A DNA stretch of 64,000 nt. Source: Methanocella arvoryzae MRE50. GTDB taxonomy: Archaea > Halobacteriota > Methanocellia > Methanocellales > Methanocellaceae. Shown here in pieces: positions 1 to 64,000 of the stretch. Within the stretch, counting starts at the first letter, position 1. Each line of letters opens with the position of its first letter. The notes under the pieces are model-generated. The model was not told the DNA's origin and searched no databases. It saw nothing but the letters and a program-made list of their open reading frames with translations. The stretch lies in contig NC_009464.1 of assembly GCF_000063445.1 (NCBI RefSeq), positions 1,426,001-1,490,000 of the forward strand, read 5' to 3'. The position numbers and the translations under genes were made by a program.

Positions 1-374
1 CTGCCGGTGTCGGGATTGATCGACGACGGCCCGGTAGAGCCCTTACAGCCGCCGAGGATGTTCGAGCAGATGACGAAGTACTTGTCAGTATCGAAAGCTT
101 TCCCGGGGCCGATGACGGTATCCCACCAGCCGGGCTTCCTGTCGCCCTCGTGCCAGCCGGCGGCATGGGCGTCGCCGGAGAAAGCGTGCTCTATCAGGAT
201 GGCGTTGCTCTTATCCTTGTTGAGCTTACCGTAAGTCTCGTAGGCTATGGTGACGTTCTTCAGCCGCCGGCCCGATTCCAGCACAAGGTCTTCGGGCAGG
301 TGGAAAAACTGGGTTTCCACCGCCCCCAGGTCTTTACCCAACTTCCGCACCTCCGACAGGTACCATTCGTTCAC
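1..374 (-). CDS. metX: Homoserine O-acetyltransferase, N-terminal part (cut by window edge)
   Basis: This gene is read from a GTG at 374 towards the window edge, so only about 124 N-terminal residues are present. The visible protein has the alpha/beta-hydrolase pattern of homoserine acetyltransferases, with [12 protein letters not shown] followed by [13 protein letters not shown] and [14 protein letters not shown]. The family acetylates homoserine with acetyl-CoA to give the substrate of MetY. The start lies 2 bp after the MetY stop, so the two are almost certainly co-transcribed. The catalytic serine region is outside the window. Family assignment is confident; acetyl versus succinyl specificity is inferred from the neighbour. 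Confidence 0.88.
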
Positions 375-376
375 TC

Positions 377-3078
<2,702 letters not shown>

Positions 3079-3160
3079 GTCCTGACAGCAATGGCCGGAA
3101 TTCCTGCTGGAAATCCGGTAGAAATACCAGCACGCTTCCGGATGACATGTGCCTGCAATA

Positions 3161-3172
3161 TAACAATTGTTA
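3161..3172. promoter_or_regulatory. Palindromic operator O1 in the SepCysS promoter
   Basis: Perfect palindrome TAACAATTGTTA. On the minus strand a TATA box (CTTATATATG, about 3199-3208) lies 27 bp upstream, which puts the palindrome at or just after the predicted transcription start of the SepCysS-metY-metX unit. A second half-like copy, TAACAATTA, sits at about 3179-3187. Confidence 0.65.
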
Positions 3173-3289
3173 ATTTCCTAATTGTTACTGACCCCGCACA
3201 TATATAAGGCATAGGTTTGAGGCCATTCTTACAGCCCACACAATCGCTGTCTGCCTGCTAACGCTGCCGTCAGTAGCACCACAGGCATA

Positions 3290-3304
3290 TTAACAATTGT
3301 TTAA
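3290..3304. promoter_or_regulatory. Near-palindromic operator O2 with a second TATA box
   Basis: TTAACAATTGTTTAA, one base longer than the core motif. On the minus strand a TATA box (CTTTATATAGC, about 3313-3323) lies 10-20 bp upstream, consistent with a second, distal start for the SepCysS transcript near 3290. The plus-strand alternative is weak because the first ATG is only 13 nt past the TATA box. Confidence 0.5.
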
Positions 3305-3471
3305 TGGCATTCATGCTATATAAAGCATACGATCATGGTAAAATTATGCATTGCAGTAATATCGAGAGTTATATGGCAGGTTATTATAGGAGAGGAATCG
3401 TCGCACGAGAAGAAGGTCAAACCGTCTCTGAATAGGGTTTGCGCAGATATATCATTGTATGAATACCGGAG

Positions 3472-3542
3472 AGCAGAAGGAGAGAATCGAACTCTCTTTC
3501 ACTGGTCTGCAGCCAGTTGCATAGCCACTCTGCCACTTCTGC
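3472..3542 (-). tRNA. tRNA-Cys(GCA), copy 1
   Basis: A complete 71-nt cloverleaf folds on the minus strand: acceptor GCAGAAG/CTTCTGC, 3-bp D stem, anticodon stem ACTGG/CCAGT around loop CTGCAGA (anticodon GCA), T arm GAGAG-TTCGATT-CTCTC, and discriminator U73, the base expected for tRNA-Cys. CCA is not encoded. It lies 394 bp upstream of the enzyme that charges it with cysteine. Copy 3 has the same sequence. Confidence 0.95.
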
Positions 3543-3548
3543 TTTACT

Positions 3549-3560
3549 TAACAATTGTTA
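3549..3560. promoter_or_regulatory. Palindromic operator O3 on the tRNA-Cys copy 1 start site
   Basis: Perfect TAACAATTGTTA, 6 nt before the tRNA 5' end. The minus-strand TATA box TATAAAAAG (3574-3582) predicts a start near 3553, inside the palindrome. This is a repressor-like placement. Confidence 0.7.
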
Positions 3561-3675
3561 TAATACCCTGGTCCTTTTTATAGCTATCTGATGCGGCAAA
3601 ACCGGATACAGATTTACCGGGCGCCACGCACGTGCTGGCAGCCAGGCTGGCGAGATTAAGCCGGGGGACCAGGTA

Positions 3676-3849
3676 TTACAAATCGAATAGTCTGGAGCAT
3701 TTTTCTTTTATCAGCCAGGTGACGAACGAGGAAATTTCTTGCGGATCCGTCTCCGCGTACAGTTCGGCTCCCAGCTTTTCGCCGAAGCCGTACTCCCGGA
3801 ACCGTTGCCAGTGCCAGACTTCAACCGCCTGGGTGCAACGATATTGAAG
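3676..3849 (-). pseudogene. Possible gene remnant, 57 open codons without a start
   Basis: The minus strand between two in-frame stops (TAA at 3850-3852 and TAA at 3676-3678) reads like real protein, with stretches such as VEVWHWQRFREYGFGEKLG and DPQEISSFVTWLIKEK. No ATG, GTG or TTG is available. I do not recognise a family. A TATA-like TATATTAAC lies just upstream. It may be the 3' end of a decayed gene, or a small gene with an unusual start. The rest of 3561-4058 shows no gene. Confidence 0.3.
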
Positions 3850-3986
3850 TTAATATACTTGTATGAGCCTGGCGACGGGCTTTCCCTCAGGATAAAAAGC
3901 CTTGCGGTTGGAATTAATAAGACTGAGAAAGCAGATGGCTGGTGCCGGCCGGGCAAGTTGCGGTCAGCCCGGCAGCAGAAGGAGTG

Positions 3987-4010
3987 AGATCGCCCGGGAG
4001 GAGGCGATCT
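3987..4010. terminator. Hairpin downstream of the small HTH gene
   Basis: AGATCGCC and GGCGATCT form a perfect 8-bp stem with an 8-nt loop, about 48 bp past the stop of the minus-strand HTH gene. A second hairpin, GCCGGGC/GCCCGGC, lies at about 3949-3974. No T run follows on the minus strand, so a terminator role is only possible. Confidence 0.3.
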
Positions 4011-4058
4011 AAAAGGCGGTGCTATAGAGTTAAAACAATGTCCAAGCGGGTGATTTCC

Positions 4059-4241
4059 TTACCCGCCAGACACCCCCGGGTTGAGCCCGTAGAGGCTCTG
4101 CCTGGCGTCCTTGAAGCAGAACCGCTCGACAATCACGTTTTCGGTGCGCAGGCGGTTCAGCGCGTAGCGCACGGTCCTCGGCGGAAGATAAGACCGCTCG
4201 ATGATCTCCTTCTGCGTCAGAGGAGTGCCGGTCTCGAGCAC
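4059..4241 (-). CDS. Winged-helix (MarR/ArsR-like) transcriptional regulator
   Basis: A small DNA-binding protein with an archaeal winged-helix core: LTQKEIIERSYLPPRTVRYALNRLRTE would be helices 2-3 with the recognition helix at PPRTVRYALNRL. The GTG at 4241 is the first usual start codon, but the same frame stays open to about 4334. Its upstream codons (SPKIERLPPSAKLVIKVLE) look like the normal N-terminus of such regulators, so the true protein is probably 25-30 residues longer with a non-standard start, or the start has been damaged. A variant of the cysteine-block palindrome lies upstream at 4365-4380. Target unknown. Confidence 0.6.
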   Translation of the reverse strand: MLETGTPLTQKEIIERSYLPPRTVRYALNRLRTENVIVERFCFKDARQSLYGLNPGVSGG

Positions 4242-4364
4242 TTTGATGACCAGCTTCGCCGACGGCGGGAGACGCTCGATCTTAGGCGATACGGAGATTT
4301 CTGAGTTACTGCCAGTGATGGCAAAAACGATCCCTCATGGTATGTTTCACCACACCTAAATAGA

Positions 4365-4380
4365 CTTAACAATAGTTAAG
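4365..4380. promoter_or_regulatory. Variant palindrome O4 (CTTAACAATAGTTAAG)
   Basis: The arms match the operator found at the tRNA-Cys genes but the centre is ATAG instead of ATTG. It lies just upstream of a weak TATA-like CTATTTAGG (about 4352-4360) for the winged-helix gene, so unlike the others it does not cover the predicted start. It may be a weaker site. Confidence 0.4.
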
Positions 4381-4563
4381 TCTTTCGATGGAGGCAAATT
4401 TCTGGGCGTAGCATGCGGTTATAGGCAAAACGCCCCCGGGTAATGCCTGCTCGTAAAAGCAGATAAAAAAGTGAGAGGCGGGTGCCTGGTCAACAATAGG
4501 GCAGTGCCTGCCGCCGACCATAGTACACGACAACAGATCCGGCTGCATATACGCTACCAGCGA

Positions 4564-4740
4564 TCATTTTGCAGCCAGCCCCCCTCGGAGGAAGCGGCGC
4601 AGCTCGTTCTCATCGTATGGAAGCGGGGGAGTGCTCCAGGGCATGTACCCGGCTGCCAGCGTGGCCTGGACCGTGCGACGTTTTCCCGGCAGGAGGCTCC
4701 CGGAGAGTTCAGCGGCTGTACCCGGGGTGGCAAAAGCCAT
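4564..4740 (-). CDS. Small hypothetical protein, 58 residues
   Basis: An ATG at 4740 opens a 58-codon frame, starting MAFATPGTAAELSG and ending in ELRRFLRGGLAAK, with protein-like composition (TVQATLAAGYMPW in the middle). An AGAAGG purine run abuts the ATG rather too closely for a normal ribosome site. I recognise no family. The stretch 4242-4563 before it holds only the O4 palindrome, and nothing else is seen up to 4924. It could be a real small gene or a remnant. Confidence 0.33.
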   Translation of the reverse strand: MAFATPGTAAELSGSLLPGKRRTVQATLAAGYMPWSTPPLPYDENELRRFLRGGLAAK

Positions 4741-4924
4741 CCCTTCTCTGGTTTTGAAGTTCGGAATTCATCACTTACCTGATGGACTGTCAGGAATATC
4801 AAGCTGAGGATTCAGGCCAAATATGGCATGATCTATGGTTTCCACGCTGAGCGAGTAAAGATTGCCGCAATATTCACAAATAAATAGCTGGCTGGCAAAG
4901 CCTCTGGTGAGCTGACAGCCGCAT

Positions 4925-5080
4925 ATGACCAGAGACATATTCTATAGAGAATCAGGCAGCTACAGGTTTGCCGTGGACAAGGCAGGCATAGGCAGCGTCC
5001 GCGTGCTCAAGAGAGTCAACTTCAAGACATTTATCAGGAGAGTGACAGAGCATGGAATCCAGCGTCAGGAAGAAAGCTGA
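4925..5080 (+). CDS. Small basic protein, 51 residues, overlapping the radical SAM gene
   Basis: ATG at 4925, with GGTGA about 15 nt upstream, opens a frame of 51 residues. It begins MTRDIFYRESGSYRFAVD, contains SVRVLKRVNFKTFIRR and ends HGIQRQEES. It overlaps the start of the radical SAM gene by 29 bp in another frame, so translation of the two may be coupled. It lies below usual gene-calling length. A role as accessory protein or substrate peptide of the radical SAM enzyme is possible but unproven; it could also be chance. Confidence 0.4.
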   Translation: MTRDIFYRESGSYRFAVDKAGIGSVRVLKRVNFKTFIRRVTEHGIQRQEES

Positions 5081-6044
5081 GCTGATCGAGACCGGCGGCG
5101 TAACCGTCGACTCCTCGTTCGCCCCTTATAAAAGTAAAGCAACTGCGGGCCCCGGAGCAGGGCTGGAATCGATCTTCGTGAACATCGACGGGCACAGGGT
5201 AAGGCTGGGCGTCCGCCAGGCCTCGAGGTTCAGCGCTACTATCGACGACGGCATCGTCGTCATTTCCGCGGAGGGCAAAGAGTTCGCCCGGGGACGCCTC
5301 GAGCAGCCGATCTGCCACTGTCCGAAACAGGTCTACATCACAGTGAGCGAGCGCTGCGTGTTCGACTGCAAGTTCTGTCCTGTGCCAAAGCTGCAGGGCA
5401 AGGTCAAGTCTGACGAGGAAATCCGGCAGATTGTCAGGGACGGGCTGAGGAGCCCCGAGCTCTCGGCGATATCGATCACTTCGGGCGTCTGGAAGACTCC
5501 CGCAGAGGAGGCCCGTAAGGTGGCCAGAGTTGTAAGGCTGATCAGGCAGGAGCTCGGTGACAGAGACGTTCCCATCGGAGTCTCCATCTATGCCACGGAC
5601 GAGTCTTCGGAGCTGCTGAAAGAGGCCGGAGCCGCGGAGGTCAAGTACAACATCGAGACGGTCGACAGGGAGATCTTCGAGAAAGTCTGCCCGGGCCTGT
5701 CATTCGACTACATCGTCAAGTCGCTGGAACACGCTGTAGAGGTCTTCGGCCGCAACCACGTTTTCTCCAACATCCTGATCGGCATGGGAGAATCAGACGA
5801 CACTGTGATAAAGGGCATGGAGATGCTCGCTATCAAGGGCGTCATTCCCATACTCCGAAAGACCAATCCACATCCGCTCCGTGCAGGGGAGATCAAGATA
5901 GAGCCGGTGAGCGCTGCCAGACTACTCAAGCTGGCGACGGAACAGCGGCGCATCATCGAGAAGTATGGGCTTGACGCGAAAAAGGCGCTGACTGGCTGCA
6001 TACCGTGCACAGGCTGCGATATCACGCCCATCCTGGACCTTTAA
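5052..6044 (+). CDS. Radical SAM protein, biotin-synthase-related (COG2516-like)
   Basis: This 330-residue protein carries the radical SAM cluster motif C102-x3-C106-x2-C109 (RCVFDCKFCP), preceded by C88 and C90. Near the C-terminus there is a second cysteine set C316, C319, C322 (CIPCTGC) that could hold an auxiliary cluster. GESDDTVIKGMEML is typical of the BioB-like half of the superfamily. The reaction is unknown. It stands alone on the plus strand, facing thiI across a 57-bp gap, with a 51-residue frame overlapping its start. Its place next to sulfur-transfer genes hints at a thiolation or cofactor role, which is inference. Confidence 0.78.
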   Translation: MESSVRKKAELIETGGVTVDSSFAPYKSKATAGPGAGLESIFVNIDGHRVRLGVRQASRFSATIDDGIVVISAEGKEFARGRLEQPICHCPKQVYITVSERCVFDCKFCPVPKLQGKVKSDEEIRQIVRDGLRSPELSAISITSGVWKTPAEEARKVARVVRLIRQELGDRDVPIGVSIYATDESSELLKEAGAAEVKYNIETVDREIFEKVCPGLSFDYIVKSLEHAVEVFGRNHVFSNILIGMGESDDTVIKGMEMLAIKGVIPILRKTNPHPLRAGEIKIEPVSAARLLKLATEQRRIIEKYGLDAKKALTGCIPCTGCDITPILDL

Positions 6045-6101
6045 CTATTTTCTGGCGGGCAATCAGCCTGCTGTTCAGGCAACTTTTGCTGTATTTCTCC
6101 T

Positions 6102-7289
6102 TTAGCCTGAGATCTCGACCCTCTGGAGGTTGTCCATCTCGTACTGCACCAGTGCTTTGAAATCGAACTGCTCCCGCTCCATCCTGATCACTTCTTCGAG
6201 ATGGCCGTGGATGGACGGGTGTTTAGGGACTGCCTTGCAGCCCATCGCTTTTTTTGTGGACAGATCGAACAGGCCTATCCTTCTGGACAGCTCGACGATC
6301 TCATCTTTATCCATCCCTATTAGCGGGTGGTTGATGGGGAAGTCGACGCCGTAGATCTCCGCGAGCATATTGTTGGATGTCTGCGAAGCCACCTGGCCGA
6401 TGGACGAGCCGGTGACGATGCCGTGGGCGCCCTCTTTTTCTGCAATGGCCCGGGCCACTTTGTACATGAGGTGCTTGCAGAACACGCAGGTGTACTTCTG
6501 GTTGCCCTTTTCCTGAAACGCCTGCAGGTTAGGGCCGTGGGGCATGACGTACGCTGTCATCCCGTGGCCGGGGCACCACTTGCTGAGCTCCCTGAGGGTG
6601 TCCAGGGCCCTGTTCATAGTAGTATCGTCGAAGTATGGAGCGTTGTGGAAGAACACGGGCACTATTTCGCAGCCCCGCTTCATCATGAGCCACGCTGCGA
6701 CGGGCGAGTCTATGCCACCAGAGACCATTGCCACCATTTTGCCCTGGCTGCCGAGAGGCATGCCCCCGACGCCTTTGACGATCTCGGTGAAGACGTATGA
6801 GCCCGAGTCTCTGATCTCCACGTGGATGGCATGGTCGGGGTTTTTTAAGTCCACCTTCGGGTGCCTGTCTTTTACCGCCTCGAACACGGCGTCGCCGCAG
6901 GTCCGGCCTATGTCCTGCGAGGTGAAGGGCTGGTTCTTGCCCCCGGAGTGCCTCGGGATGATCGCGAAGGTCTGGTGGTCCTTGATGAGCTCCCTGCCGA
7001 AAGCTGCAGCCACGGCTGCGGCATCTCCTATGGCAGGCCGGGCGGAGACTGCGGGGCTGCATGAGACAACTCCGAACACTCTGGCGATGGATTCCGGTGC
7101 TTTCGGGTCCCGGGTATGGACGAATATGCGGCCTCGTTCCTTAGAGATGCGGTCGTAGGCTACCTGATCCTGGCCCATCATCGCTTTGAGATTTTTTATC
7201 AACAGGTCTTCGTACTTTCTCCTGATCTGGTCGCTCTTGATGGCAATTTCGCCGTAGCGAACAATGACAGTATCAAAATCCAAACTCAA
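6102..7289 (-). CDS. thiI: tRNA 4-thiouridine synthetase / sulfurtransferase ThiI
   Basis: A 395-residue ThiI with an N-terminal ferredoxin-like/THUMP region (about 1-170) and a PP-loop ATPase (SGGIDS, 190-195). It activates U8 of tRNA with ATP and inserts sulfur. It lacks the rhodanese domain of the E. coli enzyme and instead has C268-x2-C271 (TCVFCKH) plus C351 (MGCKAVP), the arrangement of archaeal ThiI that uses sulfide or an Fe-S intermediate. The start is TTG at 7289, touching the larE stop; a second TTG two codons later has better spacing from the GGTGA ribosome site. It is probably in one transcript with larE and two tRNA-Cys genes. Confidence 0.92.
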   Translation of the reverse strand: MSLDFDTVIVRYGEIAIKSDQIRRKYEDLLIKNLKAMMGQDQVAYDRISKERGRIFVHTRDPKAPESIARVFGVVSCSPAVSARPAIGDAAAVAAAFGRELIKDHQTFAIIPRHSGGKNQPFTSQDIGRTCGDAVFEAVKDRHPKVDLKNPDHAIHVEIRDSGSYVFTEIVKGVGGMPLGSQGKMVAMVSGGIDSPVAAWLMMKRGCEIVPVFFHNAPYFDDTTMNRALDTLRELSKWCPGHGMTAYVMPHGPNLQAFQEKGNQKYTCVFCKHLMYKVARAIAEKEGAHGIVTGSSIGQVASQTSNNMLAEIYGVDFPINHPLIGMDKDEIVELSRRIGLFDLSTKKAMGCKAVPKHPSIHGHLEEVIRMEREQFDFKALVQYEMDNLQRVEISG

Positions 7290-8105
7290 TCACCTTGTCA
7301 GTACTTCGTTCAGGCTCCCGCTGCGGAAGCCCCGCAGGTCCAGGGTCACGTATACAAAGCCCTGCCTGCCAATGTGATCCACGATTTTCTCCCGGTGCCC
7401 GATCAATCGTTCGATGTCTTCGGGGGGCACCTCGATGCGGGCGACATCCCCGTGGTACCGCACCCGGCACTGCCGGAAGCCCAGCTCCCGCAGCAGCTTT
7501 TCAGCCTCGTGGACCCGCTTCAGACGATTCTCAGTGATCGGGGTGCCGTAGGGGAACCGGCTCGCCAGACACGCGCCTGAAGGCCGGTCCCAGGTGGGTA
7601 GCCCTGCCTGCTTCGAGAGCTCCCTGATCTCGCTTTTCGAGAGCCCTGCTTCCAGCAGCGGGCTTCTGACACCGAGCTCTCTGCCCGCGGCCATTCCGGG
7701 CCGGTAATCGCCGGTATCGTCAGCGTTGGCCCCATCTATGATGCTCTCGATACCCAGTTCCTGCTGTACCTGTTTGAGGGCGGTGTAGCGTACCTGCTTA
7801 CAGTAGTAGCAGCGGTTTGGAGGATTGGCGGCAAAATCAGGGCTGCCCAGCTCGTCGGCATGGATCAGGACATGCCTGGCGCCGATGAGGCCGGCCAGCT
7901 CTACGGCATAACCCCGCTCCTCCGGGGGCAGCGTCGAGGAGGTCGCCGTCACAGCCACGACCTGATCAGGGCCCAGGGTATCCACCGCACACCTGAGGAG
8001 AAAGGTAGAGTCGACCCCGCCGGAAAATGCGACGAGGACCGAGCCCATGTCCCGGAGGATCTCCTGGAGACGGATACGCTTCGCTTCGAGGATAGTCGAG
8101 GACAT
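7290..8105 (-). CDS. larE: LarE-like ATP-dependent sulfur transferase (PP-loop)
   Basis: A 271-residue PP-loop protein of the LarE/TIGR00268 family, which adenylates and thiolates a carboxylate. The ATP loop is SGGVDS at 28-33. Cysteines C99 and C102 (RCYYCK) and C179 (SGACLASRF) match the three-cysteine LarE subtype that binds a 4Fe-4S cluster rather than sacrificing its own cysteine; subtype assignment is from memory of the family. The ATG at 8105 was chosen because the longer frame runs backwards through two tRNA genes. The start is only 13 nt from the 3' end of tRNA-Cys copy 2. No lactate racemase gene is nearby, so the true acceptor is unknown. Confidence 0.85.
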   Translation of the reverse strand: MSSTILEAKRIRLQEILRDMGSVLVAFSGGVDSTFLLRCAVDTLGPDQVVAVTATSSTLPPEERGYAVELAGLIGARHVLIHADELGSPDFAANPPNRCYYCKQVRYTALKQVQQELGIESIIDGANADDTGDYRPGMAAGRELGVRSPLLEAGLSKSEIRELSKQAGLPTWDRPSGACLASRFPYGTPITENRLKRVHEAEKLLRELGFRQCRVRYHGDVARIEVPPEDIERLIGHREKIVDHIGRQGFVYVTLDLRGFRSGSLNEVLTR

Positions 8106-8118
8106 AAAAAACCCTGAG

Positions 8119-8189
8119 AGCAGAATGAGAGAATCGAACTCCCCTAAACCGATCTGCAGTCGGTTGCATAGCCTCTCTGCCAATTCTGC
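8119..8189 (-). tRNA. tRNA-Cys(GCA), copy 2 (divergent)
   Basis: Full cloverleaf with acceptor GCAGAAT/ATTCTGC, anticodon stem ACCGA/TCGGT, loop CTGCAGA (GCA), T arm GGGAG-TTCGATT-CTCTC and U73. It differs from copies 1 and 3 in the last acceptor pair, the anticodon stem, the variable loop and one T-stem pair (a G-U), mostly with compensating changes, so it looks functional. It has no palindrome or TATA box of its own and probably shares the promoter of copy 3, 58 bp upstream. Confidence 0.94.
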
Positions 8190-8247
8190 CTTTATTTTGA
8201 GAACCGGGCCCTGTAAACAGTACCCGGCGATTTTAGGTAATGTTAAG

Positions 8248-8318
8248 AGCAGAAGGAGAGAATCGAACTCTCTTTCACTGGTCTGCAGCCAGTTGCATAG
8301 CCACTCTGCCACTTCTGC
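8248..8318 (-). tRNA. tRNA-Cys(GCA), copy 3
   Basis: Same 71-nt sequence as copy 1: acceptor GCAGAAG/CTTCTGC, anticodon GCA, U73, no encoded CCA. It leads a probable transcript tRNA-Cys, tRNA-Cys, larE, thiI. Its promoter carries the palindrome at the same 6-nt distance from the tRNA 5' end as in copy 1. Confidence 0.95.
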
Positions 8319-8323
8319 GTGTC

Positions 8324-8337
8324 TTAACAATTGTTAA
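8324..8337. promoter_or_regulatory. Palindromic operator O5 on the tRNA-Cys copy 3 start site
   Basis: Perfect 14-bp palindrome TTAACAATTGTTAA. The minus-strand TATA box CTATATG (8352-8358) predicts a start near 8330, at the centre of the palindrome. The layout matches O3. Confidence 0.72.
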
Positions 8338-8390
8338 TAGGCGGGGGATAACATATAGATTGGGATTGAGGCAAAAAATGATAGAAAAAG

Positions 8391-8774
8391 TTAGTCGAGC
8401 TTATAGACCTTGCTGCCTTCGAAGCAGACATTACAGCCTTCGAGCTCAGTGTCTTCCTGGCGATGCAGGTCGCACAGCGAGCCGCTGGCCTTGACGATGC
8501 CGCAGATCATGCAGATGCCCGGGATGACGTCCCTGGGGGACTTCTCGTTCATGATCTCTTTAGCCAGGTTCTTGATGCCCCTGCGAATATCTTTATTGAT
8601 CGGTATGCCTTTTCCGCGCTTGTCCTTGATGTACTGGGAGACGGCTGACTGAGTGATGCCCAGGCGCTCCGAAACGTCTTTCTGGGACATGCCCATCTTG
8701 ACCAGCTCTTTGGAAAGCTCCGCCCGGATGGTCGGGATCACGTACCAGACAATTAGTTCACAGGGTGGCTTCAT
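8391..8774 (-). CDS. XRE-family transcriptional regulator with Cys-rich tail (COG2522-like)
   Basis: A 127-residue protein with an N-terminal helix-turn-helix at about 28-55 (MSQKDVSERLGITQSAVSQY, recognition helix TQSAVSQYIK). The C-terminal part has C88-x2-C91, C101, and C114-x2-C117, a ligand set suited to zinc or an Fe-S cluster. ATG 8774 was preferred over 8807 because the longer form would include the operator. A palindrome lies 18 bp upstream over the predicted start, which points to self-repression. The same palindrome marks cysteine and tRNA-Cys genes, so I infer this is the regulator of that set, sensing sulfur, cysteine or redox through the cysteines. No direct proof. Confidence 0.82.
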   Translation of the reverse strand: MKPPCELIVWYVIPTIRAELSKELVKMGMSQKDVSERLGITQSAVSQYIKDKRGKGIPINKDIRRGIKNLAKEIMNEKSPRDVIPGICMICGIVKASGSLCDLHRQEDTELEGCNVCFEGSKVYKLD

Positions 8775-8791
8775 AGTATCACGGCGTTTAT

Positions 8792-8803
8792 TAACAATTG
8801 TTA
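8792..8803. promoter_or_regulatory. Palindromic operator O6 in the regulator's own promoter
   Basis: Perfect TAACAATTGTTA. The minus-strand TATA box TTTATAAT (8813-8820) predicts a start near 8792, so the palindrome covers it. The ATG at 8774 is 18 nt downstream, giving a short leader with a GTGAT ribosome site. Confidence 0.7.
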
Positions 8804-8926
8804 TCATACCGGATTATAAATAGTTAACGATGTTAAGTTGCCGGCTGAGTCCAAAGAGACAACGGGCAATTTTAAAAAAGTTCGATAGCACCGGGCAGTG
8901 CCACCATTTCCGTAATCCTGGAGCAG

Positions 8927-9502
8927 CTACTTGCACTCGTCGTCGATGCATCCGAGAACCTGTACCCCATTCTCGTCGACATCGATGGTGACCAGCGTCT
9001 GGACGTTGTAGCCCATGTCCTCGATGATCTTCTTGCCGTTGCCACGCTGGATGACTACTACTATGTCCTTGATCTCTGCGCCAGCCATTTCCAGCGCCTT
9101 GATCACGGCCGCGAGGGTGCCGCCTGTGCTGATCACGTCGTCGACGATGAGCACCCGGTCGCCCTTGCAGATGCCGTTCAGGTACAATTCGCCCTTGGAG
9201 TACCCGGTCGCCTGGTGGACGGCGATCTCGCCCGGCAGCTCGTACTTCCTCTTGCGGATGATGATGAACGGGATGTCGGTGATCTGCGACAGCGAGGCGC
9301 CGATGGGCAGGCCCATAGCCTCGATGGTGACTATCTTGTCGACGTCTAAATCGGCATTCTTGACGATGCAGGCGATGACATCCCGCAGCAGCTCGGGCTT
9401 CACGACCGGCACGCCGTCAGAAATGGGATGAATAAAATAGTTGTAAGTGCCTCGCTTTACAATCGGTGCCGTCTTCAGCGACTCTTTCAGAATTTTTAAC
9501 AT
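8927..9502 (-). CDS. hpt: Hypoxanthine/guanine phosphoribosyltransferase (archaeal type)
   Basis: A 191-residue type I phosphoribosyltransferase for purine salvage, joining hypoxanthine or guanine to PRPP. The PRPP-binding loop is [15 protein letters not shown] near residues 117-131. The N-terminus [26 protein letters not shown] is typical of the archaeal Hpt family. The ATG at 9502 gives the usual length; an upstream ATG adds 26 atypical residues. Single gene on the minus strand with no clear operon partner. The 172 bp to the next gene hold no feature I can name. Confidence 0.9.
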
Positions 9503-9674
9503 GGATATGCGCCCCACCTGATGGTTGAGTTTTTTCAGTATTAAGACAGCCGCTCGCTCCAAACCGGATGCCTGCGGCAATTCAAGGATACTCTACGCGC
9601 TTCCCTTATAATAAACCGCCGCATGTGAGTTGCTGAGAGTGATATACGGACCCGACTACATGGTGATTCTCTGG

Positions 9675-10445
9675 TCACAGGTCCACCATTATCTCGCGGT
9701 CTAACACATAAGCGACGAACACGGTGCGGAAGAACTCTTTGAGCTCTCTGACCGAGTGGTCGTCCGAGGGGCTTGCCGGTAAGTTGAACGACCGCCATGA
9801 TTCTTTTCCGTTTTCGTCTGCGCAGCGGACCGCCATTTCGCAGGAGCCTTCGGGGGGCTGTGTGTCGGTGACCTGGAGGGCGTCCGCGAGGAACAGGAGC
9901 ATGATCATCTGGTGGGGGTTCTGAACCTTCGGGAAGCCGAGGATCATGTGCAGGATCTGGTCGGTGTCGACCGTCTTTCTGCTTATGATGCCCCTGGACA
10001 GGGTCACTTTGAGAGGCTTTTTCAGTTCCATGTATGCCCCGCCGCTGTCGGCCCTCATGAGCTTGAACTGCTCTCCGGTGACGCCGTTGTCGGGGATATA
10101 CTGTAGGGCCTCGGAGTTCGGCATCCCCTTCTCCAGGGCTTTTCGGGAGATTTCTGCCAGCCACTCTTCGGCTTTTCCGGATATCGGGTAGTGGATGGTC
10201 TTCAGGCAGCCGAACGGCTCTCCCCTACCGGCGAGGCACTGGTCGCAGTGGGCCTGGTAAGCGTCGAGCACCCTGGCCTCTTCAAAAAGCTCAGATACCT
10301 TATAGCCCTGGGTTTCCACTCCGTCGGGGGTCAGGATCTGGAGGTTGATGACGGTATCGAGGGCTTCTTCTCTGGTCTTACCCTCCTTCAGCAGCAAGTC
10401 GAGCACCGCCTGACCCCGTGCCTGCTGCTTGATCAGGCCGATCAT
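9675..10445 (-). CDS. Hypothetical protein, 256 residues
   Basis: I do not recognise the family. The protein is soluble, with no signal or membrane segment. It has a C-x2-C in HCDQCLAGRGEPFGC near residues 67-81, which could bind a metal. The middle (VTLSRGIISRKTVDTDQILHMILGFPKVQNPHQMIMLLFLADAL) is helical. An AGGAGGGC ribosome site directly precedes the ATG, which supports the start and shows it is a real gene. A TATA-like TTATATAGG lies about 100 bp upstream. Transcribed alone between hpt and mfnA. Confidence 0.7.
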   Translation of the reverse strand: MIGLIKQQARGQAVLDLLLKEGKTREEALDTVINLQILTPDGVETQGYKVSELFEEARVLDAYQAHCDQCLAGRGEPFGCLKTIHYPISGKAEEWLAEISRKALEKGMPNSEALQYIPDNGVTGEQFKLMRADSGGAYMELKKPLKVTLSRGIISRKTVDTDQILHMILGFPKVQNPHQMIMLLFLADALQVTDTQPPEGSCEMAVRCADENGKESWRSFNLPASPSDDHSVRELKEFFRTVFVAYVLDREIMVDL

Positions 10446-10604
10446 GCCCTCCTGTGTCAGCGCTTCCTTTGCCGGGCAGGGCTGATCGATTATATAATCT
10501 ATAGCTATCTTTCACACCCACCTGAAAGTAGGTTATCGCCCATGTTATATAGGCTTTTTTTCTAAACTTAAAAGAGCCGGCAGGTGAAATGAGCCACGAT
10601 CGGC

Positions 10605-11732
10605 TTATATTACCTTTTTCAAATCCGCCGTGAACGCCTCGATGACGTCTGCGGTTACGTGGGGCATGACGACCATGCGCAGCGCGCACGGATGTACGGT
10701 CGTGGAGACGTACCAGTTTTTCTCCGCGAGCTTTTTCCGCAGGCCTACCGGATCCTTAGCCCTCGCAGTAACTATGTTCAGCACAGGCTCGATGATCGGC
10801 TCCATGCCCATGTCCTCGAGTTGCTCCCGTAGGATGCGGGTGTTCTCCATGCAGGTGGCGACAATCTCCCTGTAGCCTGCCCTGCCGAGATACTGCAGGA
10901 CTGCGTATGCCGAGGCGGCGGAGGCGCCGCTGCGGGTGCCGGCCAGGGAGGTCTGGACCATGCTCGTCAGGTACTGGGCGTTTATTTCTAGCACCTTCAT
11001 CAGGCTTTCGCTGCGGTAGAGCAGGCCGCCCGAAGGAATGGTGCTGAGGCCCATCTTGTGCGGATCTATCGTGATCGACTGGACTCCCGGTATCTCAAAG
11101 TCGAACTTCGCGGGACGATCCATGAAGGGGATGACGAACCCGCCGAACGCCGCGTCCACGTGGAGGTATAGATCGTGTTCCTGCGCCAACCTCCCGATCT
11201 CCTCGATCGGGTCGATCTGCCCGAACTCGGTGGTGCCTGCCACTGCGACGAGGGCGATGGTGTTTTTGTCGATGAGCGCCGCCATCTCCGACGGGTCCGC
11301 CCTCAGCAGATCGTCCAGGGGAGCCCTGCGGATGGCGATGCCGAGCATCTGGGACGCCTTTTCAAAAGAGTAGTGGGCGGACTCGGGGACCACAATGTTG
11401 GCCCTGCGCCGGTCCGTGTGCTTCATCTGGATGGCGGTTCGCAGCGCCTGGATGTTGCTCTCGGTGCCGCCTGTAGAAATGTAGCCGGTGGCAGCAGGCA
11501 AGTGCAGAAGATCGCCGATCAGCCCGATACACCGATGCTCGATATCCGCTGTGCCCGGGAAGAGTTTCGGGTCGCCCAGGTTGGTGTTGACGAATTCCTG
11601 ATGCGCTTTTACGGCAATGGGATGGGGGTTGGTGCACATGGAGCTGAGGACGCGCCCGTAGGGCACGTCCCGGCTTCTCGCTTCGCAGAGCTCGGCGAAT
11701 ATCTCCTCTTCACCCAATCCCCTTTCCCGCAT
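10605..11732 (-). CDS. mfnA: L-tyrosine / L-aspartate decarboxylase MfnA
   Basis: A 375-residue group II PLP decarboxylase. In methanogens MfnA makes tyramine for the furan part of methanofuran, and related archaeal enzymes make beta-alanine for CoA. Visible are STGGTESN (86-93), the cofactor aspartate D193 in HVDAAFGG, and the PLP lysine K226 in IDPHKMGLS. Length is typical. GTGATG precedes the ATG as ribosome site. The gene starts 6 bp after ppsA ends, so the two are likely co-transcribed, although no direct pathway link is obvious. Confidence 0.92.
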   Translation of the reverse strand: MRERGLGEEEIFAELCEARSRDVPYGRVLSSMCTNPHPIAVKAHQEFVNTNLGDPKLFPGTADIEHRCIGLIGDLLHLPAATGYISTGGTESNIQALRTAIQMKHTDRRRANIVVPESAHYSFEKASQMLGIAIRRAPLDDLLRADPSEMAALIDKNTIALVAVAGTTEFGQIDPIEEIGRLAQEHDLYLHVDAAFGGFVIPFMDRPAKFDFEIPGVQSITIDPHKMGLSTIPSGGLLYRSESLMKVLEINAQYLTSMVQTSLAGTRSGASAASAYAVLQYLGRAGYREIVATCMENTRILREQLEDMGMEPIIEPVLNIVTARAKDPVGLRKKLAEKNWYVSTTVHPCALRMVVMPHVTADVIEAFTADLKKVI

Positions 11733-11738
11733 GTCACA

Positions 11739-14021
11739 TCACAGCTTTTTTCTGGCCGCCTCAAGGATCAAGGCGTGCTCGGTCCTGGCCACCATCTCTC
11801 TGACCGACTCCACCGCGTCGATGTTGGCCGAGATGCTGGTTATCCCCATCGCGACGAGCCTTCTCGCCACTTCCGGCCTGCTGCCTGCCTGGCCGCAGAT
11901 CGAAGTCTTGACGCCTGCCTTGTTGCACTCTCCGATCACGTACTCGATGAGCTTGAGCACCGCGGGGTGCAGCTCGTTGTAGAGGTCGGCGACCAGTTCG
12001 TTGTTCCGGTCGACCGCCAGCGTATACTGGGTGAGATCGTTGGTGCCGAACGATACGAAATCGATGCCCTCCTTAATAAACTCATCGATGATGAGGGCCG
12101 ATGCGGGGATCTCCACCATGATGCCGACGTCGACTTTCTCGAGGTCGATGCCGCACTCGGTCATGATCTCCTTGGCCCTGCGCAGTTCAGACGGGTGCTG
12201 GACGAGGGGGATCATGATGCCGATGTTGTCGTAGCCCATCTCGAACAGCTTCTTGAAGGCGGCCATCTCCAGCTTGAAGTGCTCGACTTCCTTGAGGTCG
12301 CGGCGAATGCCCCTCATGCCGAGCATCGGGTTGTGCTCGAACGGCTCGTTCTCGCCGCCCTTCATGGCCTTGAACTCGTCGGTCGGCGCGTCCAGAGTCC
12401 TGACCCAGACGGGCTTCGGGTAGAAGGCGTCTGCGACGGTCCTTATGCCCTTGACTAACTCGTCTACGTACTCCTGGGACCGGCCGGTATTGATGTATAC
12501 CTGCGGATGCGTATTCAGCCCGAGGATCATGTGCTCTATCCTGAGTAAGCCCACGCCGTCGGCCTGGGTCTCCTTAGCCCTGCCTGCGGCTTCCGGGATG
12601 GAGACGTTGACCTTGACCTCGGTGGCTGTGATAGGCTTGGTGACGGCGATCCGGGGAGCGGCCTCGGCGTGCTCGGCCTTCTCTGCGGCGGCCTCCGTCT
12701 TGACAGCGCCCATATACACGTGGCCTTTCTCGCCGTCCACGGTGACCGTCGAGCCGTCCTCGAGCATCCTCGTCGCTTCCTTGGTGCCGACTACCGCCGG
12801 GGTGCCGAGCTCGCGGGACACGATGGCCGCGTGGCAGGTCATGCCACCCTCGTCGGTGATGATGGCGGCGGAGCGCTTCATGGCAGGCACCATGTCCGGA
12901 GTGGTCATCTTGGTGACCAGGATGTCGCCGTCTAAAACTTTGTCAAGAGCGTCCATGCTGTCGACGATCTTGACCTTGCCGCTGGCAATGCCCGGGGAGG
13001 CGCCCAGCCCTTCGAGGATGATCTCGCCCAGCACCTTGCCGCCCTTAGCCTCGCGTTTCTGGATAGTGGTGATCGGCCTGGACTGCAGGAGGTACAATTC
13101 GCCCTTCTGGAAAGCCCACTCGATGTCCTGGGGCTTGCCGTAGTGCTCTTCCACGATGTTGCCCAGCCTGGCGAGCCTGAGGATCTGGTCATCGGCAAGC
13201 ACCTGGGCGTTCTTCTTCCCTTCTTCCACGTCCAGCTTCACGGTCTTACGGGTTTTAGGGTCGCGGATGATCTTGATCTGCTTGGTGGCGATCTTCTTCT
13301 TGACGATCCTGTCGTTCTTGACTTCATAGTTGTCGGGGGACACGGCGCCGGATACGACCGACTCGCCCAGGCCCCAGGCCGCTTCGATGATCTGCACGTC
13401 TTCCCCGGTGGTGGGGTGGTGGGTAAACATGACGCCTGCAGAGTCCGCGTCGACCATCTTCTGGACGACCACGGCAATGTTCACCTGCTCGTGGGGGAAC
13501 TTCTGCTTCACCCGGTAATAGATGGCTCTGGCGCCGTACAGCGAAGCCCAGCAGTGCTGGACAGCCTTGAGCAGGTCGGCCTTGCCCTTGACGTTGAGGA
13601 AGGTCTCCTGCTGGCCTGCGAAGCTGGCATCCGGCAGGTCTTCGGCAGTCGCGCTCGACCTGGCGGCGACGTACTGCTCTCCACCCTCACGCTTGCACAG
13701 GGTCTCATAGGCTGCGGTGATTTCCTTAGCGATCGACGCAGGCATAGGCTGGCTGTTGATCAGGTCCTTGGCGAACTTTTCAGCCTTCATCAGCTCCTTC
13801 TGGTCGTCGACGTTGACGTCTATGCCTTTGAAGAGCCTGTCCACGATGCCGGCTTCGACGATGAACTTCCGGAACGCCTGCGCGGTGACCACGAAGCCGG
13901 GGGGAACCGGCAGCTGTGCGTTGGTCATCTCGCCGAGGCTGGCGCCCTTGCCACCTACGATGGGGATGTCAGTATTGCGAACTTCGTTGAGCCAAACAAC
14001 TAACTTTTCCTTTCCTGCCAT
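11739..14021 (-). CDS. ppsA: Phosphoenolpyruvate synthase
   Basis: A 760-residue PEP synthase (pyruvate + ATP + water to PEP + AMP + phosphate), the gluconeogenic step after pyruvate synthase in methanogens. The domain order is ATP-grasp-like N-terminal (GGKGASLGEMTNA at 23-35), central phosphohistidine domain with GGMTCHAAIVSRELG, and a C-terminal TIM barrel (FVSFGTNDLTQYTL, CGQAGSRPE). A GTGATG ribosome site lies before the ATG. It precedes mfnA in the same direction. The following upstream gene is an XRE regulator 90 bp away on the same strand, which may or may not control it. Confidence 0.95.
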   Translation of the reverse strand: MAGKEKLVVWLNEVRNTDIPIVGGKGASLGEMTNAQLPVPPGFVVTAQAFRKFIVEAGIVDRLFKGIDVNVDDQKELMKAEKFAKDLINSQPMPASIAKEITAAYETLCKREGGEQYVAARSSATAEDLPDASFAGQQETFLNVKGKADLLKAVQHCWASLYGARAIYYRVKQKFPHEQVNIAVVVQKMVDADSAGVMFTHHPTTGEDVQIIEAAWGLGESVVSGAVSPDNYEVKNDRIVKKKIATKQIKIIRDPKTRKTVKLDVEEGKKNAQVLADDQILRLARLGNIVEEHYGKPQDIEWAFQKGELYLLQSRPITTIQKREAKGGKVLGEIILEGLGASPGIASGKVKIVDSMDALDKVLDGDILVTKMTTPDMVPAMKRSAAIITDEGGMTCHAAIVSRELGTPAVVGTKEATRMLEDGSTVTVDGEKGHVYMGAVKTEAAAEKAEHAEAAPRIAVTKPITATEVKVNVSIPEAAGRAKETQADGVGLLRIEHMILGLNTHPQVYINTGRSQEYVDELVKGIRTVADAFYPKPVWVRTLDAPTDEFKAMKGGENEPFEHNPMLGMRGIRRDLKEVEHFKLEMAAFKKLFEMGYDNIGIMIPLVQHPSELRRAKEIMTECGIDLEKVDVGIMVEIPASALIIDEFIKEGIDFVSFGTNDLTQYTLAVDRNNELVADLYNELHPAVLKLIEYVIGECNKAGVKTSICGQAGSRPEVARRLVAMGITSISANIDAVESVREMVARTEHALILEAARKKL

Positions 14022-14111
14022 GAAAACATCACACTTCCAGCGAGATGATCTTTCTTAAAACTTTCACACAAGCCCGGGGGCTCCGCCCGCTTACGGACTG
14101 TATGATGAGTT

Positions 14112-14513
14112 TTAAGAAAGGTTGCAAATCGCTTTCCTCCGTTTTTCGTCGAAACTCTGGATCGCGAGGTCGATGATCGACATAATCCTGTCCTGGGGCA
14201 CGCCCAGCTCAGCGCCGATGCGGCTGAAATACGGGTACTCTATACCCTTGCCCTGGGACCTGAAAGTCTTCACCGCCTCCATTAAGGCCATAACACCCGA
14301 GAACACGTGAATGAAGGCCAGCGTAGGAGTGACTTTGCCGTTCTCGATCCGGGAGATCGTTTCCCGGCGGAGCCTCATGATCAGGCTCAGCTCGTCCTGC
14401 GTGAGGTGCATCTTACACCGGTAGTCCTGAATGAGCCTGCCACGCCCGGGCGAGTTGACGATGTCCCCCGCCACCTGGTTAGCCATGTTCAGAATCCACT
14501 CAGGAGTATACAT
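14112..14513 (-). CDS. XRE-family transcriptional regulator, 133 residues
   Basis: An archaeal XRE-type regulator: the HTH lies at about 27-60 (LIQDYRCKMHLTQDELSLIMRLRRETISRIENGK). The C-terminal helical region (YPYFSRIGAELGVPQDRIMSIIDLAIQSF) is probably for dimer formation or sensing. GGGTG precedes the ATG. Two large palindromes bracket its TATA box (TTATATAAG, about 14571-14581), one over the predicted start and one upstream, so tight self-control is likely. It could also govern ppsA-mfnA downstream. Ligand unknown. Confidence 0.8.
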   Translation of the reverse strand: MYTPEWILNMANQVAGDIVNSPGRGRLIQDYRCKMHLTQDELSLIMRLRRETISRIENGKVTPTLAFIHVFSGVMALMEAVKTFRSQGKGIEYPYFSRIGAELGVPQDRIMSIIDLAIQSFDEKRRKAICNLS

Positions 14514-14523
14514 AAAACACCCA

Positions 14524-14542
14524 TGTTACACGACGTGTAACA
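14524..14542. promoter_or_regulatory. 19-bp palindrome in the XRE gene promoter, proximal
   Basis: TGTTACACGACGTGTAACA, nine-base arms around a central A, 11 bp before the XRE start codon and downstream of the TATA box. Its TGTTACAC half-site also occurs in the hairpins at 24394-24460. Confidence 0.6.
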
Positions 14543-14586
14543 TTACTGTTCTCATGCGTATAAGGGCTTTCTACTTATATAACGGT

Positions 14587-14609
14587 TATGTGACGTATTA
14601 CGTCACATA
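14587..14609. promoter_or_regulatory. 23-bp palindrome in the XRE gene promoter, distal
   Basis: Eleven-base arms TATGTGACGTA and TACGTCACATA around a central T, just upstream of the TATA box at about 14571-14581. The GTGACG/CGTCAC core differs from the proximal palindrome, so two different proteins or two affinities are possible. Confidence 0.55.
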
Positions 14610-14739
14610 TGGAAAAATTACGACAGTTGCCGTCTGGAAAAAGTAGATGGCAGACGCGTCTTGCGCCTGCAGAGATCTGCCAGCCACGCTGGCCGGACCA
14701 TTTTCATCGACGGCTGCCGATCGATCGGCAGTCCACGTA

Positions 14740-15102
14740 CTATGGATAGTAGTTGAAGAGCCTGGTCACGTACGGGATCTTCACCCCGAACCGCCGGTCC
14801 AGCACGGCGAGCGTACACCACGGGATGACGTCGACAAACGGGAGCATGTCTGTGCCGCTCATGACCAGCAGGTTGACGATAGGGACGCCGAGGTGGTTCA
14901 GGTAAGCCGCTTCTACCACGCTGATGGCCGCGCTTGTGCCTACTGCTACGGGCAGAAGACCGGTGGCGAAGAGCAGGTCGTCGGGCACCAGGTCCGCGAA
15001 GTCGATCGCAAAGGCGAGGAGCAGTGCGCAGAGGTTCTGTACCGCCGAGTGGCCTTTCTCGACCGTGATACAGGCCTGGCCATTATTATAGCTCGTTTCC
15101 AT
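14740..15102 (-). CDS. Hypothetical membrane protein, 120 residues
   Basis: Small protein with two or three hydrophobic stretches: LCALLLAFAIDFADLVP, LLFATGLLPVAVGTSAAISVVEAA and VPIVNLLVMSGTDMLPFVDVIPW. It has no signal peptide. The ATG at 15102 (METSYNNGQ) was preferred to one 30 bp upstream. It is divergent from serA with a 114-bp shared promoter region. The even spread of hydrophobic segments and acidic residues in loops argues that it is real. Family and function unknown. Confidence 0.6.
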   Translation of the reverse strand: METSYNNGQACITVEKGHSAVQNLCALLLAFAIDFADLVPDDLLFATGLLPVAVGTSAAISVVEAAYLNHLGVPIVNLLVMSGTDMLPFVDVIPWCTLAVLDRRFGVKIPYVTRLFNYYP

Positions 15103-15216
15103 ATTCCTCAAACTAGTACTCGCGGCGCTCAAGATATATATTTTATCAGCCCTGGCCTTTTACCAAAGACTTATGAGCATGCAGCGTGCATTAAACTCTA
15201 CACAGGGGTAATGGTC

Positions 15217-16797
15217 ATGAAAGTCCTCGTTACAGACCCTATTTCAGAAGAAGGCATCAAGATCCTCAAGTCTGAGCCCGGTGTGCAGGTCGACATCGAG
15301 ACCAGGCTCACCAAAGAGCAGCTCATAGAGAAGATCAAGGATTATAACGCGCTCATCATCCGCAGCGAAACCCAGGTTACCAAAGAGGTCATCGCTGCGG
15401 GCAAGAACCTCAAGATCATCGGCCGGGCAGGCGTGGGCATCGACAACGTCGACGTCCCGGCAGCCACCGAGAAGGGCATCATCGTCGCCAACGCCCCGGA
15501 GGGCAACACCATCGCGGCATGCGAGCACACGCTTTCCATGATGCTGGCCATGTCGCGCAACATCCCGCAGGCAAACGCCTCGCTGAAGAGCGGCAAGTGG
15601 GAGCGCAGCAAGTTCATGGGCGTCGAAGTGATGAACAAGACCCTCGGCATCATCGGCCTCGGCCGCATCGGCGGGGAAATCACGAAGAGGGCGAGGAGCT
15701 TCGGCATGGAAGTGCTGGCTTACGACCCGTTCACGACCGCAGAGCGGGCCCAGCAGATCGGCGCCAGGCTGACCACGCTGGACGAAATCTACGAGAAGGC
15801 CGACTTCATCACCGTCCACACCCCGCTCACCCCGAGCACGAAACACATGGTCTCCACCGCCCAGTTCGAGAAGATGAAGAAGGGCGTCAGGATCATCAAC
15901 TGCGCCAGAGGCGGCATCATCGACGAGGCGGCCCTGTTAGAGGCCATCAAGTCGGGCAAGGTTGCGGGAGCGGCCCTCGACGTGTTCGAGAAGGAGCCCC
16001 CCGTAGGCAGCCCGCTGCTGGAGCAGCCCAACATCATCGTCACCCCCCACCTGGGTGCCTCGACTGCAGAGGCCCAGATCAACGTAGCGATCACCATCGC
16101 AGAACAGGTCCTCAACGCGTTCAAGGGCCTGCCGGTCACCACCGCCATCAACATACCCATCATGAAGCCCGAGGTCATGGAGAAGGTCAAGCCCTTCCTG
16201 CCCCTGGCTGAACAGCTGGGCAAGTTCGCCGCCCAGATCACTGACGGACAGATCAAGGAAGCCATCGTCAGCTACAACGGGGAGATCGCCCAGAAAGACG
16301 TCACCCTCGTCACCGTAGCTGTGCTGAAAGGCCTGCTCGACGTAAAGCTCGGCGAGCCCGTCAACTACGTCAACGCCAAGCACATCGCCAAAGACCGCAG
16401 CATCAACGTGGCGGAAACGAAGCTGGCCGAGACCGGCGACTACACCAACCTGATCACCTTAACGTTAAAGACGGACAAGGGCGAGACCAGGGTCAGCGGC
16501 ACCATCTTCGGCAAGAGCGACGCCCGGATCGTCGAGATACAGGGCTACCGCGTCGACGCGGTCCCCAGCGGCACCATGATCGTCACACGGCACCAGGACA
16601 GGCCCGGCGTCATCGGCAAGGTCGGCATGATCCTCGGCAAGCTGAACATCAACATCTCCGGCATGGTCGTCGGCAGGGACGCCGTCAGAGGCGACGCCGT
16701 CATGATCCTGACCGTGGACGACGAGGTCCCGGCTGCCACGCTGAAGCAGATGATCAGCGAAGCAGAGCTGTACGACGCAAAGTACGTGAAGTTGTAA
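15217..16797 (+). CDS. serA: D-3-phosphoglycerate dehydrogenase
   Basis: A 526-residue SerA, the first step of serine synthesis. The N-terminal catalytic half has GRAGVGIDNVDV, the NAD-binding fold (LGIIGLGRIGGEI near 144-156), NCARGGIIDE and the catalytic histidine in TPHLGASTAEAQ. It is followed by the intervening domain and a C-terminal ACT domain (RHQDRPGVIGKVGMILGKLNINIS) that usually senses serine. AGGGGT lies 10 nt before ATG 15217; an ATG at 15211 is possible. The long open frame upstream to 14647 is not coding. Serine feeds phosphoserine-related cysteine and one-carbon metabolism. Confidence 0.95.
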   Translation: MKVLVTDPISEEGIKILKSEPGVQVDIETRLTKEQLIEKIKDYNALIIRSETQVTKEVIAAGKNLKIIGRAGVGIDNVDVPAATEKGIIVANAPEGNTIAACEHTLSMMLAMSRNIPQANASLKSGKWERSKFMGVEVMNKTLGIIGLGRIGGEITKRARSFGMEVLAYDPFTTAERAQQIGARLTTLDEIYEKADFITVHTPLTPSTKHMVSTAQFEKMKKGVRIINCARGGIIDEAALLEAIKSGKVAGAALDVFEKEPPVGSPLLEQPNIIVTPHLGASTAEAQINVAITIAEQVLNAFKGLPVTTAINIPIMKPEVMEKVKPFLPLAEQLGKFAAQITDGQIKEAIVSYNGEIAQKDVTLVTVAVLKGLLDVKLGEPVNYVNAKHIAKDRSINVAETKLAETGDYTNLITLTLKTDKGETRVSGTIFGKSDARIVEIQGYRVDAVPSGTMIVTRHQDRPGVIGKVGMILGKLNINISGMVVGRDAVRGDAVMILTVDDEVPAATLKQMISEAELYDAKYVKL

Positions 16798-16859
16798 GCC
16801 GGGAGCATATTGCTCCCCCAATCTTCTTTTATACTTATTACTTGAATATCAAAAATCAG

Positions 16860-17270
16860 CTAAATTAGAGCCTGAATCTTCTCGATGATAAGCTTCGCAT
16901 TTTCCAGCGCTGCTTTAGCCTCGATCCCACTGACATTGACGCCGAAGCCGTAGGTGGCCTTTTCACGAAAAAGCCTGTATGCATCAAGCGTATTCGCATA
17001 CTCTTCAAGATCCGGGTGAGCTTCCCTCAAGTAAACTGGAACACAGATATGACTGTGCTCTTTAACGCCATCCATGAATAGCAACGCCTTGGCCGCGTGG
17101 AACATTGCTTCATAGCTAGAAGTCAGCGTAAGCCGATAACGCTTGATGTTAAAGCTAGCCTCCGCATCGTCGAGATGGCTGGCAGCGCTGATCAGACAAT
17201 TCCTGGCGCTTACCGCATCGCTGTCGATTAATTTTAAGCCCTTTTTATAGCAATCGTCCAGTGTCCTCAC
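16860..17270 (-). CDS. HEPN domain protein (toxin-like partner of MNT)
   Basis: A 136-residue helical protein with the minimal HEPN pattern: SARNCLISAASHLDDAEASFNIKRY and LTLTSSYEAMFHAAKALLFMDGVKEHSH, ending KLIIEKIQALI. The start is GTG 17270, overlapping the stop of the nucleotidyltransferase gene by 4 bp (GTGA), so the two are translationally coupled. HEPN/MNT pairs act as toxin-antitoxin modules in which the nucleotidyltransferase can modify the HEPN RNase. The classical R-x4-6-H RNase motif is not clear here, so a toxin role is uncertain. Confidence 0.8.
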   Translation of the reverse strand: MRTLDDCYKKGLKLIDSDAVSARNCLISAASHLDDAEASFNIKRYRLTLTSSYEAMFHAAKALLFMDGVKEHSHICVPVYLREAHPDLEEYANTLDAYRLFREKATYGFGVNVSGIEAKAALENAKLIIEKIQALI

Positions 17271-17830
17271 TTGAGTCCCGCCCCATACAGCAATATGTGA
17301 TTTGATACAACATTGGTGTAAAACACATCCTTTTTCCCGGCGAGTGTACGCCATTCGGATAGCTTGAAGATAGTAAAGTTCACCTCCTTATCAAACGTCT
17401 GTTCAAGTTTTCTGAAAGTATTCACGTAAACTTCTTTGTCCGATGGCGTGACCACGAGAAAGTCAATATCGCTCCCTTCATCGAATAAGCCGCTTGCATA
17501 GCTTCCATAGAGAGCGATAGACAGGACATTGGGATCACCTTGCAGGATGATTTCCTCCGGCTTCGAGGATAGTACAAAGTCGATGCCATATGCCCTTTTC
17601 AAAGATTTTACGACCTCGTTTGCCGTATTTAGGCGATAGAGTGTAGCAAACCCCTTTTCCTCGACGACAAGAAACCCTTTTTCCGCGAAGCGTTTTACGG
17701 CCGCATTCGAACTGGATGGACTAATGTGAAGCTGCTTTGCCAGCTGGCTGGCATAGAACTCATTACGTGGACTGGCCAAAAATCTACAGAGAATTTTCCA
17801 GTCTACGTACTTATCGAAGACTTCTAACAT
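17267..17830 (-). CDS. HTH-MNT nucleotidyltransferase (antitoxin-like)
   Basis: A 187-residue protein with an N-terminal winged helix (YASQLAKQLHISPSSSNAAVKRFAEKGFLVVEEKG, about 27-61) fused to a minimal nucleotidyltransferase. The active-site pattern GSYASGLFDEGSDIDFLVV (about 109-127) keeps the GS and D-x-D residues. The fused HTH suggests it also represses its own promoter. A perfect 18-bp palindrome lies 20 bp before the ATG. It is followed by the HEPN gene with a 4-bp overlap. Confidence 0.85.
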   Translation of the reverse strand: MLEVFDKYVDWKILCRFLASPRNEFYASQLAKQLHISPSSSNAAVKRFAEKGFLVVEEKGFATLYRLNTANEVVKSLKRAYGIDFVLSSKPEEIILQGDPNVLSIALYGSYASGLFDEGSDIDFLVVTPSDKEVYVNTFRKLEQTFDKEVNFTIFKLSEWRTLAGKKDVFYTNVVSNHILLYGAGLK

Positions 17831-17849
17831 TTATAACTCCTATTAATAC

Positions 17850-17867
17850 ATCGAAATGCATTTCGAT
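17850..17867. promoter_or_regulatory. 18-bp palindrome upstream of the MNT-HEPN pair
   Basis: ATCGAAATGCATTTCGAT, perfect, 20 bp from the MNT start. A second inverted pair, CGATATA and TATATCG around a TTGTAACAAATTACAG core, follows at about 17864-17893. These are likely operator sites for the HTH of the MNT protein. Confidence 0.55.
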
Positions 17868-18035
17868 ATATTGTAACAAATTACAGTATATCGTATTAAG
17901 AGACATATAAAATCCCCGGTACCATCGTCCATACCATGTAGCGCAAGCTTTATCTACCACATGTTATAATCATCTAACTAAATGTTAGAATTTGATAACA
18001 TAATGTGATAAATTCATAACTCAAGGTGTAGTCAG

Positions 18036-18089
18036 ATGAGCCAGATCAAAAACTTTGAACAGCCCGGCAAGGACAGGCAGGCAGCTTGA
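18036..18089 (+). CDS. 17-residue peptide at the head of the membrane cassette
   Basis: ATG at 18036 with AGGTG 8 nt upstream, encoding MSQIKNFEQPGKDRQAA. It is the first translatable frame after the predicted promoter of the cassette. It could be a leader peptide controlling the genes behind it or a chance frame. It is hydrophilic and has no family. Confidence 0.3.
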   Translation: MSQIKNFEQPGKDRQAA

Positions 18090-18092
18090 GCT

Positions 18093-18179
18093 GTGACTAT
18101 GGCAGGCATCATCGTGGTCATGGCAATTTCGATGGTCTGCGCCTGTGGGTACATGAACTGGAAAGGAGTCACGGAGTGA
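18093..18179 (+). CDS. Tiny membrane peptide, 26-28 residues
   Basis: GTG at 18093 or ATG at 18099 opens a frame with one membrane span, MAGIIVVMAISMVCACGYMNW, ending KGVTE. It stops 5 bp before the next gene's ATG, and its end supplies the ribosome site (GGAGTGA) of that gene. It follows the pattern of the other tiny single-span products in this cassette (18963 and 19073), which makes it more than chance. Function unknown. Confidence 0.4.
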   Translation: MTMAGIIVVMAISMVCACGYMNWKGVTE

Positions 18180-18184
18180 GAATT

Positions 18185-18586
18185 ATGGCAGAAAATAAGA
18201 AAAACAGGATGGCCAGCGTATTATTTCTGGCCCTCGGCCTGGCCGTCGCCGCAATGGGTATCGCAGCCTGGGCGCTTGCCGGCGAGGGAAGTCAGCAGTG
18301 GGCCATCTCAGGAGTCGTCGCCGGCCTGATCATGGCGCTGGCGGGCGCCGCCGGGGCTCTCGGAAAAAGGCGTGGAGGGGACGAGCGCACGGCAAAGCTC
18401 AGCGCTTATGCGGCCTCGTGGTCGTGGTTCTCCGCTGTGGTCGTCACCTCGGCCCTGTTCCTGCTGAACTACTACGGAGTAGTCAAAGCGGATTCAAATC
18501 AGGCACTGGGTCTGATACTGCTGACGCTTCTGGGCACCATGGTGGCCTTCAACGCGTATTACAGGACGAGAGGGGATATCGAATGA
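18185..18586 (+). CDS. Four-helix membrane protein, DUF2178-like
   Basis: A 133-residue integral membrane protein with four spans (about 13-33, 39-59, 77-97 and 106-124) and a cytoplasmic link rich in charge (KRRGGDERTAKLSAYA). The ending YRTRGDIE resembles the DUF2178 group of small archaeal membrane proteins, often found beside XRE regulators; assignment is tentative. Its stop overlaps the next ATG (ATGA), the first of three such couplings. Role unknown; transport or stress sensing are guesses. Confidence 0.7.
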   Translation: MAENKKNRMASVLFLALGLAVAAMGIAAWALAGEGSQQWAISGVVAGLIMALAGAAGALGKRRGGDERTAKLSAYAASWSWFSAVVVTSALFLLNYYGVVKADSNQALGLILLTLLGTMVAFNAYYRTRGDIE

Positions 18587-18966
18587 CCGAATGGGAGAAA
18601 TATAGCCTGATCACGGGATACGTCGTGCTGATAGCGGCGCTCGCGGCGCTCTTCGTCTTCGACGTGCAGTACCCGCTGCTGGCAGTACCTGCCATCGTGG
18701 GAGTGGCGCTGATCACCTATGCACTGTACCAGTACATGAACTGCCGGGGCTGCCCGGATGAGCGGATGATGAAGATCATCACCCACTCAATGGCCAACTC
18801 GTGGCTGACGATGCTGGTCTTCGCCATCATAAATATCCTGATGGAGCTCTTCGGGCACCTGCCCCGGTATACGGTGATGCGGACGCTATGCATGACGTTG
18901 TTTACGATGCTCCTGTTCTTCGGGGTATGGTACCTGTACTTCCAGAGAAAGGGGGATGTGGCATGA
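18583..18966 (+). CDS. Four-helix membrane protein, paralogue-like second member
   Basis: A 127-residue membrane protein with the same plan as the gene before it: four spans, a charged middle (CRGCPDERMMKIITHSMANSW) in the place of the GDERTAKLSAYAASW segment, and a similar end (YFQRKGDVA against YRTRGDIE). This shows the two are paralogues that may form a heteromeric complex. A C-x2-C (NCRGCPDE) precedes the motif. It is coupled on both sides by ATGA overlaps. Function unknown. Confidence 0.7.
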   Translation: MTEWEKYSLITGYVVLIAALAALFVFDVQYPLLAVPAIVGVALITYALYQYMNCRGCPDERMMKIITHSMANSWLTMLVFAIINILMELFGHLPRYTVMRTLCMTLFTMLLFFGVWYLYFQRKGDVA

Positions 18967-19076
18967 GCGGCCGCCCGTTCGAGGCGCCGAAGCTGCTGGC
19001 GACGGTGGTCTTCATCATGACGACCTCGATGATGGTCACTCACGTGTGGTTCGGCCGGAAGGGGGACATCGAATGA
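18963..19076 (+). CDS. Single-span membrane peptide, 37 residues
   Basis: ATG inside the ATGA overlap with the previous gene. It encodes one membrane span (LLATVVFIMTTSMMVTHVWF) and ends GRKGDIE, the same tail as its two larger neighbours. The shared GD[IV][EA] tail suggests the peptide is a stripped-down relative or an assembly partner. It overlaps the next gene by 4 bp. Confidence 0.55.
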   Translation: MSGRPFEAPKLLATVVFIMTTSMMVTHVWFGRKGDIE

Positions 19077-19213
19077 TTTCCTCCTGCATTTTGGGGTTCG
19101 TCATCCTCGGGCAATCGGCGTATTCTGCCCTCGCCCTGGCTGCAGTGGCAGGCTTGCTCTGGGGCTTGAGCCGCAAGCCTGAAAAGCTGGACGTGAATAT
19201 GAGAAAGACGTAG
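19073..19213 (+). CDS. Single-span membrane peptide, 46 residues
   Basis: Starts in the third ATGA overlap. One hydrophobic region covers residues 2-32 ([25 protein letters not shown]), followed by the basic tail [14 protein letters not shown]. Ten base pairs separate it from the XRE regulator. Its place in a tightly coupled string supports translation. No family recognised. Confidence 0.5.
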
Positions 19214-19223
19214 GAGATACGCC

Positions 19224-19430
19224 ATGAGGACGCGCATCAAGGAGTACCGGGCTAAGTATGACATGACCCAGGAGGACCTGGCCCAGAAGGTCGGCGTCCG
19301 CCGGGAGACCATCGTCTTCCTGGAGAAAGGCAAGTACAACCCATCCCTCAAGCTGGCGCACGACGTGGCGAAAGTGCTGAACGCGAAGATCGACGAGCTG
19401 TTCATCTTTGATGACGAAACGGACGCGTAA
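19224..19430 (+). CDS. Small XRE-family repressor, 68 residues
   Basis: A minimal Cro/CI-like HTH protein: [62 protein letters not shown]. Such 65-70 residue regulators commonly sit with small membrane-protein genes in archaea and bacteria. It closes the cassette and probably represses the promoter at about 17.95-18.03 kb, where short inverted repeats (CTAAC/GTTAG, CACAT/ATGTG) are visible. Direct repeats of GGTCG follow its stop. Confidence 0.85.
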
Positions 19431-19540
19431 TGTCGGTCGAGATATATGGTCGGTCGGCATATAGTCACTAATAACGATCGGCCATAGTTTTATATTACAT
19501 ATGCATAATAGGTACATACCGTCAGTATGGGTGAAGTTGC

Positions 19541-19891
19541 ATGTCCGTGACACCGAGAGATAACGCAGCCTTTGAGGCTGGCATCAAGCTCGGCGCGCTC
19601 TACCACCAGTTCGTGGGGTCGCCCGTCAGCCTGAAGACCGCAGACTCGCTGGAGAAGGCGATCGCAGAGAGCATCTCCGTGCAGCCGTTCGTGAAATCGA
19701 TCTCCGTCTCGATCGACAGACAGATGATCAAGGATAACCTCAGCTCGTTCGGGTACACTGAGCTGAAGGGGCCCATGCTGAAAGTCGACGCCGTGATCAA
19801 GTACCACGAATACGAGGCGAGCGTCGGCATCCAGTTCAAAGACGGGTACCCGCTCATGTTTATCAAAGACATAAAAGAGGTTAAAGGATGA
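19541..19891 (+). CDS. mptD: Archaeal dihydroneopterin aldolase MptD
   Basis: A 116-residue protein of the MptD (DUF372) family, which cleaves 7,8-dihydro-D-neopterin to 6-hydroxymethyl-dihydropterin on the way to tetrahydromethanopterin. The family start AAFEAGIKLGALYHQFVGSPVS and the end VSIDRQMIKDN ... KDGYPLMFIKDI are typical, and the length fits. GGTGA lies 7 nt before the ATG and a TATA box (TTTATATTA) at about 19488. It overlaps the Yip1-like gene by 4 bp (ATGA). Confidence 0.88.
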   Translation: MSVTPRDNAAFEAGIKLGALYHQFVGSPVSLKTADSLEKAIAESISVQPFVKSISVSIDRQMIKDNLSSFGYTELKGPMLKVDAVIKYHEYEASVGIQFKDGYPLMFIKDIKEVKG

Positions 19892-20532
19892 ATTTTATAG
19901 AGAGAGTTATCGGGACTATCACTAACCCGGACAAGACGATGGCAGACGTATGCAAGGAGCCGAAGTGGGAGGAGGCGCTGGTCATCGTAGGCCTGTACGC
20001 CATCATTACGGCAGTCTACATGTACCTGTACAACTCACACGTCTCGTACGCGTCGGACATGCCGGGGCTGGAGCAGATCACCATGATCAGCACCATCATC
20101 ATGGGACTGGTCATGCCCCTGGTCGGGTGGCTCATCTCGACCGCAGTACTATTCCTGCTGGCCATGGCATTCGGCGGAGAAGGCAAGTTCACCTCGCTTC
20201 TGACGGGCATCGGATACTCCGAGCTGATCAAGATCTTTGCCGTGATCATCTCGGCTATACTGATTACCCAGGCCCCGTACATCATCGTGGAGCTCAGCGA
20301 TACTAACCCGATGGCCAGCGTGGAAGCAGCAGCCGAGTTCAGCGCCAACATCTTCGTGCTCGCCAGCCAGATCGTCTTCCTGCTGGGCCTGATCTGGTCG
20401 TGCATCATCGGCATCTTCGCCCTCAAGCACTGCCAGAAGCTGAGCTTCAAGTCTGCAGCCATCGTAGTCCTCGTGCCGACGATCATCTACATCGTGATCC
20501 AGTACGGCACACTGCTGCTGATGTTCCTGTAA
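19888..20532 (+). CDS. Yip1-domain membrane protein
   Basis: A 214-residue protein with five predicted spans (about 33-51, 71-95, 110-130, 150-172 and 187-212) after a cytoplasmic start ERVIGTITNPDKTMADVCKEPKW, the usual opening of archaeal Yip1-family proteins. Function in archaea is not known. It is translationally coupled to mptD, which may be coincidence of operon packing. A strong terminator follows. Confidence 0.8.
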   Translation: MNFIERVIGTITNPDKTMADVCKEPKWEEALVIVGLYAIITAVYMYLYNSHVSYASDMPGLEQITMISTIIMGLVMPLVGWLISTAVLFLLAMAFGGEGKFTSLLTGIGYSELIKIFAVIISAILITQAPYIIVELSDTNPMASVEAAAEFSANIFVLASQIVFLLGLIWSCIIGIFALKHCQKLSFKSAAIVVLVPTIIYIVIQYGTLLLMFL

Positions 20533-20543
20533 GACCAGCTATC

Positions 20544-20570
20544 GCCGCCGTTACCGGCGGCCTCTTTTTT
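20544..20570 (+). terminator. Hairpin terminator after the Yip1 gene
   Basis: GCCGCCG and CGGCGGC form a 7-bp GC stem with a 4-nt loop, followed by CTC and six T residues, 12 bp after the stop codon. Confidence 0.75.
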
Positions 20571-20611
20571 AATAAAAAAGTTCTTGTACCACCCGGTCAA
20601 TCACTTCTATT

Positions 20612-21205
20612 ATGACCGAAGGCCTGTCACCGTCCGATGACCTGAAGCTCCATCTCGAAACCGTCTCCGCAAAGCATCCCAGGGACGTGGCGATCGCCAT
20701 GATCACCGGCATGCTCAAAGCTGAATACGCCCGGCTGGAAGAGACTCTGAAAGGCATCCGGGAGAGGTATCTGACGTTGAACGTGGACAACCCGGCCAGC
20801 GAGCACGAGATCGCCGACCTCCGCCTCGAAGCCGTTCGAGCCTACCAGCCGGCGTACGAGATCGAGGCTTATCTGGCAGCCATGGGCGCCGACGTCGGGC
20901 TGCTGACGCCCAGATTTGAAGGCGAGTTCGAAACCTCCGCCGTCCACACTAAAGGCTGGGACCTGTCCTTCGTCAGCCTCAAAGAAAGCGCCATGCGCAG
21001 CCTGGGCGGCCATTGCAACGTCATCGGCGAAGTCGTCATACTGGAGAGAAAACTGTACCACCACACCTACCTCGCCGCCGTCATGCAGCCAGCAGGCGCC
21101 GACAAAGGGCTTCCACAGCCAGACCCGTCAGGCGAGGTGGCGCTGGAGTTCCACTTCTCCACCGTCGTGTTCGACGAGGATGTTAACGTCATGGTGGAAA
21201 AATAA
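20612..21205 (+). CDS. Hypothetical protein, 197 residues
   Basis: A soluble protein with a helical start (DLKLHLETVSAKHPRDVAIAMITGMLKAEYARLEETLKGIRERY) and a mixed C-terminal half (WDLSFVSLKESAMRSLGGHCNVIGEVVILERKLYHHTYLAAVMQPAG). No family recognised. A TATA-like TTAATAAAA about 40 bp upstream and the absence of a ribosome site suggest a near leaderless message. It stands alone, followed by the CACAGAG repeat block. Confidence 0.6.
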   Translation: MTEGLSPSDDLKLHLETVSAKHPRDVAIAMITGMLKAEYARLEETLKGIRERYLTLNVDNPASEHEIADLRLEAVRAYQPAYEIEAYLAAMGADVGLLTPRFEGEFETSAVHTKGWDLSFVSLKESAMRSLGGHCNVIGEVVILERKLYHHTYLAAVMQPAGADKGLPQPDPSGEVALEFHFSTVVFDEDVNVMVEK

Positions 21206-21234
21206 CTTTTTTTCTGCAGAGAAACCTCGAACAT

Positions 21235-21464
21235 TCACCACAGAGAGCACAGAGAAACGGTTCACCACAGAGACACAGAGAAACACAGAGGCTCACAGAG
21301 TGGCTGGTTTACCACAGAGACACAGAGAAACACAGAGATTTTTCGGCAGATAACTGGATAGCGATCACCTAATAGGTAGATCTCTGTGCGTCTCTGTGTA
21401 CCTCTGTGCCTCTGTGGTAAAACAGTTCTCTGTGCGTCTCTGTGCCTCTGTGCCTCTGTGGTAA
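21235..21464. repeat. CACAGAG inverted repeat block
   Basis: The left half repeats CACAGAGACACAGAGAAACA units on the plus strand; the right half repeats CTCTGTGCGTCTCTGTGCC, the reverse complement. Together they make a long imperfect hairpin of about 230 bp around a short unique centre (about 21340-21380). It has no coding potential. Confidence 0.85.
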
Positions 21465-21502
21465 CTAAATAAATCACCATGCTGCGATGGTTTGACCTAA
21501 AG

Positions 21503-23161
21503 TTAAAGCAGTGTTGTCACCGCGAACAGCAGCCCGACGAGGATGTCTCCTGCAACCAGCCCGGAGGCGATGATGCCGGCATCGTCCTTGAGCCAGCCCT
21601 TTTTCTCCGCCCCCCATCTTATAATGCCGCCGACGAGGATGGCGGCCGTGGCTGATACGGGGAGCAGCAGCCCTAGTGCGACGCTGATCGCCGATATTTT
21701 TAGTTTATACAATATCAGCGCCATGACGGCGCCGAGCAGCACGAAGTACAGGTTGATGGAGGGTGACAGGACTTTGGTCACTGCCGACCGGGCCATTTCC
21801 AGCCACATGACGCTGTACGGTGCCGGCAGGGCTTCCGTGCCTATGCCATACATGCTGTTGATCAGGCTGATGCACGGGACGCAGAGGAGGCCGCCGATGA
21901 AGGCGCCTATGACCAGCATGTAGCGCAGGCCGGCCTGATCGATTTTGAAGACGTCGGCCACCTTGTGCAGGGAAAGGGTAGAGGCGAAGCCTAAGGTCGT
22001 CGCCAGGACGAAGCCCTGGAAGAGGAGCAGGGCCACGATATCCTGAAACGCGAGCCCCACCAGCAGGATCACCACGAAAGCGGCGATGCCGACGCTCATG
22101 GCCATCTCTGCCCGGCCCCGGGTTTCTATAACCATGAGCAGCACTGCCACGGGAATGCACAGGACGAACAGCCACACCGGAACGCCGATGAAAGTGTACA
22201 GCAGCGCTGCGGCGATGACTGTTGCTGCCAGCAGGAGAGCGCCATAGGCGAGCCTGGACATCCGGTTGCGTGAATCGCCCCCGCTTTCCGGGCTGCCCTG
22301 CCCTCTCGGATGCGGATGAAGGGCCCGGTGCCAGGCGGATACCAGCAGCGGCTTCAGCACCATGAAGAGGGAAAGGCCTGCAGTGATCACCATCATGGAT
22401 ACGGCGGTGGAAAAGATCCACGGGCTGCGCATGTGAGCGATGTAGTCGGCAGCGCCGCCCTCGGCGAGGTACAGGACGAGCAGGGAACCGACAGCGCCGA
22501 GGGCGATCTGCATGCTGCCCCGGAGGCCTACGATCATGCCGATGCCTGCCAGAAACGGGGAGAGGCTGAAGCCGGCGACGGCATGGCCGAGGGTTTCGGG
22601 AATGGCGCGGAGGCCCCGCAGCCCCGATACTGCGCCGCCTGTGACGCCCGCCAGACCCATCCGCACAGCTGATGCCTTGAACTCAGGCCCCTTTTTCTCC
22701 GCGGATAGAAGGCCGATGATCGACACGCTCACCTTTGGGCCGGGCCAGGGGAAGCCGCTTTTCATGAAGTAGCCGGTAAAATATGAAGAGGCGAGCATGC
22801 CGAGGATAAGGGACATGCTGATGATGGCGGCCATCGCAAAGCCCGGAACGGGCAGCGTCTCACCCGCCATGATGATCGAGCCGAGGCTGTCCGTATAGGC
22901 CAGGACCGCAGCGATGGCCATGGCCATGACTGCCACCATATACAGGAATGCCCGGGGCCTGGCACTCCTGGCGGCCGCGAAGACGAAGAATGCGAAGAAG
23001 AGCAGCAGGATATCCAGGCCGGTGGCCATGCCGAGCTTCAAGGCCAGGTACATGTAGACGAAAGCGTTCACGACGCTGAAGACGATACCCAGTAGTACAG
23101 CCAGGATGCGATCGTCTATCCGGAGCGCCATGTAAGGATAAACGTGAGGCCGGGACATCAA
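21503..23161 (-). CDS. OPT-like multi-span transporter, paralogue 1
   Basis: A 552-residue integral membrane protein with about 14-16 hydrophobic segments. The layout and motifs such as ALKLGMATGLDILLL, YFMKSGFPWPGPKVSVSII, LRAIPETLGHAVAGFSLSPFLAGIGMIVGLR and LPAPYSVMWLEMARSAV fit the oligopeptide/metal-chelate transporter (OPT) superfamily; substrate unknown. A paralogue of nearly the same length lies at 24514-26175 in the same direction, with a Fic gene between them. The last loop RWGAEKKGWLKDDAGIIASGLVAGDILVG is shared almost word for word. Confidence 0.75.
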   Translation of the reverse strand: MMSRPHVYPYMALRIDDRILAVLLGIVFSVVNAFVYMYLALKLGMATGLDILLLFFAFFVFAAARSARPRAFLYMVAVMAMAIAAVLAYTDSLGSIIMAGETLPVPGFAMAAIISMSLILGMLASSYFTGYFMKSGFPWPGPKVSVSIIGLLSAEKKGPEFKASAVRMGLAGVTGGAVSGLRGLRAIPETLGHAVAGFSLSPFLAGIGMIVGLRGSMQIALGAVGSLLVLYLAEGGAADYIAHMRSPWIFSTAVSMMVITAGLSLFMVLKPLLVSAWHRALHPHPRGQGSPESGGDSRNRMSRLAYGALLLAATVIAAALLYTFIGVPVWLFVLCIPVAVLLMVIETRGRAEMAMSVGIAAFVVILLVGLAFQDIVALLLFQGFVLATTLGFASTLSLHKVADVFKIDQAGLRYMLVIGAFIGGLLCVPCISLINSMYGIGTEALPAPYSVMWLEMARSAVTKVLSPSINLYFVLLGAVMALILYKLKISAISVALGLLLPVSATAAILVGGIIRWGAEKKGWLKDDAGIIASGLVAGDILVGLLFAVTTLL

Positions 23162-23277
23162 CGTTTGCGCAAACGATCACGTACCTGAAAGAGTCGCCGG
23201 AAGAATAGAGAAAAGTTGATTTACCAGAATACGACCTTGTATATGTCTATTTAACGATATCGTATCCAGGACTACCC

Positions 23278-24378
23278 ATGAAGCCGTATGAGCCCCGAAT
23301 ATTACCCTTAGACGACATCGACTGGGCATCTCACGTCACCCTGATCGGTAAGGCAAACGCAGCGCTGGCCAGGTATGACGGGATTCTGCAGGGCATCGTT
23401 AACCCGAAGGTACTTCTTTCTCCGCTGACCACCAGAGAAGCGGTGCTCTCGTCCAAAATCGAGGGTACGCAGGTATCACTGGAGGATGTCCTGCAATACG
23501 AGGCGGATATAAAAGAGCCGTTCAAAGCTGAAAGGGAGCAGGATATCCACGAGGTTCTCAACTACCGGAAAGCCATGGGGCATGCGGTTAACGAACTAAA
23601 AGATCACCCGCTCTCGATCGATATGATCAGGGACTTGCATCGTATTTTACTATCCGACGTAAGGGGTAATAACCGGTGGCCTGGGGAGATTCGGCGTATA
23701 CAGAACTACATTGGAAGACCCGGTAGCCCCATAGAGAAGGCTATCTTTGTCCCTCCGGCACCTTCACGAGTGATGGACGCACTCTCTAACTGGGAACAGT
23801 ACCTGCACAGCGAAGAAAAAGACCCGCTGGTCCAGCTCTCGGTACTCAAAGCGCAGTTCGAGCTAATCCATCCGTTCAGCGATGGGAACGGCCGTATAGG
23901 GCGTATGCTCGTCCCGCTCATACTCTACAATAAAAAAATGCTGTCCAGCCCGATGTTCTATATCAGCGCTTACCTGGAGCGGAACAGGGATATTTATTAC
24001 GAGCGCCTTCTCGGCATTTCCAGGGACAACGACTGGAACGGGTGGATATCCTTTTTCCTTCAGGCGATTCAGGAACAGGCGGATGAGAACAGTAGTAAAG
24101 CGTGGTCCATTCTTGAGTTATACAAAGAGATGAAATCCAAAGTGCCCGAGATCGTACCCTCAAAACACGCGGTTTACGTAATAGACGCCATATTTTCAAG
24201 ACCGATATTTAAGACCTCGCAGTTTGTTCCTGTGGCTGGCAGTAATCGAATGGCAGCCCAGAGAATATTACGCGCGCTAACAGAAAACGGGATATTAGAT
24301 ATCATGGCAGAAGGAAGAGGCAGGCAGCCGACAGTTTACTCGTTCAGACAGCTGCTTGACATAACTGAAAAGCTATAG
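23278..24378 (+). CDS. Fic family AMP-transferase with N-terminal autoinhibitory motif
   Basis: A 366-residue Fic protein. The catalytic motif is intact: HPFSDGNGRIGR at 198-209. An inhibitory S/T-x3-E-G motif is present N-terminally (S58 to G63, SSKIEG), so this is a class II Fic able to keep itself in check; its E62 would block the ATP gamma-phosphate site. The C-terminal 90 residues look like a winged helix (RMAAQRILRALTENGILDI). The family AMPylates protein targets; the target here is unknown. It is opposite in direction to both flanking transporters, as if inserted between them. Confidence 0.9.
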   Translation: MKPYEPRILPLDDIDWASHVTLIGKANAALARYDGILQGIVNPKVLLSPLTTREAVLSSKIEGTQVSLEDVLQYEADIKEPFKAEREQDIHEVLNYRKAMGHAVNELKDHPLSIDMIRDLHRILLSDVRGNNRWPGEIRRIQNYIGRPGSPIEKAIFVPPAPSRVMDALSNWEQYLHSEEKDPLVQLSVLKAQFELIHPFSDGNGRIGRMLVPLILYNKKMLSSPMFYISAYLERNRDIYYERLLGISRDNDWNGWISFFLQAIQEQADENSSKAWSILELYKEMKSKVPEIVPSKHAVYVIDAIFSRPIFKTSQFVPVAGSNRMAAQRILRALTENGILDIMAEGRGRQPTVYSFRQLLDITEKL

Positions 24379-24393
24379 CTTATGGTAACAATC

Positions 24394-24460
24394 TGTTACA
24401 CAAAAACATTTGTGTAACAAAAATCCCTAAAAAATGTTACACAAAAAATTTTGTGTAACA
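24394..24460. repeat. Two tandem hairpins with TGTTACACAAA arms
   Basis: Hairpin 1 (24394-24419) has 11-bp arms TGTTACACAAA/TTTGTGTAACA and a 4-nt loop. Hairpin 2 (24435-24460) has 12-bp arms and a 2-nt loop. They lie between the convergent ends of the Fic and transporter genes. The role may be bidirectional termination or a protein-binding array. Confidence 0.7.
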
Positions 24461-24513
24461 AATCTGTTACTCAAAAGTTTAATGGGTCTGACTCATCTCG
24501 ACGCTGACAAGCA

Positions 24514-26175
24514 CTACAATAATGACCGCAACGATATAGCCAGACCCACGAGAATATCCCCCGCGATCAGGCCAGAGGCCGTGATGCCGTTATCGTCCTT
24601 GAGCCATCCCTTCTTATGGATCGCCCACGCCAGGATGCCGCCGGCGAAGATCATCGCCGTCACAGATACGGGCAGCAGGAGGCCTATGGCGACGGCGACC
24701 GCAGATATCTTGTACCGGTACAGGACCAGTGCGATGACGATGCCCGCGAGGATCAGATAAAAGTCGATCGAGGGCGAGGGGGCTCCGGCGACTGCGGAGG
24801 TGGCCATCTCCAGCCACATGACGCTGTAAGGGGCGGGAAGAGCGTTCGTGCCGACGCCGTAGATAGCATCGAGAAGCCGGATGATGGGAATGCAGACGAT
24901 GCTTCCGGCGATCGAGCCGATCACGAGCACCCATGGCAGACCTCTGGCGTCCACATTGCTGTACTCAGCGGTCTTGATCAGGGCCAGGCTCAGCGAAAAG
25001 CTCATGACCATCGCCACGACGAAGCCTTCCAGGATGAGCAGTGGCACGATGTTGTCGAACGCCAGGCCCACCAGGAGGATGATCACGAAGGAAGATATGC
25101 CGACGCCCATGGACATCTCGGCCCGGCCCCTCGTCTCGATGATCATGAAGAGCACGGCGATAGGTATGCAGATGAGGAAGACCAAGGCCGGCACATCAAC
25201 GAAGAGCTGCAGGATGATCGCTGCCACTCCTATGGCGGCAACCAGCATCAGGCTCCTCATGCCCGGCAGGCGACGGCGGGCTCTGCCACCGTCCGGCGCT
25301 GTGGCAGGCTTTTCCCCGGCTTCCCCGCCGGCCGGCTTCGGGCGCCGGGAAAAGTAGGGCTTGACAATGACGTAGAGCGAAATGAACGCCGTGGTCACCA
25401 TCATCGATATGGCCGTCGAGAAGACCCAGGGATTGCGCATGTGAACAATGTAGTCAGTTGAAAAGCCCTCTACGAAGACCAGGACGGCCAGCGAGGCGAT
25501 CGCCCCCAGCGCTATCTGCAGGCATGCCTGGAACCCGATCAATAGCCCGATGCCGAGCATCATCGGGGACAGGCTTATACCAGCTACTGTCGTGCCTAAC
25601 GTTTCGGGAATGACCGCGAGGCCCCTTAACAGGGATATCCCGCCCGAGGCGAGGCCCGCTATGCTCATGCGTACTGTGGAAGCCTTGAAAGCCGCGTCTT
25701 TCTTCTCCGCAGACAGCATAGTTACGATGGCCGCCGTCACCTTCTGCATCGGCCATGGGAAGCCGCTCTTGAGGAAGTAATCAGTGAAATATAAGGACAG
25801 CAGCAGGCCGATTATGCTTGCCAGGCTCAGCAGGGCGGCCATGACATAATCGGGCACGGCGAACGGCTCCCCGGATATAATGATGGCCCCGAAGCCGTCC
25901 GTGTAAGCGACGACCGCTGCCGTGGAGCTCATCATGATGGCCATCACGTACACGAAAGCCCTGGACTTCACCGTCCTCGTAACCACGAAGACGAAGAAGG
26001 AGAGGAACAGGAGCAGAAATGCGATGCCGTCGGCCATGCCGGTCTTCATGGCCAGGTAAACGGTGACGACTGCGTTCAGTACGCTGAAGAGTACGCCTAT
26101 GATAATGGCCGGTAGCCTGTCGTCTACCGGTGCCTGTATCCCGTCGTCTACCGGTGCCTGTATCCCGTTGTCCAT
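24514..26175 (-). CDS. OPT-like multi-span transporter, paralogue 2
   Basis: A 553-residue membrane protein, paralogue of the one at 21503-23161 over its full length (FLKSGFPWPMQKVTAAIVTMLSAEKK, LAVIPETLGTTVAGISLSPMMLGIG, NALPAPYSVMWLEMATSAV, IHKKGWLKDDNGITASGLIAGDILVGLA). About 14-16 spans; OPT superfamily by pattern, substrate unknown. The N-terminus contains an exact tandem copy of the eight residues GIQAPVDD, a recent 24-bp duplication. A start after the duplication is possible. Confidence 0.75.
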   Translation of the reverse strand: MDNGIQAPVDDGIQAPVDDRLPAIIIGVLFSVLNAVVTVYLAMKTGMADGIAFLLLFLSFFVFVVTRTVKSRAFVYVMAIMMSSTAAVVAYTDGFGAIIISGEPFAVPDYVMAALLSLASIIGLLLSLYFTDYFLKSGFPWPMQKVTAAIVTMLSAEKKDAAFKASTVRMSIAGLASGGISLLRGLAVIPETLGTTVAGISLSPMMLGIGLLIGFQACLQIALGAIASLAVLVFVEGFSTDYIVHMRNPWVFSTAISMMVTTAFISLYVIVKPYFSRRPKPAGGEAGEKPATAPDGGRARRRLPGMRSLMLVAAIGVAAIILQLFVDVPALVFLICIPIAVLFMIIETRGRAEMSMGVGISSFVIILLVGLAFDNIVPLLILEGFVVAMVMSFSLSLALIKTAEYSNVDARGLPWVLVIGSIAGSIVCIPIIRLLDAIYGVGTNALPAPYSVMWLEMATSAVAGAPSPSIDFYLILAGIVIALVLYRYKISAVAVAIGLLLPVSVTAMIFAGGILAWAIHKKGWLKDDNGITASGLIAGDILVGLAISLRSLL

Positions 26176-26230
26176 CCCAACAACCCGTCGCTTATAGACA
26201 GGTATCCGACATTAATGTATGCTTTTTGTC

Positions 26231-28669
26231 CTAGGGCTTGAACCTGTTCAGCAGCAGCGAGTTCGAGACGACCGACACTGAGCTGAAAGCCATGGCGGCC
26301 GCAGCTATGATCGGGTCTAGCTGGATGCCGAACCATGGGATGAGGATGCCGGCCGCTATTGGTATGCCGATGATGTTGTAGATGAACGCCCAGAAGAGGT
26401 TCATGCGGATCGTCTTGATGGTCGCCCGGCTGAGCTTGATCGCCGTGAGTACCCCCCGCAGGTCGCCGCTCATCAGGGTGATATCGCTGGACTCTATGGC
26501 TACGTCCGTGCCGGTGCCGATGGCGATGCCCGCGTCTGCCTGGGCGAGAGCGGGTGCGTCGTTGATGCCGTCGCCGACCATGGCCACTGTTTTGCCCTGC
26601 GCCTGCAGCTTCTTCACTTCGCCGGCCTTGTCCTGGGGCAGCACTTCGGCCAGTACATTAGTGATCCCTGCCTGCTTCGCTATGGCCTCTGCCGTCCGGC
26701 GGTTGTCGCCGGTCATCATGATCGGCTCGATGCCCATCTGCTTCAGCCCGGCGATCGCCTCGACCGAGCCCTCTTTTATAGTGTCGGCCACCGCGATGAC
26801 GCCGGCCGGCTTTTCGCCTATAGCGACGTACATGGGCGTCTTGCCTTCTGCGGAGAGCCGGTCGAAGTCCGGCTTCATGCCCGAGAGGTCTATATCCTCA
26901 TCTTCCATGAGCCGGGCGTTGCCCACGAAGACCAGCGCATTATCGACTTCTGCCACTATGCCTCTGCCCGTAAGCGAATCAAACTTCGAGGGGCCGGTCA
27001 GCCCGATGCCTCGCTCTGTTGCGCCTCTGACAATTGCTTCCCCCAGCGGATGCTCGGATCCCTGTTCGGCAGAAGCCGCCAGCCGTAGCAGATCCTGCTC
27101 CGTAAAGCCGGGCTGGGGCACGACTGCGACAAGCTCGGGCTCGCCCCGGGTGATCGTGCCGGTCTTGTCCAGCACGATGGAGTTGATCTTGTAGGCGCTC
27201 TCCAGGCTCTCCCCGCCTTTGATCAAAATGCCGTGCTCCGCACCCTTTCCAGTGCCCACCATGATGGCGGTCGGCGTCGCGAGGCCCATGGCGCAGGGAC
27301 AGGCGATGATGAGGACTGAGATGAAGTTGAGCAGCGCCATGAGGAACGCCGGCTGGGGGCCGAGGAAGTACCAGGCGAGGAAGGTCAGGATCGCTATAGC
27401 GATGACGATCGGCACGAAGACTGCGGCGACCTGATCTGCGAGGCGTTGAATAGGGGCTTTGCTGCCCTGTGCCTGCTCCACCATGCGGATGATCTGCGAG
27501 AGAACCGTGTCCCGGCCTACTTTGGTCGCTTTAAATTTAAACGAGCCGGTCTTGTTGATCGTGGCGCCGATGACGTTGTCGCTCTCCTTTTTGCTCACGG
27601 GGATAGACTCGCCTGTAACCATGGACTCGTCTACGGCGGAATAGCCATCTACCACGACTCCGTCCACAGGTATCTTCTCGCCCGGCCTGACCACAACTAT
27701 GTCGCCCACCTGCACGTCCTCGACCGGGATGTCCAGCGTTTTGCCGTCCCTCTCGACCCGGGCGGTCTTCGCCTGCAGGCCCCGGAGCCTGCGGATCGCC
27801 TCGGAGGTCTGGCCTTTCGCCCTCGCCTCCAGCAGTCTCCCGAGAAGGATCAGGGCGATGATGGTTACGGAAGTATCGAAATACGTGGCGGGCATCGCTC
27901 CGCCCATCATCAGCAGGTGAGGCCACAGGGTCGCTGCCACACTGTAGATGTACGCGGCGCTGGTGCCCACGGCGATGAGGACGTTCATGTCCGCAGTCCC
28001 GTGCCTCAGAGCGGCGAAGGCGCCCTTATAGAACCGCCACCCGATCCAGAACTGCACCGGCGTGGCCAGGATAAGTCCGATCCAGTTCACCTGCTCCATG
28101 CTCAGCGAAGAAAGGCCGGGGATGTAACTCCCAAAGAACATCAGGACCATGATGATGGCGGCAACGGCGCCGCTGATGGCGAACTTGACGACGAGATCCC
28201 TCATCTCCCTGCCGCGGGATGCCCGCTCACGGTCCACGTACTCCTCGGGGGAGGGCGCTTCCGGGATCTCGTACCCTGCATCCCTGACGATCTTCCGGAT
28301 ATCGTTGACCGTGACGATCGACGGGAAATACCGGATGGTGGCCTGCTCCGTAGCGAGGTTGACCGCTGCGTCTGCTACACCTTCGCTGGACTTCAGGGCG
28401 TCCTCCACCCGCTTGACGCAGCTGGCACAGGTCATGCCCCTGACGGGCAGCGTCACCTTCTCCTCCTCGACGCCATAGCCGGCCTCCCTGATCGAGCGCA
28501 CGATGTCGTCAATGGTGATGTGGGCCGGATCGTAGACAAAGGTCGCCTTCTCTGTGGCGAGGTTTACGGTCGCGCTCTCTACGCCTTTCGTCTCCTGGAT
28601 AGCCTTCTCCACCCGGGCCACACAGGAGGCACAGGTCATGCCGGTGATCTTCAGTTCAGTCTTTCTCAT
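26231..28669 (-). CDS. copA: Copper-exporting P1B-type ATPase CopA
   Basis: An 812-residue heavy-metal ATPase. It has two N-terminal HMA domains, each with GMTCASC (near residues 10-16 and 78-84), eight membrane spans, the metal-binding ACPCAMG in span 6, the phosphorylation site [20 protein letters not shown] in the nucleotide domain and [10 protein letters not shown] in the hinge. The CPC motif with these features marks the Cu(I) exporter class. It lies 62 bp downstream of a small YHS protein in the same direction, so the pair probably forms a copper unit. Confidence 0.95.
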
Positions 28670-28731
28670 AGCAACAGGTTAGCCTTGGCTGACCACAGTA
28701 AATTATGCACGGAAAAAAGATAAACTTGTAG

Positions 28732-28884
28732 TTACAGGCCGAGGTGAGTCTTCTGGAACACCTGCGCACACTTTTCACTGCAGAAGTACCGGTACCGCTT
28801 CTCGCCCAGCTTGAAGATGACGATGGCCCGGCTCCGGTCTACGTCTCTGCCGCAGACAGGGTCTTTCTCCGTAACGCTCTCCAT
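28732..28884 (-). CDS. YHS domain protein, 50 residues
   Basis: ATG at 28884 starts MESVTEKDPVCGRDVDRSRA, followed by YRYFCSEKCAQVFQKTHLGL. This is a complete YHS domain: DPVCG, then YFCS-x2-C. Such domains bind metals through the cysteines and are often fused to copper ATPases; here it is a free protein next to CopA and may pass copper to it or act as a sensor (inference). A TATA box (ATATATAG) about 35 nt upstream of the ATG implies an almost leaderless message. Confidence 0.88.
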   Translation of the reverse strand: MESVTEKDPVCGRDVDRSRAIVIFKLGEKRYRYFCSEKCAQVFQKTHLGL

Positions 28885-29009
28885 GATCTCAGTGTAGGCG
28901 GCACGGCTATATATCGCATTGCCGGCATCCCGGTGGAATCCGGATATTAACGCTCCTGTTCTGCGGTAGTCACTCGTCGACCGGGCCGCGGCCGCGTGTG
29001 AGATAACCC

Positions 29010-29765
29010 TTACTCAGTATAGGCGATGCTCTGCTCAGCCGTCTGGAACCCGACCGTATCGTCCCACTTGAACAGCAGCTTCAGATCAGGCAGGGTCTTC
29101 GGATCGGAGAGATCGATGCCGAAGTATTCCTTAGCGGCATTTTTGGCCAGGTTGCACATCTCGCCAGTGCAGGATGCTATGGAGCTGGCCAGATCCTCGA
29201 ACCGGGTGGAAGAGAGCAGGTACCCGACCACGAAATCACCCTGAGGAGTGTGCTGAAGGCATCTGATCGCCCTGAGCACGTCATGGTCTCGCAGCAGCTG
29301 CTCGACATCGCCCATCCTTGACTTGCCGATGTCATCGATCAGCTTCCGGAGATCGTCGGTCTTTCCCTGCCTGACGGGCGCCGCAACGCACCAGGGCATC
29401 AGGAGCATCTGCCGCTCCTCGAGGAACTCCCGCCGCTCCTCCCAGTCCATGAGCAACTCCGGCTTCGGCATGTTCTCCTCTTTCGATAAGTCGAGGCCGG
29501 TGAACTCGGCAAACCTGTCGGTCAGACTTTTAGAGCAGTCCAGATCGGAGCTGAAAATGTCTTTCAGCGTCCTGTCCAGGCTGTTCCTCGACTGCATATA
29601 GAAGACCATATAATCCCGATCGTCCGGCATGGTCTGCAGGAACACCTGGGCTTTCTGAACTCCCGCAAGCTTGAGGTGCCCGTCTATGTCAGCGCTATAC
29701 TTCTCGTTGAGGTCGTCCCAGAAGTTCTTCAGGCTGCCCAGCCTGTCGTGCTGTACAGGTAACAT
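29010..29765 (-). CDS. Hypothetical protein made of two repeated domains
   Basis: About 251 residues from ATG 29765; longer starts at 29819 and 29870 exist but a TATA box at about 29799-29806 lies inside them. Two halves of about 115 residues align. The first runs from PVQHDRLGSLKNFWDDL to FTGLDLSKEENMPKPELLMDW. The second runs from APVRQGKTDDLRKLIDDI to YFGIDLSDPKTLPDLKLLFKW. The pattern (strand, helix, DYMVFYM or DFVVGYLL strand) suggests dimeric alpha-beta-barrel units, so the protein may be a fused pseudo-dimer. Function unknown. It is divergent from the YyaL gene. Confidence 0.7.
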   Translation of the reverse strand: MLPVQHDRLGSLKNFWDDLNEKYSADIDGHLKLAGVQKAQVFLQTMPDDRDYMVFYMQSRNSLDRTLKDIFSSDLDCSKSLTDRFAEFTGLDLSKEENMPKPELLMDWEERREFLEERQMLLMPWCVAAPVRQGKTDDLRKLIDDIGKSRMGDVEQLLRDHDVLRAIRCLQHTPQGDFVVGYLLSSTRFEDLASSIASCTGEMCNLAKNAAKEYFGIDLSDPKTLPDLKLLFKWDDTVGFQTAEQSIAYTE

Positions 29766-30011
29766 GAAACACGAATCTACACTCTTTTCCGTCTGCACAA
29801 TATATCCCCCATCATACATACTATCGCCGTGAAGGTGGTACGCCACCCGATCCACGGACATCGCAGGCAAATATTAGCCAGTACCATGAGGATGATGGCT
29901 GACATCTTCATAATGCTGTGGCCAAAATCGGCCAGATTCGCGGCCTGCCCGATGGTATTTTTACAAAAAGCATACTCACGCTTTTTATCGAGGCTGCCCA
30001 TCTCTAATATT

Positions 30012-32024
30012 ATGAACAGGCTTGGGGAAGCGGACAGCAGCTACCTGCGCAGGGCGGCGGATGAGCCGATCGACTGGTACCCGTGGGGAGACGAGGCCTT
30101 CGATCGGGCGAAAGCGGAAGACAAGCCGGTACTGCTCTCCATCGGGGCAGTGTGGTGCCACTGGTGCCACGTCATGGCCCGGGAGACGTGGCATGACCGG
30201 AGCACGGCGGCGATCATCAACGAGCGATTCATCCCGGTGAAGGTGGACCGGGACGACCGGCCCGATATCGACCGCACTTACCAGGAGGCAGTACAGGCGC
30301 TCACCGGCAACGGCGGCTGGCCCCTCACCGTCTTCCTCACCCCGGACAAACAGCCATTTTATGGCGGCACCTACTTCCCCGACAGGCCCAGGCATGGGTT
30401 GCCCGCATTCAGGGATGTGCTCACAGCCATCGCCGACCTGTACACCAACGACCGGGGCAGCGTCGAGCGGATCGTGAACGACCTCACCCAGCGCTTCCCG
30501 TTTGTGTCCCCGCTGCGGCAGCCCGTCGATCCCGCCTACCTCGAAGAAGTGGTAAAGCAAATGCGGTCAGCCCACGACACCGTCAGCGGCGGCTTCGGCT
30601 CCTCACCCAAGTTCCCGTACTCAGAGGCGCTGCTGTTTTTATTACAGTACTACGAGTCCACGGGAGACAGGACCGCGTGGGAGATCGTCGACAACACCCT
30701 CAGCCACATGGCGGCAGGCGGCGTCTACGACCAGGTAGGGGGCGGGTTTCACCGGTATTCGGTCGACGCCGGGTGGAAAGTGCCCCACTTCGAGAAGATG
30801 CTCAACGATAACGCGCTGCTGCTGAACGCCTACCTCGGGGCATACCAGCTCTCCGGCAACCAGTATTACAGGCAGGTCGCCTCGGAGATCGTCGAATTCG
30901 TCTTCCGGGACTTAAGGAGAGAGCCGGCAGGGTTCGCCTCCAGCATCGACGCAGACGTGCATCACGAGGAGGGCGCCTACTTCGTGTGGGAAGAGCAGGA
31001 GATCAGAGACGTCCTCGGAGACAGGGCGGACGCCTTCATCAAGGCGTACAACGTGACGAGAGGCGGCAACTTCGAGCCCACGAAGAACGTGCTCTACCCG
31101 ACAGGCGAGACGGATAAGGCGCAGTTTGCGAAGGAAAAGAAGGCGCTGCTCCAGGCCAGGGATAAGAGGGAAAAGCCGTATGTCGACATGTCCATCCACA
31201 CCAGCTGGACGGCGCTGATGATCACCTCGCTGGCCCGGGCCTATTCAGTCTTAGGCGAGCGCCGGTGCCTGGACTACGCCGTGGAGTCTGCCAGCTTCAT
31301 CATGGATCATATGTACAGGGACGGCACGCTGTACCGGACCTACACGGACAAGCCGGTGTACAGCGGCTACCTGGAGGACTACTCATGCATGATCGAGGCG
31401 CTGCTGGAGCTATATGTAGTCACACAGGAGGCGGGCTGGCTCGACCAGGCAGAAAAACTGCTGGACGATTGCGAGGCGAAGTTCTTTGACCGGGAGCACG
31501 GCGGCTACTTCTTCGTGCAGGCGGAAGACCGGACGCCCATGATGCAGGACAAGCCGGTGACAGACTTCTCCGTCCCGGGCAGCAATCCCCAGATGGCGAT
31601 GAACCTGATCAAATTATCCAATTACCGGGATAAGCTGGAGTACATGGACCGGGCGCTCGCCCTGGTGGAGGGCTTCTTCGACCTGTGCCGGCAGTACCCG
31701 CTCGGGCACGGCACGTACTTCGCGGCGCTGGACTACTACGCTAACCCGCCGGAGATGGTCGCCATCGTGGGCCCGGAGAAAGAGGGAAGGGAGCTGGTAG
31801 ATCTGGTGAACGGCAGGCTGATCAAGAAGATCGTGATGCTCGACCACGGGCAGTACAGGCAGCGGCCGGCAGTATTCGAGGGCAGAAAGGCAGAAAATGG
31901 CAGGCCTACTGCGTACTTCTGCAAAGACCGGAAGTGCATCCTGCCGCTGACCGATCGAGAGGACATTCTGGAGATGCTGAAACGGCCCCGGTTCGGGGGA
32001 GACACAAATTCAGGATCATCATAG
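30012..32024 (+). CDS. YyaL / DUF255 thioredoxin-like and glycosidase-fold protein
   Basis: A 670-residue protein of the SSP411/YyaL family: an N-terminal thioredoxin-fold domain (AVWCHWCHVMARETW near residues 49-63) followed by an alpha/alpha-barrel related to N-acylglucosamine epimerases (GGVYDQVGGGFHRYSVDAGWKVPHFEKML, SIDADVHHEEGAYFVW). The family is widespread; the biochemical role is not settled. ATG 30012 starts at the conserved NRLGEADSSYLRRAADEPIDWYPW; the open frame continues upstream without similarity. No clear ribosome site, so a leaderless start is likely. Confidence 0.88.
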   Translation: MNRLGEADSSYLRRAADEPIDWYPWGDEAFDRAKAEDKPVLLSIGAVWCHWCHVMARETWHDRSTAAIINERFIPVKVDRDDRPDIDRTYQEAVQALTGNGGWPLTVFLTPDKQPFYGGTYFPDRPRHGLPAFRDVLTAIADLYTNDRGSVERIVNDLTQRFPFVSPLRQPVDPAYLEEVVKQMRSAHDTVSGGFGSSPKFPYSEALLFLLQYYESTGDRTAWEIVDNTLSHMAAGGVYDQVGGGFHRYSVDAGWKVPHFEKMLNDNALLLNAYLGAYQLSGNQYYRQVASEIVEFVFRDLRREPAGFASSIDADVHHEEGAYFVWEEQEIRDVLGDRADAFIKAYNVTRGGNFEPTKNVLYPTGETDKAQFAKEKKALLQARDKREKPYVDMSIHTSWTALMITSLARAYSVLGERRCLDYAVESASFIMDHMYRDGTLYRTYTDKPVYSGYLEDYSCMIEALLELYVVTQEAGWLDQAEKLLDDCEAKFFDREHGGYFFVQAEDRTPMMQDKPVTDFSVPGSNPQMAMNLIKLSNYRDKLEYMDRALALVEGFFDLCRQYPLGHGTYFAALDYYANPPEMVAIVGPEKEGRELVDLVNGRLIKKIVMLDHGQYRQRPAVFEGRKAENGRPTAYFCKDRKCILPLTDREDILEMLKRPRFGGDTNSGSS

Positions 32025-32069
32025 CTATCCTCTGTCAGCCGATTTTTTTATCGAACGAACTCCCCGAAA

Positions 32070-32190
32070 GCTCAGGGAGGCCGGGGAGTACCCGGGGGTT
32101 AGAGAGGAATTTTAAAGTGGGAGGTTTGAGAGGGTAGAGAGGTCGGGGAGGAGGTCGGGGAGTGTGGAAAGGTCTGAGAGGCTAACAGGG
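32070..32190. repeat. GA-rich GGAGGTC repeat tract
   Basis: Irregular repeats of GGGGAG, GGAGGTC and GAGAGG on the plus strand after the YyaL gene. A similar tract occurs at 60541-60693. No coding potential is believable in either. Confidence 0.6.
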
Positions 32191-32250
32191 TATTATTCTT
32201 GACTTTTCTGTTCTGATGGTGCTCGTACCGTTTACATGAAGTGTAGTCCT

Positions 32251-32566
32251 GTGAAAAATGGATATTCAGGTAGAGGCTACAAAAAATTGAAAGTTGGCCT
32301 TTTATAGGTCGAAAATACCGCCAAGCCCGCCAAGGAGCCAAGCTCGCCAAGAGATAATTTTTCATGGAACGCCAAGATACACTTTTTCATGGAATGCCAA
32401 GAGGCCAGGCACGCCAGGGACTTTTTCGATCGGAACCACACCGATCACTAAAATTATAGCTTGGCGTGCTTGGCACCTTGGCGAGCTTGGCTCCTTGGCG
32501 TGCCTGGCGGTATTTTCGACTCACACAGGGCCAACTTCAAATTTATCATAGCCTCTACCTGAATAA
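32251..32566. repeat. MITE-like element with about 100-bp inverted arms
   Basis: The left arm (about 32262-32352) runs ATTCAGGTAGAGGCTA ... GTTGGCC ... GTCGAAAATACCGCC ... GGAGCCAAGCTCGCCAAG. The right arm (about 32475-32566) is its reverse complement with scattered differences. The centre holds degenerate GCCAAG repeats. A single left-type arm recurs at about 46931-47045. No open frame lies inside. This looks like a non-autonomous mobile or palindromic family. Confidence 0.8.
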
Positions 32567-32576
32567 CAGCCCGTTT

Positions 32577-33236
32577 TTACCTCAGCCCGAGGATCCTGAG
32601 CCCTTCGAGGAGTTGATCTACCCGGATCTGCCCCGGGGCGACGGGCCGCCTCACATAGCCGTAGGTCAGGAGTGAGCCGTATACGGGGGCTACGAGTCTG
32701 GAGTGCTGGCCGAGGCTGCCCATGGAGATGGTGCATACTGGGCGCTTTGATTTTAAGGTGATTTCTAAAAGCCGCAGCACGTCGGTCATGTCTTTTGGCA
32801 TCACCGCCAGCTTGCCGATGGCGCCCTTTTCTACGGAGCGGTTGATGATGGAGAGCATCTCTTCGTTCGAAGGCGTGCGATCGAAGTCGTGGTAAGAGAC
32901 GATGGGCACAGCGTCGGTGCCCGTTATAGTAGTGAGCAGCTCGTCCAGGTTCTTTGCACGGAGTTCGAAATCTGCAAAATCAGCGTAAGGGGTCAGTTTT
33001 TTAAATAGTTGCACCCGCTCTGCGTCTGTGCCGTCGAATTCCCCGCCCTCGAACTTCGGGCGGATGGTGACGATGATCGGGCAGCCGATGTCATAGTAGA
33101 TGCTTTCGACGAGTCCCGGGCCGTCGCCTCCGACCAGGTCGACCCGGACTTCTACGACGTCCGCGCCCAGTGCAATCGCTTCTTTTGCGTCATCCTTGCT
33201 AGTTACCGATGCCACCACTTTAGGGGGAAAGTCCAT
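32577..33236 (-). CDS. aroD: 3-dehydroquinate dehydratase, type I
   Basis: A 219-residue type I dehydroquinase of the shikimate route (3-dehydroquinate to 3-dehydroshikimate through a Schiff base). Visible are EVRVDL near residues 29-34, IVSYHDFDRTPS with the catalytic histidine near 119, and the Schiff-base lysine in GKLAVMPKD near 147. The ending SLLTYGYVRRPVAPGQIRVDQL is typical. Its stop is about 10 bp from the MITE-like element. Archaea with this enzyme usually start the pathway with the ADH synthase route rather than DAHP. Confidence 0.93.
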   Translation of the reverse strand: MDFPPKVVASVTSKDDAKEAIALGADVVEVRVDLVGGDGPGLVESIYYDIGCPIIVTIRPKFEGGEFDGTDAERVQLFKKLTPYADFADFELRAKNLDELLTTITGTDAVPIVSYHDFDRTPSNEEMLSIINRSVEKGAIGKLAVMPKDMTDVLRLLEITLKSKRPVCTISMGSLGQHSRLVAPVYGSLLTYGYVRRPVAPGQIRVDQLLEGLRILGLR

Positions 33237-33399
33237 ACTACACCCGCTAGTAAAAAGCGCTCTGCATTATAAAATCATTGCCCGGCAAGTATGCTACACT
33301 CAACTTACCGATCATAAATTTTTAGATAACTATTATATGAAGTATGATAGGTAACGAAATATTTATAACATCAGGATACAACCGACTGTCGGTGAAAGG

Positions 33400-34689
33400 A
33401 TGGGTAAGCTCCCGACAGATCGAACAATAATTATCATAGCAATCTTGATTTTACTATTTGGGGCTTTTTTGGCCATTGTAGTAACACCCAGCAATCATAA
33501 TAGGCCTGCAGAAAATCAGGAACCGCTATATCACGGTAGTTTTGGAAAAGAAAACTATTCGGCAGGTCTTCCATCTATGGTTCCTCTGGCGGGGATTAAC
33601 CTGTCAATTGATAACATTCTGATAGCTAATGGGTTCGATAATATCCCGATCACCGCGCGGGTCACTGATGCCCGGGGACGCCCGGCACCGGATGGTACGG
33701 AGGTTATCTTTACTGTGGGCGGAGACGAGTGGGATGCATTTAAAAATGGCTCGTTGAGCCCTAACCCGGCTTACGTTGGCCGGAGGTCCGTGACAAATAA
33801 GACTTCTGGCGGCCTGACTACGGCATACTTTGGGTGGGTCAACTCCAGTAGCGCGGGGGATAACATGACGATTATCGCCAGTTGTGAGATGGAGCCCGGG
33901 GTAAACAAATCAATCCTCGTAACGCCGTACAAGGCATTCGCAGTTTGTGGCATAGTCGAGGATTCGAACGGCCGGCCGCTCGTAGAAAAGCCGGTTACCC
34001 TGCACCTGATGGACGGAAATGCTTCAGGCGAGAGCAGGGAGGTCTATAACGTTACGACTATGTCAAGGTCTGATCCGGGGATGGAAGGCTGGTACATATT
34101 TGATAACCTGCCGCTGTCACCAGAGGTCACTTACAGTTACCTGGATGCCCGGGCTGACGTGGGAGATGGTGTGACATATTACGGAAGGTCCGGCAACCTT
34201 TCGCTGAAATACGAAGGAGCATACAAAGTGGCCCAGACACGCATCGTATTGCAAATTCCAGATAAAGGCCCTTTTATGATACCTGAAAATAGCCACCCGG
34301 ACCCAGACTACACTAGCATCACTCTGGACATCACTACGAACAACAGCAGTGAGCCTAAGTACTATTTCTCCGGTGGCGTTCAGGACTTGAACGGGAGGCC
34401 TTATGGTAATGCGACCGTCACATTACACGTGCTGGTTACCGACTCTCCTGGCCTGGAACGAGAGCTCTATACACTGACACTGATTACCTCCTCGGACCCG
34501 CCTTACCCGGGTGCATATGCTTTCATAGTCCCGCGATATCCGAATATGACAGGTGCCTACGCTACGGCTGAAGCGACCACCCATGAGGGTATAAGAGTAT
34601 ATGGCACGTCTGACAAGGATGATCACCCGCACGTTAAATGCAGGCATATGCACGGCTTTATCATGCTGCACGGGGAAATGCCGGGCTAA
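33400..34689 (+). CDS. Secreted/anchored protein with Ig-like repeats
   Basis: A 429-residue protein with one N-terminal span (IIIIAILILLFGAFLAIVV, about 10-28) and an extracellular part of Ig-like or carboxypeptidase-regulatory-like modules: ITARVTDARGRPAPDGTEVIFTV, FAVCGIVEDSNGRPLVEKPVTLHL and YFSGGVQDLNGRPYGNATVTLHV. Each begins with the G-x-V-D-x-N-G-R-P pattern. Many N-x-S/T sites suggest glycosylation. Base use is somewhat less GC-rich than its neighbours. It is likely a surface protein; the binding partner is unknown. A TATA box (ATTTATAAC) lies about 35 bp upstream. Confidence 0.7.
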   Translation: MGKLPTDRTIIIIAILILLFGAFLAIVVTPSNHNRPAENQEPLYHGSFGKENYSAGLPSMVPLAGINLSIDNILIANGFDNIPITARVTDARGRPAPDGTEVIFTVGGDEWDAFKNGSLSPNPAYVGRRSVTNKTSGGLTTAYFGWVNSSSAGDNMTIIASCEMEPGVNKSILVTPYKAFAVCGIVEDSNGRPLVEKPVTLHLMDGNASGESREVYNVTTMSRSDPGMEGWYIFDNLPLSPEVTYSYLDARADVGDGVTYYGRSGNLSLKYEGAYKVAQTRIVLQIPDKGPFMIPENSHPDPDYTSITLDITTNNSSEPKYYFSGGVQDLNGRPYGNATVTLHVLVTDSPGLERELYTLTLITSSDPPYPGAYAFIVPRYPNMTGAYATAEATTHEGIRVYGTSDKDDHPHVKCRHMHGFIMLHGEMPG

Positions 34690-34709
34690 AAAGTCACAGG
34701 CCTGATAAG

Positions 34710-36164
34710 TTAGAACTTATCATCCTGGAGGTACGTGCGATGGAACCGTATCGCCAGCTCGGCCTTCTTTAACTCAGCCTGTAAATATCCGGCGTGATCG
34801 AGCAGGGAAACAAGCCCACGATCGACGATGGTGTGCAGGATGGATTCGGCGTCCGTACCGACGACAGTGATATCGCCGTTTTTGGCGTAGATCCTGCCGC
34901 CGTCGATCCAGATGTTGAAGCTGCCTCTGGGGTCGAGCTGGATCTTGTGTTTCTTCGCCTCTACGAGCGTGCCCGGCTCGACGATGTCCCGGCGGGGGCG
35001 CTTTTCCTTGATGACTAAAAGGTCGATTCCGAGGTCTTTGGGCGAGCCTTTGCGGTGCTTCGCCAGCGCCATCATCATGCAGGCTTTCTTCAGCTCTTCC
35101 GCTCCGCCAGCCGATTTCTGGCTGGCCTCGGTGGTGAAGAGCACGCTGGCGCCCACTTCCATGGCTATGCCGGCGAGCATGGCGTTGACGCCGATGGAAT
35201 CTGCGTCCATGAGCTCGGTCACGTTGCCCGCGCCGAAGAAGATGGGCACGTCGGGGTAGAGCCTATGGAAGTCCCGGTACCGGCAGACCGCCTCTGCCAC
35301 GCCGTGTCCTATCGGGGAGAGTACGGGATCGGCGAGTATATGCTTGACACCCAGCTCTCTCGCCCGCTCGACGTTCCGGATGAGGCTGCCGAGGGACTCG
35401 TCGTCCGGGATGACTACTACGGGTATGTCCTTCTTCGCTACCAGCGGAGCAATCCTCTCCATGTTGGAGCCTTCCAGGCTCAGGATCAGGTTTGCGCCCG
35501 CTTCGATGCCGGCCTCGAGGTACTCGGGGATGAGGGTGTCCACGCTGATCGGCTTGAAGGTCGCTGACCTGGCGACCTTGACCGCGTGCCTGACCGCGTC
35601 CGGGCTGGACTCCAGTGGGATGCCGAGGTCGATGATGTCGGCCGAGGCGTAGGAGTCGATCTTCCTGATGAGGTCCACGTCCGACAGCCGGGTGGCGTCC
35701 ACCACTTCGGCCATGACCTTCATGGTCGATCCTCCCCCGACCTTGACGCCCTTCAGCATGAAGGCCGGCTCAGCGTCTGCCTCTATGCGCTCGAAATCCT
35801 TGAGGGCGGAATCCCGCTTGACGTCCGAGAGCAGCTGGCAGGCGGATATCTTGTGGGAGAACTCGATCTTGTCCGCATATTTTAGGGCCAGGGGAATGTC
35901 ATAGGCGTGCTTGGGGCCGAGCCTGATTTTGACGCCCAGCTTCTCCTCCAGCTTAGAAAAGTCGGAGCCACACAGGCCCGTCACTAAGATGAGGTCGTAG
36001 TCGTCCTTTTTATCGGCAATCAAAGGCTCGAGCAGCTTAGGCGTCACGAAGGCGGCGACTCCCACGTCGGCCATGATTACATCGACAGCAACTGTACTGG
36101 CAGATGCCGCAGCCTCTTTCACCACGGGGTAGGCAAGCCTTCCGGTGACCAGCAATACACGCAT
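34710..36164 (-). CDS. Archaeal dihydropteroate-synthase-like protein
   Basis: A 484-residue protein of the archaeal DHPS-related family (TIGR00284-like). The central pterin-binding TIM barrel shows DIIDLGIPLESSPD, GANLILSLEGSN, KHILADPVLSPIGHG and FFGAGNVTELMDADSIGVNAML. The N-terminal MRVLLVTGRLAYPVVKEAA and the C-terminal DUF4346-type domain (DPRGSFNIWIDGGRIYAKNGD) are specific to the archaeal form. A role in methanopterin assembly has been proposed for the family; it is not proven. It is convergent with the surface protein before it. Confidence 0.88.
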   Translation of the reverse strand: MRVLLVTGRLAYPVVKEAAASASTVAVDVIMADVGVAAFVTPKLLEPLIADKKDDYDLILVTGLCGSDFSKLEEKLGVKIRLGPKHAYDIPLALKYADKIEFSHKISACQLLSDVKRDSALKDFERIEADAEPAFMLKGVKVGGGSTMKVMAEVVDATRLSDVDLIRKIDSYASADIIDLGIPLESSPDAVRHAVKVARSATFKPISVDTLIPEYLEAGIEAGANLILSLEGSNMERIAPLVAKKDIPVVVIPDDESLGSLIRNVERARELGVKHILADPVLSPIGHGVAEAVCRYRDFHRLYPDVPIFFGAGNVTELMDADSIGVNAMLAGIAMEVGASVLFTTEASQKSAGGAEELKKACMMMALAKHRKGSPKDLGIDLLVIKEKRPRRDIVEPGTLVEAKKHKIQLDPRGSFNIWIDGGRIYAKNGDITVVGTDAESILHTIVDRGLVSLLDHAGYLQAELKKAELAIRFHRTYLQDDKF

Positions 36165-36205
36165 ACAGAAGTGTTATATTGCGCCAGACAAAATAAATAA
36201 CTGTT

Positions 36206-36868
36206 ATGCTACGCTTTGATCTCCACGTCCACTCGAACTATTCTCCGGACGGCCACAGCAGCGTTGAAGAAATCCTGAAAGCGGCGAAAGCCAGGGGCCT
36301 GGACGGCGTCGCCATCACCGATCACGACACCACGGCGGGCGGCAGGTATGCGCTGGAGGTCGTGGATAAGGTGGCGCCAGGGCTCATAGTGATCCCGGGA
36401 GTGGAGATATCGACGAAGGCGGGGCACCTGATCGTGCTGGGCATCACCGAGGACATCCCGAAGGGCATGTCGGTCAAGGATACGATCCACGCCGCCCGAA
36501 AGCTCGGCGGCACCATTGTCGTCCCCCACCCCGACCAGCGGATGCGGCACGGCATGCGCATCCCCCATGACGTCGATGCGGCCGAGGTGTATAACTCCCG
36601 GTATCTGCTGGGCCTGCATAACTTTATGGCAGGGCGAAGGGTCAGCCGGCGCAAGATGTCGGCCGTCGCCGGCAGCGACGCCCACTCGGCGGAGATGGTG
36701 GGCAACGCCGTCACCGAGATCGATGCGGACCGGAATATGGAGAGCGTCCTGAGAGGAATACGGGAGGGGAGGACCCGTATAGAGGTGCGGAAGACGCCCG
36801 TGAGGGTTTACCTGTACCAGATAGGCCGGGGCTGGGTCCGGAAGATCCGGAAGTTCGCCCGCCTCTGA
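36206..36868 (+). CDS. PHP-domain metal-dependent phosphoesterase
   Basis: A 220-residue PHP protein with the four metal motifs: DLHVHSNYSPDG at the start, AITDHDT near 34-40, VIPGVEIST near 53-61, VVPHPDQ near 102, and GSDAHS near 156-161. Members hydrolyse phosphoesters, including RNA ends and 3',5'-bisphosphates; substrate unknown. The ATG lies about 10 nt after an AT-rich TATA-like stretch, which suggests a leaderless message. It is divergent from the DHPS-like gene with a 41-bp gap. Confidence 0.88.
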   Translation: MLRFDLHVHSNYSPDGHSSVEEILKAAKARGLDGVAITDHDTTAGGRYALEVVDKVAPGLIVIPGVEISTKAGHLIVLGITEDIPKGMSVKDTIHAARKLGGTIVVPHPDQRMRHGMRIPHDVDAAEVYNSRYLLGLHNFMAGRRVSRRKMSAVAGSDAHSAEMVGNAVTEIDADRNMESVLRGIREGRTRIEVRKTPVRVYLYQIGRGWVRKIRKFARL

Positions 36869-36936
36869 AATTTTTAGCTTATATTTTTGTATTTATCGTA
36901 ATATTTATCATCTCGGAGGCAAAAGCTAAGTTTTAG

Positions 36937-37395
36937 ATGCCGATGGATAAAACGGACTACATTATTCTCGAAAAGCTATCGAGAGACAGCCGCACTCACT
37001 GTACGGAGATCGCCGGAGATCTGGGCGTGGCCACCTCGACCGTGCACAAGCGGGTCAACCAGCTGTTCAACGAAGGGATCATCGAGCAGTTCACCATCGT
37101 CCTGAACCCGGACAAGTCGGGCGGCAACATGACCACGTTCATAGGCATCAACGTGGAGGCCGAAAAGAAGGACGAGGTGGTCAGGGTCCTCAAGTCCATC
37201 GACAACGTGCTCGAGGTGTACGAGCTGCTGGAGCCCTACGACATCTTCATCAAGGCCCGGACCCAGGACATCCGGGAGCTCAAGGAGAAGGTGCTCAAAG
37301 TCATCAACGGCACCAGCGGAGTCCTCAGCACCAGCAGCATCCTGACGACCAGGAGGCACAAGGAGAACACATGCGTCATACCGAGGAAGGAGTGA
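36937..37395 (+). CDS. Lrp/AsnC family transcriptional regulator
   Basis: A 152-residue regulator: an N-terminal AsnC-type HTH (DYIILEKLSRDSRTHCTEIAGDLGVATSTVHKRVNQLFNEGII) and a C-terminal RAM ligand domain (FIGINVEAEKKDEVVRVLKSIDNVLEVYELLEPYDIFIKART). The tail carries TTRRHKENTCVI. It starts a string of four genes spaced 0-22 bp, the next being a small membrane protein, an arrangement common in archaea. The ligand, usually an amino acid, is unknown. Confidence 0.9.
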   Translation: MPMDKTDYIILEKLSRDSRTHCTEIAGDLGVATSTVHKRVNQLFNEGIIEQFTIVLNPDKSGGNMTTFIGINVEAEKKDEVVRVLKSIDNVLEVYELLEPYDIFIKARTQDIRELKEKVLKVINGTSGVLSTSSILTTRRHKENTCVIPRKE

Positions 37396-37404
37396 GTGAG
37401 TGAC

Positions 37405-37722
37405 ATGACAGTAACGCTAATCGAAGGCTTCGCAGCCATCCTGACGTACCTCTTCGGGGGCGCGCTCGTGCTTTTCATTTACGAGGCTTACCTCAAGACG
37501 AGGCAGACCAGCCTGATCTTCCTCGCGCTGGGCTTCTTCATCCTGATCTTCGGCGGCAACCTGGGCACCCTCAGCGCCGCCACCCAGGAATTCCTGGCCA
37601 TTACGCCTGCGCTGGACGAGTCGGGCATCCGGACGGCGGCGATCGCAATACAACTGGTAGGCATCCTGCTGCTCCTGTACTCGGTACTCGGCCCGTTCGA
37701 GCCGAAGCGCCCGAAAGCGTGA
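37405..37722 (+). CDS. Small membrane protein beside the Lrp regulator
   Basis: A 105-residue protein with three spans (about 5-25, 34-55 and 75-95) and an extracytoplasmic loop SAATQEFLAITPALDES. ATG 37405 was chosen; GTG 37396 is an alternative in frame. It lies 9 bp behind the regulator. The pattern FGGALVLFIYEAYLKTRQTSLIFLALGF resembles archaeal DUF7521-type membrane proteins that accompany HTH genes; this is tentative and the function is unknown. Confidence 0.7.
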   Translation: MTVTLIEGFAAILTYLFGGALVLFIYEAYLKTRQTSLIFLALGFFILIFGGNLGTLSAATQEFLAITPALDESGIRTAAIAIQLVGILLLLYSVLGPFEPKRPKA

Positions 37723-37744
37723 GCGGCGGATTCGGGGGTAATCA

Positions 37745-38260
37745 ATGGACAAGTACACGAAGTTTGCCAACGCCTGGAAGACCGTGGGGGTTTCTTCCAA
37801 AGTGCGGTGGCAGCAGCGCAGCGTTGACGAGCGCCTGAGCACAGGCCTCGCCCGCAAGCTCGTCGCCCGCTTCGGGGACGAGGCGAAAGCAGCCCTGGCA
37901 GAGGTAGCCCTCCAGATAGGGCTGGATGACGGCCGCAAGATCTGCGAAAACCTGCGCATAGACCCAGAGTCTCCCCGGGCAAGCCTTATCCCTCTGGAAA
38001 CCGTCTCCCTCCTGTCTGGCGTAGACTACGAGGTCACAGGAGACAACAAGGCCCGGCAGTTCCCGCACATCACCATCAAGTCCGGAGGCTGCGTGCTGGG
38101 AAAGGTCTTCGAAGGCATCGATCCTGACATAAGGGAGCACATCTGCGAGAGCTACACCCTCGGCCTGGTCCGGGCCGTCAACAAGGACGCAGATGTCAAA
38201 GCGCTCCGAAAGTGCTGCGCCGGCAACAGCCAGTGCGAGCTAGTGGTGAGCTTTAAGTGA
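37745..38260 (+). CDS. V4R / ATC-hydrolase-like ligand-binding protein
   Basis: A 171-residue soluble protein. The end DIREHICESYTLGLVRAVNKDADVKALRKCCAGNSQCELVVSF looks like small-molecule-binding V4R or L-2-aminothiazoline-4-carboxylate-hydrolase-like domains, which close with a similar C-x-G-x2-x-C-E pattern. Two earlier cysteines lie in KSGGCVL and ICENL. The assignment is by pattern only. It overlaps the CPBP protease gene by 4 bp (GTGA), so the two are coupled and may act together. Confidence 0.55.
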   Translation: MDKYTKFANAWKTVGVSSKVRWQQRSVDERLSTGLARKLVARFGDEAKAALAEVALQIGLDDGRKICENLRIDPESPRASLIPLETVSLLSGVDYEVTGDNKARQFPHITIKSGGCVLGKVFEGIDPDIREHICESYTLGLVRAVNKDADVKALRKCCAGNSQCELVVSFK

Positions 38261-39036
38261 CGATAAAAGCGGTCGATGTCGCCAGGATCCTGTTTTTCTA
38301 CCTGATCATCGGCTCCATCGTCCTCTTCTCCCCCCTCGGGCCAGTACCATCGTATTTGCTCATCATCGTGCTGTCCCTGACCTTCATGCTCGTCTCCGGG
38401 ATCGAGCTCAGGAGGGGCAACCCGATCGTGGGCATTGTGACTGCCGCAGTGGCCATGGCTGCAGTATTCCTGATCATCCTCGCCGCCGGCGGATTTTCCA
38501 TCGACGGCCTTCGGCCCGGCTTCGCAAACGCCCTGCTGTGGGGCGCAGTACTGCAGTTGTTCGTCGCCACCGGAGAAGAGCTCTCTTTCCGACACTACCT
38601 CTTCGCCGACCTGGACAGGCTGGCGGGCAGAAAAACTGCTGCCATAATCTCTTCCATGGGCTTTGCGGCCATGCATCTGCCCTCGCTGTACTTCCTGCAC
38701 GCAGGCATGATCGAGGCAGGCATAGCGCTGGCCACGATATTTATCGCCAGCATCGTGATGACCATGCTGTTCATCAAAGCGGGGCTGCTCGCCGCCATCG
38801 GCTACCACTTCACCTGGAATTTTTTACAGTACCACGTCTTCAGCTTCAGCCACATGGACGCCGCCCTGGAGATCACCAAAACCGGGAGCGATTTAGTTAA
38901 CGGCGGCACCTTCGGGCCCGAGGCATCCGTACCCGGGCTCATCGTCGTTGCTGCAACCCTCGCTGCGGTGTGGTATTATTATTCGTGGAAAGAACGCCGG
39001 GCAGAGCACAACGAGGATAGTAATCAGTCCTCATGA
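38257..39036 (+). CDS. CPBP-family intramembrane metalloprotease
   Basis: A 259-residue membrane protein with about seven spans and the CPBP/Rce1 active-site motifs: EELSFRHYLF (E-E-x3-R), FAAMHLPSLYFL (F-x3-H) and HFTWNFLQYHVF (H-x3-N/B). The family cleaves or protects membrane-bound peptides. The start is GTG, inside the overlap with the V4R-like gene. It ends the Lrp-led gene string. Substrate unknown. Confidence 0.85.
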   Translation: MTIKAVDVARILFFYLIIGSIVLFSPLGPVPSYLLIIVLSLTFMLVSGIELRRGNPIVGIVTAAVAMAAVFLIILAAGGFSIDGLRPGFANALLWGAVLQLFVATGEELSFRHYLFADLDRLAGRKTAAIISSMGFAAMHLPSLYFLHAGMIEAGIALATIFIASIVMTMLFIKAGLLAAIGYHFTWNFLQYHVFSFSHMDAALEITKTGSDLVNGGTFGPEASVPGLIVVAATLAAVWYYYSWKERRAEHNEDSNQSS

Positions 39037-39203
39037 GGACAAGATTCAACGTAGAATGTACAGAAGTCCATAACAGCTAAAGTAAAGTATATATCGTCCG
39101 GCGATAGCATAGCGTTCCGCAGAAAGTTTATTATGCCGGATAACAAGTAGTTGATTAACCAGGACAGGTTCGTTCCGGTATAATTGGAAGGTAGGTTATC
39201 GTC

Positions 39204-39506
39204 ATGGCAATGCTAGGTACCCAGGAATTACTCCTCATCTTTTTAGCCATCGTGCTGCTCTTCGGCGCGACCAAGCTCCCGGAGCTGGCCAGGTCCATGG
39301 GCCGGTCCATGGGAGAATTTAAGAGAGGCCAGCAAGACATCGAGCGGGAGCTACAGGCGGAAAAGAGCGCTCTGGTTGCTCAGCCCGGTGCGGACATCGC
39401 GCTGACCAGAACTCAGGGCATGGCCAAGAAGATGGGCATCGATATCGTCGGTAAGACAGATGACCAGCTTCTGGCTGAGATAGAGAAGAAGCTGGAGAAG
39501 AAGTAA
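39204..39506 (+). CDS. tatA: Twin-arginine translocase subunit TatA/B/E
   Basis: A 100-residue TatA-type protein: a short N-terminal span (QELLLIFLAIVLLFGATKLPELARSMG), then an amphipathic helix (RSMGEFKRGQQDIERELQAEK) and a charged tail. It forms the pore part of the Tat system for folded proteins. A second ATG two codons downstream is possible. No TatC gene is in the window. The tail domain (GMAKKMGIDIVGKTDDQLLAEIEKKLEKK) is longer than in minimal TatA proteins. Confidence 0.88.
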   Translation: MAMLGTQELLLIFLAIVLLFGATKLPELARSMGRSMGEFKRGQQDIERELQAEKSALVAQPGADIALTRTQGMAKKMGIDIVGKTDDQLLAEIEKKLEKK

Positions 39507-39653
39507 AGCTAAGATAAGCAGCAGAATCGAATGTGCTTCAGGGCTGTATTAGAGTACGGCCTGCATATTCTTTTATTGTTTTACAGAGCGGGTCGACGGT
39601 CGCCTGATGGCTTCTTTCAAGATAAACCAATTACCATGGAATAATACCAGATA

Positions 39654-39911
39654 GCGGATCGACGTCCGACCCTTCGGGTCGGCCTACTCCGGTTTTTCGG
39701 GTGCTCCGATGTCCGGGCCGCGCTCGCACCCTCGTCGGCACGACCTGGCGGCGCCTTCGGCTGCGCCAGTCGAACCTCCTTCGCAAGCGCTAAGCGATCA
39801 TCAAGCGCTCGACCCTTCGGTCGCGTAGCCGCCTTTCGGCAGGTGTCCATTACCCGGCCATCTCCGCATCCGGCTGATGCCGGACAAGCCCGAAAAACCT
39901 CCGTCGACCGC
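39654..39911. repeat. GC-rich structured intergenic element B, copy 1
   Basis: Begins GCGGATCGACGTCCGACCC and ends CCTCCGTCGACCGC, so the ends are inverted copies. GGTTTTTCGGG near the left pairs with CCCGAAAAACC near the right. Inside are many short GC hairpins. A second copy lies at 51132-51365 with clear similarity along its length. A partial terminal copy, GCGGGTCGACGG, is at about 39590. There is no convincing gene. Confidence 0.8.
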
Positions 39912-40020
39912 TGGATAAGTCCAATAAGAGAATGGTATAAGGATACTTAGCCTGTGATCGCATTCAGAAAACTATATATACCGCGGACAGCGTTATAGGG
40001 CTGCAAAGATTTTATTGTAT

Positions 40021-40095
40021 AGCGGGGTGGGGTAGTCAGGAGATCCCGACGGGCTCATAACCCGTAGACCAATGGTTCAAATCCATTCCCCGCTA
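40021..40095 (+). tRNA. Initiator tRNA-Met(CAT)
   Basis: A 75-nt cloverleaf: acceptor AGCGGGG/CCCCGCT, anticodon stem ACGGG/CCCGT around CTCATAA, T arm AATGG-TTCAAAT-CCATT, discriminator A. The three G-C pairs next to the anticodon loop and the A1:U72 pair mark the archaeal initiator rather than elongator type. A TATA-like ATATATACC lies about 45 bp upstream. CCA is not encoded. Confidence 0.95.
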
Positions 40096-40202
40096 CTCAA
40101 GTTTTAACAGTTTTTAAGTTTTGCAGATTCTACTACTCTTGCGGACATTATCGACATTACAAAATCGCTAAATTTTTACCCGTACCGGTCTGACTACAAC
40201 TT

Positions 40203-40421
40203 ATGGTCTCTTGCGAGCACTGCGGCAGAACGGATGGCTGCAGTTACCAGGAGTTTCAGGGAGTAACGCTCTGCTTCAGGTGCTACCGCGCCGCCCGGGA
40301 TCGGGCGTTCGAGGGGCAATATAAATCTGCAGCTGACGCAGAAATCGCTGTAGCCCGGGAAGCGTGGTCACGGAAGACGGAGATCCGGCGTCTTGCAGAG
40401 CGATTATTCAGAAGAGAGTAA
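40203..40421 (+). CDS. Small zinc-ribbon-like protein, 72 residues
   Basis: Starts MVSCEHCGRTDGC and continues VTLCFRCYRAARDRAFEGQ. Two C-x2-C pairs (C4/C7 and C25/C28) are about 17 residues apart, a zinc-finger arrangement, followed by a basic helical tail (EAWSRKTEIRRLAERLFRRE) that could touch nucleic acid. No family name. The ATG is close to a TATA-like stretch, so it may be leaderless. It lies downstream of the initiator tRNA. The 273 bp after it hold only the O7 promoter. Confidence 0.65.
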   Translation: MVSCEHCGRTDGCSYQEFQGVTLCFRCYRAARDRAFEGQYKSAADAEIAVAREAWSRKTEIRRLAERLFRRE

Positions 40422-40658
40422 GGAGATGACTTGCATTTGCCTCAAGCATCTGGCCGATGATGCCACAGACATCCAGGGCTGAAGCCATGTTCAGGCGGGG
40501 TCGCTAAAGCCAGATATCTACATGCTTACGATTGTCGAAACCAGCCAATCCTCCGATAGCAATCTCCCGGAGCATCTGCGGCTATGCAGTAACTCTGCGT
40601 TGATGTACCGGTCCGATACAACCCTAACATTTATATGGGCCGCGGACACGATAATAAT

Positions 40659-40670
40659 TAACAATTGTTA
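40659..40670. promoter_or_regulatory. Palindromic operator O7 in the HEAT-repeat gene promoter
   Basis: Perfect TAACAATTGTTA (the wider match is TTAACAATTGTTAA). The plus-strand TATA box TTTATATG (40630-40637) predicts a start near 40659, at the edge of the palindrome. This is the same geometry as O3, O5 and O6, more than 31 kb away. Confidence 0.68.
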
Positions 40671-40694
40671 AAGCACGGACAGGGGTCGGTACAG

Positions 40695-41237
40695 ATGTCA
40701 GGCTTTTTTCAGAAGATACTCGGGACAGATACGGCAGGCACAGTGAAAAAGATTCAGTACTACGGCAACGCTAAAACCCAGGAAGGGATACCGAAGCTTA
40801 TCCAGTACATGAGCGACGAAAGCGTCGAAATCCGGAGGGCGGCATCCCGGGCGCTGGAGCACCACTGGATGACGGGCAGAAACGATGCCATAGCGGTCCT
40901 GACCAGGGCCCTGGGCGATGCAGACATGGAAGTACGCAAGAATTCCTCGCTGGCGCTCGGGGAGTTTCTCTCAAAGGCGGCTGTGTCTGCCGAAGAGCCC
41001 CGGGCGGCCAGGCAGGCGTTGATCAGGTTGCTGCAAGGCGAAAAAGAGGCCGAAGTCATTAAGAGCACAATACTCGGCCTGGGCTACCTTCAGGACGGCA
41101 GCCTGATTACCCCGATGGCAGACGCGCTGAGGGCTAAGGACAAGAAGATCATCTCTCAGGCCATCGATACGATCGGCAACCTGCCCCCGACAGAGGTCAG
41201 GCTGGAGATGAAAAAGGCGCTCCGTTCGATAATATAA
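40695..41237 (+). CDS. HEAT-repeat protein, 180 residues
   Basis: ATG 40695 was chosen because an upstream GTG/ATG frame from 40665 would overlap the operator. The protein consists of HEAT/PBS-lyase-like helical repeats (EGIPKLIQYMSDESVEIRRAASRALEHH, DAIAVLTRALGDADMEVRKNSSLALGEFL, QALIRLLQGEKEAEVIKSTILGLGYLQD, SLITPMADALRAKDKKIISQAIDTIGNL). Such proteins serve as scaffolds or, when lyase-related, handle cofactors. The cysteine-type operator in front suggests it belongs to the same regulon, perhaps as a partner for a sulfur or Fe-S enzyme (inference). Confidence 0.82.
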   Translation: MSGFFQKILGTDTAGTVKKIQYYGNAKTQEGIPKLIQYMSDESVEIRRAASRALEHHWMTGRNDAIAVLTRALGDADMEVRKNSSLALGEFLSKAAVSAEEPRAARQALIRLLQGEKEAEVIKSTILGLGYLQDGSLITPMADALRAKDKKIISQAIDTIGNLPPTEVRLEMKKALRSII

Positions 41238-41269
41238 TGCTTCAACAGGTCAATATCTGTAATACATAG

Positions 41270-41428
41270 CGAGCCCTATCGGACGGCATCCGGCTGAAAG
41301 TAGAGCGGTACTTTACCGACTCGGAGGATATTGAGAATCTGGGGCTGGCGTACAGGCTATCGTTCAGGATAGCGGGGCTGTTTTCGATGGCCAGAAAGGC
41401 GCAGAGAATTCTCTATTACAGCCTGTAG
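41270..41428 (+). pseudogene. Possible gene remnant, 52 open codons without a start
   Basis: Between TAG at 41267 and TAG at 41426 the frame reads like protein: GIRLKVERYFTDSEDIENLG, then LAYRLSFRIAGLFSMARKAQ and RILYYSL. No usual start codon exists. It may be the tail of a decayed gene following the HEAT gene. Family not recognised. Confidence 0.3.
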
Positions 41429-41432
41429 CTTT

Positions 41433-43178
41433 TTAGCTTCTTCGAAGGCTGATAAGCGCCACTACTGTGATCCCGGATATCGCCACGATCCACCCGAACC
41501 CCGGCGCCGCCGAAGCTCCGGGGGCCGTTGCCGATCCGGCAGGTGTTGCCATCGTTGTGGCAGAGGTGGCCTGCTGCTGGTTTTCCGGGCCGGTCTTGTT
41601 ATCCGCCTGAAGAGTGGCTCCGGGCGTCGGGGTAACGGTCGACGCTGGCCCTATGTCAGAGGCATTGGCCTGCGGGGTCATATCCGTGAGGACGACTCTG
41701 GTAAACGTCCCCCTGTCTGGGTCGATTAGCACCATGCCCCCGCTCATACTACCGTTACTGGCGTTGCCAGTGATGTTCGGCAGCACGTTAACCAGCCGGG
41801 CGTTAGCTTTGAGATTGGCCGAGATGCGGGAGCGCAGCTCGGAGTTGTTGACGCTGATGTTACCCTGCGGCTGCACGCCCATCACGAGCCCTGTCGGGAG
41901 GTTTCCGGCCTTGATCGGCGACCCGGCAAAGGGGGTGCCGGTGGTCAAATCGATGGCCGTGACAGTATTGTCGCCGGTATTCGACACGTACAGCCGGGAG
42001 CCGTCCGGGCTCAGCGCGATGTCGGCCGGGAGGTTGCCGGTGCTGTAGCTACCTGCGGTTTTGTAAGCTGGCGCAGAGAACGCCTCCACCATTTTGGCGG
42101 TCGGCTCGAGCACGTATAGCACGCCCCCGCCAGGCGATAGCGTCACCAGGCTGGGGGAGCTGGTCGTCTCAAAGGACGAGATGCCGGCCCAGATGTACCA
42201 GTCGAAAGCGTCCATGTCGACGATGGTGACTGACTTCAGCGTCTCATGATAGTTGTCTGTATCCGCGATGAAGATGCGCCCGGTCTTAGAGTTCACGTCA
42301 AGGCCCCAGAGCAGCTTTTCCTTCGAGTGATAGTCCCAGAGGAAGTACCGGTAAAATTTGTCCAGGGCAGGCTCCGTAATGCGATAGACTGTGTGCCCCT
42401 GCCGGTCCGCTATGTACAGGTACCCGTCGTCGCCCAGCTCCATGTCGGTGACCCAGACGAGGCTGCTGTCCGCATTGAGGTCATGGACTGCAGCGGTATA
42501 CGCGTTAGCAGCTGTGTCGTACCTGTAAAGCCAGCTTTCGGGATGGCCGACCCCGTAGTGGACGAACGTCACGTACAGGTATTTGCCGTCTTTAGACAGC
42601 AGCATCTCGACCGGATCACCATAGAGAGCATACCGGCCGTTACCTTTCTGCCTCGTAGAAGCGACGACCTGCTTATCCGAGAGGTCGATAGTATCGATGT
42701 AGTAATCAGGTGCTGAGTGCATGTACTCGTATTCCGGGCTGGCCCCCCATTCCGTGTTATTATAGTACAGGACATATAGCCTCGTGTAGTCTGCGTTCAC
42801 CGCGGCGTCCGCCAGCACGATGTCCGGGCTGAAATAGATGACGTCGATAACCTTGTTTGTGTCGACTTCGATGACGGAAACGGTGTTATTGCCCACTACA
42901 TACAACAGAGGCGAGCTGGTATGGTACGAGTTGATCGCGTTGCTAATGATAGCCGGGTCCACTGTAGCCCGGGGCATCACGCCTGAAGACAGGGCAGGAT
43001 TAGGCGTGACTGGCGTGGGAGTCGCAGTCGGACTCAGCACCGGGAGAGCAGATTCCCTGGAAAGGCCACTGGATTCAGCCAGCGCTGGCTGACATGAAAT
43101 AACAAGCATGCATGCGATGACAAGCATGAGCACTACTGATACGCGCCACTTATCGATGCTACTAAGAACCCCGGTCAT
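41433..43178 (-). CDS. Secreted beta-propeller (YVTN-type) protein with PGF-CTERM-like tail
   Basis: A 581-residue surface protein. A signal peptide covers about 1-34 (VVLMLVIACMLVISC...ALA). The middle has six or seven YVTN/NHL-like blades (LLYVVGNNTVSVIEVDTNKVID, DIALSPDGSRLYVSNTGDNTVTAIDLTTGTPF). Then comes a Thr/Ala/Pro-rich linker and a C-terminus PGFGWIVAISG plus a span and RRS, the pattern of archaeosortase-sorted PGF-CTERM proteins. It is probably anchored to the cell surface. Ligand unknown. No archaeosortase is in the window. Confidence 0.82.
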   Translation of the reverse strand: MTGVLSSIDKWRVSVVLMLVIACMLVISCQPALAESSGLSRESALPVLSPTATPTPVTPNPALSSGVMPRATVDPAIISNAINSYHTSSPLLYVVGNNTVSVIEVDTNKVIDVIYFSPDIVLADAAVNADYTRLYVLYYNNTEWGASPEYEYMHSAPDYYIDTIDLSDKQVVASTRQKGNGRYALYGDPVEMLLSKDGKYLYVTFVHYGVGHPESWLYRYDTAANAYTAAVHDLNADSSLVWVTDMELGDDGYLYIADRQGHTVYRITEPALDKFYRYFLWDYHSKEKLLWGLDVNSKTGRIFIADTDNYHETLKSVTIVDMDAFDWYIWAGISSFETTSSPSLVTLSPGGGVLYVLEPTAKMVEAFSAPAYKTAGSYSTGNLPADIALSPDGSRLYVSNTGDNTVTAIDLTTGTPFAGSPIKAGNLPTGLVMGVQPQGNISVNNSELRSRISANLKANARLVNVLPNITGNASNGSMSGGMVLIDPDRGTFTRVVLTDMTPQANASDIGPASTVTPTPGATLQADNKTGPENQQQATSATTMATPAGSATAPGASAAPGFGWIVAISGITVVALISLRRS

Positions 43179-43243
43179 ATAAATTCACCATAACCCGACA
43201 ATTGATCGTTAGCTTCTAGAGAGGGCGGTAATTAGTATTAGAG

Positions 43244-43390
43244 CTATTCCAGTCTGATGTATCGGCTCTCGTTCAAACTGGCGGACAGGTCATGGAATTG
43301 CCAGCCTCCTCCACGTACCGGCGCGTAACTGCAGTCGAAGGCCACCTTAACGCTGTGCGTCCCGGCCGCAATGGCAGCCTGTAGCTTTTT
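43244..43390 (-). pseudogene. C-terminal fragment of a lost surface protein
   Basis: In a frame different from the acetyltransferase, the minus strand reads AAIAAGTHSVKVAFDCSYAP followed by GGGWQFHDLSASLNESRYIR, which looks like the end of an extracellular beta-sandwich protein. It has no start of its own. The last 10-12 residues of the acetyltransferase overlap it and look random (TGCHCGRDAQR). I infer a deletion that joined the acetyltransferase to this remnant. Confidence 0.33.
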
Positions 43391-43832
43391 TATACACCCG
43401 CACTTTCTCCCCCTCTTTATCGACCTCATCACACACGTACTCCCAGCCACTCTTCTCATAATAGCCCTCTAAAGGAGTATACAAGTACAGGGCAGGATAG
43501 CCGAATTCCTTTGCTTTCTCGACAGCATAATTCTGCAACGCCGTGCCGATGCCTTTCGACCTGTGCTCCGGGGGCACAAAGAGATCCGCCAGCCACGGGA
43601 AGAGATCCTGCCTCGAGAGCAGGTCCGCCCGCCACAAAGCCACGGTGCCGACGGGGATGTCGCCGATAAAGGCCATGTAGACCAGCGGGAAATCGTCGTC
43701 CCGTGCGTTCGCCACAAGGCTGCGGTAGAACGGGTAATTGGATGAATTGCCCCAGAAGCTCCAGAGCCAGCCGGCGATTTTGTCGTGCAGCTCAGGGCAT
43801 TCGGTGATACTGGAGAAGCGGATATCGATCAT
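43347..43832 (-). CDS. GNAT-family N-acetyltransferase
   Basis: A 161-residue GNAT enzyme. The acetyl-CoA-binding motif A is LADLFVPPEHRSKGIGTALQNYAVEKAKEFG (R/Q-x2-G-x-G/A near 100), followed by LYLYTPLEGYYEKSGWEYV, the usual motif B. The substrate is unknown, perhaps a small amine or a protein N-terminus. The natural end is probably near KVRVYKKA; the final residues come from reading into a neighbouring remnant. Confidence 0.85.
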   Translation of the reverse strand: MIDIRFSSITECPELHDKIAGWLWSFWGNSSNYPFYRSLVANARDDDFPLVYMAFIGDIPVGTVALWRADLLSRQDLFPWLADLFVPPEHRSKGIGTALQNYAVEKAKEFGYPALYLYTPLEGYYEKSGWEYVCDEVDKEGEKVRVYKKATGCHCGRDAQR

Positions 43833-43931
43833 CTGCTTATATCCTGATGGCCCGGCTAATAAAAATTGCCCGTCCGGCTACTTTCACTCGCCTCTACACA
43901 GGCTTATCATCACCCGCACCTATTGGACATT

Positions 43932-44657
43932 ATGCCCTCAAAGCGCCAGAACCCCGAAAAGCTGACCTGTGAAGATGTGGTCAGCCTGCTGCGCTCGTTC
44001 TCCGATCCTGCGATCATCGCGGGGATGCCCCGGTATGGCATTCCTACCGATCACGCGCTCGGAGTATCGACGACCCGCATCAACGAGATCGCCGGCAGGA
44101 TCGGCACTGATCATGACCTCGCCCTCATGCTCTGGGACACCGGCATCCACGAGGCCCGGATGATTGCGGCCATCGTGGACGACCCGGCGCTGGTCACCGG
44201 CGAGCAGATGGACAGGTGGGCCGCCGATTTCTACTCGTGGGACATGTGTGACCAGTGCTGCATGAAATTGTTCGATCGGACCTCGATAGCCTATGAGAAG
44301 TGCTTCGAGTGGTCCCTGGACGAGCGGGAGTTCGTTAAGCGGGCTGCATTCGCTAATATGGCATCACTGGCACTGTACGACAAGCAGGCGCCAGACGGGC
44401 AGTTCAGGCAGTTCTTCCCTGTCATTATCAGAGAATCGACTGACGGCCGCAACATGGTCAAGAAATCGGTCAACTGGGCGCTGCGGCAGATCGGGAAGAG
44501 GAACCTGGCGCTGAACGCAGAAGCCATCGCCGTGGGGAGAGAGCTGCTCAAATCAGACAGCTCAGCCGCCCGGTGGATCGCCCGGGACGCGGTGAAGGAA
44601 CTGGAAAGTGAGGCAGTGCAGCAGCGGCTGAAGAAGTGGATGCTGAAGAAGTTCTGA
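43932..44657 (+). CDS. AlkD-like DNA alkylation repair protein
   Basis: A 241-residue all-helical HEAT-like protein of the AlkD/COG4912 group, which removes bulky or charged alkyl bases from DNA. Visible are YGIPTDHALGVSTTRINEIAGRIGTDHDLALMLWDTGIHEARMIAA, WDMCDQCC, and WALRQIGKRNLALNAEAIAVGRELLKSDSSAARWIARDAVKEL. The length matches AlkD homologues of about 230 residues. ATG 43932 (MPSKRQNPEKL) was chosen over an upstream frame without similarity. Single gene. Confidence 0.85.
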   Translation: MPSKRQNPEKLTCEDVVSLLRSFSDPAIIAGMPRYGIPTDHALGVSTTRINEIAGRIGTDHDLALMLWDTGIHEARMIAAIVDDPALVTGEQMDRWAADFYSWDMCDQCCMKLFDRTSIAYEKCFEWSLDEREFVKRAAFANMASLALYDKQAPDGQFRQFFPVIIRESTDGRNMVKKSVNWALRQIGKRNLALNAEAIAVGRELLKSDSSAARWIARDAVKELESEAVQQRLKKWMLKKF

Positions 44658-44685
44658 ATTGCTTACGTCTGGTGAGATAGCAGAT

Positions 44686-44928
44686 GAACGCTGCGCTGTG
44701 CAAAACCTCACAGATTCCACGGATGATGCAGAATCGTCAGATTCTGCCAGATTCCACAGATAAATAAAAAATATTCTGATCTAGTACTCTTATAGTTGCT
44801 ATCGGTGTCGAGCAATATTGGCGTATTCCATCTGTGATATCGAGTAGTAATCTGTGGATTCAGCAGAGGAATCTGTGGAATCAATCAGAATCCGTGGCAT
44901 CTGTGAGGATTAGCACAGCGCAGCGTTC
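44686..44928. repeat. Long inverted repeat element C
   Basis: The outer arms GAACGCTGCGCTGTGC (44686-44701) and GCACAGCGCAGCGTTC (44913-44928) are perfect 16-bp inverted copies. Next to them CCTCACAGATTCCACGGAT pairs with ATCCGTGGCATCTGTGAGG. Inner copies of ATCTGTGGAATC and GATTCCACAGAT continue the pattern. An extra outer arm lies at 44966-44982. No gene is seen in 44658-45069. Confidence 0.75.
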
Positions 44929-45069
44929 GATTTGCTGTATAGTGAAGCCTGTGCAATAAGGTGAGGCACAGCGCAGCGTTCATGTACGTTCACCCTTCCG
45001 GTGCCAGGGATAAACGCACGTCATAGTGACAGGCGGATTTTCATCATTTATGCCTCACCCCGCATATGT

Positions 45070-46767
45070 TCAGGTCGGCGAGGGCCCGATGGTCTTGCCA
45101 GGCATGGCGATCGGCTCGTCGGGGTCTACAATCGCCTCAACCAGTGCTGGCCGGGGCGATTCCAGCGCTGCCATGAGCGCCGGCTCGACCTCGTCGGGTG
45201 TGGCACATCTGAAGGCGTCGGCTCCGCAGGCTTCCGCATATTTAGCGAAATCTATGGGCTGTAGTTCCACGCCGAAGTCCGGGTTGCCGATCCCCTGCTG
45301 CTCGAACCGGACCATCTGGAGGCTGTCGTTCTTGAAGAGCACTACCTTGATCGGCAGGTCATATTTTACCGCCGTGGCTAACTCGCCCATCAGCATGGTG
45401 AAGCTGCCGTCTCCGATGATGGCCACCGACTGCCGGCCTGGGTAGGCGAGCTTTCCCGCGATGGCGTAGGGCAGCGCAGGGCCCATGGTGGCCAGGTTGC
45501 CCGAGAGGGCCAGCTTCTGGGTATCCCGCATCTGCACGTGCCGGGCAAAGTATACTGTGTGTGCGCCGCAGTCGACAGAGACGAGGGCGTCGTCAGCCAG
45601 CAAACCGCTCAGCTTCGTCATCACGTACTGGGGCTTCAGAGGCATGCCCCGGTTCTCCCCGGCCTCCGCCAGCGCCTTTCTCCACTCTTCCATCCGCTGC
45701 CGGGCCGACTGCAGAAAAGATCGGTCCTCCCGCCTTTGTAACCGGGGCAGCAGTTCGGCCAGCGTCCGCCTGACGTCTCCGGTGAGGCCGATCTTCGCGG
45801 GGTACCGCCGGCTGATCCGGGTGGTGTCTCTGTCGATCTGGACGCACCGGGCCTGCCCGGGTTTCGGATAGTAGTCGGCGTAGGGCATGTTGCTGCCGAG
45901 GATCAGCAGGGTGTCGCACTCCTGCATCAGCTCCTGTGACGGGCGGGTGCCGAGGTGGCCGATGCCCCCGGTGGTATAGGGATGATCGTCGGAGACGACG
46001 GCCTTTCCCAGCAGGGCTTTCGCTATCGGCGCGCCCAGGAGGTCTGCCACCTGTTCCACCTCCGAGCGGGCGCCGAGGGCACCTCTGCCCGCTAGAATCA
46101 TCGTTTTAGATCCGGAGTTCAGCAGCTCTGCCGCTGCGTCCAGCTGTTCTGCGGGGGGTGTGCCGGCCGGCGGCGTCCAGGTCGGGGCACCCCGGATCGG
46201 GCCGTAGGCAGTGGATGACTTATCCTCCTGCAGCGGCCGCATCTGGACGTCCACGGGAATCGTGAGATGTGCCACGCCCTGCCGGGAGAGGGCGGCCTGA
46301 CAGGCCACGTCCACCACGGCCAGCGCATGCCGGGGCCCTGTGATCCTGACGCTGTAGGCCGCAACGTCCTTCATCAGCGCCATGGTGTCGACGTCCTGCG
46401 TGTACTGGGTGCCGATGACGTCGGAGTAAGTGGTGCCGGTAATTGCAATCACGGGCGCCCCGTCCATGGCGGCGTCGTACAGGCCGTTTAACAGATGAAC
46501 CGCCCCGGGCCCGGTCGTGGCCAGGCAGGCGCCGAGCTTGCCGGTGTACTTTGCGTAGCCGCTGGCCATGAACGCCCCCGCCTCCTCATGCCGGACAGCG
46601 ACGAAGCGAATCCGGTCCTGCCGCACCCGCAAAGCCTCAAGCAGGGGATTGATCCCGTCCCCCACGATGCCGAAGATCACTTCCACGCCCCAGTCGATCA
46701 GCTTGTCTGCCACAATGTCGGCGGTGGTGTTCACGCCTTTCGGCTGGCTGACACTGTGGGACTCCAT
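45070..46767 (-). CDS. Thiamine-diphosphate enzyme, pyruvate oxidase / acetolactate synthase-like
   Basis: About 565 residues from ATG 46767 (a longer start is at 46866). The three TPP-family domains are present: the Pyr domain with the catalytic glutamate in VAVRHEEAGAFMASGYAKYTG, a central FAD/nucleotide-type domain (AAELLNSGSKTMILAGRGALG), and the PP domain with GDGSFTMLMGELATAVKYDLPIKVVLFKND. It resembles PoxB-like pyruvate oxidases more than biosynthetic IlvB, because no small subunit gene is near and the end is short. The exact reaction (pyruvate to acetate or to acetolactate) is not decided by sequence alone. Confidence 0.82.
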   Translation of the reverse strand: MESHSVSQPKGVNTTADIVADKLIDWGVEVIFGIVGDGINPLLEALRVRQDRIRFVAVRHEEAGAFMASGYAKYTGKLGACLATTGPGAVHLLNGLYDAAMDGAPVIAITGTTYSDVIGTQYTQDVDTMALMKDVAAYSVRITGPRHALAVVDVACQAALSRQGVAHLTIPVDVQMRPLQEDKSSTAYGPIRGAPTWTPPAGTPPAEQLDAAAELLNSGSKTMILAGRGALGARSEVEQVADLLGAPIAKALLGKAVVSDDHPYTTGGIGHLGTRPSQELMQECDTLLILGSNMPYADYYPKPGQARCVQIDRDTTRISRRYPAKIGLTGDVRRTLAELLPRLQRREDRSFLQSARQRMEEWRKALAEAGENRGMPLKPQYVMTKLSGLLADDALVSVDCGAHTVYFARHVQMRDTQKLALSGNLATMGPALPYAIAGKLAYPGRQSVAIIGDGSFTMLMGELATAVKYDLPIKVVLFKNDSLQMVRFEQQGIGNPDFGVELQPIDFAKYAEACGADAFRCATPDEVEPALMAALESPRPALVEAIVDPDEPIAMPGKTIGPSPT

Positions 46768-46930
46768 GGCCCTCTCGCCCTGGCCGGGCTGTTGCTGCTG
46801 TTCCCGCGTCAAAGATGAGCATCTCCGTAAATCAGTGTAGAGGTCTACGCGCGACGATATGAACAAGTCAGGCGGAAAGACTGGAAAAAGGGCGCCGTGA
46901 CCGAGATTTCACCGAAGCACGCGCATTATG

Positions 46931-47045
46931 AAAAATGGAATATTCAGGTAAAGGCTATGAAAAATTAGAAGTTGGCCCTGTATAGGTCGAAAATACCGCC
47001 AGGCACGCCAAGGAGCCAAGCTCGCCAAGAGCTAATTTTTCAGGG
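46931..47045. repeat. Single arm of the MITE-like element
   Basis: Matches the left arm at 32251-32360 in the same orientation: GAAAAATGGAATATTCAGG, then GTTGGCCCTGTATAGGTCG, AAATACCGCCAGGCACGCC and GGAGCCAAGCTCGCCAAGAG. No inverted partner is nearby, so it is a half or relic copy. The remainder of 46768-47118 shows no gene. Confidence 0.75.
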
Positions 47046-47118
47046 AGCGTAGCGGATGGTTGAAGGGGATAGTCGCCTGCACAGCGGTAGATATGTTATA
47101 AAGGCAATACTCTGGCCC

Positions 47119-47574
47119 TCAGCGCCGCAGGATCAGGAACTTGCCCAGGATCAGCCCGAAGGCGCCGTAGACGAGCCATAAGGTCGGGTGCTCGGTGGGC
47201 AGAATGCTGGAGGGGTCGGCGAGGAAGTGGGAGAAAATGTGCTCCTGGCCGCCTGTAAGGGAGACGAGCGAAGACGAGATGGAGGTGTGCTCGACAGCAT
47301 AGGGCACAGAGGTGACCACAGGGGTAGGGTCTGTCACCGGGAGGTCGTAGTTGCTCGAGTTGCCGACTGTAGTGACAATGTGGGTCTTGATGCCGTGGAT
47401 CTGGTCGATCCCGTACATCGTCATGTTGTATGCCTCCATGTCGGAGGGGTCCATCGACTGCGCCTGGATGACGTTGATCTCGGCGATCGTGCTCATGCGC
47501 TGCACGTCGGCGATCTGGTTCAGGTTGGCCACGGTCTCGTTAAAGGTCTTAAGCGCTTCAGCATAGTCTGCCAT
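47119..47574 (-). CDS. Hypothetical protein with C-terminal membrane anchor
   Basis: About 151 residues from ATG 47574, chosen by the GGAGG 9 nt upstream. The start is helical (YAEALKTFNETVANLNQIADVQRMSTIAEINVIQAQ), followed by a DMEAYNMTMYGIDQIHG segment, a Pro/Ser/Thr-rich stretch, and a final span (PTLWLVYGAFGLILGKFLIL) with RR tail. This layout suggests a tail-anchored or surface protein. No family recognised. Confidence 0.6.
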   Translation of the reverse strand: MADYAEALKTFNETVANLNQIADVQRMSTIAEINVIQAQSMDPSDMEAYNMTMYGIDQIHGIKTHIVTTVGNSSNYDLPVTDPTPVVTSVPYAVEHTSISSSLVSLTGGQEHIFSHFLADPSSILPTEHPTLWLVYGAFGLILGKFLILRR

Positions 47575-47883
47575 CCAGAGCATCCTCCACCGGTACCCGC
47601 CGGCATAACGGCCGGGCAAGCAACTGGTAATTAGCCATATGTAATTACAAATTTATAAGTCTTTTGATTTGATTACCATTTATACAAACTAAGATATTGG
47701 AAGATACCTGGCCAGGCTTACGCCGAATAGATACTATGAAATAAAATAGGAAAAATTGTGAACAGTCCAAATATAATAATATTTTACTATCCCCACGCCA
47801 TACCCTATAAGACAGATATCAGTTTATATGCACTCTGGCCCAAACCGGCAGCTATCTATGGGCACAAGAAGATAGTACCTGTA

Positions 47884-49122
47884 ATGACCGGACGCGTGCT
47901 GACCTCTGATCTAATGCCCGTAACCCGGGCTCAGGCCCTCGCTTTTCGCCTCTCGGGCCACAATCTTGCGAGGAGGCTCCCGCCCGGCTCACTGCTGGCT
48001 GCTGCGGGCGCCTGCGGTATTCAGGACAGCCCGCCGGGCTCGGCGGCGCTGTCGCTGCACGCCCGGGTGGCCGGCTTTTCGCCTGACGATCTGGACAGGG
48101 CCCTCAGAGTAGATAAGACGCTGGTGCAGACGATGAGCCTGCGGGGGGCGCCATACATGTTCCCGGTCGAGGATGCGGCTGTGTTTACTACTGGACTGCT
48201 GCCCGACGACGAGAAGGCCCTCAGGCATTTCATCCAGGGGGTGAAGCCGGCGCTGGAGCACATCGGCATCGGCGCCGCTGAGGTGGCAGACCTTACAGCC
48301 GCCGCCCTGTGTGAGGTCCTCGACGGCAGAGAGCTGACCAAGGACCAGATGGGCGCGGAAGTGGCGGGAAAAGTGCTGGAGAGGCTGTCTCCACCCCAGC
48401 GACAGGCATGGCAGGAGGAATCGTGGTACGCCAAAGGCCAGAGCCTGGGAGAATCAGTCGTCCGGTTCGCCTTTTACGCCATCGCCCTCCGGGGCACTTT
48501 CTGCTATGCGCCCCGGCATGACAACGAGGCAACATTCATCCGCACCGACCAGTGGCTGGGAGCGCCGCTGCCCGGCGTAGACAGCGGCCGTGCGGCTGCA
48601 GAACTGGTCAGGCGCTACCTGCACTGCTACGGCCCGTCGACTGCTAAAGACTATGCCGGGTGGGCGGGGATCTCGCCAGCGCAGGCAGCGAGAGCGTGGG
48701 GACACGTGAAGGATGAGCTTGCAGAGGTCAAGTTCGAGGGCGGGAGAGCCTGGCTGCTCCGGGATGACTGCGCTGGCATCGCCGGCCTCCCGGAGCCGGA
48801 AGGCGTCCGCCTGCTGCCCCCGCACGACCCTTACCTGCAGATGCGGGACAGGACGACGCTTGTCCCTGACAAGGCGCTACACAAGCACATATGGAGAGCC
48901 ACAGGCAACCCGGGCGTCGTTTTGGCCGGCAGACAGTTCGCAGGGACCTGGCGGAGCCGGAAGAAAGGCAAACTGCTCACTCTGGCCGTTGAATTGTCCG
49001 GGCCAGTTTCGAGAGTGACCCGGGAAGAGATCGAGAAAGAAGCTGCTCTCCTGGCCCGGTATAAAAAATGCGACGGGGCTGTTGTCGAGTGGGCCGCATG
49101 GCGGGCATCGATTTCCGAATAG
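47884..49122 (+). CDS. Winged-helix DNA-binding domain protein (HTH_42 family)
   Basis: About 412 residues from ATG 47884; ATG 47914 (MPVTRAQALAFRL) is equally possible. The protein belongs to the winged-helix family that includes YcaQ-like crosslink-repair glycosylases: an opening AQALAFRLSGHNL, LSLHARVAGFSPDDLDRAL, then SWYAKGQSLGESVVRFAFYAIALRGTFCYAPR, the tandem-winged-helix YLHCYGPSTAKDYAGWAGISPAQAARAW, and the end PPHDPYLQMRDRTTLVPD. The catalytic QxQ/QxD signature of true glycosylases is not obvious, so the function is open. Confidence 0.75.
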   Translation: MTGRVLTSDLMPVTRAQALAFRLSGHNLARRLPPGSLLAAAGACGIQDSPPGSAALSLHARVAGFSPDDLDRALRVDKTLVQTMSLRGAPYMFPVEDAAVFTTGLLPDDEKALRHFIQGVKPALEHIGIGAAEVADLTAAALCEVLDGRELTKDQMGAEVAGKVLERLSPPQRQAWQEESWYAKGQSLGESVVRFAFYAIALRGTFCYAPRHDNEATFIRTDQWLGAPLPGVDSGRAAAELVRRYLHCYGPSTAKDYAGWAGISPAQAARAWGHVKDELAEVKFEGGRAWLLRDDCAGIAGLPEPEGVRLLPPHDPYLQMRDRTTLVPDKALHKHIWRATGNPGVVLAGRQFAGTWRSRKKGKLLTLAVELSGPVSRVTREEIEKEAALLARYKKCDGAVVEWAAWRASISE

Positions 49123-49297
49123 TGCAAATTTAAGCCAAATAATCGCATAGAAAAGATTTATATGGTAGTAAATCGTTAATGTTTCTGTCAACTGGTACAC
49201 AGTGGAAGTGTACGTAGCCTGTTGCTCTGGCAATGCAGGATCGCCTGCATTCCGGGCGGAAACAGGAGAGTTCCACGAGATTCGGGGGTATATAGTA

Positions 49298-49600
49298 ATG
49301 AAGAAGACAGCGATCGCTATCAGAGACCGGCTTGCCGGTGTACTGGGGCTTGAATCCGTCATCGACGCCGGCATACTGGCATCGCTGGTCTTCTCAGTTT
49401 TACTGATCTCATTACTCTTATCCATCTTTCAGCTCAGCGGAGCTCAGGCTCCCGCCGGGCTCGCTCAGGCGATGGCCGGAAGCCAGATGACGACCGCCCA
49501 GACAGCGCCGGGCTACCTCACACCGGTCCTGTTGCTGGTCGGCGCCATGGCCTTCGGCATAGCCGGAGCTTACTATATAATTCGCAGGCCGCCTACGTAG
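49298..49600 (+). CDS. Hypothetical two-span membrane protein, 100 residues
   Basis: ATG 49298 with GGGGGT about 10 nt upstream. It has two spans (about 21-45 LASLVFSVLLISLLLSIFQL and 72-93 VLLLVGAMAFGIAGAYYII) joined by an Ala/Gln/Thr-rich loop (GAQAPAGLAQAMAGSQMTTAQTAPG) and ends RRPPT. No family recognised. A TATA box (TTTATATGG) at about 49158 implies a leader of around 110 nt. A strong hairpin follows the gene. Confidence 0.6.
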   Translation: MKKTAIAIRDRLAGVLGLESVIDAGILASLVFSVLLISLLLSIFQLSGAQAPAGLAQAMAGSQMTTAQTAPGYLTPVLLLVGAMAFGIAGAYYIIRRPPT

Positions 49601-49676
49601 GCGAGCAGGCGATCACGATTAACATATCTCTACCATTGGTTTGCCTGTCCTCAAAAAACATGTAAACACAATGGCC

Positions 49677-49719
49677 TGGCAGGCACGGACCATACACTCA
49701 CCCGGGTCCCTGCCTGCCA
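49677..49719. terminator. Long GC hairpin between two plus-strand genes
   Basis: TGGCAGGCA pairs with TGCCTGCCA, and after one C-C mismatch GGACC pairs with GGTCC, around a 13-nt loop. It sits 76 bp after the membrane gene and 72 bp before the hexulose phosphate synthase gene. TTTTAACTGG follows soon after, so termination is likely but a leader structure is also possible. Confidence 0.55.
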
Positions 49720-49790
49720 CACCACCCTATTTTAACTGGTGCATTTTTGATATCGTCAATAGACCTAAAAATTAGAAACCTTATTGCTCT

Positions 49791-51098
49791 ATGCCACCTA
49801 TTTTAGATCGACCATTTATGAGACCGATCTTGCAGGTGGCTCTGGATGAAATTGAGCTGCGGAGGGCTGTCGAGATCGCCCGGGAGGCGATCGCCGGCGG
49901 CGCCGACTATCTGGAGGCGGGCACTCCGCTGATCAAGAGCGAGGGCATGAACGCGGTGCGCACGCTCAAAAAGGAGTTCCGGGACCACGTGATTGTGGCG
50001 GACATGAAGACCATGGATACTGGCGCAGCCGAAGTGGAGATGGCGGCGAAGGCAGGGGCGGGGATCGTCTCTATCCTGGGCGCCTCCCACGACTCGACCA
50101 TCGAGGACGCGCTCCGGTCGGCCCGGAAGTACGGGGTGAAGCTCGCCGCTGATCTGATCAACGTGCCGGACCCTGTCGGACGGGCGGTGCGACTGCAGGA
50201 GATTGGGGTGGATATACTGGGCGTCCACGTGGGCATCGATCAGCAGATGGTCGGCCAGGACCCGATAGAGGTGCTGAAAGCGGTCCGGGAAGCTGTAAGC
50301 ATTCCGATCGCTGCTGCGGGAGGGCTGGATGCCAGGTCTGCGGCTGCAGCGGCTTCCTTAGGTGCAGAAATTGTGATCGTCGGGGGCAACATCATCCGGT
50401 CGAAGGACGTGACCGGCGCTGCCCGGACGGTCCGTCAGGCTCTCGATAGTATGGGGCCTGTCGAGATCGTCAAGAAGTCGCTGGACGAGGAGATCCGGGA
50501 GCTGTTCATGCAGGTGTCTACTCCCAATATATCGGACGCCATGCACCGGGCCCCGGCCATGAAGGACATCAAGCCGATGTACGAGGGCATCAAGATTGCC
50601 GGAAAGGCCGTGACGGTGCAGAACTTCCCGGGTGACTGGGCCAGGCCGGTGGAAGCGTCTGACGTGGCGCAGCCGGGGGAGATCATCGTCATCAACAACT
50701 TTTCCAAAGACGTTGCTCCGTGGGGGGAATTAGCATCCCACGGCGCCATGCAGAAGGGCATCGCAGGCGTCGTGATCGATGGAGCAATCAGGGATATAGA
50801 CGAGATCCGCCGGATCAGGTTCCCGTCGTTCGCGTCGGCCATCGTGCCCAATGCCGGCGACCCCAAGGGCTTCGGGGAGATCAACGCCGAGATCGTATGT
50901 GGCGGTTTAACGGTCAGGCCCGGGGACTGGATCATCGGCGACGATAACGGCGTCATGGTGGTCCCGAAAGAGAGGGCGTATGAGGTGGCCCGTCGCGCGC
51001 TGGAGGTCAAGAAGAACGAGGATCGGGTGCGGGTGGAGATCGAGAGAGGGCACACGCTCGCCGAGGTTATGGACCTGTACAAGTGGGAGAAGAAGTAA
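49791..51098 (+). CDS. 3-hexulose-6-phosphate synthase fused to an RraA-like domain
   Basis: A 435-residue fusion. Residues about 10-215 form the HPS (OMP-decarboxylase-like) barrel: [32 protein letters not shown] with the catalytic D-x-K, and [27 protein letters not shown]. Residues about 230-435 are an RraA/HMG-aldolase-like domain ([54 protein letters not shown]). In archaea HPS makes pentose phosphates from fructose 6-phosphate by reverse ribulose monophosphate chemistry; the second domain's role is unsettled. A start at codon 10 (ATG 49818) is possible. Confidence 0.9.
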
Positions 51099-51131
51099 AG
51101 GCTATAGAAAAGTAGTTATTTTCTGATCTTA

Positions 51132-51365
51132 GCGGGTCGACGTCCGACCCTATGGGTCGGTCTACTGCGGTTTTTAGGGTGCTGCGCCGTCGGGGCCGGG
51201 CTCGCACCCTCGTCGGACGACCTGGCTGCGCCTTCGGCGGCGCCAGTCGACCTCCTTCGCAAGCCCTAAGCGACGCCGCCTGCGGCAGGCGCCCATTACC
51301 CCGCCGTAGAATCGCCAAGCCCTCCGCTTCGCTCCGGGCAGACCCTAAAAACCTCCGTCGACCGC
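51132..51365. repeat. GC-rich structured intergenic element B, copy 2
   Basis: Same ends and order as the copy at 39654-39911: GCGGGTCGACGTCCGACCC at the left, GGTTTTTAGGG, GCTCGCACCCTCGTCGG, TGCGCCTTCGGCGGCGCCAG, CCTAAAAACCTCCGTCGACC at the right. It is about 24 bp shorter through internal differences. The end pairings changed together (TTTAGGG with CCCTAAA, against TTTCGGG with CCCGAAA in copy 1), which argues that the folded structure is kept. Confidence 0.82.
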
Positions 51366-51369
51366 TATA

Positions 51370-52311
51370 TTATCCGGTCACGTTGATCCACAGGTGTAAA
51401 TCCCTGTAGGGAGCCGTCATGTTGCCGTCGGCGTAGAGCAAGAACTCCAGCTTCATGCTGGTGCCCGGGCGGTCGGGGGCTATGTCGATCTGACGCTCCC
51501 AGGTCTGGTTGTCGGCTATAGTGACCTGCTGGGTGTAGAGCCGGGTGATCTGCCGGCTGTCGTTCAGCGCCACGACGAGGTCGTAGGTGACGTTGCGGTA
51601 CTCATGGTTGACGATGCCGACGATGACGGGTTTGGACTCGCCGGAAATGAAGCGGGTGGGGTAGTTCTCGGCTTTGCCGTTCGGGCCGAGGATGTAGAAC
51701 TCGGTGAACTTTTCGCCCTGCTTGGGCACCACGAAGACGTAGGCGAGGACGAGGATGGAGGCGACGATTGAGATGAGTAGGATGACGGTCAGGATCCGGT
51801 CCAGCCGGCTCTCGGAGGCGGGGAATAATTCTCCCTTAATGTCGGCGTAAGCCCTGCCGAAGTCGATGTTGAACCGGTCTTCGACCGGTAGCTCATGTCT
51901 GCGCCGGTTGGCGACGAGGACGCAGAGGAGGGTGAAGATGGCGAGCGCGACGACGATGGGGTCGAGCCGGATGCCCCAGGGGGTGAAGTTGAGCCCGAGG
52001 CCGATCAGGGGCACGACGGCGATGCTGAGGCCGAATGAGAGGGCGGCCCGCTCGATGCCGTCGAGGTCTTTCCTGTTGGGGAAGAGCGCGGCGATGAAGG
52101 CGTATCCGGGCACGAAGAGCACCATGGCGTGGCCGAGGGCAGAGCGGAGGATGGTCTCATTAATTATCGGCAGGTAGATCGAGAGGAAGGCCAGCGCGCT
52201 GAAGCCTAGCACGAGCCGGAGGTCGATGGCCATGTCAACGATAAAGCTCTTCAGGTCAATACTGACCTCCATCGGGTCCCTGCTGGCATCGGTACGATTA
52301 TTAGCCGCCAC
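51370..52311 (-). CDS. DUF1616 membrane protein
   Basis: A 313-residue protein with four N-terminal spans (about 30-50, 60-80, 88-110 and 117-135), a cytoplasmic link, a fifth span (ILTVILLISIVASILVLAYVFVV) and an extracytoplasmic DUF1616-type domain (FTEFYILGPNGKAENYPTRFISGESKPVIVGIVNHEYRNVTYDLVVAL). The start is GTG, directly after the TAA of the gene before; GGAGTGA lies 8 nt upstream. It is the last gene of the MoxR-DUF58 operon. The domain resembles cell-surface glycoprotein Ig folds; role unknown. Confidence 0.83.
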   Translation of the reverse strand: MAANNRTDASRDPMEVSIDLKSFIVDMAIDLRLVLGFSALAFLSIYLPIINETILRSALGHAMVLFVPGYAFIAALFPNRKDLDGIERAALSFGLSIAVVPLIGLGLNFTPWGIRLDPIVVALAIFTLLCVLVANRRRHELPVEDRFNIDFGRAYADIKGELFPASESRLDRILTVILLISIVASILVLAYVFVVPKQGEKFTEFYILGPNGKAENYPTRFISGESKPVIVGIVNHEYRNVTYDLVVALNDSRQITRLYTQQVTIADNQTWERQIDIAPDRPGTSMKLEFLLYADGNMTAPYRDLHLWINVTG

Positions 52312-53169
52312 TTAAGACTCACTCCTGTCCTGCCCGTATAGCTCGAATTCGAGGCGGATGGTCTTCGCCTCGACGCTGACGTTTTCGACTCTGGCTCTCC
52401 GGCCGGTGCCGTCAGCCACCATGCAGCCGGCGAGGCTGCAGACCGGGCAGCCGGCCTGGCAGCATATGCCCAGGTTCGCTTTTCTGACGGCCTCGCACAT
52501 GCCCGCGGTCGCGATGTCGGACATCGTCACAGTCACCCTGGCACCGTCTACCTTAACGCTGACCTTCGAGGCCAGTTCCAGGCTGTTCTCCAGCACGTCC
52601 TTGATCTCGTTCTCCAGCCCTTCAGGGGTGAAGAACGCGCCGATGGACTGGGAGTAGCGGAACAGGCCCTGGCCGGGAGGGTCGAGGACGATACCCTTCT
52701 GTCCCTTGCCTGAGACGCTGAAGACCTGGTCGCCTTCGGGGGTCAGAGATCCGAGGTCCTCTTTCCCGAGGTCCCCGGAAAGTGGGATGAACAGCTTCGT
52801 GGACCCGGCGATTTTTGCGGGGATGTAGATGCCGTGAGAGGTGACGAGGAGGGAGGACAGGATCTTGCCGATGGTGAGCACGTCGGTCTGGCACATGGCA
52901 TCGTAGACCTCGTCCCGCAGGTACCTGTTCGGGGAGAAGAAGAGCAGCAGGATGGCGACGGCGAGCAGGCTGGTGCCGGTCAGCATGAGGAGCATGGACA
53001 TCATGGACCCGTCGATGGTGAGCAGCCAGAGGGCGAGCACTGCCCCGCCGATGAGCCCCAGCCCGTATGAGGCGTGCTTCATGGTGCGCCGGTTCTGGGC
53101 GTCGAGCTTGCGCCTCAGCGTTTTGCGCTGGGCATCGAGGGCTGCTACTAAGATTTCCTGATCCTGCAT
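52312..53169 (-). CDS. Hypothetical membrane protein with Cys-rich C-terminal domain
   Basis: A 285-residue protein: coiled start (AALDAQRKTLRRKLDAQNRRTMKHA), two spans (about 33-53 and 56-76), then a soluble domain (LGSLTPEGDQVFSVSGKGQKGIVLDPPGQGLFRYSQSIGAFF) and a cysteine cluster GICCQAGCPVCSLAGCM near 242-258 that could bind a metal. It lies between the DUF58 gene (4 bp away) and the DUF1616 gene (0 bp). No specific family known to me; similar two-span proteins accompany archaeal DUF58 operons. Confidence 0.65.
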   Translation of the reverse strand: MQDQEILVAALDAQRKTLRRKLDAQNRRTMKHASYGLGLIGGAVLALWLLTIDGSMMSMLLMLTGTSLLAVAILLLFFSPNRYLRDEVYDAMCQTDVLTIGKILSSLLVTSHGIYIPAKIAGSTKLFIPLSGDLGKEDLGSLTPEGDQVFSVSGKGQKGIVLDPPGQGLFRYSQSIGAFFTPEGLENEIKDVLENSLELASKVSVKVDGARVTVTMSDIATAGMCEAVRKANLGICCQAGCPVCSLAGCMVADGTGRRARVENVSVEAKTIRLEFELYGQDRSES

Positions 53170-53173
53170 ATGG

Positions 53174-54595
53174 TCACCTTCTCATTGCCTGGACTGGCAT
53201 CCTGCGAGACAGTGCGTCCTCCGGGTTTTCACCGCTGCTGCTAAGATCGATGACCCGCACCTGGCCCGAGCCCCTGATCCTGCGTATGGCGGCCTTTACC
53301 TCCCGGTATTTCTCGTAGCACTCCTCGGCAGACTCAGCCTCGTGCCCGAACCACAGGTGCGGCGTCAGGGCCACAGAAACCTGGTGACCGTGATAAGTGG
53401 CCATGCGTACGCCGTTCATCAGGCACCCGACGCCCATAGACAGGTTGGTTACGACGACGATATGGCACGGGGAACCGGCGGATGCCGTGATCCTGCCGAT
53501 AGCCATGGTAAAGCCTTCTGCCCTGATATTAGCCCGGTAGTCGTCGAGCGTCTCTTCCAGGACCGACCCGATGATGCCCAGCCCCTGGGCATCCTTCAGC
53601 AGCGACTTGAGGTGGCTGGCCTCGTAGATAGCCATCGTCTTTCCTGCGGCGGTTTTCTCCGGGCTGACGGGCTTCAGCGTGGCCAGCAGCTTCCGGGCTC
53701 CGAGGATATGCCCCCGCCCTACTGTGGCCGGCAGGAACTTCACGATCCCGTCCCGGGAGAAACAGATTAAGCCGAACCTCGTGTTATCCACGGAGAGCCG
53801 GCTGATCATGGAAGAGACCAGGCTTGTGGCCGCGTAGAACTCCGAGGGCTCGCCCGTGCCCATGGACTCGTCCACGTCGAGCAGGAAATATGTCGCGGGG
53901 CTCCACTCCTTCTCGAACTCCCGGACCACCAGGGTGCCGGACCGGCTGGACCGGGCCCAGTCGATGTCCCTGACGCTATCCCCCGGGGCATAGTTGCGGA
54001 GGGAGGAGAAATCCGTCCCGTCGGGGGCTCTGTCGACGTGCCCCGCGTACAGGCTGTCGTAGTGGCTCGCGGACCGAAGCGAAGCCTGGGTGTGAGTGCC
54101 CGGAACGGTGACACCCGGCTGCACGGTGAGAGCCAGGCCGGTTCCCGCCCGGACCCGGTGCCTGAAGAACCACGAGCTGACGCCCAGTGTCACCGGCGGA
54201 ATGGAGAATTCGCCGTACCCGGAAGGGCTCAGCCGGGTCGACAGGAGCGGAAGCTGACCCCCGGAGAAAACGACGTGCCCGAGCAGGGGCGCAGTGGAAG
54301 CGATCCGGGCATCCAGCGGCTGCTCGAACTCGATCTTGAGTTCGGCGTGCCCGGGATAAGAGATCGTGGTGTCGAACTGGACGGCCGAGCCGAAGCGGAT
54401 GGTGGAGACCGCCAGTTTCCTGTCGACTGCGATCTTACCCAGGACGGATGCCCGGGACCGCAGCCGGAATAAATCGCAGGCCAGCAGGAGAGCGTAGGCC
54501 CCGAGCGCAGCATAGAACACAATGCCACCTGCGAGGGCTGCGAGGGCTGCTAAGGCCGCTCCGACAAGGACTACGCTAACGTCTCTGACTTCCAT
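53174..54595 (-). CDS. DUF58 domain protein (MoxR-associated, vWA-like)
   Basis: A 473-residue protein with two N-terminal spans (about 7-40) and an extended domain, followed by the DUF58 signature YAPGDSVRDIDWARSSRSGTLVVREFE (202-228) and a von Willebrand-like fold (ATYFLLDVDESMGTGEPSEF with D-x-D/E-S). DUF58 proteins work with MoxR AAA ATPases, probably in assembling or activating membrane or secreted complexes. It starts 7 bp after the MoxR gene ends. The partner complex here is unknown. Confidence 0.88.
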   Translation of the reverse strand: MEVRDVSVVLVGAALAALAALAGGIVFYAALGAYALLLACDLFRLRSRASVLGKIAVDRKLAVSTIRFGSAVQFDTTISYPGHAELKIEFEQPLDARIASTAPLLGHVVFSGGQLPLLSTRLSPSGYGEFSIPPVTLGVSSWFFRHRVRAGTGLALTVQPGVTVPGTHTQASLRSASHYDSLYAGHVDRAPDGTDFSSLRNYAPGDSVRDIDWARSSRSGTLVVREFEKEWSPATYFLLDVDESMGTGEPSEFYAATSLVSSMISRLSVDNTRFGLICFSRDGIVKFLPATVGRGHILGARKLLATLKPVSPEKTAAGKTMAIYEASHLKSLLKDAQGLGIIGSVLEETLDDYRANIRAEGFTMAIGRITASAGSPCHIVVVTNLSMGVGCLMNGVRMATYHGHQVSVALTPHLWFGHEAESAEECYEKYREVKAAIRRIRGSGQVRVIDLSSSGENPEDALSRRMPVQAMRR

Positions 54596-54602
54596 CGATC
54601 GC

Positions 54603-55577
54603 TCATTCCGGGACTTTGACGGTATTCAGCAGCTCCTGGACGATGTCCGCCGGGGACACTTCCTCGAACTCGTACTCCGGCTTGACGATGAGCCGGTGGT
54701 TCAGGACTCTGGGCGCCAGGTACTTCACGTCGTCGGGGATGACGTACTCCCGGCCCCGGATGGCGGCCACCGCCCGGGATGCCCTCAGCAGGGCGATCGA
54801 GGCACGGGGGCTGCCGCCCAGCAGCAGCTTTTCGTGGCTGCGGGAAGCCATGATCAGGTCGCGGATGTACATAAGGACCTTCTCATCCACATACACCCGC
54901 TTCACGAGGTTGATCATGCTCACCACATCGTCGAGAGCGAGCAGCCGGGCAACCTCGCCATGCTCCCCCCGCTCCTTCATCTTCAGGATCTCCAGCTCCT
55001 CATCCGCAGTGGGATAATCCACCTTAAGCTTGAACATGAAACGGTCGATCTGCGCTTCCGGCAGCGGGAAAGTCCCCACCACGTCGATGGGATTCTGGGT
55101 GGTGATCACCATGAACGGTCGGGGCAGCGGGAAAGTGCTGCCCTCGATGGTGACCTGCTTTTCTTCCATGGCCTCCAGCAGCGCCGACTGAGTCTTGGGC
55201 GAAGCCCGGTTGACCTCGTCCACGAGGAGCAGGTTGGTGAAAACCGGGCCCCTGTTGAGCACGAAAGAGGAGTCCTTCTGGCTGAAGACGTAGGAGCCGG
55301 TGACGTCGGAGGGCAGGATGTCCGGGACGAACTGCATCCGGGCAAACCCGAGGTCGAGGGTGGAAGCGAAAGCCTTGGCGATGGTCGTCTTGGCCAGCCC
55401 CGGCACACCGTCCAGCATGACGTTGCCTTCGGACAGCAGCGCGATCAGCATGTCGGTGATCAGATCATCCTTGCCGACGATAGCCTTCTTGATCTCCCCC
55501 GTGATCTGGGAGGCGAGCACGGTGAACGCGCTCATGTCCACGATATCCTGTTCCAGTGTCTTGATCTCCATACCCAT
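54603..55577 (-). CDS. MoxR-family AAA+ ATPase
   Basis: A 324-residue MoxR ATPase: Walker A GVPGLAKTT (57-65), Walker B LLVDEVNRASPKTQSALLEAMEE, sensor 1 MVITTQNPIDVVGTFPLPEAQIDRF, and the lid VVSMINLVKRVY. Members act as chaperones that mature metal or vWA-containing complexes. It is the core of the operon, between the DUF4350 gene (3 bp) and DUF58. The ATG at 55577 gives normal length; a second ATG is two codons later. Confidence 0.93.
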   Translation of the reverse strand: MGMEIKTLEQDIVDMSAFTVLASQITGEIKKAIVGKDDLITDMLIALLSEGNVMLDGVPGLAKTTIAKAFASTLDLGFARMQFVPDILPSDVTGSYVFSQKDSSFVLNRGPVFTNLLLVDEVNRASPKTQSALLEAMEEKQVTIEGSTFPLPRPFMVITTQNPIDVVGTFPLPEAQIDRFMFKLKVDYPTADEELEILKMKERGEHGEVARLLALDDVVSMINLVKRVYVDEKVLMYIRDLIMASRSHEKLLLGGSPRASIALLRASRAVAAIRGREYVIPDDVKYLAPRVLNHRLIVKPEYEFEEVSPADIVQELLNTVKVPE

Positions 55578-55580
55578 CGC

Positions 55581-56564
55581 CTACAGTTTTTTCTTCAGCT
55601 CTTTCGCCTCTCTTTCTGTTAATGGAAGCTTAACCATCATATAACTAATTATATCGTCCCTGACGTCCGGCCGCCCCCCGGTTTCCGGCTTACTGGGGGC
55701 AAAACGCCCTAAAATGTCAGCCCTCCGGTACACGCCGTAGCCGGCGAGGACCGTGAGGAGAACGAGGAGCACCTGGGTGACTATATCTGTCTTAAGCAAG
55801 TGGTACACAACCGCCAGCGGGGGCGCCCCGTGGCCGTGGGAAGCGTCGACGTAGACGGGGCCTTTGCTCACGACATTCCCGATGAAAGCACTGTTATTGC
55901 CCAGCTCGACCATGCTGTTGATCAGCAGGTCCGGGTCGCCGATCACCACCAGCTCGCCCTTGCCGTAACTGACGCTGGCTGCGACCGGGTAGGTCCCGAA
56001 CTGCTCCCCCTCATCGATGCGGGCGTTATCGTTCGAGTCGATCCAGGCGAGGCTGGAAGTGCTGGCCAGCACAACTCCCGGGCCGGTCACGTTCAGCGGC
56101 ACAGGGTGGTTGAAGTACAGCGGCCCCGTGCCCGAAAGGACGCCGGAGTTGCCGATGCCGTCGATGATCGGGAAAGCCGGCGTCCGGTAGAAGCTGCCGT
56201 CCTGACAGAGCGGCTGCTGATACAGAGTCACGGGCGAGCCGAGGAGTTCGAGCAGGCTGTTTGCGGTGCCGTAGTCGTCCATCACTATCGTCCGGCCGCC
56301 CCGGTCCATGTAGGCCTGCACCAGCCCGGCCTCCTGCTCTGTGTAGTTTTGCGTCGGGCCCACGATGAGGAGCGTGCCGTTCGCATCTGCCTCCGGGAGA
56401 GCGGAGAAGGAGTACATGCTGTTGACGTCGCCGGAAATGCCGGCCATGCCGTTCCAGGCCGGGTTGGACAGGCTGAAGTCGGCCTCGCTGAAGTAGAACC
56501 GGCCGACCAGCAGCACTACGATCACTATGGCGGCCAGTGTCAGGATCAGCGTCGTCTTCTTCAT
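55581..56564 (-). CDS. DUF4350 domain membrane protein
   Basis: A 327-residue protein with an N-terminal span (LILTLAAIVIVVLLVGRFYF), an extracytoplasmic DUF4350/GATase-like domain (DANGTLLIVGPTQNYTEQEAGLVQAYMDRGGRTIVMDDYGTANSLLELLG and GKGELVVIGDPDLLINSMV), and a second span (IVTQVLLVLLTVLAGYGVY). This is the usual DUF4350 companion of MoxR-DUF58 operons in archaea. It is coupled to the gene before it by an ATGA overlap. Function unknown. Confidence 0.85.
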   Translation of the reverse strand: MKKTTLILTLAAIVIVVLLVGRFYFSEADFSLSNPAWNGMAGISGDVNSMYSFSALPEADANGTLLIVGPTQNYTEQEAGLVQAYMDRGGRTIVMDDYGTANSLLELLGSPVTLYQQPLCQDGSFYRTPAFPIIDGIGNSGVLSGTGPLYFNHPVPLNVTGPGVVLASTSSLAWIDSNDNARIDEGEQFGTYPVAASVSYGKGELVVIGDPDLLINSMVELGNNSAFIGNVVSKGPVYVDASHGHGAPPLAVVYHLLKTDIVTQVLLVLLTVLAGYGVYRRADILGRFAPSKPETGGRPDVRDDIISYMMVKLPLTEREAKELKKKL

Positions 56565-58954
56565 TGCCCGGCACTCTCCTGCAGTTCCGCCAGTTTAAGG
56601 TGGAAGTCCCTGAGACAGGCCATAGCCGCCTCCGCGTCTCTGCCGCTGATCACCCTCCGGCCGAAAGCCTCTGCCTCGTAGAGATCGATGATCGGCTTCA
56701 GCGAGGCCTGCAAAGCCGGCTGCCTGCCGATGACGATTCCATAGAACTCGAGGTGAGTGGCCGAGTCCGGGACTGCGATGCCTCTGAGATTGGCGATGTG
56801 CCTGGAGAGCATGTAGATGCCCGTAACAGCCCTCGCCATGTCCCCGGATGCCGCCGCCTTGCTCAAGCTCGCGATCTCGTCCTCGATCACGAAGGGAGCG
56901 ACCTCGGGCACGGCTTCCGCGGGCGGTACCTGCGGTGATATGGGCGCAGCTTCCTCCGTTCGCCTGGCCAGCAGGTTTCTGAGCCCGCCCATAATCCTGC
57001 GGTCGAAGCCGGTCAGCCGGGCTATAACCAGGAGCACGATAGCGAGGCTCAACAGTGCCAGGGCGAGGAGAGACGCTTTATCGTAGGGCACGATCAGCAC
57101 CTGCCCGGCCTGCACCGTCGACTTCGAAATCAGCCCGTCGCCTGTCGTGGATACTATCAGCGGCTGCATGCCGGGCGAATCATTCCCGGTGATGCCCCGG
57201 GAGAAGCTGAACGAGCCGTTGAGGCCTGTGATCGGACTGCCGATGCCCCTGTCGGCGAGGCTGACGAGGAGAGGCTGGCCGGAGACCGGCCTGCCATCGG
57301 CCAGCTTTACCGAGCCGTTGACCTCGACGACGTCCCCGGCGAAGACGATTGAAGCAGGGCTGCTCACGCTGATGACGGGCGGTGACTGGACGAAAGTCAC
57401 GTCTACCACGTTACTTTTCACGCCGGCCAGGGCACCGCCGGAAGACGCGTATTCAGCCATCACCCGGGTGTCGCCGGGCTGCAGATCGTATGGAATTGCC
57501 ACGGTGAGGCGGTATCCGCCGTCGTTGCCGGTCCGGGCGGTGCCCAGCCTCCGGTCCCCGGCGTAGACGGCGACGTCAGCGTCGGAAACCGGCCTGCCAT
57601 TGTCCGCTCTCAGTATGCCCGAGAAAGTGGCAGCGTCGCCGCCTGTGAACTGCGTTCCGGAGGAGGAGAGGGAGAGCGAAGTTCCGACTGGAATGATGTT
57701 CAGCTGGCTTTCCGATGTCGAGCCGGCGAAGACCCCGTTATAGTCGGGCGTGAAGGATGCCATGACGGAGGTATTGCCGCCTGGCGAGCTGCCGGTGATC
57801 GTGAGATTATATACGTAGGTGCCGTCCTCGCCGGTGGTCGCCGTGCCAGCCCTGACGCCGCCGAGGTATATGTCGATAGTTCGGCCGTGCAGGACGATGC
57901 CCTTTTCTGATAACAGGGCGCCGGAGACTGTCACAGTGTCGCCGAAGGAGGCTGTACCGGGGCTGACACTGGATGAGATAGAGGTATTTTCCGCCGGGAC
58001 AGAAATTTCTACGATATCGCTGATAGTCGGCAGCTGCGACTTGTCCGAGGGCTCGAAAGTGGCATAGGCGGTCAGCCTGCCCGGCGCGTCCTGCGGGACT
58101 ACATACTTGATCCTTGTCTCACCGTTGCCGTCGGTGACCCCGGAGCCGGACGTGCGGCCGCTCACGTGAAGGAGGACCGGGCCGTTGCCGATCGGCGAGC
58201 CGTCCTTCTTGTTGAGGGAAGCAGTGAAGGTGATGGTAGATCCGACAGCAGCCTGATCGACGTCAGAAACGAGTGTCAGGTTAGAGTCGCTGAGCAACTG
58301 TTCCACGTCTCGCTGCTCCACATCGAGCCTCGTCATATAGTCGTCCAGCCGCTTGAGGGAGCTGTCAAGCAGGCTGGCGTCGACGCCAGTGCCGCTGAGC
58401 TTATTTTGGACGAGGGTGATGTTGTTGAAGAGCGAGGCGTGAGACTGATTAATGCTATCATAGTAGCCTTTGAGCTTTAAAGCGGACTCAGTCGCGTTCG
58501 CCCGGTCCCCCTCCGCCATGAATTGCCGGTAAGCCTGATAAGTGGCGTTATAGTTCACCGAATCGTTGACCATCGTGGAGATATCCAGGTCCAGGGCGTC
58601 GATGTTAGCCACGAGAAGGTTATAATCAGACTGGGAGAGGTTGAAGTGCTCCATCAGCTGCCTGTAGCTATCGTAAGAAACGTGAAAATCCCAGTACGAT
58701 AGGTTAGCGGCTGCAAAATCGGAAGCGTTGAGGTAGCTGGCGATGTCGGCCGAGTCGACGATCATCAGCTGGAGCAGGGCCTGCATCTGTGAATCGATAT
58801 TCGGGCCGGAGATGGATTTGACGTCAGAGGGATCCTCGTGGATGATCGGGCCCGGAGAGCCGGCGGCGAGGCACGGAGTTATTGTAGAGGAAGCCAGCAG
58901 TGAGAGAAGTATTATGATAAGCCATGCTCGGTTGCTCCACATTATTCCTCTCAC
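56561..58954 (-). CDS. Large secreted/membrane protein with Ig-like repeats and DUF4129-like tail
   Basis: A 797-residue protein leading the MoxR operon. Signal peptide about 1-31; a helical region about 45-215 (YNLLVANIDALDLDISTMVN, RLDDYMTRLDVEQRDVEQLL); four Ig-like modules about 225-600 (VSGALLSEKGIVLHGRTIDIYLGGV, FSGILRADNGRPVSDADVAVYAGDRRLG, VNGSVKLADGRPVSGQPLLVSLADRG); one span about 627-650; and a cytoplasmic end like DUF4129 (AVTGIYMLSRHIANLRGIAVPDSATHLEFYG). It may sense or scaffold surface structures, with the MoxR system acting on it (inference). Confidence 0.75.
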   Translation of the reverse strand: MRGIMWSNRAWLIIILLSLLASSTITPCLAAGSPGPIIHEDPSDVKSISGPNIDSQMQALLQLMIVDSADIASYLNASDFAAANLSYWDFHVSYDSYRQLMEHFNLSQSDYNLLVANIDALDLDISTMVNDSVNYNATYQAYRQFMAEGDRANATESALKLKGYYDSINQSHASLFNNITLVQNKLSGTGVDASLLDSSLKRLDDYMTRLDVEQRDVEQLLSDSNLTLVSDVDQAAVGSTITFTASLNKKDGSPIGNGPVLLHVSGRTSGSGVTDGNGETRIKYVVPQDAPGRLTAYATFEPSDKSQLPTISDIVEISVPAENTSISSSVSPGTASFGDTVTVSGALLSEKGIVLHGRTIDIYLGGVRAGTATTGEDGTYVYNLTITGSSPGGNTSVMASFTPDYNGVFAGSTSESQLNIIPVGTSLSLSSSGTQFTGGDAATFSGILRADNGRPVSDADVAVYAGDRRLGTARTGNDGGYRLTVAIPYDLQPGDTRVMAEYASSGGALAGVKSNVVDVTFVQSPPVISVSSPASIVFAGDVVEVNGSVKLADGRPVSGQPLLVSLADRGIGSPITGLNGSFSFSRGITGNDSPGMQPLIVSTTGDGLISKSTVQAGQVLIVPYDKASLLALALLSLAIVLLVIARLTGFDRRIMGGLRNLLARRTEEAAPISPQVPPAEAVPEVAPFVIEDEIASLSKAAASGDMARAVTGIYMLSRHIANLRGIAVPDSATHLEFYGIVIGRQPALQASLKPIIDLYEAEAFGRRVISGRDAEAAMACLRDFHLKLAELQESAGQ

Positions 58955-59057
58955 CTACTCACCTTGACTGACTGATTGAATGATAGACTGATAGGGCGTA
59001 TATGGCTATTGAATATATTGATGCCCTGCTGTAAATTGACGAACAGTATGCATGCCA

Positions 59058-59321
59058 TTACCTTGCGATGATCTCCAGCACTTTCCTGACCACGATCAGC
59101 GCGAAGATTGCGACGCCCGCGAGGATTACTATGTTGACGCGGGACCGCCACTTAGGCTTCGTGGTAAAGGGCCCCGACAGCTCCACGATGATGAGGAAGC
59201 CTATGAGGCAGAGCACGAAAAAGTACTCGATGTCCAGGCTGTTCAGCAGGACGAGGATGGCCAGGGTCAGCAAAGCCCACCCGCCGAAGGCAAGGACGAG
59301 GCGCTGGTTTTTGGTTAGCAT
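59058..59321 (-). CDS. Small three-span membrane protein, 87 residues
   Basis: The sequence is almost all membrane: LVLAFGGWALLTLAILVLLNSL, YFFVLCLIGFLIIVEL and NIVILAGVAIFALIVVRKVL, with a short basic loop TTKPKWRSR. A TATA box (TTATATAC, about 59354-59361) lies just outside the left end of an insertion sequence, so the promoter survives but upstream DNA has been replaced. It precedes the MoxR operon in the same direction with a 103-bp gap. Function unknown. Confidence 0.65.
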   Translation of the reverse strand: MLTKNQRLVLAFGGWALLTLAILVLLNSLDIEYFFVLCLIGFLIIVELSGPFTTKPKWRSRVNIVILAGVAIFALIVVRKVLEIIAR

Positions 59322-59370
59322 GCGGTGATTACCGAGAGATAAAGTTGACTAAGCAGTATATAAGGTTTCC

Positions 59371-60432
59371 TGTGACTTTTGCATAAGTCGATAACAAGTA
59401 TATGGGCATTGCAGCCGTTGGCGTTTTTATGCATAGTAAAAACGTTGGTACGGGCTGGCAGATGCCCGTTTCTTGCTTCGATTGCCATTGTAAAATACTT
59501 TCTGACATACCGCTCATGATGCTGGAAGCGGTTGACTGGCAGCGTTTCCGATACCTCGAGAAGAATAATAAGATTGGGAGGCCTCCCCAGTACAGTCGGA
59601 TCGCCTTGCTACGAGCACTTCTCTACATGGAACTGGCAAATCTCTCGAGTGTCAGTGAACTAGTAAGAATACTCAAGGGCGACAATTATAAAATGCGGAT
59701 TCTCGGCTTCGACCAATTACCTAGTGAGAGCACGTTCAGCAGATTCAAAGACCAGGTAGACACCGACCGGATCATGGTCCTGTTGACAAGCATGATCTGG
59801 AAGAAAAACCCGGATTTCATGAGCATGGTTGGGGTAGACAGTACCAGCCTCCCTGCGTTCACCCGGAGTGATCCTGAGGCCTCATGGGGGTACGATCACA
59901 TCAATGATAAAATGTACTACGGGTACAAAATCCACTTACTTTACGATCTGATTACACTGGCGCCGATCTGCAGTATTGTCACTCCTGCCAACATGCATGA
60001 CACTACACAACTACTGCCATTACAGAGGAAAATGGGCAGTCGCATACTCCTTGTTAAGGGATTGTTCGCTGACATTGCCTATGACTCTAAAGAGCACTTG
60101 GAACGCATATACCCGATCGGCATACCATTGATCAACCGAGTTAACCGGCGGAACACGAAGAAAGAGCTACCCAGGTACCGAATACAGGAGTACATCCCCT
60201 TCCACGACATCACCATGAACAAATTATATAAAAACAGGATGCACTGCGAGTACACGAACTACCTGTTGAAAGAGCACCTCACCTTAAAACGAGTAAAAAC
60301 TACCGGAATCCTTCGAGTTACTGTAAAGACCGGACTCACCCTGATAGCACGACAGATACAAGTACTCTACCAGGTTAAACAGGGAGCAAACCCCAGGACA
60401 ACGATCATCGAGTGAATTATGCAAAAGTCTCA
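59371..60432 (+). mobile_element. Insertion sequence, IS4/IS5-like, about 1062 bp
   Basis: The ends are inverted copies: TGTGACTTTTGCATAA at the left and, reversed, TGAGACTTTTGCATAA at the right (15 of 16 bases). An 8-bp direct repeat AGGTTTCC flanks the element (59363-59370 and 60433-60440), which is the target duplication. One intact transposase gene fills it. Ends and duplication this clean suggest recent insertion. Confidence 0.9.
59402..60415 (+). CDS. DDE transposase (IS4/IS5-like)
   Basis: A 337-residue transposase: an N-terminal DNA-binding part (RIALLRALLYMELANLSSVSELVRILKGDNYKMRILGFDQLPSESTFSRFKDQV) and a DDE core with SMVGVDSTSLPAF (first D), KGLFADIAYDSKEHLE (second D) and the later glutamate around HCEYTNYLLKEHLTLKR. 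This resembles the IS4/IS5 transposase_11 group; finer assignment is not possible by eye. The frame is intact. ATG 59402 was taken; ATG at 59462 (MPVSCFDCH) is also possible. Confidence 0.88.
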   Translation: MGIAAVGVFMHSKNVGTGWQMPVSCFDCHCKILSDIPLMMLEAVDWQRFRYLEKNNKIGRPPQYSRIALLRALLYMELANLSSVSELVRILKGDNYKMRILGFDQLPSESTFSRFKDQVDTDRIMVLLTSMIWKKNPDFMSMVGVDSTSLPAFTRSDPEASWGYDHINDKMYYGYKIHLLYDLITLAPICSIVTPANMHDTTQLLPLQRKMGSRILLVKGLFADIAYDSKEHLERIYPIGIPLINRVNRRNTKKELPRYRIQEYIPFHDITMNKLYKNRMHCEYTNYLLKEHLTLKRVKTTGILRVTVKTGLTLIARQIQVLYQVKQGANPRTTIIE

Positions 60433-60540
60433 AGGTTTCCTTATAAAAACAGGTTCTTGTGTGGATCTCGGATTATAATTTTCGGCCATTGTGCTATGGC
60501 ATTTACCGGGGAACGCATGAATCAGCAAAATGCCCGAGTA

Positions 60541-60693
60541 AAAGGAGGTACCGGAGGAAAGGAGGCAGGTCAGGGAGGTCGCCGAGGTCCGGGAGGGACT
60601 TTAAGAAAGGGAGGTCTGGAGGTACGGAGGTCAGGGAGGGGCTTAAAAATGGGAGGACACGATGTACAGAGGTCAGGGAGGGACCAGTTAGAC
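60541..60693. repeat. GA-rich GGAGGTC repeat tract, second copy
   Basis: Repeats of GGAGG, CAGGGAGGTC and GGAGGTACGGAGGTCAGGG follow the insertion sequence. Composition and units match the tract at 32070-32190. The open frame through it is an effect of the repeat and is not a gene. Confidence 0.6.
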
Positions 60694-60877
60694 TGTCAGG
60701 CTGAAAAACAAGGAATCTCAGCCTCTTAGACCATTATCAATTCGTCACCCGACAATTGGAGAAGGCAACAGTTAAAATTATTTATTAAAAATGCGTACAT
60801 AGGCTACAATTATAATGCTATTGCATTGATCTAAAGTTCTCTAAGTTCGTATTTCTGCATTCGCAGGGGGATTTGTC

Positions 60878-61666
60878 ATGGCAAGAAAGAATTTAAAAAA
60901 TAAACCATTGGTCGAAGCCATCCTGGAGATCAGATGGAAGCTTCAGGAAAAATCCCCGGGAGTATTCGTTGATCCGAACTATAAATTAGTGATAGGTAGA
61001 TTATATGACCGGTTGAACGCAGACTACCCCTATCCAGTAGAGTTACCGACATCTAATATACCAGCAGACATTTCTGCATACGTAGTCCAACAGCAGTTTA
61101 GAAAAACTGAAAACGAATGGCCCCTCATCCAGATCGGCCCCGGGATAATAACGCTAAACGATACAAAATCGTACATCTGGGAAGACTTTGAGGAACGGGC
61201 CAGAAAAATGGTCGATGAGCTATTCGATGCATATCCGACAGAGGGAAATAATCTTGAGATTAATAGCCTTTTGTTGAGATACATAGATGCAATAGATTTT
61301 GACTTCGACCACAACGACATCTACCAGTTTATTCATAAAGAGATGGGAACGACGATCAACCTCAATAACAAACTGTTTGATGAAGAGACAATTGACAGGA
61401 AAAATCACAACTTCGATTTCAGGTTTGTATACCCGACAAAAGTCCCAAAAGGTATGCTCGGTTTACGGTTTGCACGCGGCTTGAAGACGAATGATAAAGG
61501 GGAAAATAAAGACGCGTTGATCTGGGAAACAAGAGTACAGTCAGAAGTCGACGTCATCTTCGATAACAAAGAGGAGATTGTAGACTGGATCGTCAAGGCA
61601 CACGAAATAACAGATAGTTGTTTTTTCAACCTGATCAGCGATGATCTGCTCAGGAGGTTCGAATGA
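60878..61666 (+). CDS. TIGR04255-family protein
   Basis: A 262-residue protein. The opening KNLKNKPLVEAILEIRWKLQ and the phrases PLIQIGPGIITLNDTKSYIWEDF and LLLRYIDAIDFDF are characteristic of TIGR04255, a patchily distributed family of unknown role. GGGGGGAT precedes the ATG as a strong ribosome site. Base use is AT-rich against its surroundings, a sign of transfer. The stop overlaps the next start (ATGA), so the two are one unit. It lies between two insertion sequences. A defence or conflict role is a guess from distribution and location. Confidence 0.85.
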   Translation: MARKNLKNKPLVEAILEIRWKLQEKSPGVFVDPNYKLVIGRLYDRLNADYPYPVELPTSNIPADISAYVVQQQFRKTENEWPLIQIGPGIITLNDTKSYIWEDFEERARKMVDELFDAYPTEGNNLEINSLLLRYIDAIDFDFDHNDIYQFIHKEMGTTINLNNKLFDEETIDRKNHNFDFRFVYPTKVPKGMLGLRFARGLKTNDKGENKDALIWETRVQSEVDVIFDNKEEIVDWIVKAHEITDSCFFNLISDDLLRRFE

Positions 61667-62208
61667 CCGCCGGGTATGAATTTTCCACGAATCGAACGTT
61701 CTTTGAAGATGGCTGTAGTTCACAGTCAGTACCATCTCCCGCCGTCACCGGTTTCGGGCAATACGGGGTAAGCGGCTCACTATGTATAAACGGCAGGTAC
61801 GCCATCTCCGAGCCAGGAGTTGTTGCAGCTTTGCTGAATCTGGGCCACACTACGTCTTACCCAGCACTGGGCAAGCTATTCAGCCGGAGTGTCGTCACAG
61901 ACTCGTCTACAATTCGCAAGGTAGAGGTTAAAAGCAGACAAATGCTCCGGGTCAGAAAACTGATCGACGAACAGCTCGCCCGCGAATCGGATGTGCCCTT
62001 CGATACCGACGCCCTTATAGAGTCCATTATGGGCATGATGGAAAAAATCGGCTACGAAAAAATTCAGTGTACGCCCGACCGAGAATTAGCGGCGAGGGTC
62101 AAGAAGATCATCCTGATGGAAAAACTATCGATGACCATAGATACATCCAATGAAACAGAAGTCAGAGAATTTGACGAGGCGGTAAAAAGAAGGAGCTTCT
62201 TCAAATGA
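61663..62208 (+). CDS. Partner protein of the TIGR04255 gene, 181 residues
   Basis: Coupled to the previous gene by a 4-bp overlap. The protein is soluble: a Gly/Ser-rich first third (YEFSTNRTFFEDGCSSQSVPSPAVTGFGQYGVSGSLCINGRYAISE) that resembles no enzyme I know, then a helical C-terminal two thirds (TSYPALGKLFSRSVVTDSSTIRKVEVKSRQMLRVRKLIDEQL, DALIESIMGMMEKIGYEKIQ). TIGR04255 genes are often followed by such a small unrelated gene. Function unknown. An IS1-like element begins 7 bp after the stop. Confidence 0.7.
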   Translation: MTAGYEFSTNRTFFEDGCSSQSVPSPAVTGFGQYGVSGSLCINGRYAISEPGVVAALLNLGHTTSYPALGKLFSRSVVTDSSTIRKVEVKSRQMLRVRKLIDEQLARESDVPFDTDALIESIMGMMEKIGYEKIQCTPDRELAARVKKIILMEKLSMTIDTSNETEVREFDEAVKRRSFFK

Positions 62209-62228
62209 AGTATGCCCAGTGTCCTTGA

Positions 62229-62816
62229 TTATATTGTATGGTGGTAGCTGATGAATTGCTCCCGGGTCCAGACATTGGTGGTGATTTCTTCTATCGTGGC
62301 TGGTGTTTGCTTGCATGGCAGGGGGTTCATGAAGTTCCAGTAAAACTGGAATAGGGCCACCGAGTAGTAGAGCATTTCGGGTATCTTGGAGAAGGTCTTG
62401 GTTTTTCTGACCAGTCTGCCCACTCTGCCTCGGAGTATGCTGTTAAAGTTCTCGACGTTAAATGTCTCTACCTGCTCGCTGTCAACGTCCCCGATGAGGA
62501 CTCGGATCTCTTTACCAACGACTCGCCCTTTCTCCCGTATCTTAACCAGTTGCCCGTATCTGACCTCCTGGAAGAAATCGGTGAGCGTGTAATAGTAGTC
62601 GTCATTTCCATCAGAATACACGGTGAAAACGCCATCCTGAACTGAGTTGCTGACCTGGCTGAGCATAACCCGGCATGTCCCTTGAGTCCATCTGCCCACG
62701 CTAAAACCCACGAAGTAGTAGGATTCCCGCCTCACGCACATGTAGATCCACGCGTCGCCACTCCATTCCTCATCCCCTACCTGCTTATGCTCTTCTTTTT
62801 TTGAACGAACGTCCAC
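62229..62816 (-). CDS. IS1-like transposase, second frame (catalytic part)
   Basis: About 195 open codons with the DDE-type core: EEWSGDAWIYMCVRRESYYFVGFSVG, VFTVYSDGNDDYYY and VETFNVENFNSILRGRVGRLVRKTKTFSK, the last being the conserved IS1 N-x2-R region. It has no good start of its own and overlaps the upstream frame by about 40 bp around an A-rich slip site. It is most likely made as a -1 frameshift fusion with the first frame. Confidence 0.82.
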   Translation of the reverse strand: MDVRSKKEEHKQVGDEEWSGDAWIYMCVRRESYYFVGFSVGRWTQGTCRVMLSQVSNSVQDGVFTVYSDGNDDYYYTLTDFFQEVRYGQLVKIREKGRVVGKEIRVLIGDVDSEQVETFNVENFNSILRGRVGRLVRKTKTFSKIPEMLYYSVALFQFYWNFMNPLPCKQTPATIEEITTNVWTREQFISYHHTI

Positions 62817-63202
62817 ATCTCATCTACCTCATGCTCAGCCTCCGAGCTCAAGCCATCACCCAGCACACTGCTCAAGAACTCCGCATGCCGGGCAAGATCT
62901 TTAGCTACTCGCATCACCGTATCCCGGTGATGACCGGTAATACGCTCAATAGCCCGGATACCATTACGCTCGTTCAACAGTTTCCCAATCAGAATAACAT
63001 CTTCCCGGGTAATACGCCGACCATACATGGGAGTATTAATCGTCTCACAAAAATGCCGACCACAGTGCCGACATTGAAACACCTGATGCCCCGCACGGCT
63101 AAATCCCTTCTTAACAACACGACTCCCCTCAGACTTCAGGTAAAACTCACAAGAATCGTTCTGACAAGCAGGACGTATACCACAATCGATTGGTAATCCC
63201 AT
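62777..63202 (-). CDS. IS1-like transposase, first frame (zinc finger and HTH)
   Basis: About 141 residues from ATG 63202 (MGLPIDCGIRPAC). A zinc-finger pattern C-x4-C ... C-x2-C (ACQNDSCEFYLKS, VFQCRHCGRHFCE) precedes an HTH (NERNGIRAIERITGHHRDTVMRVAKDLARHAEFL). The frame ends after DEMWTFVQKKKSISR, just past a run of seven A that allows a -1 shift into the catalytic frame. In IS1 the first frame alone acts as a repressor. Confidence 0.82.
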   Translation of the reverse strand: MGLPIDCGIRPACQNDSCEFYLKSEGSRVVKKGFSRAGHQVFQCRHCGRHFCETINTPMYGRRITREDVILIGKLLNERNGIRAIERITGHHRDTVMRVAKDLARHAEFLSSVLGDGLSSEAEHEVDEMWTFVQKKKSISR

Positions 63203-63476
63203 TACATCACTAAAAACAAAAACGCACACCCATATATCACTAGTACAAACTCAGAGCGGACACTGGGAAAAATCCCCTATATCATTAATATCGTCATGCA
63301 TGCTGGTGATCATCTCTAACCGTTTTAAGGTTAGCGCTGGCCGAAATGAAAAATACTACATCTTTATCTTATATCAACTGCAGGTTATCTTTGCAGAAAA
63401 ATTCCCTGTCGAGAAGATAAAGAGCGCCAACGTTACGAACAGAAAATTTCTACTGCTATAAATTTAATACCATTAA

Positions 63477-64000
63477 TCAGGGATAACCCTGATTATCTGG
63501 TATTTTAGTATCTTTTGTGATAGGTACACGACAGCTACTATTTTTTAAACGGTTATATATTTCCTTAGATATCCTCATGCTCTGACTATCAACACAGTGG
63601 TAATACAAGTACGATGCTCCAAATACAACTATCATAGACAAGAGAAAAGTCACACAGAAGGATATTAAATAGGACGTTTTTGGAAATAAATAAATAAATA
63701 CTAGGCTACTGAATGAAGCAAAAATGATCCCATGCAAGAGATACATGGAGAAGCTGATCTTCCCCAAAAACAAGAAGAGTGATCGAGAAAGTAGCCATTG
63801 CATGAAATTGGACGACAATATAACGAACATGAGTAAGCCGACTGATATATAGATATATATGAGATCGAGTTTATACAGTCCCAATAATGGGAAGTTAGTC
63901 AATCTATTTATGAATAGCCAGTATATTATGCAAATAGCCAATACTGCGATTAATATGTATAAGTTGTTAACTTTATGTCTTATCCCTTCCTGATTATTAA
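63477..64000 (-). CDS. Acyltransferase 3 family membrane protein, C-terminal part
   Basis: The open frame runs from the window edge to 63477, so the N-terminus is missing; about 173 residues are visible. There are four or five spans (YILIAVLAICIIYWLFI, LIYIYISVGLLMFVILSS, FLGKISFSMYLLHGIIFASF, YLISFCVTFLLSMIVVFGASYLYYH). The phrase LGKISFSMYLLHG is the family hallmark of OafA-type O-acyltransferases, which acylate surface sugars. The sequence is very AT-rich, unlike the bulk of the window, suggesting a transferred surface-polysaccharide locus. The stretch 63268-63476 holds no gene. Confidence 0.8.
   Translation of the reverse strand, partial: NNQEGIRHKVNNLYILIAVLAICIIYWLFINRLTNFPLLGLYKLDLIYIYISVGLLMFVILSSNFMQWLLSRSLFLFLGKISFSMYLLHGIIFASFSSLVFIYLFPKTSYLISFCVTFLLSMIVVFGASYLYYHCVDSQSMRISKEIYNRLKNSSCRVPITKDTKIPDNQGYP

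Follow-up and report, generated by a model that had tools for sequence, protein, structure and literature searches.

A palindromic candidate operator and a small Cro/CI-type protein of a putative cysteine, tRNA-Cys and sulfur regulon in Methanocella arvoryzae and its relatives

Introduction

Single regulators that govern sulfur assimilation together with cysteine synthesis are known from bacteria (CysB of the LysR family and CymR of the Rrf2 family), as is IscR, an autoregulated Rrf2-type regulator of iscSU-type genes that possesses three conserved cysteines. In methanogens the demand for cysteine and Fe-S is high (PMC7585200, PMC8516115), and the linkage of clade VII SepCysS with tRNA-Cys, sulfur genes and a tRNA-Thr editing domain (tRNA-Thr-ED) was reported in 2017 (Mukai et al., PMC5424206) and 2022 (PMC8762117), both studies proposing the editing of Ser-tRNA-Cys. 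The terms 'regulat', 'promoter' and 'transcription' do not occur in the main text of PMC5424206. While the gene linkage is already published, for an operator, regulator or regulon of this kind in archaeal cysteine or Fe-S metabolism we found no description in the open-access literature. On the strength of sequence comparisons, we consider it likely that a small protein of M. arvoryzae (henceforth REG) is a repressor that acts through a palindrome on a cysteine/sulfur regulon which includes an extra tRNA-Cys set.

Gene content of the locus

The window, by which we mean the whole 64,000-nucleotide stretch of the M. arvoryzae MRE50 chromosome that was analysed (positions are those of the window unless called genomic), carries on its reverse strand a second copy of SepCysS (1687..3078; NCBIfam TIGR02539, PRK09331). 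This 463-aa protein has an N-terminal extension (the TIGR02539 match spans residues 78-458), and its gene is followed by metY (O-acetylhomoserine sulfhydrylase; 377..1657; TIGR01326) and by metX, which extends past the window start. The same strand encodes tRNA-Cys(GCA) 1 (3471..3542), its identical copy tRNA-Cys(GCA) 2 (8247..8318) and, downstream of the latter and in one unit with it, tRNA-Cys(GCA) 3 (8118..8189), as well as larE (7290..8105; TIGR00268), thiI (tRNA uracil 4-sulfurtransferase; 6102..7289; TIGR00342), a small winged-HTH (wHTH) protein with an uncertain start codon, which we treat as a candidate regulon member (4059..4319; HTH_24), and REG itself (8391..8774; PF01381), with an HTH_3 domain, Cys5 and Cys88-x2-Cys91. 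Among the genes proposed in the initial annotation (SepCysS-metY-metX, two tRNA-Cys units, one of them leading into larE-thiI, and an XRE regulator), HMM searches confirmed MetY, SepCysS, ThiI, LarE and the HTH_3 protein; as a correction, the tRNA-Cys genes are three, two of them in tandem within one unit.

Just outside the window, and beyond the view of that annotation, a further operator (genomic position 1424233; TATA-to-centre distance 29 bp) heads an operon for a stand-alone tRNA-Thr editing-domain protein (PF08915), IscS and IscU, together with a substrate-binding protein, a ThiF-family protein, an ABC ATPase, a GTPase of the CobW type and another cysteine desulfurase. The SepCysS of the window was assigned by description to the clade VII (SepCysSN) type, whose hallmark is the linkage of a SepCysS with an N-terminal extension to tRNA-Cys, tRNA-Thr-ED and sulfur genes; this arrangement is present here, the PF08915 protein being encoded in the nearby operon.

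The palindrome and its promoters

The 12-mer TAACAATTGTTA occurs without mismatch at 3161-3172, 3549-3560, 8325-8336 and 8792-8803, as well as at 40659 (a copy that had been overlooked), and with one mismatch at 3291-3302 and 4367-4378; the six positions named at the outset proved accurate to within 1-2 bases. When up to two mismatches are tolerated, 9 matches are counted in the window, whereas shuffles lead one to expect 0.58 and none of them reached 9. The genome (3,179,916 bp) contains 7 exact copies, although the base composition of the window would predict approximately 0.06. Six of these seven lie between genomic positions 1424233 and 1466659, i.e. within 42 kb, the seventh (942111) being inside a 546-aa ORF. 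When one mismatch was allowed, 19 genomic matches were obtained for the palindrome and 7 for a reversed control pattern, for which reason one-mismatch sites elsewhere in the genome were mostly set aside. The palindrome is confirmed as genuine and far above chance expectation.

Distances to the promoter were measured from the best TATA-like box on the gene's strand to the centre of the site. At the three sites that had been placed over the predicted transcription start, roughly 25 bp from a TATA box (3549, 8324 and 8792), the measured values agreed with this placement: 28 bp for the operator that lies 5 bp upstream of tRNA-Cys 1 (3548..3561, reverse strand), 29 bp for that of the tRNA-Cys2-tRNA-Cys3-larE-thiI unit (8324..8337, reverse strand) and 23 bp for that in the promoter of the regulator itself (8791..8804, reverse strand). 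Two candidate operators serve SepCysS, one at the proximal SepCysS-metY-metX promoter (3160..3173, reverse strand; ATAACAATTGTTAA on the forward strand; 42 bp) and one, with a single mismatch, at the distal promoter (3290..3303, reverse strand), 28 bp from TTTATATA. The weak, one-mismatch motif match upstream of the small wHTH gene (4366..4379, reverse strand) gains strength because the orthologous gene in relative G095 has TTAACAATTGTGAA upstream. On the forward strand, an operator (40658..40671; 35 bp) precedes the gene of a HEAT-repeat protein (40695..41237; PF13646), a possible extra target of uncertain membership; the ortholog in G003 showed no clear conservation of the site and lent this target no support.

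Conservation in relatives

In a set of 60 relatives, REG orthologs and tRNA-Cys had the palindrome next to them. The exact 14-mer TTAACAATTGTTAA is present in 25 of 394 genomes of the phylum, compared with 3 (one site each) for the reversed control palindrome. We examined 44 distinct contexts of the exact 14-mer: REG was the commonest neighbour (16 contexts), tRNA-Cys adjoined the site in 8, and about one quarter lay off sulfur genes (an IS, ORFs and, in G076, lipoprotein starts). The motif is not equally frequent away from promoters, given that 6 of the 7 exact genomic copies in M. arvoryzae stand behind TATA boxes and 33 of the 44 phylum contexts fit the regulon (REG, tRNA-Cys or a cysteine/sulfur gene). 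Exact sites in relatives were recorded at REG, tRNA-Cys, ThrED-IscS-IscU, SepCysS, LarE, ThiI, rSAM, NadA, CysK, CysH (PAPS reductase, with sulfite reductase and TusA), HcyBio (homocysteine synthesis) and FdhD. The prediction that the motif would be kept at the same genes in relatives was therefore borne out, as exact 14-mers occur at orthologous REG, tRNA-Cys, SepCysS and IscS/U.

In several families the operator is found at both the IscS-IscU operon and REG; in G009 a single site is located between iscS-iscU and tRNA-Cys-ThrED-SepCysS, and the small wHTH gene (of the 4059-4319 type) has a site in two families. Upstream of REG itself, 53 of 77 distinct orthologs have a site (<=1 mismatch) within 200 bp of their own start; those without one include G009, G025 and several f19 members. 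We excluded the copies in G090, most of which belong to a 593-aa transposase-like ORF (an insertion sequence) that recurs at many locations; second sites in G139 and G073 fall within ORFs. By these comparisons, the predicted circuit is conserved across the phylum.

REG and the identity of the binding protein

REG scores above the cut-off for PF01381 (HTH_3), and all 21 aligned orthologs match this family at E<=0.01; among the Pfam and NCBIfam matches listed, none of the 21 has a match to the Rrf2 family, and REG falls below the cut-off of every named NCBIfam family. Across these 21 divergent orthologs Cys5, Cys88 and Cys91 are invariant, and much of the recognition helix is invariant or nearly so. 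AlphaFold predicts an all-helical fold for REG (pLDDT 83); the model gave no convincing structural match by Foldseek against the PDB (nothing better than E=0.74), and a profile search of PDB sequences returned only generic HTH repressors. A contig search that started from one REG sequence proved too restrictive, recovering just two loci, and was discarded; by profile search, the family is present in 312 of the 394 phylum genomes overall, compared with 25 of 25 genomes that have the exact 14-mer.

The first residue of the recognition helix varies together with the half-site. Of the orthologs with Thr at this position, 33 have TTAAC...GTTAA as their site and 3 have a site with one C or G half-site, while all 17 with Ala have at least one C/G half-site (TTCAC...GTGAA type). 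The resulting table (33/3 vs 0/17) yields a Fisher p of 3.5e-11, a value that ignores relatedness and in which the Thr (A:T) class is inflated because some loci were picked for holding the exact motif. On a tree built without the residue under study, three changes of this residue are seen, and the site changes along with it; they include a reversal in G221, which lies within an Ala/TTCAC family. All of the 2-3 independent pairs are concordant, and their small number leaves the sign test not significant. The co-variation is strong in pattern and, combined with the autoregulatory sites, points to the 8391-8774 protein as the probable binder; moreover, it predicts which single REG residue would alter DNA specificity.

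An alternative is that a different factor binds the palindrome, REG being just another target that adjoins a site. This would accommodate the occurrence of the site at many genes besides REG, the REG orthologs that have no upstream site in some genomes, and the second small wHTH gene (4059-4319), which bears the site in two families. We nevertheless judge it improbable, as it sits poorly with the rank of REG as the commonest neighbour of exact sites, with a half-site base that varies with the recognition-helix residue of REG, and with the presence of REG in every genome that has the exact 14-mer.

Repression or activation

Site position bears on the direction of the predicted regulation. In M. 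arvoryzae promoters the site centre is mostly 23-29 bp past the TATA box, and in most of the promoters examined the site is near the predicted start. Archaeal repressors usually act over the start, downstream of TATA, and it is the position at the predicted start that leads us to favour repression. REG could instead be an activator, or an activator or repressor depending on where the site lies, as might be read from the variation of the site centres, whose distance to the best TATA match ranges over 15-53 bp, and from promoters with two sites, such as those of tRNA-Cys in G352 and G033 and of SepCysS in M. arvoryzae. With most sites lying over the predicted start and downstream of TATA, we regard both of these possibilities as unlikely.

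Unregulated copies as internal controls

Of the five tRNA-Cys genes in M. arvoryzae, the three in the window form two operator-headed units and those outside it (genomic 126257 and 196122) have no operator. Similarly, in G014 two extra tRNA-Cys genes carry operators and the only other one examined (L255) does not; in G055 two carry them; the off-cluster tRNA-Cys genes fetched from the operator-bearing genomes had no operator, which would limit the regulation to the extra tRNA-Cys set. Among tRNA genes for other amino acids, the operator was found in 0 of the 22 examined, and in G002, a member of the same family as M. arvoryzae, neither the regulator nor the motif was found. It is thus very improbable that the palindrome serves in core-promoter function or tRNA processing, or forms part of a mobile repeat, and has no regulatory role: although in the window it stands 5-6 bp from the 5' ends of tRNAs, and it has copies inside the G090 insertion sequence, it is absent from these 22 genes and from the other tRNA-Cys genes fetched, is common to protein-coding promoters and is lost in the REG-less G002.

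The other SepCysS locus of M. arvoryzae (genomic 860069), SepRS (263591) and CysRS (189374) have no operator (a 3-mismatch match approximately 880 bp upstream of SepRS was discounted). The putative circuit would therefore cover the extra tRNA-Cys/SepCysS set and not the charging enzymes. Accordingly, the initial idea that one operator governs a tRNA, its charging enzyme and sulfur carriers holds for the sites at tRNA-Cys and sulfur genes and fails for the charging enzyme, given that SepRS and CysRS have no operator and SepCysS is a modifying enzyme.

Proposed mechanism and significance

From the observed sites, their geometry, the gene set, its conservation and the co-variation, we infer that REG, a small Cro/CI-type protein (8391-8774), binds the operator TT(A/C)ACAATTGT(T/G)AA; a REG dimer would most likely occupy the palindrome, cover the transcription start and block initiation, including that of its own gene (autoregulation). 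Its putative targets are the extra tRNA-Cys set, the second SepCysS, genes of homocysteine/cysteine synthesis (metX and metY, to which relatives would add CysK, CysH and HcyBio), IscS-IscU and the sulfur transferases LarE, ThiI and FdhD. The three invariant cysteines probably bind a metal or an Fe-S cluster, or react with sulfur, and repression might be lifted when the supply of cysteine, sulfide or Fe-S is low; the nature of this signal is the weakest step of the mechanism, and we put it forward tentatively. The stand-alone editing-domain protein may, in line with the proposal of PMC5424206, strip Ser from tRNA-Cys.

A more speculative reading, to which we give limited credence, is that the second, repressible tRNA-Cys/SepCysS set of archaea in this phylum is metabolic: under low sulfur or Fe-S, REG with its cysteine-bound cofactor would release the extra tRNA-Cys as a scaffold for tRNA-dependent cysteine synthesis that feeds IscS-IscU, and the unregulated tRNA-Cys, SepRS and CysRS would serve translation. 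The predicted circuit could explain why methanogens have a duplicate SepCysS and extra tRNA-Cys genes, and offers a testable control of their cysteine and Fe-S supply; it would place tRNA genes under the direct control of an operator dedicated to metabolism, and an unnamed regulator family, widespread in the phylum, gains a candidate operator and a likely role.

Comparison with known systems

The locus shares with the clade VII SepCysSN cluster the extended second SepCysS, tRNA-Cys, sulfur genes and the stand-alone tRNA-Thr-ED, to which the present analysis adds the operator, the regulator and the putative regulon. With the XRE/Cro-CI (HTH_3) repressors REG has in common the HTH_3 domain and a palindromic candidate operator near the transcription start, but it differs from them by its conserved N-terminal Cys and C-terminal CxxC. 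As in the case of CysB and CymR, one regulator would preside over sulfur assimilation and cysteine synthesis (the palindrome is present at CysK and CysH in some relatives), whereas its family is unrelated, the promoters are archaeal and tRNA genes are among the predicted targets. Like IscR, REG has three conserved cysteines, and candidate operators are present at iscSU-type genes and at REG itself; unlike IscR, it is an HTH_3 protein without a Rrf2 match, and its putative regulon takes in tRNA-Cys together with cysteine and homocysteine synthesis.

Further operator sites and possible targets

We reason that the radical SAM protein of the window (5052-6044) may belong to the sulfur regulon, since in a relative within the phylum (G352) an exact operator precedes the orthologous gene (protein 51% identical) by 46 bp. 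An exact match also lies 20-odd bp upstream of a HEAT-repeat protein gene (operator and gene, window 40658-41237); at the ortholog in another relative (G003) the full operator was not found, only a degenerate half-site. Both additional tRNA-Cys genes of M. arvoryzae (genome 126257-126328, L241, and 196122-196194, L242) lack the operator, and the latter has the discriminator A73, an isoacceptor type on record for Methanocella (PMC8762117).

In family f6 the operator adjoins genes for GMC-type FAD oxidoreductases (L140:1500-2756, L141:12310-12969, L142:3487-4758). Within a single MAG (G076) the 14-mer stands immediately 5' of three distinct lipoprotein-like ORFs (L145, L146, L147) with similar N-termini, which are perhaps additional targets. 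One genome (G090, loci L148-L155) has 11 copies of the 14-mer; those read fall mostly within the coding sequence of a transposase-like gene (593 aa) that is itself repeated, and were set aside as a coincidence that has no connection with the regulon.

A stand-alone editing domain protein

The first gene of the M. arvoryzae iscS-iscU operon, just beyond the window (L016:9671-10216; genome about 1423671-1424216), encodes a stand-alone tRNA-Thr editing domain protein (PF08915), and in G009, another relative, the gene for such a protein is placed between tRNA-Cys and SepCysS. We regard it as a candidate Ser-tRNA-Cys deacylase, a role previously proposed for the stand-alone tRNA-Thr editing domain (PMC5424206).
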